Positions 1 through 64,000 of a stretch of 64,000 nucleotides of DNA are shown here, one piece after another (position 1 is the first letter of the stretch; each line of letters starts with the position of its first letter). Origin of the DNA: Schizochytrium sp. TIO01 (Eukaryota > Sar > Bigyra > Thraustochytrida > Thraustochytriidae); contig SMSO01000033.1 of the NCBI GenBank assembly GCA_004764695.1, positions 77,001-141,000 on the forward strand, written 5' to 3'. The translations under genes were made by a program, and so were the position numbers. The notes under the pieces were generated by a model. The model saw only the letters and a program-made list of their open reading frames with translations, was not told the origin of the DNA and did no database searches.

Positions 1-79
1 AAAGCCTTCATAGATACATAGAGATACCATTGAATACTGTGCAATACAAATCTTCAGTCTCATTTGGTCCTCAATGAGG

Positions 80-955
80 ATTACACTCGCTGGTTTGAGC
101 ATAGGGTAAATCTTCGATGTTTTCTTATTAAACATAAGGTTGTATAGATTCCCATAGGAATATTTCGTTGCGACTTCAGTGCCTTGAGGGATGGGGCAAA
201 GGCGATTCGCTCACAATAGACTAGCCTTTTGGTTGAGCTATCATAAAGAGCTACGCCAACGGTTATGATTCCAATATCAATGCTAAATAAAGACTAGGTT
301 GCTTCTTTCGTTGCCTATAATTTTCAATCGGAATCTGTTTATCTTGAATTCGATATATAAGTACAAATGTGAGGGCATTATCCAGGAGGGGCAATAAAGA
401 GTTTGATTAATTGTTTTGAAGATGATAGTCTTGTTCGTTGTCTTGCTTTCAAAGCTAGACCAAATTATCAACGCCAGAGTGGCCTCCACCAAGCAAAAGA
501 GAATTTCGAACGCCAGATTCGTGATCTCCAGCGCACCTGTCTAGACATCCCGGCAGTTTACAAAGACATCGGTAGAGTGGTCAACTTCAAAAGGCCGGGC
601 TTGCGCGCCCTGGTGGACTACCGAAATTCACCGCAAGCCTCCGTAAAAACTTCCGTGTAATCCTTTTGCCTAATTTTGAGACCTCCCAAATGGTGATTAA
701 TAACAAGGCAGTTCGAGTGATATGTCGTTGGGGTCACTTGAGCTTCTGGCAAGCGCTCTTTCACAAAGCCGAGCCTTTTTCCCGCCAGTGGTGAAAACTT
801 GTAATTTGCCGAGATGCCTACACTTGAAAAACATGCAATGAATGCGGTACTATCCGCGACAAGCTCGGAACATCCCAAGGTTTTCAAATATCCGAAATGC
901 GAATACGTAGCCGATCGTGATTTCCACGCCGCGGAAGGTACGCTTTCGCGCCACC
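80..955 (+). pseudogene. Decayed Fanzor / TnpB-like RNA-guided nuclease gene
   Basis: Fanzors are eukaryotic relatives of the IS200/IS605-IS607 TnpB nucleases, which cut DNA guided by an element-encoded RNA. Three family blocks are readable in the correct order. (1) Around 148-217 (frame 1) an IP..IF...ALRDGAKAI block resembles the region before RuvC-I. (2) At 651-695 (frame 3) there is FRVILLPNFETSQMV, the RuvC-II strand, with the acidic Glu codon at 678-680. (3) At 831-931 is the terminal zinc finger: TCNECGTIRDKLGTSQG in frame 3 (834-870), then KYPKCEYVADRDFHAAE in frame 1, with the DRD..AA RuvC-III signature at 913-933. A KLDQIINARVASTKQKR helix block (frame 2, 449-505) sits between (1) and (2). 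The copy is dead: TGA stops at 792-794 and 825-827, at least four frame changes, one zinc Cys replaced by Tyr, and no recognisable RuvC-I aspartate block in the shortened 220-445 interval. The left end may extend beyond the window. No TnpA recombinase is seen. Confidence 0.78.
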
Positions 956-1558
956 AATCCACCCAAGAACATGAGCAAGAATTATCTCATGAGTTGCGGG
1001 TTAGTCTTTATACAAACCGGCGATTGGGCCTTGCCCTGCTCTGTCACCAAAGGAATTTGCAAATTTTGCATATTATACAGGTTGATTCCAAAGTGTAGTA
1101 GGCCCCAACACAGTTGGAAAAGTCCGCAACTGGCAACAACAGGGGCGGGCTCAAAAGTAAAAGAGTCTTCCCAAAAGGGTATGTATATGTCGTGTCGGTT
1201 GAGATCTGGAGGTTCCTCTATGGTGGATTGGTATGCATTTACTCAGTCACCGGGAAACAAGATCACGCAAGCAAAGAGAGAAAAGGCAGTTTACTACAGT
1301 TCAATTACAGAGGAGTATGATTTTATGGGTAAGATACACAGTTTATTCAGAGGGATGAGGTCATTGATATGATCGACACACGTAGTCTATAGTAGAAGTA
1401 AGGGCAGTAGTGTACACATGCAGCACTTCGCTGCGAGGTGAGATCGATCATACATATATTTTCCATCATTGGAAGTCTTGTTTCGTCACATGATACGACT
1501 GATTTAACCAGCCAGAAGTCATCACACACATACACATGCTTGAGAAGCTCACACGTAT
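956..1558. other. Spacer downstream of the Fanzor relic
   Basis: No supported gene. Open stretches here (for example the frame running from 917 to 1372) begin inside the Fanzor relic at a GTG and show no motif. In intact Fanzor elements the guide RNA normally overlaps the 3' end of the gene, so 930-1150 is where a fossil guide-RNA region would lie, but I see no diagnostic structure. Confidence 0.4.
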
Positions 1559-2878
1559 TTACAGGCAAATGGGCGTAGGCTGGGCTTCAAGCTCCGCAAG
1601 AAGGTTGTGCCTGCCGAGTCTCTTGGCGGTGAGAACAGCCGCCTGGAATGTAGCAACTTGTTTCTCAGGAGCAGCGCGCAGAAATTGTTGACGAAGGCGC
1701 ATTGCGGTTTCCAAGTCACATCCAGCAACTGGATGAAGCTGAATGAGAATTTCCACCATTTCCTCCGGGGTCCGGTTGGCATTGAGGAATTCCTCTTCGT
1801 TGCCAGTCAGAATCTCACTAGCTACGTTCTGAGACATCTGCTGCTGCTGCTGCTGCTGATGGTGATTATAGTGATTTTGTTGCTGTTGTTGTACAAATTC
1901 AAATGAGGTCTTTTTGCCAAAGACGAGGTCTACACGCTCGCGGCTGCCAGTGGAAGGAGAGGCGAGAGGTGTTTCAGGGCCCTGAGGTTGGACAAGCGAT
2001 GGATCGTTTGAGGATGAGAACGAGCTCACCTTGCTCTCCTCCATGGAGGACGACGCTTTTCGCGGAAGCATGACCGTTTTGGTGAACTGATGATGTTGCT
2101 GCTGGTAGAGATGATGATTGGGCATGACCAAATTGTTGTGTTGCGGTACTGGCGATCTCCTTTTACATCTACTACTTTCTTCAGCAGGGTTAAAACCCGG
2201 AGGCATCATTTGTTGCGGCACGCCATGCGGCGAGGGTTTGCTGTAATTCTGCGCGGCGTAGTACTGTTGTTGTTGTTGATGATGTTGGTGAGGGTGGCTT
2301 TGCATGTGATAGGGATGTTGCTGGTGCTGTGCGGGGTACGCGTGGGGTGCATAGCGAGCATACTGTTGTTGATGCATGTGGTAGGTGTGCTGTTGGTGGT
2401 AATAGTCAGGCCGCCTTTCCTCGTAAACGGGTGCAGCAGGGTTACGCTGGTCAGGTACATTATTTGACACATATTGCGGCTGGTACGGCGAGTGTTGGGG
2501 TTGCATTTCTGGGCGCATGTGAGAAGAAGAAGATGCTGATGAAGATGCCGATGATGTGGATGCTGAAGATGCAGTTGGGGCCATAACGAGGACCTGCTGT
2601 GGAGCATACTGCACATGATTTGGCGAGACGGGCGCCGGGCGCTGGGGTCTCGTATAGGTGCGTTCATGCGGTGGCACCATGGTGATTTCATGTTGCTGCT
2701 GGGTCTGCTGTTCGGATGTCATCTCGTAATAATACACTGGCCCATTGCTGCAATCCGATACCTCGGTCTCCATGTCTACGTCCTCATTGTGGTGGTCTTC
2801 CTCGATATCAACAAACTGGCCCCAGCCGTCGTCTTCGCCTCTCGAGGCTGTCGTCATCCACTCGCTGAAGCAAATCAT
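1559..2878 (-). CDS. Q/H/S-rich low-complexity protein with a helical C-terminal block
   Basis: The predicted protein is 439 aa from the first in-frame ATG at 2878. The open frame continues upstream to about 3040 without an ATG, so either this Met is the start or an upstream exon is spliced on (see 3044-3292). The N-terminus is acidic (DIEEDHHNEDVDMETE). The middle is a prion-like tract rich in Gln, His, Pro, Tyr and Ser, with runs such as HHQQQQQQQMSQ near residues 340-350. The last ~70 residues are different: an ordered, hydrophobic, probably helical segment (EEMVEILIQLHPVAGCDLE, then a QQFLRAAPEKQVATFQAAVL stretch). Such an architecture suits a scaffold or RNA/transcription-associated protein, but I do not recognise the family and assign no function. 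The gene ends in TAA at 1559-1561. The many plus-strand reading frames here are shadows of the CAG/CTG-like repeats. Confidence 0.85.
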   Translation of the reverse strand: MICFSEWMTTASRGEDDGWGQFVDIEEDHHNEDVDMETEVSDCSNGPVYYYEMTSEQQTQQQHEITMVPPHERTYTRPQRPAPVSPNHVQYAPQQVLVMAPTASSASTSSASSSASSSSHMRPEMQPQHSPYQPQYVSNNVPDQRNPAAPVYEERRPDYYHQQHTYHMHQQQYARYAPHAYPAQHQQHPYHMQSHPHQHHQQQQQYYAAQNYSKPSPHGVPQQMMPPGFNPAEESSRCKRRSPVPQHNNLVMPNHHLYQQQHHQFTKTVMLPRKASSSMEESKVSSFSSSNDPSLVQPQGPETPLASPSTGSRERVDLVFGKKTSFEFVQQQQQNHYNHHQQQQQQQMSQNVASEILTGNEEEFLNANRTPEEMVEILIQLHPVAGCDLETAMRLRQQFLRAAPEKQVATFQAAVLTAKRLGRHNLLAELEAQPTPICL

Positions 2879-3043
2879 CCTCGAGAGACGCTCCGTTTCG
2901 GATTTGCTTGCTCGCCCTCTAGATTTGGTTTCTTTTTGCTTATTTGCCCGCTCTCGGCACTGCGATGAGCGTCTCTTGCTTTCGGTTTTGTTGTTGTCTT
3001 CTTGTTTCTTGAAGAAGAGCCGCAATCGATCGAAAGCTTTCTT

Positions 3044-3292
3044 TTAAGTTTTGCTTTTGTTTGTTTGTTTCCAAATGAGGAGCACTTTAGTTCGTGCCTT
3101 TGGGGTCCACCTGGCGGGTAGGCGGTGAGAGGGTGTCCACCTGCCTTCAGGGTCTGCCAGCTGCCGCCGCGAGCCGAGTTCTCCGGCGCGACGGCTGCTC
3201 CTCGACTTTGTCTTCACCACAACCTCCGCTGCGTCCACGTTAATCGCAGCAAGTAGTTCTCCGTTTCTAGTTTGGTGGCGCCTCATTTTCAT
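3044..3292 (-). CDS. Possible 5' exon (or short ORF) upstream of the Q/H-rich gene
   Basis: An ATG at 3290-3292 opens an 82-codon basic reading frame (MKMRRHQTRNGELLAAINVD...) that stops only about 20 bases before the open frame of the Q/H-rich gene begins. It is on the same strand, and that downstream frame has no ATG of its own near its beginning. Two CAG|GTGGAC donor-like sites lie inside it (about 3102-3135). The simplest reading is a first exon spliced to the 1559-3025 frame by a short intron, which would add a basic N-terminus. It could instead be an upstream ORF in the leader. No homology was recognised. Confidence 0.3.
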   Translation of the reverse strand: MKMRRHQTRNGELLAAINVDAAEVVVKTKSRSSRRAGELGSRRQLADPEGRWTPSHRLPARWTPKARTKVLLIWKQTNKSKT

Positions 3293-3801
3293 TTCGCTCG
3301 CTTCGTCTTTCTCTTTTTTCCACCTCTCCTACTGTTCCTACGCAATAGGCTACCACTATTAAACTATTTTATTCATTTATTCATTGAATATTGTTTTTAA
3401 ATTAAACAACTCTGTAGCGTCTTTCTCTGTTCTTCACCGCATCGTGTGCATTTACAATTTTAAAAAAAAAAATAAAATAAAATTAAAATTAATAAAAAGT
3501 ACGAACTTTTGATTTGACTTGTTTCTTCACATTTCTCATTATATTTATTCTTAATTAAAAATATTTTTTAAAAAAATTAGAATACATAGTGCTACTATTG
3601 ATATGTATGCAGTTTCTCTATTCAAAACGAGGGACTACTACCAGTTATATATGCGTTTCTACTCACTAAGGATTTTTCGAGACCTTCCTTCGCGTGCCGC
3701 TGAGGTGCGCTAGCGGATTCCTAAGGGTTCCTTAGAGGCTGTCATGATGCCGCATTCACGAGACGGTCTGTGGACTCTGCCAGCTTCATCATCACCATAG
3801 T
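3293..3801. other. AT-rich spacer
   Basis: Contains an A/T-rich core (about 3350-3610, with runs of A and T and TTTAAA motifs) that may be a bidirectional promoter region for the minus-strand gene. I see no gene. Confidence 0.4.
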
Positions 3802-4171
3802 TCAAGACTCCCAAATAAATGCACGTCGCCGCACGAGTCCAAGACTTGGTCCTCTCCAGGGCCGTCCAGTGCCTACGACGTCTCTTCGCGAGCCTCGTTC
3901 GAGTCCCACTGTGCGCATCACTCGAGTTGTCCATCGATGGACTCATCATCATCTTGATCTAAAACTTGATGCTCTAAGACCCAAGAACCCGGAAATCGAT
4001 CAATCGATCGATCAGTCAATGAATCAATCGCCAAAGCAGCCTCACTTACCGTTTACTCTAGCCACAGACTAGCCAGAATCCGGGAGCAAAACGAGGTGAC
4101 GAGCAAACCTCCGAGTTGACATTGTACCCGCATAGTGGGCGCTCCACGGAGCGCTTCTTCAGACTTTTCAT
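3802..4171 (-). CDS. Possible small three-exon gene, product unknown
   Basis: A model with exons 4171-4070, 4040-3922 and 3883-3802 (introns of 29 and 38 nt, both GT-AG) gives a 100-aa protein from ATG 4169-4171 to TGA 3802-3804. It starts MKSLKKRSVERPLCGYNVNS, has an acidic middle (DQDDDESIDGQLE) and a basic end (GLVRRRAFIWES). Reading phase is kept across both junctions. Against it: exons this short can be joined by chance, the introns are at the lower size limit for most eukaryotes, and nothing in the product is recognised. A plus-strand 100-codon frame over the same bases has no better support. Confidence 0.25.
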
Positions 4172-4677
4172 TTTCCATCATACGATTGAAGAAAACAAAA
4201 GCCGGGAAAGGAACTAATATATAAATTCTTTCCATCGAAAGAACTACGTGGTGATGCTCTCCAAGCCAGGTATTTTTAGTGTAAACGGCGTACGTACTGT
4301 GCCTGTCTAGCTAGCGCGGCACTTCAAAGTGGAGTGGCTGTGAAGGAGAAGAAGAGGCCCTCGTTCTTCTCCCTATTCTCCCCTTTCAATTCTCCCCTTT
4401 CAATTCTCCTTTTCATTTCTTTTCTTACTTTTCAACTAAAACATTTATACTTTATAACGAAAATATAAACCAGAATGAACGAGAAAGATGATAAAGCTGC
4501 AATTAAATTAAAAAAAAACAAAGCTCCGCCGAGTTCTCCCCTCTCTCTGTCCTGTCTCTGCCTTCGAACAATTTAAAGTTCTCTGCTCGTGCCGCTGCTA
4601 CCATCGCCTATCTGTTTCCTACGCCTCCGCCTTTCCTACCCCTTCCTATCCAACTGCTACCTACGAAGAAAGAACGC

Positions 4678-4713
4678 AAAAAAGAAAGAAAGAAAGAAAG
4701 AAAGAAAGAGAGA
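4678..4713. repeat. (AAAG)n microsatellite
   Basis: Tandem GAAA/AAAG units with a GAGA interruption at the right end. Confidence 0.9.
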
Positions 4714-4748
4714 AGGCTTCCTTCTCTCCTAGCCACGGCTAGGCACTA

Positions 4749-5111
4749 CTACCGGCCTAGGAGCAAGTGATGTGAATCCCTACGACCAGAAAGCAGATCT
4801 GCCGCCACAGGAGGACCATCCGCCGTCATAACGCGCTCAGGAGTTCGAATGAAGACTTCGCATGAAGACTTCGCATGGAGACTTCGAAGACACCACCGGC
4901 GGCTCCACTCTGCTGAGGTCTGGCGCGTTGATAAGGCCGCAGAGGCCTGCTTGGGCAGCGCTGGTCTGCGAGCAACAGAATCCTCCTCTTCCTCCGTATC
5001 AAACTCAGCATTTCTTTCTTCTGCAGCACATTCGATCGCGCTAACAGTCACTATTTCTATGTACTCTAAGTGTGTCTGCGCACATCTTTGTTTATCCGTG
5101 GACATTCTCAT
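4749..5111 (-). CDS. Candidate ORF, 120 aa, unknown
   Basis: ATG at 5109-5111 opens an uninterrupted 120-codon frame with mixed composition and an acidic stretch (FDTEEEEDSVARR). It begins about 60 bases from a long AAAG microsatellite and contains a small local duplication (the CATGAAGACTTCG-like unit at 4847-4880). A frame of this length is not rare by chance in 64 kb, and there is no motif or neighbour support, so it is listed only as a candidate. Confidence 0.22.
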   Translation of the reverse strand: MRMSTDKQRCAQTHLEYIEIVTVSAIECAAEERNAEFDTEEEEDSVARRPALPKQASAALSTRQTSAEWSRRWCLRSLHAKSSCEVFIRTPERVMTADGPPVAADLLSGRRDSHHLLLGR

Positions 5112-5168
5112 TCATACATAGAATAGATACATACTGAGAATAGATATAAAGAGAATAGATACATACAC

Positions 5169-5286
<118 letters not shown>

Positions 5287-5556
5287 CTGTCGGTCGAAGC
5301 CTTTTGTTGATGATGGCAAACCTCGCGAAGGGAGTGGATTGGAGCGCCGACGCCTTGCTTTGCAGAAGGACGAGCACTCAGAGGCCCTGAAAGCCGCGCC
5401 AACTCGCATGAAAGCCGCGGGTACGAGCAAGAAGAGGGGCCTTCAAAGAACCGACGATAACAATAACGGGAAACTTTGAGGGACTTTTCAGTTCTCTTTC
5501 AAGAAGAAAGAAAGGTCATTATCGATATTTTATTATTTTTAACGAAACAACCTCCT

Positions 5557-5649
5557 GTATGTTTGTATGTTTGTATGTTTGTATGTTTGTATGTTTGTAT
5601 GTTTGTATGTTTGTATGTTTGTATGTTTGTATGTTTGTATGTTTGTTTG
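5557..5649. repeat. (GTATGTTT)n 8-bp tandem repeat
   Basis: About 11 copies of an octamer that looks like a compound of GTAT and GTTT tetramers. Confidence 0.95.
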
Positions 5650-5724
5650 ATGCTATCAAATTAAAATGTTAATGAATTCATTTCATTAAAAACGCATTGA
5701 AAGGAATGAAACAACTAGAGGTAC

Positions 5725-6300
5725 CTAGTGATCCGCACTAGCACCCCGATATGATCCACATGGGCATAGGAACTCGTAGAGAATGATTCTCTCTCTTTCT
5801 CGAGGATCATTGCGGTAAGAGCGAGTAGGAGTTACTAAGCAGGGTCCTTCGAAGGACTGGCGCTTGAAGGAAGAAAGCAGAGCGCTCCAAACGATGACGA
5901 GCCCCTACTCCGTGTCCGGTGCGGCTCCACCTCCCCGCATGCTCCCCGCAGCGCGTGCCAGGCATCTAGCGTCTCTATCGCTCGCGCGTAGGACAGCCCT
6001 TCGCGTTCCAATTCCGCGTTCGCTTCCTCAGAAGAGACCTGATTTAGGTTATCAACCATGTATGCGTTCCATCAGGCGTTCTAATCTAGCGCAACGCATT
6101 TTCAACTCCCGTCTGTTTGTTCGAAACTTACTTGAAACAGGCTCTTAAAGAGCGCTACTGAAAGCTCAAGGCACGCGGGCGGGTGGAAGATTGAAGGGAG
6201 GAGGACTTCCGAAGAAGTCCTTCGTAGCAGTAGCCTTGTCGGCCTCCGTCGGGGAAGAGGGGCTGGCCGTGGCGTCTTTGGGTGGCCTGCTCATCTTCAT
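5725..6300 (-). CDS. Possible three-exon gene, product unknown
   Basis: A by-eye model has exons 6300-6175, 6038-5931 and 5862-5725, with introns of 136 nt (acceptor TAACCTAAATCAG) and 68 nt (acceptor CTTTCTTCCTTCAAG). It keeps phase and gives 123 aa. The start is MKMSRPPKDATASPSSPTEA; the middle is an acidic/helical segment (EEANAELEREGLSYARAIET); the end is Cys-containing (YEFLCPCGSYRGASADH) before TAG at 5725-5727. Alternative use of the strong donor CAA|GTAAGT at about 6132 is possible and would add a four-codon exon. The product is not recognised. The composition looks coding, but homology or transcript support is absent. Confidence 0.33.
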
Positions 6301-6508
6301 GGAAGCTGACTATCCGCAGCATCATCCTCACGAATCGAGAATTCGAGATGGAAGTAGTCTTTCGATCGCAGCTCACGATTCCTTCAAAAGCCCCTCTGCC
6401 TCTAGTACAGCTAGGCGCTTGCTACGCACGACTCCTAGGCCCGTCTTCCAGGAAAATTGCTAGGAATGCCAGCATCGTCCGTCATGCAGAGCGCCTTTCC
6501 AAAGCACA

Positions 6509-6667
6509 GAAAAGAAAGAAGAAAGAAAGAGAGAAAGAAGAAAGAAAGAAAGAAAGAAAGAGAGAAAGAAAGAAAGAAAGAAAGAGAGAAAGAAAGAAGA
6601 AACAAAGAGAGAAAGAAAGAGAGAAAGAAGAAAGAAAGAAGAAAGAAAGAGAGAAAGAGAGAAAGAG
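6509..6667. repeat. Degenerate AAAG/GAGAAA microsatellite
   Basis: Purine-rich tandem tract of AAAG units with frequent AGA and GAGA interruptions. Same motif family as 4678-4713 and 5170-5286. Confidence 0.95.
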
Positions 6668-7274
6668 GTGCGCACTTCAAAGGATCCATCCTCCGCCAGA
6701 AATCTGCGGCTGCGGCGGCTTTCGGGCTCTCTGGCCGCCACTTCTGCAGAGGCTGAGTTAAACCAACGCTCATGGCCGTGTGCGGCAGAAGAAGAGTGCC
6801 GCCACTGAAAGAGGGTGAATCTTCGGGGACTGAGCAGGTTGCCGCAGACGAGCAAGCGACGAGGAAGAAAGACCAGAGAGCCTCTCTGGGTTTGAAAGAA
6901 AACGCGGCGGCCTGCATGCGTAGCAGTCGGCTAGCACGCTCTAGAGGGCCGCGATGTTCCAGGTTATCATGGAAGCTTGGACACGAGGGATCGATCTCGT
7001 CTCGGAGTCTTGACGTGCCAGAGGTGCGGGATCCCGCCCCTCCTGAGGCGCCTGCGGAGGCCTCGAAAGAACGCGGAGCTCCTTCTGCGAAACTTGAGGT
7101 GCTTGAGGTGCAGTGGCCGGCGCTCATTATGGCAGCAGTGCAGGAGCACTTGAGGGTCACGGCGCCTTCTGCGGAGGAGCTGAGAGAGGATGCAGGAGCG
7201 CAGTCCACCCTGAGGGGGCCTAGCGCCTGGTTAGCTACTACTAGCCAGGTCGGCGGACTAGCTTTGATGTATGA
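6668..7274. other. GC-richer spacer between microsatellites
   Basis: Reading frames are open on both strands (6772-7260 + and the complementary frame) because of the high GC, with Ala/Ser/Glu-rich products running straight into the ATGT repeat. There is no motif, splice signal or asymmetry that tells me which strand, if either, codes. Confidence 0.35.
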
Positions 7275-7428
7275 ATGTATGTATGTATGTATGTATGTAT
7301 GTATGTATGTATGTATGTATGTATGTATGTATGTATGTATGTATGTATGTATGTATGTATGTATGTATGTATGTATGTATGTATGTATGTATGTATGTAT
7401 ATGTATATGTGTGTGTATATGTGTGTGT
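7275..7428. repeat. Long (ATGT)n microsatellite
   Basis: More than 30 GTAT units followed by a GTGTATAT tail. The MYVC-type and IHTY-type reading frames over it are artefacts of the repeat. Confidence 0.97.
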
Positions 7429-8334
7429 TCGCATCATCGTCATTGCTGCTCCGAACTGCTTCAAGAGAATTCAAACTTCGTTCACAGTTAATTCGAGACT
7501 CGCGCCGATACCACTTCAACAATCAGAGGTTCGGCTTTTAAAAGGTGGGCGTTGTGATGCAGAAAATCGGGTCTTCCGACGCTCTCAGGAGTCCGTCCGT
7601 CTGTGATGCGTGCGAAGCGAGAAAGAGCGCCATTCTGCGGCTCGGCTGAAAACTGAGTGAGCGTCAGAACCTTTTACTATACTACTATGTGTTCGCATGT
7701 AGCTAGCTAGCTAGCAAGCCGAGGGTCACTTGCCAAGGGACTGCCTCTTTCTCAGGTGTTTCAAACGCTCGAAATTTCAAGACATTTATTGGGCTGATAG
7801 TAGACAGATTGAGAGATAGATAGATAGATAACTTGGAATGAGCGGCTCCGAGTGTGGTCTGTCTGGCAAAGAGTTAGAGCAGCTTTGGCTCTTCCACTTG
7901 GTCAAAGTTTGCCTCGAAAACAGAGACCGTGGTTGAGTTCTGGACTCGCTTGAAGCCTTGAACGCACACGTGTTCAAGCCTTCTCTTCAATCTCATCTAC
8001 TGGCACGTCAATCCCCGATTTTTATTTTCAAGTTTTGCTTTTTGTTTTTAAAAACATGTTTCTATTCACAAAATAGAAAAAAAAAAACAAAAAAACTTTC
8101 ACTTCAACTTGGCAACTTGAGCTTCTTAGTTCAAGCAGGAAGTTTTTAAAAAAGATGCTTTTGTTGAGAGAGAGAGAAAGGGAGAAAGAAGAAAACTGGA
8201 AAGACAGACATGAAAAAGGGTTCTTCAAAGCAACTACTAGTCGTGCATAGGCACTATTACCAGGCACCTACGTATCTACCTACGCACCTACTGCATCATC
8301 GAACGATCACCATCGCCGTTCAGACACAGCCAAG

Positions 8335-8800
8335 ATGACGAGCTCAGTCAGCCCCTTTCGGGCGGCTTCTTTCGCAGCGCCGCGTGTCCAAGCCGCGCCA
8401 AGCAGACGGACACGCGGCTTGAAGGCGGCCTCGTCTCGTTTCTTTAGAGTCAGCGTCCTGAAGATGTGCGCAGCCTCAACTGAGGAAGAAGTTGACGTTG
8501 GAGTGAGTTCGTTCTCAAGAGACTTTTAAGTTTCAAAAGCAGGACCTGTCCGTTGTGTCCTCTAGCCCTCCGGCTAGTCATCGCCGTAGCGCACCTGCTA
8601 CTGTTGTTAAGCTAGCTAGCTATCTCGAGAACTCGGGCGGACGAGACTCCGAACTGAACTGGCTGCTTCGTCAGAGCTGCAGAAGCGGTATCGAGCTCGC
8701 ACGCGAGAAGATGAAGGCGCACTCCGCAGCCAATCAGCAGGAGACGAGCCCCCGCCAAAACACGCACGCGGAGCAGCGAGCGCGACTGAGGAGCGGCTGA
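8335..8800 (+). CDS. Probable two-exon gene with an organelle-targeting-like N-terminus
   Basis: Exon 1 (8335-8502) starts at an ATG and encodes 56 residues with a transit-peptide look: Ser/Ala/Arg/Phe-rich, no acidic residue until position 50 (for example SVSPFRAASFAAPRVQ and SRFFRVSVLKMCAAS). It ends at GGA|GTGAGT, a consensus donor. The 40-nt intron (8503-8542) ends AAAAGCAG, and exon 2 (8543-8800, TGA) continues in phase for 85 residues, including a helical block (ASYLENSGGRDSELNWLLRQ). Total is 141 aa. Arg-rich, acid-poor N-termini of this type send proteins to plastids or mitochondria. Which organelle applies is unknown, as is the mature protein. It is the best intron-containing candidate of the left half. 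A weak similarity of the helical block to the N-terminus of fructose-bisphosphatases was considered but is not convincing. Confidence 0.45.
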
Positions 8801-9417
8801 TCGAAATAAGCTTCGAATTGCCAAGCACCTGAGAACCCTGTCTCCGGTTCTCTCTCTTGTTTTCTTCTTTACTTCCAAAGAGAGTTATTTTTAATTTTTA
8901 CTTAAACTAAAGAAATGTTATTATATTAATAAAAAGTAAAAGTAAAAGTAAGAGTAAAAATTTGAGGCTTTGTTCAAATTTTCTCTCGTCGATGAAAACA
9001 TGCATGATAATAAACAAAAGTGTTCACGATCGAAATTCGAAAATGATGGAAAAAGCTCATCGTCTCGAAGAGGGACAGTTGCCGTTTGTAGATGCGACGA
9101 CGTCATCGCATGTAAAGAAGACGTAGCAGGCAGGCATCTCAAATAGCCCAGACAAACAAACCAGCAACAAAAAACAGAGGCGCTCAGGCACACGACAGAC
9201 ACGGAGACAGAGCTTGTCTTCCAAAGATCATGGCGATTCATCGCATGCTCGTGAAAGCGGGTTTGTAAATTGCCTGCCTTTCCCAGGTTTTCATCTCTCC
9301 AGATGATTATGCTCTTCTCGACAGACTAGCCGAGATTGGACTGCCTTCGCTCAATTTACAGCGAGAGCGCCTGCTCACGTTCACAGGAGATGATGCCGCC
9401 GCCAATGCTCGCTCGAT
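8801..9417. other. Spacer with AT-rich segment
   Basis: Contains AAAGTAAAAGTAAAAGTAAGAG-like imperfect repeats at about 8930-8960. No supported gene. Confidence 0.4.
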
Positions 9418-9690
9418 TCAAGGCCCAAGTCCCAATCGCAGTTCAAAAGCAGAAGAACGGAGGAGACGCCGCAGCGTCATTGGCACCCACCCACTTCGAA
9501 ATCCTGCTGCTGCTGCTGCTCCTGTGCAAGTTGGGACTCTTCGTTCTTCAATGCTCGATCCCCCAAAAGGCTCCGTGACGAACGAGCATTGTGGCCACAG
9601 TCCGTCTTGATAATCTTCTTCTGCTTCTTCTTCTTCATCCGTTCGCTCCAAGCCAAGGTCGCGGGAGAACGCCATGAACAGGAGGATCAT
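9418..9690 (-). CDS. Candidate ORF, 90 aa, unknown
   Basis: ATG at 9688-9690 opens a 90-codon frame with an acidic run (ERTDEEEEAEEDYQD) and a (GCA)5 alanine tract. Both of these are partly trinucleotide-repeat DNA (TTC and CTG on the plus strand), which inflates ORF length. Adjacent plus-strand frames up to 9929 are also open. Strand assignment is uncertain. Confidence 0.2.
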   Translation of the reverse strand: MILLFMAFSRDLGLERTDEEEEAEEDYQDGLWPQCSFVTEPFGGSSIEERRVPTCTGAAAAAGFRSGWVPMTLRRLLRSSAFELRLGLGP

Positions 9691-9927
9691 CTCGAGTTAG
9701 TTGGCCTGCCATATCGCATTTGCTCCGGTACTGGAGGGCCGTTGCTCAGGCTACTACATCGGCAGCAGCCAGCCACCAGGCAGATGAACGGGCAGCCGTT
9801 GGAGCTGCCTTCCTCGCCGACATTCCTGCGATATTGCAGCGAAGGCGCAGCCCTTCCTCGCTGGAGACGCAGCCATGCGCCGGCGTTGTTCGGAAACTGA
9901 CAACGTCCAGCGATCGCGAAAATCAAT

Positions 9928-10142
9928 GAATGATTTGAATTGAATGGAATGGAATTGATTTGATTTTAATTTGAATTGAATTGAATTGAATTGAATTGAA
10001 TTGAATTGATTTGATTTGATTTGAATTCAATTCAATTGAATTGATTTGAATTGAATTGATTTGAATTGAATTGATTTGAATTGAATTGATTTGAATTGAA
10101 TTGAATTGATTTGAATTGAATTGATTTGATTTGAATGAATGA
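9928..10142. repeat. TTGAA/TTGAT pentanucleotide satellite
   Basis: About 215 bp of GAATT/GATTT pentamer units (TTGAA, TTGAT), strongly AT-skewed, ending in GAATGAATGAG. Confidence 0.95.
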
Positions 10143-10462
10143 GTAAATGAGCGAGAGAGTGAATATCAACTGGACCGCAACGGTCACTGTGGAGAAGCTG
10201 TCTAGCTTGCTCACAGCTTTCGAAAAGAAGCTACTAGCTTCCAAAAGTCTAGCACTGTGTGACCTTTCTCGCCGCCCTCTCGCGTCACGCCCTGATGTCT
10301 TACTTCCAACGCACTACGAGTACCATCGTCATCACCAAAGCCTAATACATAACATTAAATTCAAGTTGAGGTTTTACAAACCATGAAAAAAGGACTTAAA
10401 CCTCCATGCTAGGTAGAAGATCCTAATGGGCTCCCTCCTTGAGAATTTAAAGAAAAAGAACT

Positions 10463-10535
10463 GAATGAATGAATGAATGAATGAATGAATGAATGAATGA
10501 ATGAATGAATGAATGAATGAATGAATGAATGAATG
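10463..10535. repeat. (GAAT)n microsatellite
   Basis: About 18 perfect GAAT units. Confidence 0.97.
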
Positions 10536-11219
10536 GCGTGGGCCAAAGCGATTGGGGCTACCGATGCTCGCGGGTGCCGCGCAATAAAGGTATCCTGGCG
10601 GCGGTACGAATCTGCTTGTTGCCAAGTTGTCGGCATCCACCAGCCGAACTTCAAGCACCTCAACAGAATATGGCAGAAGCTTGCTCGTCTCCTTTGCAGA
10701 CGAGCAAGACGAGAACATTCTTTAAAAAACCGTCTGTTTTGAATGCCCTTTTATGAAAACACAGGAGGTACCTACTTATGTCTCTGAGTGGCAATATTCT
10801 CACTTTCCTTTCTAAACGATAGAAAAAGAACTTTCATTTTTAATTCAATAAATATTCGTTATCTCCGGCTATTTTTCTGCCCCTTCCCACAGCGGTTTGG
10901 TAGCGTCCCACAGAGAACCCACAAGGTGGCATATACCAGACTTGGCAGAGAAGGAACTGGACTGGAGCCGTCTCTGTGCTCGCAACTGAGTAGACAGGAA
11001 GCAAGATGCTTCGCAGAAGAATATACGAGTGCAAGCAGGGCGGGCGCAGAACTCGAAGGCTCTGTTCTTGACAGTACGTATGTACCTACGCACTAAATGG
11101 CTAGCAAAGGATGAGCTCATGATGAACGAGAGGATATGAGTGTTGGCCCAAGCAAGTGAAAGGATTGCTTGATGGGAGCAGCGCCATTCACTCCAGAATC
11201 TGAAGCAGAATCAGGAACA

Positions 11220-11268
11220 AAATTTCAATTTCAATTTCAATTTCAATTTCAATTTGAATTGAATTGAA
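11220..11268. repeat. (ATTTCA)n hexamer repeat grading into GAATT
   Basis: Six copies of CAATTT followed by GAATTGAATTGAA. Confidence 0.9.
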
Positions 11269-11436
11269 TGTTGAAAGTCAAGGCCAAGAAAACGAGCAAG
11301 CTGGTCATCTGTACACGTCATCACCATTCTTGGTTCTTGGACTCGTGGCTTTCGCAAGCTTGTCGAAGTTTGAATCGCTGTGCCTATAGCTATAGGTGCC
11401 GAGGTCAGCTTGCCATAGTGTAGGTAGCTTACTGAC

Positions 11437-11899
11437 CTGCGAATGGAGAACTTGAGTGAAAGCTGATCCAAATGCGATTAGTCTGTGCGAAGGATGGCTC
11501 TTTTCCCTCTGCTTCTATACCTAAACAAGAAGCGATCAAGCCGCCAGGATTTGATTTGGTTGGAGCTGGCTCGTTCAGAATGTTGGATTTCAAATAAGTG
11601 ATCTCAAAGCCGTCCATGGGAATGGCTTCAGGGGCGGCGGCAGCCTGAAAGCCCCTGGCAGGTTGAATAAGGCGAACGAACTTATCAATCAGGTCGCCTA
11701 TACAGGCTTTTGGGGACTACTGCTGCGGACCTTTGCTCAGGAACTGGACCCTCTTTGGGACTGTTTCATCATTGTGCCGAAGAAAACATGCTTCAAGTGA
11801 CTCGCCATCAGATACCGAACCCTGCGCCTGGAGCTGCTCGGCCTCGTTTGCTAGGCTCACGATGGCGTGGTGTCCAGGCCGCAGCGAATTTGAGGTTAT
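11437..11899 (-). CDS. Possible internal exons of an unrecognised spliced gene
   Basis: A strong acceptor (TTTGTTCCCAAACAG, ending at 11900) precedes a coding-like exon 11899-11731 (ITSNSLRPGHHAIVSLANEA... and CFLRHNDETVPKRVQFLSK). One in-frame TAG interrupts the frame. It disappears if a 33-nt GT-AG segment (11730-11698) is an intron, after which the frame continues in phase (DLIDKFVRLIQPARGF..., then MDGFEITYLKSNILNEPAP) to a donor-like CAG|GTCAGTAAG at 11436. No start or terminal exon was found and the product is not recognised. If the TAG is real, this is two short ORFs or a broken gene. Confidence 0.28.
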
Positions 11900-12282
11900 C
11901 TGTTTGGGAACAAAGAAAGAACTACTGCGCAAGCCATCCTACAGCTGGCAAAGCGTGAGAGCAAGCAGGGAGACGCGAAGTGAGAGTGTCTTTGGGAGAT
12001 GGTACAAATACCCGGTACATAGCTCAGGGGAGGTTCATGTGCTCTGAGACAAAGCCAATGCTAGCTTGGCAAGTAGTAGGTAGGGACCTACTTCTCTTGC
12101 TTGTGGCATGGCCCGATTATTGTTTTGGCCTGTGGCTTTACGATTACCCCTAGATATGGCAATAAGAAAACATTGTATTGTGAAGGAGATCATGACCATG
12201 TCTGGTAATATGTCGCTGTGAGGGGCACTCTAACATAAACACAAACTGAGAGCGCCTTACCATAAAACAAATGCAAATCTAA

Positions 12283-12805
12283 CGTTCAAGATCCTCTATC
12301 CTTTGCAATCTCTGGCTGCCACTCTAATACTCTTGAAGCAATGTGTAAAGAGTGATTCATTTGCCTGACGTTGAAGACCAACTTAAAAGGACTGACACGA
12401 GTTGACTCTCGCTATTGAGACTGCTTCTGAAGTCGAGAATATGAACTTTGTACGACAGGTGAAATAATAAAATGAAAGGTTCTTGCTATCATTCACAGTA
12501 AATTGTGCATTCAAACAAGTTTCAACATATTCAAGCGGCAATGAGCAAGAAACACTCACAATGTCCAGGTGATATTTATGAAGAAAAGGCACAGCACCAA
12601 AAGCGATACGATGAAGTTTGACGTGCTGGGTTCGCCAGCAAGCCCTGATCTTCACTTCTCGAGCTACAAGAGTTTTACCTGCAGCTAAACCAGCTAATAC
12701 CACCACAGGAAAGGACCTTAGATTGCTGTTCTATTTTTTGGTGGATGTACTTCATGCGATGATTAACCTGCTCTACATTGCGGTACTGGTGGTTTTTCCC
12801 TTCCC
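12283..12805 (-). CDS. Possible spliced gene, product unknown
   Basis: Coding-like pieces occur in minus order. About 12805-12679 carries REGKNHQYRNVEQVNHRMKY and KIEQQSKVLSCGG, ending CAG|GTAAAA. A 34-nt intron (12678-12645, ending GATCAG) follows. Exon 12644-12560 (ACWRTQHVKLHRIAFGAVPF) ends at a consensus donor ATT|GTGAGT. A terminal piece lies near 12370-12283 in either of two frames. The first junction keeps phase. The start, the last junction and the identity are unresolved. Confidence 0.28.
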
Positions 12806-12946
12806 TACTGAGCTTAAGAACAGCAACCAAACTAGACACCAACATTTATTTGAATTTGAAAAATTGAATCATAATCTCATTTTTAGTCTTTAAGGTTTTT
12901 CGCAACCTCAGGTGTATTTCATGAGACGGCATTCAGCCTCCGTACA

Positions 12947-13215
12947 TCAACAATCTTGTAACAGCTTTCCACTTGCATCTGCTTGACTTATAAGCTCATT
13001 TGAAACGTTCTCTCTGAGGTTTTCCACTTTGGTAGCCAGGGTACAGTAGATTTTATGACTTTCCCAGAATCCTGTATGTCTCTGCCATCGCTTGGACTTT
13101 GTGCTGGCAACCCGGCGCTCTTTATTGTCCATCCCTCCTAGGTTCGAACTAGCCGGAACTATTTGCTCTTCTACACTTAATTGCACGCAAGCTTTGCAAC
13201 CCTCTAACACTGATC
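12947..13215 (-). mobile_element. Possible piggyBac-transposase relic
   Basis: A 87-codon frame without an ATG context contains EEQIVPASSNLGGMDNKERR followed by STKSKRWQRHTGFW and, further on, NLRENVSNELISQ. piggyBac (DDE_Tnp_1_7) transposases have, in this order, P.V..YN..MGGVD..D, a K..KWW..lF block, and a final helix ending in L...LI. The order and the GGMD/KRW core fit, but the YN and the final Asp differ, spacing is shortened, and the rest of the catalytic domain upstream (13.2-14 kb) is not readable. It is therefore a weak, decayed match at most. The alternative is a random 87-codon ORF. Confidence 0.3.
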
Positions 13216-15405
13216 TTGCTTAAATTAGCATCGATGGAGATATATTTTTCTGAGTTTAAATTTTCAATGACTCCCATCTAACTTTTGGGGATGGAGGATG
13301 TTACCGCCATCATGTATAGACGTATCTTATACATGGCCCAAGCCGTGGTAGATTATATCATTTTTTGAATTTGACATATTTTTTGCTGTGAGGTTGAGGA
13401 AACGGCCCTCCTAAACACAATAGCCATCTTCACTTCTATTAAAGAAGGTGCAAACGCCTTTTCGAAATACTCTTCTTTTTATAGGCGGTACAGGAGCAAG
13501 AAGACCGAAAGAGCATCGAAAGTCTTACAGATAGGAATGCTAGGATGCGCAAAAAAATGAGCCTCGCTCGTTCCACGGAGCAGAAATACTCATTTAAACA
13601 ATTCCATGAAATCAAGGAGACAGAGGAACCTTTGGTGACCCTTTCAAACACCGCTCCTGTTTACCAAACTGAGACTTCAATAGGACTTACAATTCCTCGA
13701 AGAATGATAAAAAAAGTTGACATTTGCTTCATTTTGCGTTGAAACGTGCGAGAATTCTTATAATAAAATGTGTATTGTCATCCATGTTGGCTAGACGCCC
13801 TATGCATTCTGACTACTTATATCTCTCATCCACAAATGAATGGTCACTTAATAAGGACTGGTCAGCGCAAAGGTAACTTGCGCACTTATTTACGGGTTCT
13901 GTTCGTAGCATATCTTGGGCGTCACTGGAGTATCTCGCGATAGTCACCACCAAATACCATCTCGTTTGAACTTTCGACATGATCCTACCATATTGGTGGG
14001 AGATATCCGAAGTTAGAGCCACATCTTCTCTCTGTGTTGTGAGACTCAGGTGGTGCATTAGTCATAGGTAAACCAACCTTCATCAACATTGACTGAGGTT
14101 AAAAGAAACGTTTTCATTTGGTAATTATTCACTAATCTTTACATTGCGTTCATGAGTGATACTACTATTTCACTTTTCTTTGAATGAGAAACTTGGCGTG
14201 GTGCGGTTCTTGTAGAAACTATGTCTTTTTCTTTTTTTAAGATTTTTGTGGCAATCTCAATACCTTAAACTATTTCGTCTTAGTGTACCAACTTCCCTCC
14301 TCGATAATGGTATCTATATTGCAAGATTGAAGCTCTGCAATAGTTCATGTCGATTCAGGCTTATTGAAGATGGGGTAACTATCATAAGGTCTGCATAAAC
14401 CTCAGGAGTACTTTCGAACTGTACTTTTGTGTAATGACTGTATCAAACAGCTTCTGCTGAAACCTGTTTGGGGTCATATCGTGAACAAAAGCAGTTCAAA
14501 TCTCGGTGCAAGTTGGTACTTTCCGAAGCAAGGCTGGAAACAATGAACATGAAATTCTTTGCCTAATAAGACAATTCATCTTGAAGGAGTTCATCATGCT
14601 TGGTGTACGACTTCGACCTACACTATTGTCAATATCTCAACTCGAAGCAATATGTGGACAATAGATTGCTAGGGTTTGGGCGTACCATTATTAGTCCTCA
14701 AAAACTTAATAAATCAGAGCTCATCAACCTAATACGTGATCGTGGATCCTTGAAAGCCAAAGAGCTGAACGTGTACATACAGATATCAATGAAACGCCCA
14801 TGGCGAAATTTGAATTGATGGTTAACCTCATCTCCTCAATTATATTTAGTCTATATCACATATGTCCGAATCTCCGTATATTCTCAAGTTCCTTGCCTTT
14901 ATAAGCACATACTTGGTTGTATTATTCTTATACTCTGCAAAGAACTATTGTTTAGAACTTGCAATGTCACGTCAAGTTTTTGGCAATACATTGTTCACAT
15001 GACCTTTAGATTCACATCTAACTCTCAGCAACTATGAAACGAGTTTTCCTATTCCCTGGTATTCAATTCCACGTGTGAGGTCATTGTAAAGCCCAACATT
15101 TGAAGAACAGAATACATCAGAGTGCAACTTGACGAAGCTAAACTTGTGAGCCGCTTTGTCGTGTCTACTATTTCTGACTGAAGCTTGGACGATGCAGGTA
15201 TCAAAATAAGGCGTGCTTGGCAGCATCAAGTTTGAGAACCAACTGTGGAACAACTACGATAATCGTTTCTGTTCTGTTTCGCAATTTCATTACTATTTGT
15301 CATAAATTAAATCATCTGGGTATTATAAATTACAAATTGCACTTGACATACCGAAAACGCCATTTCCTCTTGATAGTGCATTCAATGCTCCAATGCATGC
15401 ATTGG
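13216..15405. other. Unresolved unique sequence, possibly decayed element DNA
   Basis: 2.2 kb without low-complexity repeats and without a convincing gene. Short frames include 13545-13742 (+), 13813-14058 (-) and 14600-14818 (+; LNKSELINLIRDRGSLKAKE, vaguely helix-turn-helix-like, no ATG start). The texture (unique, many stops in all frames) resembles the region around the possible piggyBac relic and could be old transposon DNA. I see no terminal repeats. Confidence 0.3.
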
Positions 15406-18054
15406 TTATGGGTACATGACAGGATGGAAGGCTGCGCGCTTTTCGCGTGGAGATGGCCCACGTCGCGATGAACCATGGCCCTGAAGTCGGTTAGGACCTT
15501 CTGGGCGACGTGGTTTCATGGCAGCTACCCTTTTCTTATTTGTATTACCACTAGAAAAGACATGCCCAGCTCGCATTGACCTAGGCAGAGGTGACAGTTT
15601 AAAGGTCCAGTTGCGAGGTTCTCGCTCAGAAATTGCGTCAATTTTGCTTTCTGGTACTTTGGTTTCTTCCTCTTCCTCTTCCTCCTCCTCCTCATCATCA
15701 TCTTCATAAACATCACCATCACTATCTTTGACTTTGCGGGTAGCTGCGATATCATTCTTATCGCTCTCCAAAATGCTATCAAAATCGTTTGTTTCGTCCG
15801 TTTCGCTCTCCAAAACGCTGGAAACCATTTCTAGAACATCACCCAGCTCATTTTCCACCTTGCTCTCCACACATTCTTCTTGCCTTGGTGGTGTACAAGG
15901 TTGCTTTTCTTCTGAATTACAGAGGACACCAAGCATCCTTGGTGTTGTTAATGTCGTGTTGGTCTCAAAGGAGCCTAGCGGTGTAAACACTTTGGCTTCA
16001 TTAGGACTCCCCGAGGTTGCAAAGGATGCAGTAGAAAGGGGACTCACAACGAGACTACCAGCACCCCAAGGGCTGGCTACACTCACCTCAACTTTGGGCG
16101 GAAAGGTTTTCCCTCGCTTGGTAGATATTTCCCCACTAACACTGCTGCCAAAGTCCCATTTCGTTTCATCGTGCTCTTCAATTTGAGTTGTCGCATTCTC
16201 ATGTTCGAATTCCTCACTGGTGATGAAACCATCGTCCTCTATGTCTGAGTCCTGCTGGTCCGAAGATCTGTTACTTTCTGCGGTTCTATCTGCAGCCTTA
16301 ATATTTACATTCTTGGAAAGGCTTTTGCCTGATAGCTGGTTTCGTTGGTTGACATAAACATCTTCTTCCTTTTCTCCTTCCTCTTCGTTATCATTGAAAA
16401 CGTTCTCTGGCTGATAATTGCTATCTTCAGTGTATTGCTGGTGAGGGTGGCTGGAGTCCTCATCGTCGTTTTCATTGTCGTCAGTGCCAGCGACGTACTC
16501 TTCATTATACAAGCATTCCATATCTGATGGCTGGTCAACAACAACAAGGGGGTTCTTGTTGTTGTCGTACGGTTCTCCTCCTTTTGTCTCCTCGATTTCG
16601 TCATCTATTGTATAAGAGGATGTTGTCGTCGTTGTTGTTGGTTGCGGGTAGACAGATTCTTCAGCTTTGTTATAAAGCATAGCATTAGGTTCTACTTGTC
16701 TCCATTGTACTTCAAAGCGGGAAAGTGCTGGTGGATCTACCTTCATGTGCAAAAATGATTTGCATAATTCTTTTGCACGATCACTCGCAAGTATACGCCG
16801 TACTTGGTTACATTGAGCCTCTGTTTGTGGAGATTTGACTATTAGTTTGGTGCGGCGAATGTCATGGTACAGCTGCGTTCGTGTAAGAGCCTCCTCAGCA
16901 TCGATTCCATAGTATAAGCTCAGAAGAATTGCGACGACTGTGCCTGTGCGGCCATGCCCACCCCAGCAATGTACATAAATTACCTCACGACCTTCGCTTG
17001 CGATTAATTGGGTGAGGTGGGCGGCTAGATCTAGTACATCGTCATCTGAAGTACAATCAAGATCTACAATTGGAAGATGAAGAAGGCGCAAATCATCATG
17101 ACCTGCAAGATCTGCGGCGTCTTCCATGTACGGAAACATAAGCTGTGAGCGATCGCGGGGTTCGGTGACATGAGAAGCCAGACGCACAACTCTAGATGTC
17201 TTGTTATTTCGTAGCACGCTGCTTGTTCCTCGGGCGACCTTGCAATGTTCATCCTGCAGACATACAAAAATATTGACATTGGCGACATCCAAGAGCCGAC
17301 TCAAATCACGTTTGTATACTGTTGTTTTTCGCGACTTATTTTTAGTTTCCCAGGCTAGCGGGTAGGCCCCAACCAAAAGCCTCCCAGGAATCACCCAGTT
17401 TGATTCTTTGGTTGGTCCATACCAGGGCTCCTTGTTTTGTAAAACATTTGTAATTGTCATCAGCTTCCGCTTCCTGAGAACGCGTTGTTCGATAATTTGA
17501 GTGCGTCGTGCCATGACTTCTTGACGGGCAGTGCTTACGTCCTGCTCAACAACTTTGGCTAGATCATTCTGTTTGTTTCCCAATGAGGGGTCCTGGACGG
17601 TCTTCTGGGGCAAAGCGATTGTCACTAATGGTGGCAGGTCAGGGGTTTCTTCTTCGGCATCAGGATGTTTGGTCTCCTCCTCTTGCTTCTTAGGTACATG
17701 CTGAGAAGGAGCATTGATGGTTTTTGGTTCCTTCTCAGTTGGTTGAGATATCTGTTTGGTCAAATTGTCTTGAATCTTTGATGTGTTTTTCTGGGTGAGC
17801 GTTGCGCTTATTGCAGAATGATGTTGATGTTTAGGTTCTTGACGTTTTTGTAGAGTCTGTGTATCAGTGGCATCTCCTCCTTTGTTTGTTGCCCGTGCAT
17901 TGACACCATGAAATGACGTTTTAGAGTATGTAAGAGATTGGACGACGACATCAATTGCTTGGCGAATCTGGCGCGTGACCCAATCTGTGGCTGCCCGCTG
18001 TGCATACCCTGCACGACCGCGATGATTATTGCTACCATTGATGTTGTCAAGCAT
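15406..18054 (-). CDS. Dual-specificity-type protein phosphatase, 882 aa
   Basis: Catalyses dephosphorylation through a cysteinyl-phosphate intermediate. The P-loop is HCWGGHGRTGTVVAI, i.e. HCx5R-T/S, with nucleophile Cys363 and Arg369. The upstream loop PIVDLDCTSDDD (Asp331/333) is the likely general-acid loop. The catalytic domain spans roughly residues 225-430, opening with an NWVIPGRLLVGAYP segment typical of DSP/PTP-like proteins. The His and Gly-rich P-loop resembles cyclin-dependent-kinase-inhibitor-3/PTP-like and plant-type DSPs rather than classical PTPs. Flanks are long and disordered: an N-terminal Q/K/T-rich region (1-220), and a ~400-residue acidic tail with a poly-Glu run (DDDEEEEEEEEEETK), ending in a basic SRRGPSPREKR segment. 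It is a single exon with ATG at 18052-18054 and TAA at 15406-15408. Substrate is unknown; protein, phosphoinositide or RNA 5' ends are all possible for this fold. Confidence 0.93.
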   Translation of the reverse strand: MLDNINGSNNHRGRAGYAQRAATDWVTRQIRQAIDVVVQSLTYSKTSFHGVNARATNKGGDATDTQTLQKRQEPKHQHHSAISATLTQKNTSKIQDNLTKQISQPTEKEPKTINAPSQHVPKKQEEETKHPDAEEETPDLPPLVTIALPQKTVQDPSLGNKQNDLAKVVEQDVSTARQEVMARRTQIIEQRVLRKRKLMTITNVLQNKEPWYGPTKESNWVIPGRLLVGAYPLAWETKNKSRKTTVYKRDLSRLLDVANVNIFVCLQDEHCKVARGTSSVLRNNKTSRVVRLASHVTEPRDRSQLMFPYMEDAADLAGHDDLRLLHLPIVDLDCTSDDDVLDLAAHLTQLIASEGREVIYVHCWGGHGRTGTVVAILLSLYYGIDAEEALTRTQLYHDIRRTKLIVKSPQTEAQCNQVRRILASDRAKELCKSFLHMKVDPPALSRFEVQWRQVEPNAMLYNKAEESVYPQPTTTTTTSSYTIDDEIEETKGGEPYDNNKNPLVVVDQPSDMECLYNEEYVAGTDDNENDDEDSSHPHQQYTEDSNYQPENVFNDNEEEGEKEEDVYVNQRNQLSGKSLSKNVNIKAADRTAESNRSSDQQDSDIEDDGFITSEEFEHENATTQIEEHDETKWDFGSSVSGEISTKRGKTFPPKVEVSVASPWGAGSLVVSPLSTASFATSGSPNEAKVFTPLGSFETNTTLTTPRMLGVLCNSEEKQPCTPPRQEECVESKVENELGDVLEMVSSVLESETDETNDFDSILESDKNDIAATRKVKDSDGDVYEDDDEEEEEEEEEETKVPESKIDAISEREPRNWTFKLSPLPRSMRAGHVFSSGNTNKKRVAAMKPRRPEGPNRLQGHGSSRRGPSPREKRAAFHPVMYP

Positions 18055-19310
18055 TCTTCTTGTTTGACACGCAAAGTGCGGTAGCTGGATAGCTTGGTAG
18101 CCTTATGTTGAATGAGGACGCAGGTATAAGGTATGCTCGACAGCAGCGTGGGCGAAGAGAACCGCCGTACACAAGTGTCGAGCCCTCCGCACTTGGCCAC
18201 CCCACCTCCCTCCACGACTTGGAGCTCTTTCCAAGGAGCAATCCTCGTTTGCCGCTTCCGCTTTCGCAGTAAGTTCAATGATCAGTTTATCTCGTGTTGC
18301 ATCAATCGAGGTCGAAACTTTGCATGAGTGATTGTGTGCACTTTTTAACGTTGGCTGGATCGGTAGGTACTCGTTTCAACGGGTATACCATCCTACCAAT
18401 GCACGTGCCAAGGCACGATAAACCAACCTAGGCAACTAACTCCAAAGAGCAATAGAAGCAATTAAGTGCACACCATCATGTATTTCTATGTGGACACAGT
18501 TACTGCTTCGTGGAGTAGTTTTTTGCTCTGATGAAGGAAAGCAAAGAATCGACATTTTTATGTCACGATACAGGAAGAAGCAAAAATCTATGTGTGACGA
18601 AAATGTAGGAGTGCACGGAAAGGACGCTTCGAAGGATATCATCGCGATCCAAAGTTCGTACTCCCTGAGTACTTTGAAAGTTCAATTACCTGCGAGTGCA
18701 TTTGCAATACTTTGCTAGAGAGCCTATTTCCGTTCAGAATGTGTGACAGTTATAGCCGTTATAGATGTGTGTACCTTAAACTCTTTAGAGGGAACACGGG
18801 GAGTACACGAGATCTTATTGTTAAGGAAGCTGCGTTTGTGTTTTTTCATACCCAACGTGTACTCTGACGTCTCTACATGGAAGGAGGTGAGTTTTATACG
18901 CTTTACAAGTCAGGGTTGCGTGCATAGTTCAAGTGCTGCATATGTTATTGCTCTATTCATAGATTGGTAAAATGTTCATTATTCTCAAGTGGTTACGTTA
19001 TGAATGACCACCAAAGTTTCAACTTGCAGGCAACGCTTTTGAACGGGTAATCTAAGTTAAGTATTACAGTGCTATCGTGTGGAAAAAGTGGTTTCATTAT
19101 ATGAACAAGGGTGCACTATAAGCTAAAACCGTGAAAATTGTGATGTTGCCCAGAAGTCGTCAACTTCAGCATCAGTCAGCAAAGGAAGATAAGAGCTTTT
19201 GTATTTCTCGAGGTCAATACTGTATGATTTAAATAATATTATTCTACAACAAACTATTCACCATCGGTTCAAAGGCAGATCTGATCCACCCTCACAATCA
19301 CCTTTTCTTC
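18055..19310. other. Spacer and presumed promoter of the phosphatase gene
   Basis: 18055-18330 lies immediately 5' of the phosphatase ATG and presumably holds its promoter and leader. Frames such as 18133-18327 (+) and 17808-18278 (-) overlap it without motifs. 18488-18970 (+) has two 75-codon frames that I cannot support. Confidence 0.35.
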
Positions 19311-20310
19311 TTACGAAGAGGAGGATTCTCCTTGAGTTACCATGATAACTGTCACAAGGCTTATGAACAGAAGCGTACCGAATCCTAGACCTATATGACC
19401 AACCTGTGACGCCTTACTTGAGCTACCGCCACTTGCCAAGGTTCTCGCGTCAGATGGACCCGTAGAAAGCACATAAGCACGAGACGCCACAATGGTATCT
19501 GAAGAACTCATGAGACTAGCAAGCTCTGTCTATCAGTAACTGTAGCAGTAGAGGCCAGGGAGTGCAGAACTGGGACTGAGTTCTGTAGGCAAACAAACTC
19601 TTCGTCCGTGTGTAGCAAGCCCTACACTTGCCAAAATTCGAGTAAAAGGCTTTGGTCCTGTTGTTCGATCCTGTCACTGCCATATTAGCTTCTGCAAGCA
19701 TGGACGGTGTCAAACTATAATCGTTTGTAATTGTAGCACCATTGTAATACCAAGCCAAGACATCGTATTGTCTGCATGACTAGGTCTGTCCACTGTCTTC
19801 GTGCGTGGGTTCGTGGGGTTGTCCAGAAATAGCATTTTCGTACGCGTTTTAATTTAAGACGTAGTACTTTTTAAAAGTACTACTACATCTAACTTCCTTA
19901 CCACTTCATCAAGGTCCACTCATGACGATGATTTGCTTCATCAAAAGAATTACAGTAAACTGAAAGGCAAAGAGCCTATTTAGGCGAGGTCTACAGATAA
20001 TTGGAAATTTCCTAGAAGTTCAAATGCTCAGATCCTCATTAATTTAAACCTCTTGATGTCAGCTCAAGATATTTCCCGGACTTTGAAATAAATAAGAACA
20101 AAAGACAGGCACGTAGAAGTTTGGTGCACGCTTCATGGGTGCTTTTTCGAGCAATTGAGCGAGAGATAAATCATGACTTACAAGATCAAAAAAGAGGGAA
20201 GATTCATTGTAGGTATGGTGAAATGACGTAAGAGTTATTATTCTACCACCTTGCACGATTGAAAACAAGGTTGTTTCTCCTTCGTACTTTGTTCTATATG
20301 CCGTGTGCAC
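19311..20310 (-). CDS. Possible spliced gene for a C-terminally membrane-anchored protein
   Basis: Three coding-like blocks run in order on the minus strand. (1) About 20310-20182 (TKYEGETTLFSIVQGGRII ... NESSLFFDL) ends exactly at a consensus donor CTT|GTAAGT. (2) From 19771 after GTCATGCAG comes DVLAWYYNGATITNDYSLTP, then SMLAEANMAVTGSNN. (3) From about 19531 after CTGATAGACAG comes SDTIVASRAYVLSTGPSDAR..., then a hydrophobic segment LGFGTLLFISLVTVIMVT, then QGESSSS and TAG at 19311. The final helix with a short polar tail suggests a type I membrane or tail-anchored protein whose body is extracellular or lumenal. A DOMON-like beta domain was considered but is unproven. Exon 2's donor and the 5' end are unresolved. 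Confidence 0.33.
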
Positions 20311-21464
20311 GCTCGTGCCGTCGAAGTATCTTCAAATGGGACAGCACCTCTTTACTTGAATCAATTTCCAACTAAAGATAAATAAATGAATGCAAAGAGC
20401 TAAGAAGCTTACAGTCGACTTAAAAAGTATCGCGCTGTCGTGTGCAGGCTCGTGCTCTCTTTGGCGCTCTCTCGCCATGAAGATTTTCCTCACGAATCCC
20501 ATAAGAGGCCTAGTGGTACCTAGCCGAGAGGATAAAACGCCACGTTAAAAAAAAGCTTTCCTGTGAAACCCACTGAAGTCGTAATTGTGGCTGGTTCTTT
20601 TCCATAGCTAGAGCTCAACTTCCTCAGTTCATGTTTCCCGGACCGTATCATCTTGCCGTCTAGAAGGAAGGTACGCACGCTTCTTCGTTTACAACTCGAG
20701 CTGCTGGCTCAGGCTTTCGCGGAGTTGGCTTAGTTTTCTTAAAATCTGCAAGTCTAGTGCTGCGTTCGAACGACTGGAACAAGCAAGCCCTCCTCCTGTT
20801 CTACCCACGGACAGCTGGAACAGCACAGAGTCCATAGTGCCTACCTCGCAGTGTACAATTAGTTATTAGTTCTTGGCCAGAAGAAGAAGGTACCTCCAAA
20901 TCTAAGTAGTGCCACGGCGACCTCACAGAAAAATAAATTAAATAAGCAAATAAGCAAGCAAACAAATGCCAATCAGTCAACTCCATCAATTAAAACCGAT
21001 CAATTCTAATCAATCAGTCAATCAATCAATCAATCCAATGAGAGAATAAACAGTCGAAGGCACGCAAGCGAAAAGAAAGCAAGCGCTGGACTAATTGACT
21101 TCGTAAGCAAGCAATGATGCGGTTGCGGGAAGAAATGCGCGAGAGGGAGTCTCCGTGGCCTCAAGAATCTCGGGTCTCTAGGTAATATATGAATGAGATG
21201 CTCACTTGCCTCTGCTTTCTTCGTGGCGCTGAGGTACATGTTGGCGCTGTCTGGGTTCGACTTGCGTGAACGATCAATTGCATCATAAAGGTTTCAAGAG
21301 TCCTGCTTGTTTTCTCAAGATGCAAAGTTGTTGACGAGGTGCCTCATTTCGGGACACGAGGGCGACTTCGAGTGTATAACTCACTCTCTCAAGTTCTCTC
21401 TTTGAAAGAAATTCTTGTAAGCTAAAGCTGTCTTCTCTGCTACTGCTGTCTCATTTCCCGGTCT
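20311..21464. other. Spacer
   Basis: Holds short TCAATCAATCAATC-type repeats at about 20960-21040. No supported gene. Confidence 0.4.
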
Positions 21465-21815
21465 TTACGAAGAACAGAAGAGAAATCGAAGAAGGGGACG
21501 CTTCTTCTTCTCCTTGCTGCTGCTGCTGCCGCCGCCGGTGCCTTCGAAGCCGTTGCGGATGCTCAAACACTCGCTGGAGCTATCTATTTGTTATCTGCTG
21601 CTTTGCTGGTTGGTCTTCTGAAGCACTTTCCTTCACCAGGGAAGAGAAAGCGAAATGAGGCGAAGAGACGCAAATCCGCGGAGGATACTTTTACGAAGAA
21701 CCCGAAGAGGCACTCGATATCTACTAAGGCATGGCTGGCTGATGAGCTATCTAGCATGCATCAATTGAAAAAAGGAGATTACAAAAGGAGAATAGCCAGT
21801 GATCCAAACAAATGA
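21465..21815 (+). CDS. Open frame with signal-like hydrophobic stretch and basic tail
   Basis: An ATG-less frame, open from about 21430, reads TLLLLLAAAAAAAGAFEAVA, a second hydrophobic stretch (AGAIYLLSAALLVGLLKHF), then a strongly basic tail (GKRKRNEAKRRKSAED...) ending in TGA at 21813-21815. Part of the hydrophobic run is CTT/GCT trinucleotide repeat. A possible acceptor (CTTTACGAAGAACAG, about 21474) would supply the missing 5' exon. Its stop codon overlaps the ATG of the next frame as ATGA. Confidence 0.3.
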   Translation, partial: LRRTEEKSKKGTLLLLLAAAAAAAGAFEAVADAQTLAGAIYLLSAALLVGLLKHFPSPGKRKRNEAKRRKSAEDTFTKNPKRHSISTKAWLADELSSMHQLKKGDYKRRIASDPNK

Positions 21816-22522
21816 AAAGCGTTTTGGTTTGGTTTTGGCTTATCGTTTTCTACAAATCAGCAGTACGTACCTACTCCTGCTTGTATGCACAATGTAAAGC
21901 CCGGCCCTCTTTGAGGTCGCTTAGAGTGATTTCTTTAAAAACGGCCCGAGTGTTCAAGTTGTTTTTGCCCCATGAAACAAAACAAACCTACAAATATCTT
22001 CAAGTTAGTTCCGGGTCACAGGAGAACATGTTGAAACATGAAACAACTATGCTGATGCTTTTTGGAGATCAAGAGGGCACTTCGTCTGCTTTTTGGTTTT
22101 CTTTCATTATTTCTGTCTCCATGTTCTATCTACTGCCATCAACCGCACTTGCCTTTACTAGGACCTCGTCTACCACCTACCTTACGAAAGGCAACTCCAA
22201 GTTCAACTTCTCATGGAGAAGAACACTATTGAATGTAAGCTTAAAGGTTCAGCATTCCATTGCGGGCTCCGCGAACTTTGAAAAGTTGGAAACAACACCT
22301 CTGCAGACTGCCAGAAAGATACCGCTACTACCTATTTCTAAGCAGAAGGCGCTACCTCCCTTCCTCTTTCTACTGTCTCAACCTCAAGCTTTCTCTGCTT
22401 TTGTCTCGCAGAAACGCGCTATTCATCAACAGCATATACCGGATTACCAGGAACTATTTGTACAACACCAATCTCTTTCGACAGCTTGCTTCTTTTCGTA
22501 TCGCATAATTCGCGATTTTTAA
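21812..22522 (+). CDS. 236-aa ORF with two hydrophobic segments, unknown
   Basis: This is the longest open frame in the 18-43 kb stretch and is longer than expected by chance, starting with a true ATG (21812-21814). It has an N-terminal hydrophobic segment (SVLVWFWLIVFY), a second at about residues 93-115 (FWFSFIISVSMFYLLPSTAL) followed by AFTRTSSTTYL, and a basic, Ser-rich remainder. The LPSTALAFTR sequence resembles the ALAF cleavage motif before plastid transit peptides of algae with red secondary plastids. It sits internally here, so it would need a start at one of the Mets near residues 80-99. GT-AG pairs exist inside the frame, so the real gene may be spliced. No homology was recognised. 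Confidence 0.38.
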   Translation: MKSVLVWFWLIVFYKSAVRTYSCLYAQCKARPSLRSLRVISLKTARVFKLFLPHETKQTYKYLQVSSGSQENMLKHETTMLMLFGDQEGTSSAFWFSFIISVSMFYLLPSTALAFTRTSSTTYLTKGNSKFNFSWRRTLLNVSLKVQHSIAGSANFEKLETTPLQTARKIPLLPISKQKALPPFLFLLSQPQAFSAFVSQKRAIHQQHIPDYQELFVQHQSLSTACFFSYRIIRDF

Positions 22523-23147
22523 ATTTAAAAAAGCAAAAAGAAAGAAAGAGGTTTCTATTTAAAAAGTAAATAACGAAAAAAACAAAATGATCTATGAACA
22601 TAAATATAATAAAAGGAACCTTGGCCCTTTTACTGCATCGCTCATTCTGTGAATAGCTTGGAGGCTCTTCGTCTGTCCCTCGGGAGAGCATATCCAGGTG
22701 TATTTGCATTTCACTCACTGCCTCGACACTGCTTGCTATACAGAGTAAGCTGTCTATCAGATTTGCTCTTTAAATGTAAATTGCAATTACCAAATGAGGC
22801 TTTGTTTCCCGGTTAGTCGACCAACATCGATGATATGAATGCATATTGACCACCACATGAAACATCGATATCATCCCTCAGGACTGAACTGCAATACATG
22901 ATTCCTACGCCATAATTCTATTATAAAAAGTACATAAACCAAGAGCAGCTTAAGGCTCACTCCTCGAGAGTTAGTTTTACAGAGAAAGGTGTTCTGTCGA
23001 AGCATTGTTTACTTGGACGGCCAGACTGGTCTTTCTTAATATCGGTCCCTGCCCCTTTCTTCAAGGTCGATTAAGCCTGTTCCTAATCAATGCGTTGAAT
23101 CTATCCATCGCAGCATACCTAGGAAGGCGCCTCGCCTCAGCCGGCTC
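22523..23147. other. Spacer leading into a dispersed-repeat copy
   Basis: AT-rich at 22510-22610. From about 23030 the + frame KPVPNQCVESIHRSIPRKA... ends at the TGA (23148-23150) where the dispersed repeat starts. No independent gene supported. Confidence 0.3.
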
Positions 23148-23222
23148 TGAGTGATTGTTTTGGCTTGAGTTTTTGCCCAACTTGCAAGAAGATTTTTTTA
23201 GCTTGTTGCCTCTGACTCTCCA
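23148..23222 (+). repeat. Dispersed repeat copy A (partner at 51337-51405)
   Basis: Begins TGAGTGATTGTTTTGGCTTG and continues AGTTTTTGCCCAAC..., matching the 51.3-kb copy over about 70 bp with small gaps. In both copies a reading frame ends at the leading TGA, so this may be the 3' end of an old element gene. Confidence 0.6.
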
Positions 23223-23250
23223 GCCGGACCATGATGGTTTTATTCTGCAC

Positions 23251-23363
23251 CTTGTATAAAGATTACTATTTATAAAGACTACCTTCTATAAAGATTACTA
23301 TTTATAAAGACTACCTTTTATAAAGATTACCTTTTATAAAGATTACCTTTTACAAAGATTAGA
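23251..23363. repeat. 16-bp minisatellite, 7 copies
   Basis: Unit CCTTTTATAAAGATTA with variants (CTATTTATAAAGACTA, CCTTTTACAAAGATTA). Two alternating variants at the left and a homogeneous run at the right suggest stepwise duplication. Confidence 0.9.
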
Positions 23364-24382
23364 AGCGTGACAGCTTAAAGGACCCAACTAGCACGGTATC
23401 TGACTTTTTCTCGCTTGCTGACAAGAGTGATGGCATATGTCGCCAACACGAGGCCTCAACGCGAGGCCAGTGCCGGTTGTTCGTTCATTCATTCTCTCAC
23501 TCGCTCATTGCATCAATCGTTCAATCAATCATCATTCCGAGGGACCACGCCAGTTAGTTATCAATCAACATCCATCATCGTCATTGTTATCGTCATTATC
23601 GTCATTATCGTCGTAGTCAGGCCGCCACACTAGGGCTTACAAATGCGCGCGGAGTGCTACGGAGATACCTATCTGGAGCCTAGTGAATGGATGCCGGAGT
23701 CAGCGCCAATGCCGAGGGCCGCTAGCTAGCTAGCTAGCTAGTTCGCTCACTCGCTCGCTCGCTCGTCCGTCCTCTTGACAATGGTTCTTCCCCGTCACTC
23801 GCTGGGATGGTCAGCAGCAGGATTTCTGGGGAGTCTTACTGTCTGCGTGGCCCAATTTGTCAGAGTTCCCTGCTGGGCTGGAGACCTGCATTTGGAGACA
23901 GACATGAAATCCGCGAATGAAGAACTCAGGTTCATACCTAGTGGCTACTTATTAGAGTTATGCGCACACAATCATTTGCTGCGTTCTCATCAGCGCTGAT
24001 TGTGTAGCGAGAAGACGGCTCTGCGCATGGCATGGCTTCCCGGTTTTGCCCGCCGGGATTTATCTTGATCGAGCGAGTTTAGTTTCATTTGCAAGTGGAT
24101 GAATTTGCAGATGAATTGCAATCGAAATGCCACCTTTTCCGCGGTTAGGATCGTTATAAAAGCAAAGCAACGAACGGTCCTCAGTACGGAGAAGCGAGGC
24201 GTCCAGTTCTGTTGGTGATAGATGCAATAAGATCCTATTATTTCATTCCTGAATTGCAACAAAAATTTATACTATAACATAAAACCGATGTATGTGAGCC
24301 GATTATCCGTAATCTATGTCAATCTACTGCGAGTTTGCTCTGATCATGTCTTGTTCAAGGAACAGAATTCTTAGGACATTAT
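23364..24382. other. Spacer with simple repeats
   Basis: Contains TCATT/CGTCATTATCGTCATT repeats (about 23490-23615) and a (GCTA)n run at 23720-23745. Frames at 23775-23999 (+) and 23990-24262 (-) are unsupported. Confidence 0.35.
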
Positions 24383-24763
24383 TCAATTTTCTTGCGGTTC
24401 TTGAACATCGTTGACTCCAGTTGAATATCCAAGTATGCTGCAGGCTGAGAAGCTTGTAGTTTTAGGAGTGTGCCAATTCACGAAGAACCAAATGACCCGA
24501 ACTGCGAACTGCAAAACAGGCGCTCGCTTTCGCAGTTCAACTATTCGTTTCATTCTTTCCTCGCAGGTGTTACAATTCGACGAGCAGTCGGTACAAGTGA
24601 CGAAGCTCTGTGGCTGGCAGCAGCACATATACATGGAAAGAAATAGTACGCAGCTACGTTCAAACTCGTAGTTTTTGCCCTCAATAACTGCTTCTCGGCG
24701 AAAGTCGATACCATAGATTATAGTAGAAGCGAGGCGCCAGGAAACATAAACAAGGCGCACCAT
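24383..24763 (-). CDS. Candidate Cys-rich ORF, unknown
   Basis: From ATG 24761-24763 the frame encodes MVRLVYVSWRLASTIIYGID..., then a Cys-rich segment CCCQPQSFVTCTDCSSNCNT and an ERMKRIVELRKRA helix, with stop at 24383. The C-x2-C-x3-C-x2-C spacing could bind zinc, but no family was recognised. The length (126 codons) is within chance expectation for the window. Confidence 0.25.
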   Translation of the reverse strand: MVRLVYVSWRLASTIIYGIDFRREAVIEGKNYEFERSCVLFLSMYMCCCQPQSFVTCTDCSSNCNTCEERMKRIVELRKRAPVLQFAVRVIWFFVNWHTPKTTSFSACSILGYSTGVNDVQEPQEN

Positions 24764-24892
24764 GATCAAAGGAGCAACACTTGGTGTTCAGCTGCTGCAT
24801 TTTCACTCATTCCATGAAGTAAGTAAGGTTACTTGCACATTCAATTTGTTCAATTTTGATGCCAGAATTTTTAAAATTATTTTTTAATTAAA

Positions 24893-24900
24893 AGAAGAAG

Positions 24901-24930
<30 letters not shown>
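24893..24930. repeat. (GAA)n microsatellite
   Basis: About 12 GAA units within AT-rich DNA. Confidence 0.95.
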
Positions 24931-24931
<1 letters not shown>

Positions 24932-27900
24932 TAGTTTTAATTATTCGACTTTTAATTTTAACATTTAAACAAAAAATATTGTTATTATTAAATATTAATA
25001 AATGGAAATAGTAGTAATAGTAATGAAAATAATACCTTGATCGGCATGAATATTTATTTATTTACTTACTTATTATAATAGTTCTCTTAAGCCGCGACCT
25101 TCATGCTCGACAACAAATGAAATGCTCCATTCAACTGCTCAACTTCCCCTTCACAGCGAAGACTACCTACCTCCCTCGTTTACTCATCATCCAGTCAGAA
25201 CTACCTCGTGAAAAAAGAAAAACTAGGGAGGCGGTGGGTCAGAACTTCCTGTGCGTGGATGTGATTGACGGTGGATACTGCCACTAGCTGCCAAATCTGG
25301 CTCGTAGGAGCCGCTACTGAGCTGCTAGGAGGAAAGCAGGCCAAGCCGGAGCTCTTAGTCCCTACCTACATGGGTACCTATGCTTACTGATGAAGCGTAC
25401 TTGTGAAAGAAAGAAGCTGAGGAAACCCGTACGTATATCGTACGTATTAAAAATATTATTTCCAATATCGTGGAAGAATTCATCCCGAAATAAACTCGAA
25501 GCGGAAGACACTCCCGCGGACATTCGCAATAACAACTACTCCACAGGCTCCTCCTCATGCCTCATCGCAAGCAAGCCTCTTTCCTCGAGCCCATCGGCCA
25601 AAGGCAGGCAGCAGCAAAGCATTTCATGGCGGCTTCGTCGAGCTCTTCTCTGGCAAGCTTAGCTCGCTGAGAGTCGGTAGGCCTCTGCTACTACCACTTA
25701 CACCAGCTCAGCAGTAACTATAACTAGTGGGTGAGAAGCTAGTTCTCGTAAAGTTGAACAAAAACAACGAAGATGCTCTTGCTTCATCAATTATGAAAAG
25801 CAAGCCTACGGTATACTACCACGGTGGTCAGAAATTAGAATGAAAAAGAGGAAAAAGCCATATTTTAATTGAGGTCCTAAGTCAAATGCCAATTGATGAC
25901 TGACTGACTGAGCGACTGACTTGGGGTCATTCCGCCACGCACGGCGATGCACAATCCTCGCGATTCATGGTCACAGGGTCCCATGGATGATGGATGGATG
26001 GATGACTGGGTTTTCGTGAACGCATGCGAGAGAGGTGGTTCAGGCAAGCCAGCCGTAGTCGAGCCGAGACACACGGCTCAGAAGAGAACGAGGAGGGCTT
26101 TTCTCTTCCGGGCCACGAACTCCTGTCCTGTTTCTATTCGATTTCCTCCGCTGTGACCGGAAACGAGACCTTTTCCCCCATGCATCTCATACTATGCATG
26201 CATGCCTGAAATTAATATATAGAGAGATAATAGAATACTAGCAAAATCAAATCAAATCAAATCAAAATAATCGAAAAAGTCTGTGCGTCTGTCTGTGTGA
26301 AGGTCAGCGCTGTTGCTCATTCAAGATGCATGAAATGTTGTGCATGGCAGAGGCAGCGGCGCTTACCCACTATAAGGGAGCAGCGGATAAGCCTTCTTGC
26401 GCCGCGTTTTATTTCGTGGGGGGTGAAGATTGGCCGATTTCGATTCTTGTTTGCATCGCGTTGATTCTATTTGTTTAGAAGGTTGAGTTTTCTTTTCTCT
26501 TTCATTTTATTTATTTTTATTTGTATATATATATTTTTCCCTTCCTGCCTCGCCTAATGGTAAACACTAGATACCGCTAATCCTGGGTGGCTTTGGTGGC
26601 TCAGCGCATCTTGCGCCGAACTACCTCTCGGAACCCCGTTCTCGGCTACGCGTCATCGCTCACCGTTCTTTTCGCGCTTTTCCCCTTTCTCATTTTCTTC
26701 CTTTTATTTTCTGTACCTCGGCACCTCCTCCTTTTCGACGTTTTTAGATTGAGGCAGCTGCTTCTTCTCTGCGTGCGTGTATTTTTATCTAGATAGGTCG
26801 GACCCTACTGCATTGGACAGATCATCAAAGTAGAGGTAAAGGCAATGGTCGTTTGGCTGGGTGGTTTAAGTTCGACGTTATTCATGTTTTATGTTTATTT
26901 TACCTACTCACTCGTTTCTTTTAAAAACTTAATTGAAAAGAAATTAAAAATACCACTCATTAAAATGGATAAAGTGCTTTATTCATTTTAACAAAAATTT
27001 AAAATATTTAGAAAAGAAAAGAAAAGAAGCTGGATATAAAAAAATCACATGCGATTTATCTCATCTGCAAGTACAAACTGATGAAATGTTTTGTTTTGTT
27101 TGATTTTGTTTTAAATATAGTAAAGTGTAATCATTTAGCGCGCATTTAGTGTTTCTTTCTCAGACAGAGCTTTTATAACTCTCTGACTTTAACTCAAAAG
27201 GGTCGCATAATCTGCTGCCATTCGTCCTCTTCATCACGTTTGTTTCGCTACTATGCGTAGCCAGAGCTCCTAATTAGCTGTTTGAACTCTGTTTCTACAT
27301 CTTTTTTTTTTTTCTTCTTCACGAATGCCAATTTGCGGGAGCGACTCATCGGATCTAGAGGCGCGTCGATGGTGAAGGTAGTCACTCTTCAAAAGGTGTG
27401 TACGCTTGGGCTAATTAGCTTGAAAACCTCGTATCTCGATTTCTAACAGAGGTCCTGAGCAAGTTCTTCAAACTCGATCACTTGGTAAACTTTCTGTAAC
27501 TCCAAATTAGCGCGAGCGCATTTACACATAAAATTGCCATTCTCTTGATTTCTTTCTGATATTTTCAACAGACGCGCATCTTCCTCAGTTTCAACAGAGG
27601 TGACGACTGGCTGTAAAAAGAGCGCCCTTGAATTCGTTCTTCAGGGCTGTCAAGGACCAGTTTCTCTCGCATGAACGAGCCTCACTCGATTTCATGATGC
27701 TTTCTTTCTTTGTCTATCCGCCTGTCTGCCTGTCATTAGCAATGGTCGCATTTATTTTTCAGAATGCGCAGCGTCTACATCGCCTCCTCTGAGTTTAAGT
27801 CTTCACGATATCATCTATGATTCATATTGGATCAAGCCATCTCCCTCATGATAGTATGTATTCTGCTTACGCGTTAACGGAAGCTGCGCCAATCGGCACT

Positions 27901-29360
27901 GACTAAGCAAGCCATTAATAAGTTGCCTTGGTGGCTAGTAGGTATTAGGTACCTACTACTGCTGGAAAGCCATACCTAGAAAGCCAACTGAGAACTTGGA
28001 GGAGGAGTGATTGGTCTTCGTTCATCTCTGTCCCTCTTTGGATAGGCAACAAGAAGCACACATTCGAAGTCAAGAAAAGGCACTTGGATGATTTGAGACG
28101 AAAGGCGTTGATTAAGTTCGCCTGAAGGCTCCGCACTCACTCATTGCGGAGGATATTCGTTCGATCATTCGATCGTTTGTGAAAGCCATTGAGGTGCTTA
28201 CTCTCTCTCTCTCTATATATATATATATCTTTCTTTTGAAGCTGGGTCTGATGCCACTCTTTTCAAATTTGAAATTCTCTAGAGAGCATCTGAGAAAAAG
28301 CTTTCAAAGACTTCATGTACCTACAATCACAATTCCAACATCGGGATATAATTAGCGCCTATGACGCACGCAGGCATCACTCATACAAGTCTCTAGCTAG
28401 AGGTACGCGAAAATGTTTCTTTCATTTCGTTCCCAGTCATCCAAGTTTTTATTCTTACTTTCCTTTTTTTATTTCAAATAAGTAAAAGTTTGAAGAAAAC
28501 AGAAGAAAAAAACTTCCCATCATGCCTGACAGTGTAATTGAACAAAAAGATGAAAATAAACTCAGGAAGGCCTCTCTCTACATGTCATTTGAAAATAAAT
28601 AAATGGTAAATAAATTAGGGATGAGTGAATGAACAAAGGAAGGCGAATTCATTTATCTAGCGAGAAAGCAGCGACGTATATGCCCGAGCTCGCGTCTTTC
28701 CTGTCTGCATGTAAAAAAGTGCGCTATCAATGGCAGTGAGCAAAGAACAGGGTCCAGCACCATCATTATCATGTATGCGAGAGGCGCTTTGGAAAATCGA
28801 TCAATCAGTTGGGAGGAATGACTTGTTCATTTCACTTTGACGAAAGAATGAAAGAATGAAAGGAGGTTCCACTGCTTCTTCTCTCTTAACTTGAGCAGAA
28901 AACCATCGAAGCTCTTCTTCGCTTTGCATTCAGCCGTTCTTCTTTCGCCACCAACACTTCTCTCAACGACGCCAGAGAGAAGATGCTGTTCTGCAAAGCA
29001 GGGAAAACAACATCATCAGCAACAACAACTGACTGCAAACAATGAATATGACCTCCACCGAATCTCCTCCATCTCCCTGAACAGCAGAACGAAAGGAGCG
29101 CTTTCGACACAGGGCTAAATGACTCGCTGCAAGAGGCCAGAAGAGCGAACCTCAGCAGCAGCTTCTCCGCAGTCGAGGCCACTGCACTGGCCACATGGAT
29201 ACCTATCTCTCCCAAACAAATTCCCACGCTGCTCAACATGACCTCCTCATCATCGTTGCGAACGACGCTTTTATTTGAGAAGCGGACTTTGTTGTTGTCT
29301 ATTCATTCATTTATTTATCCACCTGTTTGGTGTTCTTGCCGCCAATTGGCTCACCATTCA
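24931..29360. other. Long stretch without a supported gene
   Basis: Mixed spacer: AT-rich blocks (24931-25080, 26480-26540, 26880-27120, 28430-28620), (AATCAAATC)n at about 26240-26265, dinucleotide CT/TA at 28200-28228, and scattered short frames (25390-25662 +, 25947-26156 +, 28886-29239 -) with no motif. The TAGGTACCTA palindrome occurs at 27941-27952. Confidence 0.35.
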
Positions 29361-29690
29361 TTCATTCTCATTCATTCATTTTCACTCATTCTCATTCATT
29401 TTCATTCATTTTCATTCATTTTCATTCATTCGAATTCATTCTAATTCATTCTGATTCATTCGAATTCATTCGAATTCATTCATTTTCATTCATTTTCATT
29501 CATTCTAATTCATTCTGATTCATTCGAATTCATTCATTTTCATTCGAATTCATTCATTTTCATTCATTTTCATTCATTTTCATTCATTCTAATTCATTCT
29601 GATTCATTCGAATTCATTCTGATTCATTCGAATTCATTCTGATTCATTCATTCATTAACATATTCATCCATTAACATTCATTCATTTTCC
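29361..29690. repeat. ATTCATTC-based compound satellite
   Basis: About 330 bp of 10-bp units (CATTCATTTT, CATTCATTCG, CATTCTAATT, CATTCTGATT, CATTCGAATT). These are derivatives of an ATTC microsatellite arranged in higher-order blocks. Confidence 0.93.
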
Positions 29691-29909
29691 GCTGATACCT
29701 TTGCGCAGCTGGATCGATTTGAAGCTTCTTTCTTCTTCTGCCCAACCTCCCTCGTTTGAAGACCTCGCAGCTTCGGTGCGAATGGGCCTTGCATCCATAA
29801 TTCTTCTCTCGCTCAACTCTCCGCATTCCTCACCCGTCAATTCGTCCGTTCTCGCTGTCTCCAATTGCGCTACCTGGGACCTCCTTGGATCGGCCCCCTT
29901 TCGCTGTCT

Positions 29910-29942
29910 TCTTCTTCTTCTTCTTCTTCTTCTTCTTCTTCA
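29910..29942. repeat. (CTT)n microsatellite
   Basis: About 11 CTT units. Reading frames through it give poly-Leu/Ser/Phe. Confidence 0.95.
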
Positions 29943-30453
29943 ATTCCAACCATCTCAGTCACCGCTGCGCCACCAATGCCGTCAATGCCCAAGCAGCCTC
30001 TACACAGACAAACCGTCAAACAGCGAAGTCTCAACGGGCGGAGGCGGAAACTTGGTCTTTCCTCGCGGTCTCCGCGGTGTTGTGTTGTGTTGTGTTGTGT
30101 TGCGTCGATCGGCTCGACTTGGATGGCGAGTTGGATGGAGCAAGACGAGGATCCTGAGCGCTGAGCGAGTGACGCTTCGATTTGGATTTGACCGTTGATT
30201 ATTGATTGGTTTACGGGTCAGTTAGTTCACCAATGGATGGATTGTTGAACAACAATTAATTAAACTCTCGCAGTGCGTGCGTGCGTAATGCTCCACGGCA
30301 CATTCGGCTTGTCGGCCCACCCGTGTGCTGCACGTTGTGGCCGCTGCGTCGCACGTTTCCGCGGAGAGCGTGGGCTGCAGACTGATTGCCAAGTTCAACG
30401 ACGAGCGCTTTGACCCGTTGATTCGAAGCAGACGCGGAGACAGACGTGAAAGA

Positions 30454-30526
30454 ACTCATGAATTCATTCAAGAATAACTCATGAATTCATTCTTGAATTC
30501 ATTCTTGAATGAATTCATGAATGAGT
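30454..30526. repeat. Imperfect inverted repeat
   Basis: Left arm ACTCATGAATTCATTCAAGA(AT) at 30454-30475 pairs with the right arm 30501-30526 (ATTCTTGAATGAATTC ... GAGT), apart from a 4-base insertion. The loop is about 25 nt and contains another copy of the unit. It could extrude as a cruciform, or be an element end or simply shuffled GAATTCATT satellite DNA. Confidence 0.65.
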
Positions 30527-33500
30527 GAGTGCGTGGATTTACTTTCATTCTGTTCGAGCAGGTTTGCGAGAGCATGGGCGAATGAAATGAATGCGAGCGC
30601 TCTGGAGTCTTCAGGGTCTTCAGGGTCTTGGTTTTTCGTCAATCGAATGGCATTCATTGAAACTTTTGGACTGTGAGTGTACCTGACGGATCGCTTTCTT
30701 TGCGTGCTCCTGTCTGCTCACAGTTGCGCATCATCGAGACTACTTTCAGGTTGGCTGGAAACCTACCAACTTGCTCGAACAGCATCCCGCTCTTGAGGGA
30801 AATCGACACCACCGCAACTCGTGTCGTTGCCATCTAAATTAAACTAAACGTAGGTTGTCATTTATTTTGAAAATAAAAGTTTCATCTTTCAAGCACGTTA
30901 AATAGAAATAAACATATTTAATTTCTTCGTTACTGTCCCCCTCACATTGAAACGAAGTCAAGCAGGCAGGCAAATAAACTTCAGCACAAGAGTAATTCGG
31001 GTTGGCCTATTAAATTAAAAAGTTATAATAAAAGTGTTGTGTTATACATAGAGAGAATGTTTAAAAAAGAGACTTTAAAAAGTGCTACTGTCGAAGAGGT
31101 GAGATAATAAGGAACAGCGCTGCCGATAGTAAAGAACATACTAATCTCCTCTTAGCTGCTGCTATATGGAATAGAGCGATCCGACGGCCGTATCCTGGAG
31201 ACACTGGTGACGCGTCGACGAGGGTCCCATGTAATAGTAGTCATAAGAAGAAGAAAAGAAAAGAAAAGAAAAGAAAGGAAAGAGAAAGTTTACATCTTGA
31301 AAGCAAGCAAGAAAGAAAAGAATGGCTTTTGTTCAGTCTATTGATTCCTCCGCCGTTCCTTTCCTTTCGATTTCATCCTCCCTCCGCCTTTTAGCATCAT
31401 TTTCCAGCACTGCCTACGCTCACGGTTATAAAGCGCCGCTACGGTGGACTTGGATTGCAAAGCCACTGGCGGAACACAGCTGTTAAGTAGGTACGTGCAG
31501 CCTGCTTTTTGTTCGCAAGGACGGCATTTCTTTGAACGAAAGATTGGCACAGACGAGAGAAGATTCATTTCGCTCGCAATCATCTCTCTAAAAATTATCA
31601 TCAACTCAGCTTAAAAAAAAAAAAGCAAAGGAGCGGTTCGAATACACAGGCTCTTCGAAAGCGCAGTCTGGGTCGGCCATGGACCCACGAACTCCATCAC
31701 ATCAAGTCAAACGCTGCGCAGGCTGGTCGGCGCAGCTGCAGGCCTGCTCCGGAGCCTTCCCTCTCTCAATAACCCAGCGACAAACCCGCCAGCACGCAAG
31801 CACATTCACTCGCTCGCTCGCCAGTGCGGACGGCGCGACACACATTGTTATACATACATACATGCATACATACATACATTCTGCATCATATTATATTACA
31901 GAGGCACCGCACATACACATAATTTTGAGAGGATATGTGTAATGCATACATATATATATATATATACATAAGCACACGAGAGCTGGTTGACGTTTAAGCG
32001 AGAAGCTTTTCTATTCAAGTTCGAGGGAGATTTGTTTGACGACCTTTTTGGAGGCGACGGCAGCGCTGGGGCAGTTGATTTGGGTGGAAGGTGATACTCG
32101 CTGCTTGCGACCGCATCAAGGCGTGGGCCTCGAAAGGCTTCTTCGCTGCTTCATGGGTCAAGCGAGCACCGGCCAGAAGAGGGCTCTCGATCGATGAGCT
32201 GAGGAGCGCAATTCATTTCATTCTTTCTTTCTTCTTCGCATCGCTAAGTATCGACTGCAGTCGCCCCGCAGCAGGAGAAGCTACCGCGCCCACAGCCCCT
32301 GCACAAACTCAACCAGTTCAGCGCAATGTGGGGTAGAAAGACCTCGCTGAAGTGTGAACGAGGAGTATCTCGAAGCTCTTCCTTTCGTTCCATCCGTTCG
32401 AGGCGCATCTTATTATAGTTAGAATTAAGAGAGCCTAGTAGCAGTACCTTTTTATTTGTTGTTTTGTTTTGTTTAGTATTTTTTTTTTAAAATAAATATA
32501 TATATTTATTTATTTGTTAAAGAAGACAAAAGAAAAACACTTCAAAACAAAAGGAAAAACAAAAATAGAGATCACTTTTAAAATTTAGTTTTAAAATTTA
32601 GTTTTAAAATGCGGAAAGAAATAAAATAGTAAGTTTTCAGTAGTTGTCATTTGTTGAAGAGGGCTGACGATAATTTTTATTCGAAAAAAATAAATTAATA
32701 GAGAACAAGCAGGAATTACGTACCAAGAGAGAAAATATCAAGAGCTACTCTTTCAATCCAATCCTTTTGAGCATCATTAAACGCTCAGCGCTTACCTGAA
32801 TACCACATTAGCAACAAGAACAAACCACGAGGGCAAACGAGCCTATCTGATCTACCCTGCCATGTTAGGCAGCATATATTATGGTGCGCTCGAGCTTGCT
32901 GGCCAAATGGCTTGCTCGGTAGGACTGACTGACTGCTGCTAGCTGTTAGTCAGTCCTACGAGGATTCAGCCGAGGCACTATCATACATACATACATACAT
33001 ACATGACAGGCTTCGATACCTTCTTGGATGGCCCAAAGCATGCTTGGCAGCGCGAAGAAAGAAAGCTTCTCCAATAAGGTTCTGCTGCTCCAATAGCTCC
33101 CGTTGCTTAGCCGGTCGCCGGCCTTGGTCCTGCGGAGGTGGTGTCAAGCTCAGCACAGTAGTCTTCTTCTGAGCGAGTGAGTGAGTGTGTAAGAGGACCT
33201 TCGTTTGAGTTCATAGCGTTAACAAGTTACCTCTCAGCGAAGCCGCTCTTAAAACCCAGAAAGGGCGGCATAACTATCGTCAGATTCACATTCTAAAGAG
33301 TTCGGAGTCATAGGTATGTTTCGGTCAGGCCAAAGACGGTATTGGATTCGAAGTAAAAAGTTACGGATTTCGTGTCTGTTCTGAGCATGTTCCCAGGCAG
33401 GCAGGCAGGCAGGCAGCTTGGCCGAGTTCTCTGGTGCCATCCGAAAAGACGCACCGGGGCGACGCACCCTCGCAAGGCCCCGTTGCGTTGTTGGTGACGT

Positions 33501-33707
33501 CTCGTGATCAATTCGATCTGAGCTCAAAGCGCTCGAGACTGCAAAAGTAAAAGCAGAAGCGGTGCACTTTTCATGTCAATCTCGATCGATGCATTTGCCA
33601 ATGCGCGACTATTGTGGCGGCTAACTGCTACAGTTCGCTAGCAGCGGCGCTAGCGTACTTCGTAGTTCACCTCGGTTCTTTCTCAGTCATACCTTTAGTT
33701 TGGCCAA
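30527..33707. other. Long stretch without a supported gene
   Basis: AT-rich parts at 30840-31080 and 32440-32700. AAAAG repeats at 31248-31275, a CATACATA run at 31855-31880 and 32983-33003, and a (GGCA)n tract at 33397-33416. A minus-strand frame at 33249-33545 (SSDRIDHETSPTTQRG...) is preceded by a good acceptor-like tract (TGCTTTTACTTTTGCAG) and may be an exon of the gene starting at 33867, but it cannot be joined with confidence. Confidence 0.3.
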
Positions 33708-33867
33708 CTATGGATGGCCAACATGAATGAAAGAGGCGTATGATACCTTCTAACTCAGGTAGGTTTGAGGTTTGCGAGTATCGAAGAATTGGGTTGCGAG
33801 CTGCAGGCTCTTGCGTATCTCTTTTGCTCGCGTCCTGAGTGCAGCGCTGAGCGCCTGAACTAGCCAT
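33708..33867 (-). CDS. Possible first exon of a spliced gene
   Basis: ATG at 33865-33867 opens a polar coding-like exon (MASSGAQRCTQDASKRDTQE, then NPILRYSQTSNLPELE), ending at G|GTATCA (33746). A 39-nt GT-AG segment (33746-33708) follows. Downstream structure is unresolved. Upstream there is a short (GAGT)n tract at 33895-33918. Confidence 0.25.
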
Positions 33868-34363
33868 GATGACAGAAAGTTCTGGGAGTGAGTTGATGAG
33901 TGAGTGAGTGAGTGAGTGCGTGAACATTCGAGGTACCTCGGTTCTTCTGCTGAGAATCACTCGAGCGAATCAGCGTTGCGCGTGAGTCTTTGAAAGGGAG
34001 TCTTCTTCGTCTGCCAGTGGTTCTTCAGCATCTATGCAGTCCGGCGACCTTGCTGCTGTTGATTACTTGGCCAGGCAGCGCCTCTCTCGGCGAGTGAAGA
34101 ACTTGGCACATGGCTGGATCGAGGCAGTTTGAAGCGCAAGCATATCCGGGTACGTGCCTGTAAGTGCCTCCGGGAAGAACCCGGCAGAGACTGGTACCAG
34201 TACATACATCCATCCATCCATTTCGCTACTTTCGAAGAGCACGGGAATATTCCAACTCTGAATTTGCCTTCTGCAACCGATATCTGTGCAGGAGTTTGTT
34301 ATCCTCGCCGATTCCTGCTCCGCCATCGTTTTGCCATTACACTTGCAAGTACCTTGGAACGAC

Positions 34364-35289
34364 CTAGTTGCAACCCACTCGGACATTTACATCAGTGACC
34401 GTTTCGAAGTCCCGTTTGAAGTCCAAGCGCATGCATCTCCAGCTGTTTGTCTCGACCAACGTGAAGTTTGTTTGGCCCTGTGCAGCAAAACCTGAAGCAC
34501 AAAGCCAACATCGCCATGCGGACAATCCCCGTCTTGCCGGCAGGCACTGTTCCCGTCGCTTTCCATCATAACGAACCGTGTTTCCTGCTGCGAGCAATCT
34601 TTCACGGCATGTTTTTGACGTCAGGGGAACTCGTGCGTTGAACTTGGCCGAGTTCAACGCGTTGATCGCGGGTTCACCGCAACGAAGATCCACAGGCTCA
34701 AGCTGCTCTCTCTGTCATGGGAAGGAGGTTAGTGTCTCTCGATGGAACGCAGGCGAGGCCAGCTTGGTCTTGAACGTCTTCAGCGCCAGAGACGTCTTGA
34801 GAAGCTTGTGGAGAGCGATTCCTCGCTCCGGAGCACCTGCGAGCACGCACCGATCTATGTGGTTCTGAAGGCCGTGGCATCAATAATGCCGTCTTCACCT
34901 CGGGAATGTGCATACCTCCGGTGCGAGTGACGTTCGGGAGAGAGGCCGTCGCGAGCGAGGTTTGTAGAGAAGGCGGACTCGAAGTAGAGAACTTGACAGA
35001 CCAGGATCGTGGCTTTAGATTTGATGGTGCAAACGGATGCGCGATCGCTCTTGAGTTTGACGCTGACTAACAGATGGTAGAGCTGTCTACGAGAAACTCG
35101 TAAGGGATGAGAAACGAGATCTTTGGGAGCCGAGTGGGCTTTTGAAGGAGCTATGGTATCCATTTTCGAAGGCGCAAGAGACATAGAGACGCCGTGCGGA
35201 AGAAGGTCGAGAGGCAGAGATGAGGGCGAGCTGGGAAGGGGTAGCAGGAGGAGGAGTGCAGCAAATGCACATGCGAGACTGATCTTCAT
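34364..35289 (-). CDS. Probable three-exon gene for a secreted protein
   Basis: ATG at 35287-35289 starts a clear signal peptide (MKISLACAFAALLLLLPLPS). By-eye model: exon 1 35289-34899, a 44-nt intron (GTGAAG...CACATAG), exon 2 34854-34749 (RCVLAGAPERGIALHKLLKT), a 39-nt intron containing a classic CACTAAC branch-point-like site, and exon 3 34709-34364 (DLRCGEPAINALNSAKFNAR..., several Cys, stop TAG). The exon lengths (391+106+346) sum to 281 codons in one frame, which is some internal support. The mature protein is basic, with scattered cysteines. No family was recognised. Exon 3 might be split further, and a Cys-rich frame at 34213-34025 could be an extra exon. If translated as modelled it enters the secretory pathway. 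Confidence 0.42.
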
Positions 35290-38200
35290 TCAACTCGTTG
35301 CGAGCTGCCGATGGAAACGCATTTCCGATACATGAGGGTACCGTTCTTTTGACCCTCCAGAAAAAGACAAGAAAAGAAAAGAGAAAGAAAGCGTGACAGA
35401 AGGAAGGATTATTTTATAAATAAACTCATTCTAAATGGCCGAAGGAGATAGATAAAAACTCATACCCATCTAATTCTTCTTTTATAAAAAGCTTTTATTT
35501 TTAAACAAAATAAAATTTTATAATGATATATAAATTTGTATAAAACGAAGAAGCCAAAACAAAGCTTCTATTCCGCGCAATTGCTTTTCATTTTAACTTA
35601 AAACAAACATACAAGAAATAAAACAAATAATAAAATAAATGTTTCGTTCACTATTGCTACTTTATTATTTATATAAAGTATAAAGAGCAATATGGGACTT
35701 GCAATTAGGAACTTGAAGGGCCGAAAGAAAGGGAAAGAGAAGGAAGGACCCGAAGAATTCAAGCGGTAAGGCTCCGACGTTAGGAGCAGTAAGAGAAAAG
35801 AGAGACAGGAGCAAATATGAGGAACAAATAAACAAAGGAATGAGCATATTCATCATATGCATACCGTGACGCAGGAACTATTCACAACTTGGCATCGCCG
35901 GTGACAGAGCTGGGACCAACCGACTAGACTGAATGACTCTCTCGGCCGGCGCTTTCACGAAAAGCACATTTGGCTGGCTGGCTGGATTGCTGGCTGACGG
36001 GCTTGTGCAGAAGAAGAGAAGAGCGACTTAAGCTGGCAAGGCCATTCATTCACTGCTTCGTGCATTTATCGGTGGCGATCCTCGAGTTTTTTGAACAAGT
36101 TCTTGGACTACCGTTGAGACTATCAAGCCGGTAGGTGAGGAGTGGGTAGCTGGCGATATAGTAGAACGAGATGGGGGTTTTAGCTTGAAAAGTCACCTAG
36201 ATTCAAAGAAGAAGAAGAAGAAGAAGAAGAAGAAGAATCGTAAAGATCGATTGCATCATCATCATCATCATGAGCATGATCATCATCATCGTGAAATCAA
36301 AATGAGCGTTTACAGCGCACGCTTGAATTGAGGATGAATTGTGAAAAAGAATAGCAAAAGGTGGGTTCTTCGCCCGGTTCTTCGACGACTCCATTGCACC
36401 TCGTCCACAGTTCTTTTGAAATACGTCAAGAACGAGGCTCGAAGCACACACGATCTGATGCTCGAAGAGCTGATGCTCACAACCTAAGTCCAACAATTTG
36501 AGAAGAACGAATATCCATGAGTTTGCCTGCCTGCAGAAGTGGGGTTTTGCTCCGCGGCGAAAAGGAAAGGGATGTAGGCAGGTGCATAGGCATTCATGCT
36601 ATCCTCGGGAATTTATTGGGCCAATAACTGGACTCCACGGGTAAATAAGCAATAGCCACATACTACATACTGGTTTCAAGCAGCTTCAATCGCTTCGTCT
36701 CGTTTCCGGGCGAACGAGGAACAGAGTGATCATCTCCGTTCAGTTTCTCTCTGTGTGTGTGTTTGATGTAGACTTTGATGAGTGATCCATTGATTATCTC
36801 TTCATCGTCATTAAGACTGTGCAATTCTCTCGTAGAAACGCTTTGACATAAAAAGCTGTTGAGTTTCTCTCGGATCAAAACTCTGTTGGAGCGAACTGGG
36901 ACTGCTTCGAACGAGTTCTGGCAACGCTGGGATCATGAGCTTCGTCGAAGTTCAAGAAACACTCGTGAATAATTGAATCCTCGATTCGCCAATGCTGCAC
37001 GATGTTCAAAGATCTCCAAGCTGCATAGTTCGATCTCTCTCCGGCTAAGATACTTACAAGGTAAACAAGCCTTCATCAAGTTCGTGGGACACCAATTCGT
37101 TTCTATTCTTGAATTATTTAAAAGATGGTAGAAACAAGACAGAACAGTTGAGTCGAAAGAGACTAATCAATAGAAAAGTCGAAGAGCGACGCGATGAAAA
37201 GTCTTCGCCGTGAAGACGTGTGTCTCAAAGAATCTGCTTATCTTTGAATTGCCAGGACTACCTACTATTACGATTTTGCGATGAAAATATGCTAGCCAGG
37301 AGCAAAATTCTATTAAAATGAGAAAGCTTTTAACCTTCTCTCAGCGGCCGGAGTTTCTTTAATTCGCCAATTAGCATAATACTTTTTACACTTAATTTCA
37401 AAATAAATGATGAGAGAGGCAGACATTATTAATTAAATATAAATTATTTAAAGTAAGTATTTTTCTTTTCACTAAGGTGACTAGTACTACTGTAAAACGT
37501 GCACTGTTATTAAATTATGAGGTGCACCACTATAAAATAGCAAAATATTCTTGTTTGTTCATAAAATCATTTCATGCTTATTATTTTTTTAGTTTTTAAA
37601 ATTAAAATAATTGTATAAATAGTTTTAAAAAGAGAAAATGTTAAGTAAAGATGCGCTGAACCTCAGGTGACGCCGCGTCGTCATCGTCAGCCCTTTTGGT
37701 ACTATTCAAAAGTGTCTCCAGCGATGCTTTTATATACCACTGATAAAGGTAGCCTAGATTACAGCCTAAGAGAGGGAAACAAAAACCAATCTTGCTATGG
37801 CCTTATACCACTGCTACTCGTAACAGATAGAAGTGGTGCAGAAGCTATAGTTTTATATGTGATGATGGTGAAAATAAAAGTTAGGTTAAAATAAATAAAT
37901 AAAGAAATATAAAACAATTAGATTCACAAGAAATGAAAGGAGGGGGGACACACATAAGCGGTCCAATCTCGCGAGGAGGAGGGTGTGGCATACGCGACAG
38001 CTCATATGTGATTCAAGGCACGCACTAGAAAGGCCACTTTCGATATGGTCCTAATAAACCGTTGCTCAGAGATTCGAGACAATCGGCGAATCGATGAATG
38101 GGTCGAGGTTGTTGTTGCCGATCGATGAATAAGAACCTAATGAGGACAGTTTCGTTTCTCCTGTGCTATTAAGTTTCACAAAGTTATAAGCTTTTTCTTT

Positions 38201-41200
38201 TTCAACTAAAAAACGATGACTCGGAAGGAAGAGGATAGGGAAAAAGCCTAAGAGCCAAACTTGTGAACATGGTGCCAGCCAAGTCTGTGATATATTCTTA
38301 GCACCACTGGACTTGATAACTCAGTTGCTCTTAAAACCAATAACCTCAGACAGTTTAATCTAGTTACTGGCAATTCTTTTATTGGGTGCATTTGCTTCCA
38401 TCCTGCCGAAGCGTCGCCTTACCGTTCTTGCTTATGCATTTATTGCATGTGCAGCACAATCGCTTATTTCGAGTGGCTTTCCGCATCACCCACTTTTTAA
38501 AGGGATAAACAGCGTACACAGGGTAGAAGAGAACGCAACCAGCCGCATCATCATGGATTTCCAGCGTTATCGTTTAGTAGTACAAAAGAAGCAAAGCAAT
38601 ATAACATTCCCTACGAAAAGCTGATCATGGTGACGATGCTGACTCGACTCGTCAAAGGCTTCCTTTTCACAAAGTGATTTCTGAAAAGATGTCTTAAATC
38701 GAATAATTCGGATGTATGTATATAATAAATATGTGTGTATGACGCCAGCGCCCCATATGAGGTTTGCTTTCAATTCTTTTTCAAAGAAATGCGCATGTTT
38801 TGGTTTCCTCCATCTTCAGACTCCTTGTAAACCTATAGTTAATTTGGTAATGTTCCTAGCTTTCTGAAAAGCTCCATCTCATCACGAACCTACTTAAGAA
38901 GCTGCAGTTTTTAATAATTTAGAATCGTTACCTTTGAAATCTTTCGTCGACTTCCTTCTGGGCATATAACTACTTTTATAGATATATCTGCAAATGCCAA
39001 GATGATTGATCGCATCATTCACCGTTTTCACGTTTCTGCCGTTTTCGTCAACGATGGCAAGTTCTGGAAGCACATGATTAATTCATTGAATATGCAGTCA
39101 GTCGCGAGGCGACGCAGAGAAAGAAGCGGCCTGGAGGACTTTGAAGTGTTGTGAGTAATTACACTGTTTTTCACAAGGTCAATTCAATAGAAAAACCGCA
39201 GTTCCTAGAGTTCTTTCGACACTAAAATAGCATTCCTCACCTGCATGTTAGTCAATATCCCTGGCGTCAGAGCTATTGCTTTATAAAAGTAGATTTGAAG
39301 ATCAACCTGGCGCCCGTTTAGTTTTAAGCTCTCAATTCATCAGTGAGAAGAGGTTGTTTTTTATTTGTTGAAAAAAATAGAAAACAAGAAAAAGAAAAAA
39401 GAAGGAGGTGTTCAAACGAAAGACGTCACAAAAGCAAAACTAATAAGAGGCAGGCAGCCATAGGAAACGAGGAGAAATGAGGTGTGAAATAAGGAGGTGA
39501 CGCGACGAAGCCTGATAAGAGAAGGCTTTTGAAAAAGCATTCGCGAGGTCGACCCCACACAGGCTATAGTATTCAAAGCTTTCGAAAACAAAGCAACTTC
39601 TCCAAGATGAAGAGGCCGAGGTAATCGCCGGCTGTTATGCATTATTCTTTCATGCATACACATATAAACATACATACGTGCCTACGGTGGGCCTTCTCGG
39701 AGCCCAGAGAACAACGCCAACTCCAATCTCAATCTATATCTATATCTATATCTCGATTTCTATTTCAAAGTTTGTTTCCAGTGCTGCCAGCTGATTGATC
39801 GATGCTTTCTCTAGAGTAGCACTGGGCTTAGCAGTCATAGGCAGGCACTAGGAAGCTGACTGAGCTGAGCAGAGTTGAGCTGAGCATAGCTGAGTGGCGC
39901 TGAGCTCTTTTTCAAAGGCAAGGAAGCCATCGAATAAATAGAACGCAGAGCCATAGCAGGAGTCGCTTTCATTCCCCGAGTCCTCTTCCCTCGCAGATGT
40001 TTGTTAGCAATGTTCCATTTGCGACTTGAAACATTTATTATTTCCATGTTTTATCATCTTTGTAATTAACTTTAGTTTAAAATTAAAAGTCTAAAATAAA
40101 ATCAATTCGAAGAATAAAGAGGGTGTTTCAAGTTGTCTTTATACTTTAATATTATATATTATTTTATTTTTCTAATTTTAAGAAAGGTTATGATCGAAAG
40201 AAAATGAGAATAATAATGCATTGAAATTGAAGCTGTCGTCTATTTCCGTAGCTAACAGGAAACGGACTCAATGGATTGATCGCCAATTTCCTATGGATGT
40301 TGTACGTACCAGTCCACGCGCAGCACAGACGCTCAGAGCGGGAAGAAGACCCAATCACAGTCGGCGTATCCGATTGATCAGTCGATAGTACATATATCAT
40401 CAAAATTAATAGATCGATCGAACGTTTATGCAAATGCTTTTTTTCCACCAGGCACTACGAGGTACTCCTGCTAACTATCGCCTACGAAGGCATACTGCTT
40501 CTTGCGTTCACTTTTTTCAAAGAACTTCTTCGTCTTCAAAAAGAACAGAACCTTTATGATACCAGTGAACTCCATTCAGTTCGTTGGCTACCACTGCTTT
40601 GCTCCACATTTCTCACTTATGCCCATCGACCTTCACATCAATCTCAGGCCTCCGTTCTTCTTCGCGAAACAAACCGACTTCGATCAATTTTTCATCCCTC
40701 CACGCACGCAGTCTCACCGTGTGCTAGCTTAGCTGCGTCAGAGATGCTGAAGTTCTTCAACTCTTCAATTCTTCAACTCTTCAAATTTTCAAATCTTGAA
40801 TCCTTCGATTCTTCGACTCTTTTCAAGTCTTCGGTTCTTGTGCAGAACTCCATCGCAGCTACTGCATCGTCCACGTTTGCGAAGAAGCCTTCGAGAGGTC
40901 TCTGCCACTGCAACGCACGTGCTACTTATTGGGGCCGAGATTCTCTCTCGTTTCTTGTTGTCTTCTCAGCTAACTAACTCTATATGAGTTCGCTACGGCT
41001 GTCTCTCTCCTTTTATCTATTGGTATTACACAGGTAGTAAGTATGCATAGGCAGGAACTATTGGGAAGCTACCTACTATTTACTATCATCGTATCGATCG
41101 TGACCAAAGAAGCAGAAGGACACGGGCAAAGGATGTATATATCTGTTGTACACAAAGGAGGAGATGCATGCAGGAGCGTACATACGTGTGCCTATGCTTG

Positions 41201-43500
41201 TTCTCGCAAGAAAGGAAATCAGTCAATGAATAAGAGGCTTCTTTTGTAAAGCGCCGCGATTCCATTGTGGCCGTTTACTCCGAGGCATGGGAGTAGAACT
41301 AGCTATGCGAGGCATAGGACAGGTCGAAGCTTCCCCGTTGAATTAAATTAAAAAGCTTGAAGTGAAATCGCTTCTTTCTCCGTCCTTTTGCAAATAAATA
41401 AACGCGAAAACCAATGCATAAATGGAAAGGTGGTTAGGTAGTTGGTTAGACGCTGCGAAGCCTCCCATGAATAGAGGATCAGGCATTCCTCATGAATGAG
41501 CAGGCATACGTGTTTATGAGTCTATTTTCTATGAGTCTATTTTTTTAAAAGTTGTATTTATGTTCACTCACTCGCTGCATCTGCGCTGAACGCGGTCTCT
41601 TTGTAGCCTTCATTTCTCATTACTTTCTACGATCATTATTTTTTAAAATGAAGATTAATACTAAAACTAGAGTAAAAATCAAAGTCATTCTCAGTGCTTG
41701 CTTCATCTTTATCTTTTCCTGCTTTTCCTTACTCGCCAAAAGAGACCTGGAGAGAAAGAATAATAAGTTTTTCCCCCTGTACCGTTCTTTCGTTTTCCGT
41801 CATTATTGTGCTGTCCTCCTTTGCGTCGTTCATGCCGCTATTGCTGTTTGCTTGGTCCTGGTTTTTGGCTCCTTTGGAGAACTCGGAGCGACAACGTGGG
41901 TACTAGTATCTATTCATGGCTGTGAAACAGAAGGAATGGAGCGTTAAAATAAGCACAAACAGCGCCTGAGAGAGTGATCGAGAACGTATTTTTAGTGTGG
42001 CCGTCCTTCTTTCTTCTTTCGGGTGGTAGTGTTTCTTCTTCTTATTTTTTTTTTAATTCTTCTTATTTTCAAATCAACTTAGTATCATTTTATTAAATTA
42101 TTCATCCTGCTAATAGTAGTAATAATAATAATAATTTAGAGAAAAGGTGAAAATAAGCGACAGCAAAAGTTAAAGGAAAGGGCCGATGACGAGATGGAGC
42201 TCTTAAAACATAAATGAAAAGAAAGAAAAGAAAGAGAGTAGCTGCGTTTATTTCTTCATAGGTGTGAATCGATGATGATGCCACATCCTCTCTCTCTCTC
42301 TCTCTCTCTTGGCTTGGCTTGGCTTGGCTTTAGGTACCCCAGTTGGTAGGTACCTGCTTACCTACTGCTGAGGTGTTGGCAGGAGAATAAAGATTTGTTT
42401 ACGAGGAAAAAAGAAACACACCAACAAACAAAAGATTCTCTTCTTTCTGCTTTCTGTTCTTTCTCCTTTTCTTTTCTTTTTTTAAAACTTAATTTTCCTG
42501 CAAGTTTTTCGTATTTCTTTTTGCGAGTATTTACTCTAGAGTTTTTCTCAAATGAGGAACACGCGCCGCATTCTGTGAGCTTTCCGTTGCCTCGATTTGT
42601 TGCTCGAAGCCGCCAACAGAGTCTAAGAAGCAGTTGCTTTGCCCAAGAATGCCTATATAGCCCACCGATAGATAGAATGAAACAAAGAGAGGCGGGCTGA
42701 GCTTATGATAACAACAGATGAACCATCATCATCATGTGTTTGCACGAAAGTACGCGGCCTCCTTTGTGTGAACTATTCTTTTAATTTATAGTTTAAGAGA
42801 ATAAGTGAAAAGAAACTACTTTCAAGGCATACTGCTTTAGTTGCTGTTCTATTGTTTTGAATAAAGAATATTGATGATGAGTGAAAGGCGAATGAACCAC
42901 TGCTCACTGACTACAACAGCAGGATGTTCAATTGTGCACAAAGAAGAAGAAGGTGCTCGAAGTCCAAGAAACGTGGGATTTGACACCCTTGAAGGACCAT
43001 GGTGACGCGGAGAAAGCCTGTACCGTCGGACTCGTAATGAGGCGATGATGCCATCAATGGAGGCGTTGAAGGCAGCCAGCCAGCTGTGAGCGCATGACGG
43101 AGTGCTTTCCTTCAAGAAGAAAAAAAAACTAAAAACTTTTGTTTACCAAAGTTTATGTTTTTTTTTTGTTTTTTTAATTTATTTTTTTAATAAAAATATT
43201 TCTAACAAAATACTTTATTTATTCCAAAGAATGGGGAAACATAATACCATCTAACAAAAGCCAGAAGTGCAAAGTAAAATAAAGTTTTCAATTTGGTAAG
43301 AATTTCCTCCTTTTTTTTAAAAATTCTTTAAAAAGCGCAGAGCGAACAAACAAAGAAACAATCACTCAATTACTTTCTCACCAGAGCCGCAAGCAAAGTC
43401 AGAACGCCTTCGCTCGCCACGTCTGCCTTGCCGCGTGCAGATCGAGGTCCTCTGCGGTCTACAAGCAAGCTCCTAGGGAAGCTTGGTCCAGACCCTTCTT
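35290..43500. other. Gene-poor 8-kb stretch
   Basis: Mostly AT-rich spacer (35480-35660, 37380-37630, 40030-40200, 42780-42860, 43110-43330) with small repeats: (GAA)n 36209-36236, CATCAT 36255-36290, CTATAT 39725-39755, TCTTCAA runs 40745-40820, (CT)n 42284-42310, (TTGGC)n 42310-42332. Coding-like pieces without start or function are 38382-38624 (+; LAYAFIACAAQSLISSGF), 39412-39675 (-), 40502-40732 (+) and 41552-41947 (+; two hydrophobic segments). None can be called a gene. Confidence 0.35.
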
Positions 43501-43629
43501 GGAGGAACAGCAGCGGCAACTGTAGCAGCAGCAGCAGCAGCAGTAGCAGCAGCTGCATCAGAACCAGAACACTCGGAGCGGCGCAGCCGCATCGGCATCA
43601 GCACCACGCCCGCCTCATCTTCGCTGAGC

Positions 43630-45798
43630 ATGGACGCCGTGGCGCCGGCGGGACTCGCACAGCGCATCGGCGTCAAGAGACCTCGGCAACAGACCGGCCT
43701 AGGAGCTGAGAACGGCGTCAACGGAGCAGGCACCTCCAATACCTCTAATACCAATACGCTAGGCGCCATGAAGACCAGTATGAGCACCAGCAACTTGAGC
43801 AGTATGGGCGATTTTCACGCCAAGAACGACTTCAAGAGGAGCGCTAGCAGTGGTAACTTGAGCAGTCTCAGTGAAGGAGCTGAGCTCAGCTCTAACAGGC
43901 GCAGACTGGATATCATTAACGAACGTCGTTGGAGCGTTGTGCAGGACCTGGCGCTGGGTTGGGCCGTACGAGGCCAGGTCCTCGAGAACGTGGACTTTGA
44001 AAGCGTCGCTCGTCAACTTGGGCATGAACACTCCGCTCGGGAATGCAGGGAACGTGCAATGGACCTCAAGACAAAGTACCGCAACGCCCCGTGGGAAGAT
44101 CATGAGGACGATCGTCTGCAACATCAAATGAGCCTTCCCGAAAGCTCTCTGGAGGTCATTGCGTCCACAGCGTTTCCATGGCGTACCCCTGACCAAATCA
44201 AGGCACGATGGACGTACCTTCAAGAACAGAAGAAGCAAGAGGAGCAACAAAAGCAGCAGCGGCAGGATGAGCAGCAGAAGAAGTTGCTGGACGCTGCTGA
44301 TGAAGAGCAGAACCGCAAGGCCCAGCAGCAGCAACTGGAGCTCCTACAAAAGCTCCTCATGCAACAGCAGAATCAGCAGCAACACGTCTCCGATGAAGAT
44401 TCGCGCAAGAATGATCTTCTCAGGTCAATTCTCCAGCAAAATCAGCAGCAACAACATCAGCAGAGCCAACAGCAAACCAACTCTCTCGGATTAGAGTCGG
44501 GCTCTTCGCAGGGAACACCACAGCCCATGAGTGGCTTGAGCAAGGATAGCGACGTCTCATCTGCACAGTTTCAGATGCTACAACAATTCAAGGCTGACCA
44601 AGAGAACCTCATGCGAAAGCTTGAACTCAACCAACAGATGAATGCAGTGCTTGTTCAGGAAACTGCCCGTCTTTTTGCGCAATTACAGAAGCAACAGCAG
44701 ACGTCCTCTACTGGCAACACTCAAAACCAAAACATCCATATGGGACCACCCATCTCCGCGAGCAGTAAAAATAACAGTTCAAACAGCCTTAGCTCGCTCG
44801 GCAGTGCCATGGCGTTGCAAGCTCGTCGCCCCTCGGGTGGAGCGTCTCTTGCCACTTCTACCTCTCCTTCCCCAACCCAGACTCCTCCAGACTCACCCAA
44901 ACCGCTTTCCGCATTCTTCTCCCAGGTGCGACAGCAGCAGCAACATCAGCAACAATCCCGGGGAAACTCCAACAACACAGGCGTGCGTCGTAACACTAAC
45001 CCTATCCCCAACACCAGTTGCTCCTCGCTTCCACTGCCAGAGGCCCAGGCCCTCTTTGTGCAACTGCTTGCTTCCCAGCAGCAAAAGCAATCGCCTTCGC
45101 AGCAACAGCAACAGCAGCCCAAGCCATCGCAGCTTTGGGGTAGCAGCAGCTCAACAAGCTCTAACCATGACGCCATGGATACCTCCTCAGATTCTGCTGA
45201 TTCGGCAATCCAATTGAAGCATCACCTTCTCAATCAAATGCTGAACCCAGATCTCCAGCGGACACTCGCATCCCGTGATGCCCAGGCCTACTTAAACCAG
45301 GGTTACTCAGCTGCCAACCAGACCCCCGATAACCAAACCCAGACCTACGGCCTTTTCTCTAATCCAGCAGCTCTTGCTCACGCACTTAGTGCACAAATGC
45401 AGCGCAGCCGCAGCATCAGTTCGAACGATGATGAGATGGAAGATGCTCACTCTGGCAAAGACTTACAGCACAATGTGCCCAAAAGTTACAGTAACGGACG
45501 GCCCATTAGCGGTGCCGTACCCGGCACTGAGAACACAGGCCGCTGGACTACCGAAGAGCACGCTCGCTTCCTTTCTGGTATTGCCAAATATGGTACTAAA
45601 CACTGGACTGCCATTGCTAACGTTGTTAAGACGCGCACCGTCGTCCAAGTGCGCACTCATGCACAAAAGTTCTTCAAGAAGCGCGGAATTTTGCGTCCCA
45701 ATGCAGATCCCGACATGGCTCGTGCCATTGTTGAGGAGAGTGTGGCTGCAATTGCCAATGGCAAATCCCGCTCCCCATCTCCGTCTTCTGACCTTTGA
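43630..45798 (+). CDS. SHAQKYF-class Myb-like transcription factor, 722 aa
   Basis: Sequence-specific DNA-binding protein acting in the nucleus. The diagnostic Myb repeat is at residues 637-687: GRWTTEEHARFLSGIAKYG, then KHWTAIANVVKTRTVVQVR, then THAQKFFKKRG, the SHAQKYF box with Ser to Thr and Tyr to Phe. Regularly spaced W639/W659 act as tryptophan cores. Residues about 99-195 form two degenerate Myb/SANT-like repeats (RRWSVVQDLALGWAVRG... and APWEDHEDDRLQHQ...ARWTYLQ), an unusual second DNA- or protein-binding module. Between them lies a ~430-residue Gln/Ser-rich coiled-coil and activation-type tract. The start is the ATG at 43630-43632. An open frame runs further 5' (poly-Ala from a GCA repeat at 43515-43550), but its first codon would be TTG, so it is treated as leader. 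Intronless; stop TGA 45796-45798. In plants and several protists such single-repeat factors control circadian or stress genes, while the target here is unknown. Confidence 0.95.
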   Translation: MDAVAPAGLAQRIGVKRPRQQTGLGAENGVNGAGTSNTSNTNTLGAMKTSMSTSNLSSMGDFHAKNDFKRSASSGNLSSLSEGAELSSNRRRLDIINERRWSVVQDLALGWAVRGQVLENVDFESVARQLGHEHSARECRERAMDLKTKYRNAPWEDHEDDRLQHQMSLPESSLEVIASTAFPWRTPDQIKARWTYLQEQKKQEEQQKQQRQDEQQKKLLDAADEEQNRKAQQQQLELLQKLLMQQQNQQQHVSDEDSRKNDLLRSILQQNQQQQHQQSQQQTNSLGLESGSSQGTPQPMSGLSKDSDVSSAQFQMLQQFKADQENLMRKLELNQQMNAVLVQETARLFAQLQKQQQTSSTGNTQNQNIHMGPPISASSKNNSSNSLSSLGSAMALQARRPSGGASLATSTSPSPTQTPPDSPKPLSAFFSQVRQQQQHQQQSRGNSNNTGVRRNTNPIPNTSCSSLPLPEAQALFVQLLASQQQKQSPSQQQQQQPKPSQLWGSSSSTSSNHDAMDTSSDSADSAIQLKHHLLNQMLNPDLQRTLASRDAQAYLNQGYSAANQTPDNQTQTYGLFSNPAALAHALSAQMQRSRSISSNDDEMEDAHSGKDLQHNVPKSYSNGRPISGAVPGTENTGRWTTEEHARFLSGIAKYGTKHWTAIANVVKTRTVVQVRTHAQKFFKKRGILRPNADPDMARAIVEESVAAIANGKSRSPSPSSDL

Positions 45799-46344
45799 AC
45801 ACCACCACTCCAAGAAGAAGCATATTCGATATTCCCCTTCTTCAGTTGTTCTGCACATTCATAATATACACTTGACTACAATTGAAACCTCCTTCATGAC
45901 AGATAGATAGACTACACATACACACACCCTCTGTACGCGGAATTACTCGCAAATAGCTGCACATGATTCTCGTCCACAAATACACTTTTACTACTAAATA
46001 CACACAAACACAGAATGACCTGCAAATTCTTTCACAAATTATGCATACTGATACAAACCTCATAACAATAATGCTGTTCACTTTTCCAGTTGTTTCTATT
46101 GAAAAGCTTTCCTTGCTTGTTTTGCATCATTCCACAACTCTAGAATTATTAATAGCATACGGTGTGAGCCATATTTGGAAAACGCTCAAACCAAACGGGA
46201 GTTCCAGTTTGTTTCATTATATATTATTGCAGAACATGAATTAAGTTATATTTTTAAAAGCCTTCGGGCCACTATTGCGTAAGACAAGTGCAAATTAAAT
46301 TACAGTGTAAAGTTATAGAAAACATTCAAGCAAAACTGCGTTTT
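45799..46344. other. Convergent 3' intergenic region
   Basis: 546 bp shared by the 3' ends of the Myb and RBMX2-like genes. AT-rich towards the right, with AATAAA-like signals weak or absent on both strands. No gene. Confidence 0.5.
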
Positions 46345-47340
46345 TCAACCTTTCCAACTTGCTACGGGCAAGTTTGCTAGAGCTGCATAACGCTTACGCT
46401 TTTCCGCCTGTGTTTCATCGGCCTTTAAAGGGGTAGCTTCGACTTGAGTCGTCTCCATTACGGTAAGTGATTTTTGGGAATCCAATGGCATATCCTGCAT
46501 CTCTCCCAGAGATCTGGAGTCATGTTTTCGTGGAGACGAGGTACGTCTGGATTTACGATCTTTCTTTTTCTTTTCTTTTCTACTCCGCTTGTGTCGACGC
46601 CGCTCTGCGTCTTCATCACTTTCATCCCCAGAGCCAACTTCTTTTCTGCTATCTCTGTGGTGCTTGCGTTTCTTGCTCTTGCTATGCTTACTACTGCTTT
46701 TGTGGTGTTTGTGTGACCTTTTTCGATCCCAACTGCGCTCTTCGGAATCTGCCCTGGATCTCCGGTCAGGATCTTTTTCACTTCGGCTTCGCGATTCGCT
46801 ATGCTCAAGTGATTCTGAATTTGCGACACCGGCAACATCCGCTTCTTGTTGAGCTGCTGTAAATGGATTGACTCCATTTTGCAGTGAATGTTCATTCATG
46901 AGCTCTTTGCCAATGTACGCATGCCCAGGCTCCTGCAATTTCGCGTGCTCTTCTACAGAGAGCTTCGCTTCCTCGTCTTTCTTCTTTTTGGGACGTTCAT
47001 ACCGGGTGTGGTCCACATGTAGTTGGCGCCCCAGAATCGTAGCATTATTGAAGTTGTCCACAGCGAGCACAGTGCTTCTGAAGTCCTCATACTTTAGAAA
47101 CCCGAACCCTCGACTTTCTCCAGTATCCTCGTCGCGAACCAGGTGGAAATCCTCAATCTCGCCATACTGGCTGAAAATGCAGAGAACATCTCCTTCGCTC
47201 AAGTCACGCGAGAGGCCACCAATAAAGATCCACGAGGTATCACGATAGTCCGCATGCCACGAAGCGCGAAGGTCGCCGGCGATGCCACGCTTCAGCTCCT
47301 CGCGATTTAACTCCTCCACAGCGCGACGGTTACCCGCCAT
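46345..47340 (-). CDS. RBMX2 (IST3/SNU17 homologue): RBMX2/Ist3-type RRM protein of the spliceosomal RES complex
   Basis: 331 aa from the ATG at 47338-47340 (in-frame TTG further 5' is not a start). The N-terminus carries the family signature preceding the RRM: LNREEL...SWHADYRDTSWIFIGGL. The RRM spans ~36-115, with RNP2 IFIGGL at 38-43 and RNP1 RGFGFLKY at 77-84, followed by VDHTRYERPKKKKDEE, the family's post-RRM helix and basic strip. The rest is an RS/K/H-rich tail, longer than in yeast Ist3 and like animal RBMX2. In yeast and animals this protein binds Bud13 and Pml1 on the pre-mRNA near the branch site, promoting the first splicing step and nuclear retention of unspliced RNA. Its presence implies a working spliceosome, in line with the introns inferred elsewhere. 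Single exon; terminal codons VASWKG then TGA-type stop at 46345. Confidence 0.95.
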   Translation of the reverse strand: MAGNRRAVEELNREELKRGIAGDLRASWHADYRDTSWIFIGGLSRDLSEGDVLCIFSQYGEIEDFHLVRDEDTGESRGFGFLKYEDFRSTVLAVDNFNNATILGRQLHVDHTRYERPKKKKDEEAKLSVEEHAKLQEPGHAYIGKELMNEHSLQNGVNPFTAAQQEADVAGVANSESLEHSESRSRSEKDPDRRSRADSEERSWDRKRSHKHHKSSSKHSKSKKRKHHRDSRKEVGSGDESDEDAERRRHKRSRKEKKKKDRKSRRTSSPRKHDSRSLGEMQDMPLDSQKSLTVMETTQVEATPLKADETQAEKRKRYAALANLPVASWKG

Positions 47341-47757
47341 TGCCAGGCAGCCCACCAACCAGGCAGCTGAATAGACTGGCAGACGCAGCAAAGCCCAAGA
47401 AAGAACTTCGATCGCAAGCGAATTGAGGATTGGATTGTGAGTGCCAAAGTTGTCGAGGTTTTCATATGATCCAATCGATTAATTATTTTTTACGGGTTTT
47501 CTATTTATAAATTTTTAAAGTCCTTTGCTCCTTTGCAAGAGAGAGGACATTGCGCTACACAACAGAAGCATTGTGAACACAAAATCATACTTGCGAGGCA
47601 ATAAACCAAATCTTTGTGAGCTGTGGAAAACCACGAGGGGAAAAAATAAAGCTTCAGAGACATGGTTTGCTAATTGTTGAGGAAACGAAAAAAGCACGAA
47701 GTTTTTGTCCATTACTGAATACCTTCAGTGTCCCGCCAAGTATTCTGACTTCAACAT
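47341..47757. promoter_or_regulatory. Presumed promoter region of the RBMX2-like gene
   Basis: 417 bp between the RBMX2-like start and the 3' end of the next minus-strand gene. It includes an AT-rich block (47480-47518) about 140-180 bp upstream of the ATG. No specific element recognised. Confidence 0.3.
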
Positions 47758-49413
47758 CTAAGACTCGCAGCACCCTGACTCAACAGGTATGACCATGCCA
47801 TCTTTTACGCTTCTACTATCATTTTCCAACGTAGGCGTGTTGCTAGTCGTGCTTCTACTATCACTTTCCAATGTAGGCGTGTTGCCAGACGTGCTTCCAT
47901 TATCACTTTCAAATGTAGCCGTGTTGCTACTATTATTTTCAGGTGTAATCTGGACGCTTTCAAGCCCGTTACTTGTTTCGAAATTGCCCAGGTCTCCGAA
48001 CTGAGATTTTATCCATTCTCGGATACATTGGAGTTTCTCATACTCTCCTTCTTGTTCATACTCATGTAGGAGTGGTTTGAGCATATTCATCGTACACTCT
48101 TTTTTCTTGTTATCGTTTACATCAAGAATGTCTTCTAGTGACACTAGAAAATTATCAAGAGCATTTTTTTTCTTTGTCTCCTGGTAGCTTTTCCAAAGCT
48201 TCTTGCATAAAATTCCCAAAATATAGAATACCCCGGTGAAAACCATTTTGTTTTCGGTGAGAAGCTTTTTCCATTCATCAGGTAGACGCATGACTACGCT
48301 ATCCCAAAAGAATTCTTTCGTGAAAGGCTTCTCACCACGAAATATTTCCCATATATCAAAACAAAACTGAGCATTTTCTAGGGCAAAGAAAAAAACTGTT
48401 TTTGCACCCTCGCGTAACCAGGTTATACTACATGGAACATAATCGATAGTCTCGAGATCGTCCAGAGCTTCCTCCATAAGATCCATGCAGAAACGAATGT
48501 AGTCCCATTCTACAGGATAATCTGGAGCCTCTGGAAGTGGATCCTTGAACTTTTCTCTAGCATTGCAAAAAAATGACCTGTTCATGAAACTCAAAAGCCA
48601 GTCGACCCGGAAACAAACTGCTATATCATGGGTCGAAAATTGTCCCTCACTAGGTTCTACGGAGTTGACTTTACCAATCAAACAGTAAAGAACTCCTCTC
48701 TCGTCAAGAATGGGTCGACCTGAGTGTCCTAACTGAATTTGAAAGGGAGTTTCAATTTGGGCAATCGGAGAGTTCATACCTTGAGAATTCGTAGATGATC
48801 TTTTCCTCTTCAAGGACATGTCCCGTCTGTAAGATGGAGCCTTGCTACGTTCGATATCACGCCATGGAACATTAAAGGATTGACCAAGCGTTGGATCGTC
48901 GTCGCTAACCCTTTTTGCAATCGAAGCTTTAAACATCACGCGCAGCTTAGGTACATCCTTCTTGAAGAAATGGACATAGTAAATTGAGAAGTCAAATTCG
49001 CTCGGGAAAATAAAAGATTCAGTCACACCCTTTACAGGGATAAAATCTTTACTTAGTCCTTCTAGTGTAAGCGACTCTCCAGCCAAAATCCAACGAACGT
49101 GTCGAGGAAGAATCATCGGAATTTTTAGATCAGTATCGAAATCTTTTTCATCATTGCAGCTACTGGTCAGAGCTTTACTTAACAGAAGGAGGCAGTGGCC
49201 TTTAGCTCCAGTTTTGTCACTCTTCATTGCAAACCAACCTACATTGTCGATTCCGCTTTCTGCTGCAAGATTCACCATCCAGTAATCTGGACAGTCCCAT
49301 AACTTGTTGTAGTCTTTATGAATTCCGTTTTCACAGATAACTCTTTCATAACGCCTCTGCCTTGGGCCTTTCTCCTTTTTCTTAGTATCACTAGACTGTG
49401 GTCTAGACAGCAT
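47758..49413 (-). CDS. Trypsin-fold-like protein, 551 aa, possibly degenerate
   Basis: Single exon from ATG 49411-49413. A chymotrypsin-like double beta-barrel is suggested by a GHSGRPILDERGVLYCLIGK segment (Ser231; compare GxSGxP in trypsin-like peptidases) preceded, with plausible spacing, by a possible His105 (LPRHVR) and Asp141 (FDFSIYYV). About 50 residues just before the Ser block are basic and insertion-like (DMSLKRKRSSTNSQ, a possible nuclear signal). Residues ~290-470 are all-helical with no recognised motif. The C-terminus carries two and a half imperfect 15-residue repeats (SGNTPTLESDSRSTTSNTPT). If active it would be a serine peptidase; if the triad is chance it is a protein of unknown function. 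Stop TAA-type at 47758. Confidence 0.88.
   Translation of the reverse strand: MLSRPQSSDTKKKEKGPRQRRYERVICENGIHKDYNKLWDCPDYWMVNLAAESGIDNVGWFAMKSDKTGAKGHCLLLLSKALTSSCNDEKDFDTDLKIPMILPRHVRWILAGESLTLEGLSKDFIPVKGVTESFIFPSEFDFSIYYVHFFKKDVPKLRVMFKASIAKRVSDDDPTLGQSFNVPWRDIERSKAPSYRRDMSLKRKRSSTNSQGMNSPIAQIETPFQIQLGHSGRPILDERGVLYCLIGKVNSVEPSEGQFSTHDIAVCFRVDWLLSFMNRSFFCNAREKFKDPLPEAPDYPVEWDYIRFCMDLMEEALDDLETIDYVPCSITWLREGAKTVFFFALENAQFCFDIWEIFRGEKPFTKEFFWDSVVMRLPDEWKKLLTENKMVFTGVFYILGILCKKLWKSYQETKKKNALDNFLVSLEDILDVNDNKKKECTMNMLKPLLHEYEQEGEYEKLQCIREWIKSQFGDLGNFETSNGLESVQITPENNSSNTATFESDNGSTSGNTPTLESDSRSTTSNTPTLENDSRSVKDGMVIPVESGCCES
47795..47945. repeat. 45-bp tandem repeat inside the coding region
   Basis: About three copies of a 45-bp unit (plus-strand core TTTCCAATGTAGGCGTGTTG) encoding the 15-residue C-terminal repeats of the trypsin-fold-like protein. 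In-frame repeats of this type are length-variable in many eukaryotes. Confidence 0.85.
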
Positions 49414-50999
49414 TGGCTCGACGTGAAGTGTCTATTTGCACAGAGAGAATGCAACTCTCAAATGCTAATGAAACAAGCAGTGCGTCCACGTTCTTCTCCC
49501 CAATAAACCAACCGCGATTGCACAGACCACCCCACTCCTGCAACCAGGTCAAGAACTAACTCGGTGTGATTGCAGCTTTCAGCTCCTTTCCAAGCGCTTC
49601 CAGCTCGGCTTGTCACACCTCTTGACCAGCTTGCAGCTTGTAGATCTTCGCTCTTCAGACTCGCTGCCAACCGCTTTCCTTGGCTGTCCTACTTGCCGAG
49701 GAAGCCTAGACACAGGCTCCCTCGACCGTGAGGTCCCTCTTGCACTTGAATAGAAGAGTGAATTCTTTGGAGGTTGCTGTCCAAGTTTCCGCCCGGGTCT
49801 ACCGTATTCGAGGTTTGCTCGCCCTCGATTCTGAGTATCGCTTCTTCAAGTTTCATTCTTCATCGAACCTTCGCGAAGCTTTAAACATCAGGACGTTTAC
49901 TTGTGACAATTAAGGCAACGTTTAATCGTCGTCGTTAGTTCCTGTGAATCTAACTGTCATAGCTCCGGAGGTGTTCTCTGCTCTTTATGCGCATGCCAGC
50001 GTGGACAGCTCATCTTGCCTCTCCACGATCACTCTCGTCTGAGCAACGCCTCAAGCTTGCAACGAACAGGTGAGTGGAACAGGTACAACCTGGCCAGATA
50101 TCTTCTTTCGATGACTCTCTCGCTCGCAAGTCCACTGGGTCGCTCGAGACAGCGAAGTTAGTCACAGTTCCTGGGACCTCCGATGTTCTCACATGAGTTA
50201 AACGAAAGAACGAAAGACGAAAGAACCAAACAAAGTGACCCAATTGTTTTTAAAATTCCAATTTTGGGCCTATTCAACGTGTTCTGTTCTGTGAGTGTTC
50301 CCTTTGTTTTGCGCCTGTGATGGTTGACACAGAGACATTGGAATTGGATGCGCAATGGAGAAGTGGGTCTGATGAAGGAGGCTATCAGAGTTATGTGTTT
50401 GATAGGCCATAGCCGAGTGCGGGTTTGTTATGAATCACATTGATCGATTCAGGTACTCGGTCCTACTGATGTGGTAGTGCATTTGAAAAAGACTGGCGAA
50501 TTGTGCTTCTTTACATTCTCGCTTGACGGTCCTCTTTTCTCCAAGTATAGAAAGAGATTGAGCGGTGTTTGATGTTTCTTTCTCGATACATTTAACTTAG
50601 AAGTAAATACCGCAATGTACATTAATTAGATCTTATGAGGCAAAATTGTGTGCAAGACTTTTCAGATGCTGCGGCTGGGAACTGAAATACACAAGCATTT
50701 CCCAAACCTAAAATCGGTTTTATATAATCAGTGGCGAGCTTCTTGGCATTTTTACGGAAATGGGACCACAAGTCTGGTAATGTTTATGGCTTTACCTGTG
50801 CGTGTGCCAGATTTCGTCGGGTTCTATGGTATGCCCCAGCAGGGGGACGTTTGCCTACCTTCGAAAATTGGCAAGAAAGGAAAAGATAACACATACTCCT
50901 GCTTTTAAGTTTTCCAAGTGATACGCCCTGAGGTAGGGCGGCTCTTTTTAATGTCTAAGAGAAACATTGGATCTTCCCGAGCAGGGTTGTTTTATGAAA
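49414..50999. other. Spacer
   Basis: The first 300 bp are the 5' region of the trypsin-fold-like gene. A + frame at 50648-50908 (NQWRASWHFYGNG...) looks coding-like but has a poor start and no family. It may belong to the element relic that follows. Confidence 0.35.
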
Positions 51000-51339
51000 T
51001 CCCTCTTTCACAGAAGAACTCGTGGCATAATTAAGAGCCACTTTCCGCTCATGCATATGCTCCGCGTCATTTCTCGAAGAGGCAGCGCGCGGCAGCCAAA
51101 TCGCCGGTGCAGACATTACTCCAAAGAGGGTGATTGTAAGTTGCAAGAGTACGATGGTAGTTCATAAACAAGGTAAAAGATGGCGTGCGCCATTTGGTAA
51201 GCGCACGCCCAGCCCTAGAAATCTAACCACAGGACATTGCAAAAGAGGACACGTGCCTCTTCTTCTGAGAATTATCGCAGCAATAACAGAAAGGACCATA
51301 GAATCAAAGAAGGCAGCACTCCTCGCCCCATGTATGTGA
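51000..51339 (+). mobile_element. Possible transposase C-terminal relic
   Basis: The + frame reads KSHFPLMHMLRVISRRGS, then ARQPNRRCRHYSKEGDCK. piggyBac transposases end with H-F/W-P followed by a basic stretch and a Cys-rich cross-brace beginning RRCxxC. Here the second Cys position is Tyr and later Cys are missing. A second + frame (51130-51339) ends at the TGA where dispersed repeat copy B begins. It is a weak match, and the region could be any decayed ORF. Confidence 0.25.
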
Positions 51340-51405
51340 GTGATTGTTTGGGCCTGAGTTTTTCGCCAAGCCATAAGATTTTCACTTCTTAACTCTGACT
51401 ACCAG
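51337..51405 (+). repeat. Dispersed repeat copy B (partner at 23148-23222)
   Basis: TGAGTGATTGTTTGGGCCTG, then AGTTTTTCGCC and so on, then CTCTGACTACCAG. It aligns with copy A (…CTCTGACTCTCCAG) with a few gaps and roughly three-quarters identity by eye. Confidence 0.6.
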
Positions 51406-52421
51406 TGACGTCCGCCATTCATTCGCATATAATCATGCAGCATTCATTTTCAAGCATTTTGCAGATAGGTAGATACTACCATGATTTCGATTAACGTAAG
51501 GCGAAGACAAGTCTGGAAGAAAGTACATAGTGTAATGGGGAGCCAGTTTCTCTCTGTCTTGCTAATAATTTGGCAGGCAGCCAAAGCACAAGCTGAGTGT
51601 CTGCTGTGGTCATACAAGACCTTTAGAAAGAAAAAGTACACATGATAAATAATATCATGCAAAATTGTGCTACTTTCACAACTGCACGATTGCGCCCAAT
51701 GCCCACCAAGTCGTTTTTATTTGTTCTCAAGGACACAAGCAAGCAGACCGTGTCAGTAGGATCATTGAGAATTTCTCCAAGAATTGTAAAATATAAGGGA
51801 AACAAAAAAGCAAACAAAAGGCATAAAGGGGGTTGAGGTCGCTTGAAGCGTAGTTAGCTACTAGGTTAACCAATCCATAGATTGTTGATGGTGGTGTAAT
51901 ATATGTAATAGTCATGAATATGTCATTGAAACAAACGGAAGAAACGGAGGACAAAGGAATACAGCACGTACAGACGATAGGAGGCCAGCGAGAGTTTTGC
52001 TTGTGCCTCAATAGTCTGATTTATTGTCATGTGAAAGAACTTGGAAAAAGTGATGTCGATATGACGAGTTGAACGTGAGAGAATGTGAAGTACGCCAGCT
52101 CATTATAATGCACTGCATGATCAGGACTTGTGCTAGCCTGACTTGAGGCTACTTTGAGCAGGAGGGGCATTAAGCATGTACTTGTAATATCACTGATAAT
52201 ATCACTGATGCTGCTGTTGCCGTATATACGAAGGATGTGCACGCTTACATCGCAAATGGAGATGCACTTCTGTTCAAGCGTGCCCATCTAAAAAGGAGAA
52301 GGAAGGTCCAAGAGGAACAATCACGACGCCTTGGGAGAGTCATGGTGCAAATTGCCGTAAGATGAGTCTTGAGGGAATATAATCAAGGCACTTCTTAAGG
52401 TAAAGAGTGGTGCCAAATCGT
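51406..52421. other. Spacer
   Basis: Short frames on both strands (51450-51662 -, 51642-51836 +, 52027-52287 -), none convincing. Its right end is the 3' flank of the Tudor-ankyrin gene. Confidence 0.35.
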
Positions 52422-53738
52422 TTAGACTTGGCTGTTCTCATCGTCGCCATCGCAGGTGTTGTGCCTTGATCCCTTGGACCCACGTGCACTCATTCGCTTG
52501 ATGTGAAGGAAACTTCGTTGCAGGAAAGATTCTTTGCTGCCTGCAGAGCGGCTGCTTCCTCGATGGCCCGCACTTAGCGCAGAAAATGTGCTAGACGTTG
52601 CACTGCCGCGGCTGCTGGCAACGGCCTCAATCTCTGAGTCGCCCGAAATGCCTGACCTGTGTACCAGGACCTTGGCGTCTCGCGTTGTTTTTCCAAAACC
52701 GTAATCTGACAGAAACTGTCTGATTTCAGGCGTAGCATCGACCATAGCGTATCCATCAATATCCTCAGCACCTAGCTGCAGTAGTTTCTTGACCACGTGG
52801 AGATGTCCGCGAACGGCAGCATAATAGAGCGCGGTGCGTTTGCCTTCAGGAGCGTTGACGTCCGGTTCTGGAGCATCGATGTCGACGACCTTTTGATGCA
52901 GCAGTCTAAGGACCGTCTCGGAATCTCCTTTTCGAGCCGCTGACCACAGCGAGCTACCACGGGACTTTCCCAAACGGTGATGATGGCGGCTCCGCGTGCT
53001 ATGTTTTTTCTTGCCATCGCCCTCAACACTAGCACATGTGCCTGCAAACTCTGGCAGCATGGCGTCCAGCTGAATCTCAGAGGCTCTGGTCTTGCGCTGC
53101 TCGATGCCAGAGGAGTCGAATTGTACAACATAGGTGTTTCCTTGGCGGCCTTCTGGCCTTACAATTGTGGCAGGCTCGAATTTATCGGTGTCATGGTCTA
53201 CTGCTCTGCATGATGCTCCTGCGCATAGCATGGGTGACCTGCTACGCACGAAAAATGCCCTTTGCAAATCAACAAGGCGGGTTTCGTATTGGACGGTGCG
53301 GTTCTTCAAGAATTGCACGGTGTACGAGTGTTTGATGCCATTAAAGTCTAGCGGCACGACTTCGATGACTTCTGCCGGGTAGAAGCTATCGTTTGAATGG
53401 TACAGCGCTCTGCACCTTTCTCCAATCCTAAACCTCACTTCTCGTCGAGAGTTGTTCGAGCCTTCATGCTCGAGGCCATCTCCCGACGACTCCCCATCGA
53501 CAGCGACCTCTTCTTCTTCATCCGAGCTCAGCTCCCAGTAGTTGCGTCGAGCTTGCCCCATCTCAGGGTCCTGCGAGTATTTCAGGTTCTGATACCCTCG
53601 ACCTCCGCCATGCTCTCTAGTATGGTGTTTTGTCATATCTCCTTGATGCCCATATCCAGCTTTGCCTCTCTTGCTGTGCCCACTCTTTTCTCCTGTTGCC
53701 TCACCGGCGTGCAGGTGCGCCGTGAGTTTCCGGAGCAT
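52422..53738 (-). CDS. Tandem Tudor-like plus ankyrin-repeat protein, 438 aa
   Basis: Start taken at ATG 53736-53738 (the longer frame would begin at GTG). Order of parts: basic/His-rich N-terminus; an acidic patch (WELSSDEEEEVAVDGESS); two Tudor/Agenet-like barrels at about residues 102-160 (RFRIGERCRALYHSNDSFYP ... YTVQFLKNRTVQYE) and 171-226 (AGASCRAVDHDTDKFEPATI ... YVVQFDSSGIEQRK). Both show the Gxx(C/A)xAxxxxDxxFYPAxI...YxVxF pattern. A basic linker follows, then ankyrin repeats at about 262-345 (SLWSAARKGDSETVLRLLHQ, TALYYAAVRGHLHVVKKLLQ). The tail is Ser-rich and basic. Tudor domains bind methylated Lys/Arg and ankyrins bind proteins, so a chromatin- or RNP-associated adaptor is likely. 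The combination in this order is uncommon. Single exon; stop at 52422. Confidence 0.9.
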   Translation of the reverse strand: MLRKLTAHLHAGEATGEKSGHSKRGKAGYGHQGDMTKHHTREHGGGRGYQNLKYSQDPEMGQARRNYWELSSDEEEEVAVDGESSGDGLEHEGSNNSRREVRFRIGERCRALYHSNDSFYPAEVIEVVPLDFNGIKHSYTVQFLKNRTVQYETRLVDLQRAFFVRSRSPMLCAGASCRAVDHDTDKFEPATIVRPEGRQGNTYVVQFDSSGIEQRKTRASEIQLDAMLPEFAGTCASVEGDGKKKHSTRSRHHHRLGKSRGSSLWSAARKGDSETVLRLLHQKVVDIDAPEPDVNAPEGKRTALYYAAVRGHLHVVKKLLQLGAEDIDGYAMVDATPEIRQFLSDYGFGKTTRDAKVLVHRSGISGDSEIEAVASSRGSATSSTFSALSAGHRGSSRSAGSKESFLQRSFLHIKRMSARGSKGSRHNTCDGDDENSQV

Positions 53739-56700
53739 GCTCCTCTGAGGTTTGCAAGTGCCGCACACTTCTATGTGTCTCTAGCTTAAACTCTTAGGAG
53801 TGCGTGTGCACAGGTCCTGTAAGTTAGGCCCCCGTTTAATTTTTGTTAGTTTTCGATGTTTTTGCTTCTATTCAAAAAAGTTTTTATTGAACGATGACTT
53901 CGTTCTTTTCTTTGGGAAAACAAGAGAAGAGAAAAGAAAGAAAAAGAGTGCAGAGGGTCTGGGCTCGCTCGGGTAGTTGCCTGCCTGTCTCTTGTTACCT
54001 TGTAACTTCCTCGGGCTGGTTGGGGCGAGTCAGTCAGATGCGAGGGAGGACTATGGCAAAGGAAGGAAGGAGAGTGGGTTCCAACTTGGTTTGGGAGACG
54101 CAGGAAGAAAGAACAGAAAGGCGCGCTTTCAACTTCTTCTTCTTCTTCTTCTTCTTCTTCCTTTCTTTCTTTCCTCTCTTTTCTTCTTCTTTCCTTTCCT
54201 TTATTTCTGCTCTTCTTCTTTCCTACTTACTTCGTTTCCAAGTGCTTCTCACTTTGTTAAATGACGATCGCTCACTTTCGCTTTCGTTTCCTTCCTTCGT
54301 TTCTCGTTAACTTTCTCTCTCTCTCTCCGTCTCTGTCTCTGATCGCGGTTTTATCACTTTTAATCGTCCTCTCGCGGTCCCAGTCTGCACAAGAATGTTA
54401 GGCGAACTTTTCTTTCGAAATCAACACAGAAAGAAGTCTTAGCAACAAGACACAGCGAACCTAGCCAAGACGAACTTGGAGACGAAGACGAAGACGAAGA
54501 TGGTGGATGAGCGAGCACTTCGTCTGAAAGACGAATGAGCTTCTTTCTGGCTAGCCGACTGCCTGCCTGCCTGCGGCAACTTGCGTCTCGAAGTTATTAT
54601 GCTGCTTCTTTCTTTTACTCGCGGATCGAAAACGAATGTAATGCTGTTTAGAGCGCGGCACGTGCGGGACGGCCTTCAAGATGGCCAGTACTTGACGTTG
54701 CGTGCGCCAAGCGAGTGCGAGCGAGGTAGTGCCAGCCCCCTCTGCTGTATTTGTCTTCTGGTGGAGATTGTTCTTAGACCTCCTTTGCTCCGTTCGCTTC
54801 TACAGCTGGCGATGCTGTATGTCTGTTTTTTTAATCTGGTTAGCTTAGGTTAGTGGTAGTGAGAAAACCAAACTAAAATCGGCAAAAGAGAAAAAGAAAC
54901 AATAAAATGTGCGCGTGCGTGCGTTTGACTTGCGCTCTCGGGTTCTCTCTCTTCCCAGAAAGAAGAATCACCCAAAATTGAAGCCAAAATCAATCGAAAT
55001 CAAACTCGCTCAGCTCAAACTTATCGAATCGAGTTGAGATACAGGCAGACAGTTCGTTGGCCGCCACAGACTTCGCAAAGAGGAACTCAAGGTCTATGTC
55101 CACGATTTCGATTCTCGGGGACTTTTACTATTTGGAGAGCTCCTCGCTCAACACGCTATGAGAGCCAAAAGTATGGGTGCCGAGAGACTCCCGTTCCCTC
55201 TTCCGCTCAATTTGCACAGGGCGATCGAGAGAGGAACTTCACGTGGGCTCGAGCTTGAACTTGGCTAGCGAGGACTTGCTGTTGTCTGAAAGAAGAAACC
55301 TGAGCAGGTGCAAGCAAAAGCTTTGCTGCCTTTATCTCTCGTTGCTGCTCACTCGCGTCTGCCTGCGTCCGATAGCTAAGTGAGGTTAGGCGCGCAGAAG
55401 AGCCGAGGACTTCGATGCGAGCGAATGAGTGAGTGAGTGAGTGAGTGAATGAATGAGTGAGTGAGTGAGTGAATTTTGTGATGGAACCTTGAACCCTTTT
55501 TATTAATTTTTGAAAGAAAAAGTATAAAACTTTTTTAATTCAAAAGTTTCAAGTCCTTTCACGCGTGGTACACACTCCCTCTTCTTTTTCCTCTATTTCT
55601 CTATTTCAGTCGCTCTTTCTTTCCACTTGATTCACGTGCTTTTTAATCTTTTGGTGATCTTGAGTAGAAGTAATGGGGTGACTACGAGCGCAGCCAAGGG
55701 CCGAGTTAAGAGGACTGTGAATTTCCTAGTTGACGCTACGAGGTGAAGAGCGCAACGCGAGGAAAACCTTACTATGCCTAGTCTCCTCCCAGCCTAGCTC
55801 AACGATATCTATGCAAAGATGGGAGTAGCAAAACGAAGATACCCAGGCCTCTTAGACAAGTTTGAGGCCTACTAGTTTCCTTGGGTGTGGTAGTTTGGTT
55901 TCCTATTCTCGTTGCTCTGGGGCGTTGAATTTGGCAAAACTTTAGAACTCCTTCCACAACTCGGCCAGATATGTGTGCAGTTGTACAGGATAAACTAATC
56001 ACGCGAGCTTGGCCAGACCGTCGTTGCGCAAATCTCACTAGGTTGTGAGATGATCCCGGAACCAAATGCCCGCCTCCTCTGGAATGGATCCAATGGAAGT
56101 TTGTCACAACGACAGAGGTTGAGCAAATTCACTTTAGGAGCAAAAGTGCCTAATAGCTATCCTCAAACCTTGATCAGGCAAGCTCTCCTCAAATCTGGCA
56201 AATAAGTGTATATAGCTTCGCGTGATCAAGGAATTCTTAATTTGAAACCAAAATTGGAAAGGACAAAGGATGCCTGGGATCCTCTCGATAGCCCAGAAGG
56301 ATCTATCAATGCACGAAATGCACTGGCCAACTCAAACCCCTCAAATGCTGCCTCTCGTTCTGATAATGAACTTGGAATTTGTCAACCAATGATGCAATGA
56401 ACCAAACGAATCCCAAGATTCTGTCAATCACAACGGATTTTTAGGCTAGCTATGCCACGCAGAAAAATAAACCAAGCTTCAAGCCTTCACAACAGTATCT
56501 CAATCTCGCTTCACTAACGTTTGCACGAAAAGCTTTGCCCCAGGAGGAAAGAATTCGTCTGTATTTGCAAAAACTGCTTATTTACTCAGCTGGCCCGTGA
56601 GCAATCCCTTTTGTTTGCAAACCAATTGAAAAAGAGAGATGCGAGACCCAAGCTTCGACTGATGCACTAGGAGCTGCAACGCAGAGAATACCCCAATGGC

Positions 56701-58911
56701 CAACGACCCTTGCCGTTTGGATGATCTTCAAGTGGCTCCACTCCACCTTGCCCCTCCAAGTCGCTCAGTAGCAGTGTGCACAATACTGATGGCGGGGCGA
56801 TCAGGAGCTGAAGCAGCGAGTTCTGGGTCCTTGCTCGTCCCTGTCCGCCTCGCTGCTCCGAACACGAAATAGGTTTAAAGGCCCGCTCGCTCGCCTCTGC
56901 TGCGGCGGCGCTGCTGGATACCTTTATGCCTGGCGACGAGTGGACGCCGCTCGAACAGTACCGTAGCGAGACAGTACAGAGAAGAGAATGGCCAATGGGC
57001 TTTCCAAGGAAATACTGTAGAAGTCAAGCTAGGTCCCTCGCTCACCGTTCCCGCGCTCGTTCGCGCAAAAGCTACGGCGCCACGGACCTCAAGCGCAGAC
57101 TTTGTTGCCAAAGGCCTCCAGCTGTGGCACCGAGCGCAGCTCGGCCAGCGATGGAGTAGCTACGTAGGTATTACTGTGCTTTTCTAAGTACGGTGCGAGG
57201 AATGGACTCGATGTGCAATCGACGGTGAGTCTTGCAACTATATATATAAAACCAGCGGTAACTCTTAAAATACAACTTGAAGCGTAAAAACTAGTGTTCT
57301 CCTCAATCCTTTTCTGTGTTGTCAAAGTGTACATGCCAGGGGCCAAGAAGCTTTGAACGGAGCTAGCATCAGAAGAAACGTGATACAGTGCAGGTTGATG
57401 TAGATCCTGAGAAGACAGTGGCGAGGGCTCCGCCTGGCGGAAGGCCAGAGAGGGCTCGCATCAAGGGGGCAAGAGCTCTCCATAGAGCTTCAGTAAACTC
57501 GTATCAAAGCCTCCGCAGCAACACGCCACTGTGGCGGCACGCGCTGTATTAAGAAAAGTACCACCTTAAAGAAGGGTGCCAAAAGCTGGAGATAAGCAGA
57601 TATACACAGAGAGATAAGGACCAGGCGAAGGCAGCCTCGTCGCTTCCGACTGAAAGCACCTCGATTCAATGTGGTGCGTGTGCTGCTGGTGTGTACTATG
57701 CTTTATCTCAGGGTCTTCGCCTTTGAAAACTATGGACTTCGAGAGGCAACTTGTTGCAGAATAAGTAGCAATATTTGATGCCACTACTCTAGCTAGGTAT
57801 TCGAGGTATCGAGAATTGAGGTCGCTGGGTATACCCGAAAGGCTACCTAGAAACCTAGGGACTAGGTATAGCTTTAACTTCCTACCTAGCTGGTGTAAGT
57901 AGGATGATGGGTGATCTTCGTATTGTTGGGAATAGGGCTTGGGGATTGTTGCTATATGATGAGACGCTTGAATGAACCATGCGATATTGGCTTTACGTAG
58001 ATCGTCGGTACTCCAATAATTTATACAGTTTTATTCTTTTCTCGACTATCTATATTCAGTGTCATCATTTCTTGACAGGAACGACCTTGCTGCTTTGCAT
58101 TTTTACGACACAACGACGACAAATTAGTCAGCAAACCTAAGCTGAAGAAGAGCGAGAATTATCATGTTGCAAGGGTGGTGATGAGGAGGCGAGTAGCGAA
58201 AAGCCAACTATATAGTATTACTTAGGGGTCTTGACTACCATCTTTGGTTTTATATACCATTTTTTTGTGTGATTATATATAGAACCACGAAAAGTGAAAA
58301 GATGTTTTAGGTTTGATTATCTAGCAATTGCTTTAAGGTCACGTACTGCAAGTAGTTTGCAAGGATGATGAATGATGATGACACTAGTATCAGTTATGAT
58401 CGATGCACCAAAGTTTATTAATTCATTTATTCATTTATTTAGCATGTCTTCTTAATGTGATTTATTTTTCGTAAAAAGAAGTAAAACTTTAAGTTTCTTG
58501 GAAAAAGAACATTACTTACAAATCAGTGTGCATTTTCTCTCATGCTTGCTTGTGATGTCGAACCTTCGAGTACGGCGTATGTTAAAAGTCACGGCCCAAG
58601 GCTTTCACTTGTAGCATCAGGTATCACCTCATAGCGCTATGAGTAAAATCGAAAGCAGTTGTTCTCTTTTCAAATGTCGTCACTTCCTGTTTTTTGTTCA
58701 CTTATGAGCTAGCTACCTTCTTCAAGGTTGCAGAAAAACAGTTTGTCACTCTGCAGCAGCAATACTGATGATGACCTTGAAAGTTTCTTTCTTTTTTCTC
58801 TGATGCATCCTTCTCTATAGAGGCAGCCGTGGCTCGAGCCCAAAGAATGCCCGCTGCCAACTAGCCCAATGTTTGATTTGTGTTGAAATGTTTGCCATGA
58901 TCGGTTGGATC
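53739..58911. other. Long stretch without a confident gene
   Basis: Contains a (TTC)n tract at 54132-54162 flanked by pyrimidine-rich DNA, GACGAA repeats at 54480-54500, (GAGT)n at 55427-55470, and AT-rich DNA at 55500-55560 and 58200-58500. Coding-like but unassigned pieces: 55799-56107 (-), 56206-56400 (+; LNLKPKLERTKDAWDPLDS, ends TGA), and 57089-57334 (-; ATG start, MYTLTTQKRIEENTSFYASS). Each could be an exon of a spliced gene. Confidence 0.35.
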
Positions 58912-59680
58912 GGTCAACTTGAATCGACTGCCTGGGCCCTGGAGCTCACGGCAATCATATTAGATAAACTAGCGTCTCTAACGCAAGTTCCATCCGCAAA
59001 AGAGGCAATAGCGGCGAATAGGAAAACCGGAGGCTCCGATCTTACAAGTAGAACTTCAGTCTTGCCATGGTTTAAGAACTTGAGGGCGCTTTCCTAAGCT
59101 CAATTCTTTGCGTAGCGGTGACAGGAAGCACCTGATTATTACTATGAACTGATTTGATTCTCAAGCGCAGATTTGATGGAACAACCACGTTTCGAGAACC
59201 GTCAGAAGGAAATCGAGCAAATGTGCCCAAGGAAGAAAGAACTTGATAAGAACCCTCTGGCAAATGCTTAGACGATGATTTTTTTGTCCATTGGAAGGTG
59301 CCAAGCTCCTGCCGAGCTACTCCTACTCTTGAGTCTTGCTCTTGGTGCTCAAACCGGCGTCATCACATGCATCATAGTAACTTATATGATGTTCATTGTA
59401 CTATTGTTTCGAGTTCAAGAAGACAGCAACAACAGCAGCCAACGGCAGAATGGACTTCTTCCATCCAGGTAATCACCCGTTTCTTATCATCGTCGTAGAA
59501 GTCACGGTAGTACTTATATTCTTGAGGCAGAATGAAGACCACATGATCTTGAGCAGACCGACCTGACAGAACCGCAGGGCCTCATTTACCTTAAAGATTG
59601 AACGACTACCCTTGTGCATGATCTCTTCTCTCAGGTTTGTTGCCCTGGGGCATTTGCGCAGAGCTAACTGCAAAGAGAAG
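58912..59680 (-). CDS. Probable spliced gene, product unknown
   Basis: Several strongly coding-like blocks follow each other on the minus strand. A fine acceptor (CTACTTCTCTTTGCAG, about 59673) precedes LALRKCPRATNLREEIMHKG. A second frame at about 59570-59430 reads DHVVFILPQEYKYYRDFYDD, then DKKRVITWMEEVHSA. An open frame at about 59360-59129 (GVARQELGTFQWTKKSSSKH ... YQVLSSLGTFARFPSDGSRN) runs to CAG|GTGCTT. Excising the 38-nt intron 59128-59091 joins it in phase to ALKFLNHGKTEVLLVRSEPP and FLFAAIASFADGTCVRD, ending TGA near 58912. Junctions between the first three blocks are unresolved and the family is not recognised. Confidence 0.42.
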
Positions 59681-59883
59681 TAGTTTGATAGACTGGGAGA
59701 ACTTGAATGTTTTTTATTCTTTCTTTCTTTCTTTTTCCTTCACTCAAGCAGCGTGGTGCAATAATACCGGACGCTACTGCTCGCTTTTTTGTCGATGAGC
59801 ACACACTTTTACTGCAAATTGCAGAGGAAATGATGATGCTGATGAACAATTTACTTAGCTCGTAGCTTATGCATGACTTGGAA

Positions 59884-59910
59884 TCATCATCATCATCATC
59901 ATCATCATCA
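59884..59910. repeat. (ATC)n microsatellite
   Basis: About nine ATC/TCA units. Confidence 0.9.
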
Positions 59911-60125
59911 TGCCAGAGACCCCTTGCGCTATTGCGGAGGCAAAAACACCGCCATCTACCGTCGACCAATCAGAAGTGCTACTACCTAGATATGATTGCT
60001 TCAAGTTCTTGCTTCAATTGGCGGCGCTCGGCTGCTGGTGTGAAGTTGTAAGCGGAGAGAAATAGTGAGTTCAAGTTCGAGACCATCAAGATGACAATAG
60101 TAGCATCAGCGGGAGCTTCAAATCG

Positions 60126-60958
60126 ATGATAAAGCACTCAGCATGGGGTGTGTCTTGCCAATTTTTAGAACCACGATGGAATTCAATCTGCGGTCAACGA
60201 TTGCACTGTGCTAAGAATCGCTTGCACTATGCCACAGCCACAGGAACCCGCTCGCTCAGAATATGGGCACCTTTGCGGCTGAAGACAGAAGGTACCTACT
60301 TACGTGTAGACACTACAACATGAAAAGCTTTCTTCAATCAATCCTGCCTGCATAGTGAGTCATTGGCGATGATCATGGTGGTAGCGTTCGTAGCATCATG
60401 GTCATCGATAAAACTACTAACATCATTTCGTGGACAGGCTCCAAAATAATCGTCGAGTTGGCGAACCCCTGAAGAGAGCCTGCCCAAGCGGCAATGCTAG
60501 AAGATGACAAGTCAATCTGCGAACCTGCGCATGATCCCAGAAGCGGTGCGTTTAGTGCAGTTCTGAACTTGAGCTGCCTTTATGTCTTGCAAGCAGAGCG
60601 GATCAGCAGCTGTACAAAGTCTCAGTCTTGACAGCAACGACTGCCTCAAATCCTTGAACTTCGCGGCCCATTAAAAAGGTAACCTTTGTTTTCGTTCCTG
60701 CCAAACGAGGACAACCCGTTGGAGGATGCATTGCATGACAGAATAAATAACTTCTTCGACGCGAACTTTAATAGCAAGCTCCCGCGTGCACACTTCGAGT
60801 GGCTTCTTCGCTATAAGCATCACTTGCTTAAACATTCACTCGCTCGCACGCTCGCTCACACTACGACGCTAGCAACGGCGCGAGCAATTTGTAAAAGGGC
60901 CCAATTGAGAAAGTGCTCGCACGACATCTTTCCAAGACCATTATCTTTACCTAGGTAG
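60126..60958 (+). CDS. Probable spliced gene, product unknown
   Basis: Coding-like blocks on the plus strand: ATG 60126 (MIKHSAWGVSCQFLEPRWNS...). Then, after a textbook branch/acceptor (ACTACTAACATCATTTCGTG then GACAG, about 60437), frames NNRRVGEPLKRACPSGN and AAMLEDDKSICEPAHDPRSG ... NLSCLYVLQAERISSC (60493-60630). Last is FSFLPNEDNPLEDALHDRIN and SKLPRAHFEWLLRYKHHLLK to a stop at 60956-60958. Part of the C-terminus overlaps a CTCGCTCGCACGCTCGCT repeat. Exon joins are not all in phase by eye, and the product is unknown. Confidence 0.38.
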
Positions 60959-60979
60959 ATCAACACGCGCTGCGACTAA

Positions 60980-61150
60980 CAAACAAACAAACAAACAAAC
61001 AAACTTACACATTATAAATAAACTTGAAGTGCAGCAGTTGTAGGACGGTGGAACGTGCAGGTTTTGCAGCCTTCCCAACATTGTGTCGAGCTGCTTTGAC
61101 CCGAGTTTTGACTCATCCCGAAGAAAGTTTTTTTTTTTTTTTTTTTTTTA
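60980..61150. repeat. (CAAA)n and poly-T tracts
   Basis: Six CAAA units at 60980-61004 and a run of about 23 T at 61127-61149. Confidence 0.9.
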
Positions 61151-61198
61151 ATTAAGCATAGCTTCTGAGAGTGCTCGCTCGCTTGCTGTTAAAACTGC

Positions 61199-62470
61199 TT
61201 GCTAGCTAGGTACTCAGTAGGTAGGTTGTACTACTTCAGGTTAGACGACGAAACAAAGTGCATGTGCAGGCGAGAATGTGAGCAAACGGAAGGCGATGCG
61301 AGCTCAAGCACCCATCAGCGCCCAACGCAGAGGCGAGAACGCATCGCCGTTCGAGAGATTTTAGTTAGCAGCCAAGAGGACCTCAAGTGATCAAATCAAG
61401 ATCTCGTGTGAAGAGAGTCTGCTTTTGTGAACAAGGCAAATTTCACTTTCGTCATCGTCACCTCATGAGTCTCAGAAATGCAACACAGCATGAACAATAG
61501 ACTTTGAGCTTGAAGCAGATTACCATCCGTGATTATCATGATAACCATAAATGGCGTGTCTGGAAGTAGCTCGAATGCTGCTACAAGACCATGCAACGGC
61601 AGGGCTCGTCATGCCGTCACGGCAGTAGCGTTGGCACTACTGGCACTAACAACAGTTCAAGTGCCTTCGATTCATGCATTGTTGTTTAGTATAATTTAAA
61701 AAAATGTTGATGGGTGCTTGAGGCTTCAACAGCTTCCAAGGACCGCAACAGTAGGTGCCTCGACTGTTCTACCATACCTGCTGTTTGGTTTCTACCCCAA
61801 GTCCAAGTTGTTCCTGGGTTCACTCTAGCTAGAGTGAACCATTATACTCGCCTCCGGTTTTATCTTGATGTTCTGATTTGGCGAGCTGTTCGTAGCACTA
61901 AGACTTGAGCTTTGTGGATGTACTTCTACTAGCATGGCTACTCCACCAGCAGTAAGTTCAAGGCGTTTGAGGGCTTCGCAGTTGCAGGCTAGGAATATTG
62001 CAGCGGCACGTGCCATCTTGACACCGCAGCGACTGTGAATGCTTCACCGGTTAGGCTTCATATCCTTTCAGAGATTGAGGACCCAGAGCTGGTTTTGTGC
62101 TCAGGGTGGTGACAGCCTCCTACGGTGAAGTACGTAAATTATTATCAAGCACAAGGTCGATGGAATGGAGAAGAGAAGTAATGGGCTTCGCTCGATTGGT
62201 ATTTCGTAAGATACCTTTTCTCGTGGCATGGCACATGCTTTCTTCAGACTCGATCGTTTTCAAGTGCCCGCTGGATTTGGCGATTACCTTTGACACGGAA
62301 TCGTCTCGCCCAATACATTTTCTCCGTCGTTGAGATAGGCTCCAGCCCCGTTTTTAATCGACGCACAAAGAAAAGAAGGCTTCCATGGTGACACTCCTTG
62401 GCGATCTTGCGTATCCGATAAAATCCAAGAAATACCTGCAAGATCAAATGGAGCCTTGTCGTCTGCAGTT
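61199..62470. other. Spacer with weak coding-like frames
   Basis: A minus-strand ATG frame at 61825-62016 (MARAAAIFLACNCEALKRLE) and plus frames at 61714-61908 and 62097-62333 lack motifs or clear splice structure. Confidence 0.3.
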
Positions 62471-62737
62471 TTAACTTTTTATATCAAAATTAGCTCTCTG
62501 TCTTCGGTATTCCGCAATAAATCGAAGAGACTCTTCTTTTTGTTCTGAGATCTTTGCCTTTGCGGAGTCAAAAAATTGATATCTCGATAATTTACCGATT
62601 TCTAACACCAAATAGTTATGGGCGCTTTTTAAATCAGGGAATACGTACCTAGTCGGAGCGAGACAACTATTCTGGGCCGTCAAATACTCGAACGGTTGAC
62701 AAGGGTTGTGCAATTTCGAGCGGCAGTCATCCGTCAT
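62471..62737 (-). CDS. Small intact ORF, 88 aa, unknown
   Basis: ATG at 62735-62737 in good context (ACCATGACGG) gives an 88-aa protein of balanced, globular composition: MTDDCRSKLHNPCQPFEYLT at the start (two Cys, C-x7-C) and a helical, charged C-terminal half (KAKISEQKEESLRFIAEYRR). No signal peptide or membrane segment. The AT-rich DNA on the right (62740-62960) could be its promoter. It reads like a small conserved protein, but I do not recognise it. Confidence 0.42.
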   Translation of the reverse strand: MTDDCRSKLHNPCQPFEYLTAQNSCLAPTRYVFPDLKSAHNYLVLEIGKLSRYQFFDSAKAKISEQKEESLRFIAEYRRQRANFDIKS

Positions 62738-64000
62738 GGTTCTCTTAAAATCTGGAGAAAAAGGAGGAAAAGTATGAAAAGCCTGAACGTTTTAAGATCG
62801 TCAAAATAAAGCCCTGACGGACAATCACCGAATCACTTGGTGGCTCGATTTCCCTCAAGAGCGTCATTTAATGCTTTCACTCGCGAGACGGGCCGCAACC
62901 CAAGCATGCATCTACTGACTGTACTAGTTTTTGCTTTTTGCTTTTTAATTATAAAAAGGGAGTACGTACTGGTTTTTAGATGAGAGAAGTTTTGAGTTTC
63001 AAGTTCTTCGTAGTAGGTACAGCTGAATATACTCGAATCATTCAAGGATCACTCGACACTCCTCTTGAGTTGTGCTTTCAAAAGATATTCATCATTTTCG
63101 GAAAAAAAAAACAGACTTTGCGATGAGAATAACATCAACTACAAAAATGGCGCTATCTCTTTTAAATCATGGCCGTGAGCTAATTCTGTACCGCTGTTAC
63201 TCACTCCTGCATCAGAACACGTTCTTACTGGTGCGTAAATAAAACAAGCGCGACTCCTGGAGGGAGATTGTGAGCATTATCAAACCCTCCCAAGATCTAA
63301 ACTCCTTTTCATCTTCAATTGCACGAGGTCATGGCTTCTACCTAAAGCTATTTTATTTAGTGTACAAACAATCAGCGCTAAAAGAAGGCTCACATCTTTG
63401 CGCAATTCGTACTAAAACTCAAAATCAAAAAGTAAAATCGGCCTGTTCTGATATTTTCCACCTAGCTAGAGTAGGCAAATCCATTTCAAGTTCTCTGTGC
63501 AAAATGTGAAGCCCCACTTGCCAGCATCTCCAGTTTACATCCTTGCCTTCAGATTGTCTCTCAACCTCTTCCTCATCATTTGCAAGTAGGTACCTATCTA
63601 CCTAGGGATAGTAGTAGATGGTAACTAGGTACACACACCTTCTCCTCAGTGCACACTCGATCCGTCCTTCGTTGGCCCCTGACTAGTAGCTTCTAAGGTT
63701 TATGTTATGTACCTGTTTTTAGAGGGACGAGCGATACAAAGCAGCAGATAAGATCAGTTTAGAATCGCCAAACTTGCGCTTTTCACGTGGCTTATCAGCT
63801 TCAGGCTGCTTGCTGCTAGACGTGGGCGGTTTTAATAACTGGATGTGATAAGTAAGTATCTCCAGAAGGCAGCTTCGCGTATTCTTTCCGAAATATCAAG
63901 TGAACCAAGGGTATGGCCTCAAACAGTACTTCGATTGAAGTCCTACTGGAACCCATACTTAACCTCATAGGACCCAGTACGTATAACTTGCACAATATCA
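62738..64000. other. Right-end stretch without a confident gene
   Basis: A short + frame from ATG 63147 (MALSLLNHGRELILYRCYSL) carries an LYR-like triplet but is only 31 codons before a stop. 63270-63509 (+) lacks an ATG. 63585-63635 is rich in TAGGTACCTA-type sequence. Confidence 0.3.

Follow-up and report, generated by a model that had tools for sequence, protein, structure and literature searches.

The beginning of the window, by which we mean the whole 64,000-nucleotide stretch of Schizochytrium sp. TIO01 DNA analysed here, carries protein motifs of the TnpB/Fanzor superfamily of RNA-guided nucleases with no single reading frame joining them. The question raised by this locus is whether one nuclease gene has decayed there, as a sequence-only reading had proposed for positions 80-955, or whether the fragments have some other origin.

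Composition of the relic

Four blocks had been taken together as the remains of one Fanzor gene, spread over three frames. Three of them indeed derive from tnpB and their frame is broken, but they occupy two frames rather than three (Table 1). The fourth, ALRDGAKAI (181-207, frame 1), is the antisense of IAFAPSLKA in a resolvase-like gene on the minus strand, a correspondence found in 6/6 related loci. Descent from a Fanzor-type nuclease was borne out, although the kind of search first proposed, a translated or profile search tolerant of frameshifts, gave a divided answer. The Pfam profile PF07282 reached only E=0.007 on the window, below its own cut-off; Pfam searches of single window frames gave nothing decisive, NCBIfam had no match for the one window frame tested, and neither Rfam at the gathering threshold nor a tRNA search returned anything in the window. 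Because PF07282 alone was below its cut-off, the proof of identity was drawn from the genome's own intact copies, which match strongly: the intact TnpB aligns to 645-887 in frame 3 and to 877-960 in frame 1 (tblastn, E=1.7e-30), and the intact TnpA to 379-618.

Table 1. Features at the start of the window.
Feature	Position	Strand	Evidence and details
Holliday-junction-resolvase-like gene fragment and upstream flank (residues ~7-121 of 187)	1..463	-	blastn, 83% identity to L030-L035
Very probable 5'-truncated copy of an internally deleted, non-autonomous IS607/Fanzor2 derivative	464..1093	+	blastn, tblastn
TnpA (IS607 serine recombinase) fragment, frame 1	464..618	+	blastn, 77% identity to L009 element 362-516; tblastn with intact TnpA, E=7e-13
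Ancestral internal-deletion junction	618..620	+	element ~516 joined to ~1712
tnpB 3' part	620..960	+	RuvC-II region LLPNFETSQMV, 663-695, frame 3; zinc finger CNECGTIRDKLGTSQG, 834-881, frame 3; RuvC-III ADRD block PKCEYVADRDFHAAE, 892-936, frame 1
Right end with three hairpins, possible guide-RNA scaffold region	961..1093	+	~994-1023, 1026-1036 (by eye), 1058-1070

Positions 1-463 are not part of the Fanzor relic. They form a separate repeat shared with six other loci, and the resolvase DNA homology starts about 2 bases to the left of the window and stops at 463. The TnpA match overlaps this repeat with its first 85 bases; we set the border of the element at 464 because the resolvase homology reaches 463 and the transposon homology runs from 464. 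An unbroken 187-residue frame is present in 5/6 of the related loci, the one on contig C22 being broken. P0003, an unbroken relative of this length, matches the phrog_1770 Holliday-junction resolvase family (E=6e-7) and aligns to the window fragment piecewise (tblastn); a slightly longer resolvase frame of 190 residues had no Pfam or NCBIfam match. In the six loci (L030-L035, on contigs C35, C34, C30, C13, C1 and C22), the resolvase-like gene adjoins a 300-residue ORF and an ORF with RCC1 repeats, and this cluster exists in several near-identical copies, two of them less than 20 kb from a contig start. More resolvase relatives, at about 31% identity, lie on C2 and C31.

The Fanzor-type relic thus occupies 464-1093 instead of 80-955, and the picture of a single nuclease relic was incomplete in two further respects: a fragment of an IS607 TnpA had gone unreported, and about three quarters of tnpB had been lost before the element spread. 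LLPNFETSQMV does lie in the canonical RuvC-II region, as had been proposed; in this clade the catalytic Glu precedes the zinc finger by about six residues (PMC10711439). The window relic reads Asp at that position and an in-frame TGA after it, and the tnpB part contains a frameshift at ~877-887. RuvC-I is missing owing to a deletion that is older than this copy. With RuvC-I deleted, Glu changed to Asp and the TGA, the window copy lacks the RuvC D-E-D triad of a working Fanzor nuclease, and it encodes no working nuclease.

Complete elements in the same genome

The sequence-only reading had also suggested that intact copies may exist elsewhere in the genome and had proposed a genome-wide search for them. 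When the host assembly (64 Mb, 37 contigs) was searched, PF07282 matches were found at 34 places, open frames of more than 600 codons at 15, and complete elements encoding both TnpA and TnpB at 8. The complete reference element (L009, 2256-4459), about 2.2 kb long, encodes an IS607 TnpA and then TnpB. Its TnpA matches the IS607 transposase model NF033518 (144.7 bits, cut-off 110) and PF00239 (E=5.7e-20), with MerR and HTH_17 below cut-off and PDB matches to the TnpA proteins of ISC1926 and ISC1904; the complete copies thus have the serine recombinase with an N-terminal MerR-like HTH by which IS607 is recognised. The TnpB carries the motifs LDPG, ESYTSKTC and ADRD, and a frame of 601-682 residues with all three is present in 14 of the 18 aligned copies. 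The accessible part of PMC10711439 gives as the Fanzor fingerprint a DPG motif combined with an alternative Glu that precedes the zinc finger by some six residues; 16/18 copies have a frame with DPG and ESYTSKTC, the two without it being L024 and L025. These copies also have the setting of Fanzor2, a eukaryotic genome and an adjacent tnpA of IS607 type. A conserved RRM protein of this genome pointed to a stramenopile-like host: among the best 120 of 921 matches to it, the few that carry a name come chiefly from oomycetes, together with a brown alga.

Both genes are open in 8/18 copies (L009, L010, L014, L016, L018, L020, L022 and L023), which are 0.943-0.998 identical to one another in pairwise comparison, and the IS607/Fanzor2 family has been active recently. 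Among the other copies, L012 and L021 have a stop in tnpA, L011 is 5'-truncated, L019 has a tnpB frameshift, and L024 and L025 are more diverged and broken. Four copies (L013, L015, L017 and L026, the last cut at its 3' end) share some 290 inserted bases within tnpA, and their tnpB remains open; the insert includes a run of CTAAC units, with no target duplication visible by eye. The protein P0004 is 99.2% identical to the L015 product over 601 residues, 98.0% to that of L013 and 97.7% to that of L014. Its source label is mmetsp, which we take to be a transcriptome project. Because of this label and the 99.2% identity to L015, tnpB is probably transcribed in this organism or in one very close to it, and the transcript most resembles the type with a broken TnpA. 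About 2 kb from one complete element there is an ORF on the minus strand (L012:6450-7664) that looks to us like a Copia-type retrotransposon polymerase.

Among the matches listed, the best-scoring relative of solved structure was the TnpB-like protein L79 (PDB 9b0l; E=3e-19, residues 275-474), presumably a mimivirus protein, the likeness spanning about 200 of the 483 residues in its best stretch. IS607-type elements with Fanzor2 are already known from eukaryotic and viral genomes; ACa-1, CRv-1 and ISvMimi are those named in the available portion of Bao and Jurka (2013; PMC3627910). The elements described here likewise combine a TnpA serine recombinase with Fanzor2 in the genome of a eukaryote, as those do in a eukaryote or a eukaryote virus, but differ from them, as far as that portion goes, in that one genome holds 8 near-identical complete copies, a subfamily with TnpA broken and tnpB open, and a larger, old family of deleted copies. 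The presence of these three together in one host makes the role of Fanzor in the spread of the element testable.

Deleted copies and their ends

Placed on the L009 element, the window relic corresponds to positions 362-516 joined to 1712-2193, position 1712 lying at about residue 356 of 483 in TnpB. A common junction, joining element 461-524 to 1704-1747 within alignment error, was found in 19 of the 20 relic loci compared (L039-L058); the sole exception, L044, is old but of full length. A search with one derivative copy located at least 39 further places with 71-78% identity, and in 38 of these the match continues through the junction without a break; the count is a lower bound in that 40 of the 231 candidates were scored. 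One deleted copy (G000:C32:70400-71208) lies about 6 kb before the start of the window. When flanks of 600 bases (14 right and 15 left) were compared between copies by blastn, no match was seen. Because the junction is shared, the copies are many and dispersed, and their flanks are unrelated, we attribute the derivative to one deletion event that was later multiplied.

Decay of a single full-length Fanzor gene at this site, until it was broken over three frames, would also leave tnpB motifs interrupted by a frameshift and a stop. Such a history is very unlikely here, since it accounts neither for an internal deletion common to 19 loci nor for a proposed N-terminal block that is antisense resolvase in every related locus. 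Still less credible is that the relic copies are a family made by segmental duplication or gene conversion and not by transposition: a few copies do lie close together (at 868k, 878k and 885k on C24, and two in L049), but the 14 right and 15 left flanks compared between different copies do not match, and the ends of the copies coincide at the same element positions. The window copy has what is expected of a non-autonomous derivative, namely the shared ancestral deletion and the right end, its left end having been lost at 463/464. We therefore hold it to be highly probable that positions 464-1093 are an old, 5'-truncated copy of a non-autonomous IS607/Fanzor2 derivative that spread from one deletion; as such, it is an ordinary dead copy of its kind.

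The source of this derivative would have been an IS607-type transposon with tnpA, encoding the serine recombinase, and tnpB, encoding the Fanzor2 nuclease. In one ancestor, an internal deletion of about 1.2 kb would have taken the end of tnpA and roughly the first three quarters of tnpB while both ends were kept. The shortened element may then have been multiplied in trans by the TnpA of complete relatives before mutational decay set in, and in the window copy part of a resolvase gene would have taken the place of the left portion. In L046 and L050, two deleted copies, the tnpA half and the tnpB half both resemble L044 more than L009. The same holds for the tnpB half of the window copy (73% to L044 vs 67% to L009) but not for its tnpA half (75% vs 77%). 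An older source lineage for the derivative is likely from these comparisons. A similar excess of remnants is known from the 'Ghost' Spu-1 copies of Spizellomyces punctatus, for which the accessible part of Saito et al. (2023; PMC10432273) gives 134 loci without a Fanzor ORF vs 42 full or partial ones. There, as here, many copies keep the transposon ends without a Fanzor ORF; Spu-1, however, is a Fanzor1 element with inverted repeats, whereas the present family is of IS607 type and its deleted copies keep coding pieces of both tnpA and tnpB.

The right end of the window copy is TTCCAAAG, followed by TG at 1094-1095. Inspected by eye, derivative-type loci have CTG directly 5' of the left end in 7/16 cases (one of the seven being L044), and their right end is followed by TG in 9/20 rows. 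Of the complete copies, again by eye, 13/15 have AG at a distance of 3-8 bases 5' of the left CAAAAA-like motif, and 15/15 have AG at the right end. IS607 elements recombine at a short core, GG, according to the available text of PMC4058570 and PMC10711439. The end patterns are consistent with recombination at such a core, and crossover may have taken place at a dinucleotide. A simple IS607 model nevertheless leaves unexplained both the incompleteness of these patterns and the stretch of 3-8 bases that separates the left dinucleotide from the conserved left end and varies among complete copies. In one attempt to find an empty site, the joined flanks of L015 retrieved only the locus itself. Unlike the other copies compared, L019 has an 11-12 base direct repeat (AGAAGAAACAAA) at both ends.

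Guide RNAs had been suggested as possible companions of the intact copies. Two strong right-end hairpins are conserved in complete and deleted copies alike, with 90.8% of cells paired over 21 rows, and a third was recognised by eye; their covariation, however, did not exceed the shuffle control in these 21 rows, and four loci searched against Rfam at E of 1 or less matched no family. The position and shape of the right end suggest that it may function as a guide RNA.

The tnpB frame across tnpA

In L009, the frame of tnpB is open across the whole of tnpA, in +1. Codon shuffles of this element gave 3.3 stops on average and zero stops in 0.7% of cases. Relatives show similar upstream stretches: among the best 120 of 983 TnpB relatives, the conserved start region is preceded by 130 residues or more in 49 and by fewer in 47, the remaining 24 being cut before they reach it, and the 37 N-terminal stretches inspected by eye resemble the same +1 reading of tnpA. 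We compiled a DNA sample of 102 loci, consisting of the best 80 of 187 loci from bacterial genomes and 22 from viral contigs; the latter were found with an alignment query, an earlier single-protein scan of the viral contigs having returned no relative. The bacterial loci found include five from Anabaenopsis elenkinii, a cyanobacterium with DPG-type IS607. tnpA lies upstream of tnpB in 90/102 loci, and tnpB is in +1 in 87/90.

Stops were analysed in the 64 elements with a tnpA of at least 180 codons. The +1 frame is open from within the first 70 codons in 61/64 (the exceptions are L077, L131 and L148), and the shuffle P value is at or below 0.05 in 49/64 and at or below 0.01 in 40/64. Over codons 0-35 there is no depletion (84 stops seen vs 83.8 expected), while over codons 35-260 only 29 stops were seen vs about 277 expected; L077 alone contributes 18 of the 29, and 54/64 elements have no stop beyond codon 35. 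Across tnpA, the ratio of stops seen to expected is 0.31 in +1 and 1.02 in +2, and in the alternative frames of the downstream tnpB it is 1.08 and 0.90. When TnpA was clustered at 70% identity, 23/24 representatives were open; at 60% the figure was 13/14, and at 50% two of the three clusters left. The pattern of stops indicates that selection keeps +1 open over tnpA from near codon 35 onwards, with no such effect earlier in the gene. The DPG and alternative Glu motifs were both found in 58/64 elements, and six failed this test. Among the copies of this genome, the three phases have 9, 9 and 9 variable columns of 135 in the overlap; in the part that is tnpB only, the counts are 71, 45 and 44 of about 426. 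Adaptation to eukaryotes was ruled out as the origin of the open +1 frame, since the bacterial relatives are open too.

The controls were 11 other IS607 elements from plasmids, called canonical in that none had DPG among its motifs, 3/11 having no DxG motif at all. In none of the 11 does the tnpB frame stay open through tnpA; upstream of tnpB, open runs reach 47 codons at most. Mild depletion in the tnpB frame was nevertheless seen in 3/11: L162 (3 stops vs 6.7 expected, P 0.032), L166 (23 vs 28.1, P 0.004) and L171 (8 vs 15.1, P 0.002). A Nostoc TnpA without tnpB had 5 stops in +1 vs 6.6 expected. At the protein level, we compared 64 rows plus L009 with shuffles over 150 of 1794 pairs, passing over stops and omitting the first 35 codons, and obtained an excess of similarity with a BLOSUM z of 3.60 in +1 vs 2.77 in +2, and an excess of identity with a z of 2.97 vs 2.53. 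In the controls, the excess similarity was near zero in both frames (54 pairs). These values suggest a weak protein-level signal for the +1 frame.

We think it fairly likely, on the stop-codon evidence, that in a Fanzor-like (DPG) clade of IS607 elements, one that ranges from cyanobacteria to the present eukaryote, tnpB overprints tnpA in the +1 frame, beginning near codon 35. Translation of this frame would give TnpB an unrecognised N-terminal extension of about 170-190 residues, and one stretch of DNA would encode both the catalytic domain of the transposase and part of the nuclease. The alternative, that the open frame is non-coding and its depletion a product of mRNA structure, codon-pair bias or shared ancestry, is possible but rather less likely. 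It would fit the mild depletion in the three controls and the only somewhat higher excess similarity of +1 over +2, but it sits poorly with a strong depletion confined to +1 of tnpA, with a sharp onset near codon 35 after which 54 elements have no stop, with the persistence of the open frame in nearly all clusters at 70% identity, and with its absence from all the controls.

That IS607 ORFs often overlap (PMC6188088), or may be overlapping or separate (PMC9956272), is stated in the accessible parts of earlier reports; in the literature searched, a search limited in reach and covering such partial texts, we found no account of a near full-length overlap of tnpA and tnpB. The closest known group, as described in the available part of Yoon et al. 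(2023; PMC10711439), is that of the pro-Fanzor IS607 TnpBs, mostly cyanobacterial, which share with the present family the DPG motif, the alternative Glu and the pairing with an IS607 TnpA. In the pro-Fanzor loci compared here, the tnpB frame is likewise open in +1 over most of tnpA. The pro-Fanzor TnpBs differ in being bacterial, and their best tblastn segments are 27-42% identical (best 80 of 187 loci). If overprinting is true, current annotations of TnpB/Fanzor2 genes in this clade may be too short and the proteins studied so far may miss their natural N-terminus. It would also tie the evolution of nuclease and transposase together at the level of DNA, and would be relevant to the expression of a bacterial two-gene element in a eukaryotic host.

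In L154, from Prochloron didemni, the tnpA and tnpB matches lie in one continuous frame, as if the two genes were fused. Elsewhere in the window, long simple repeats at ~5150-5300, 5560-5660 and 6900-7450 give rise to artificial ORFs such as KERKKERK and YVCMYVCM.
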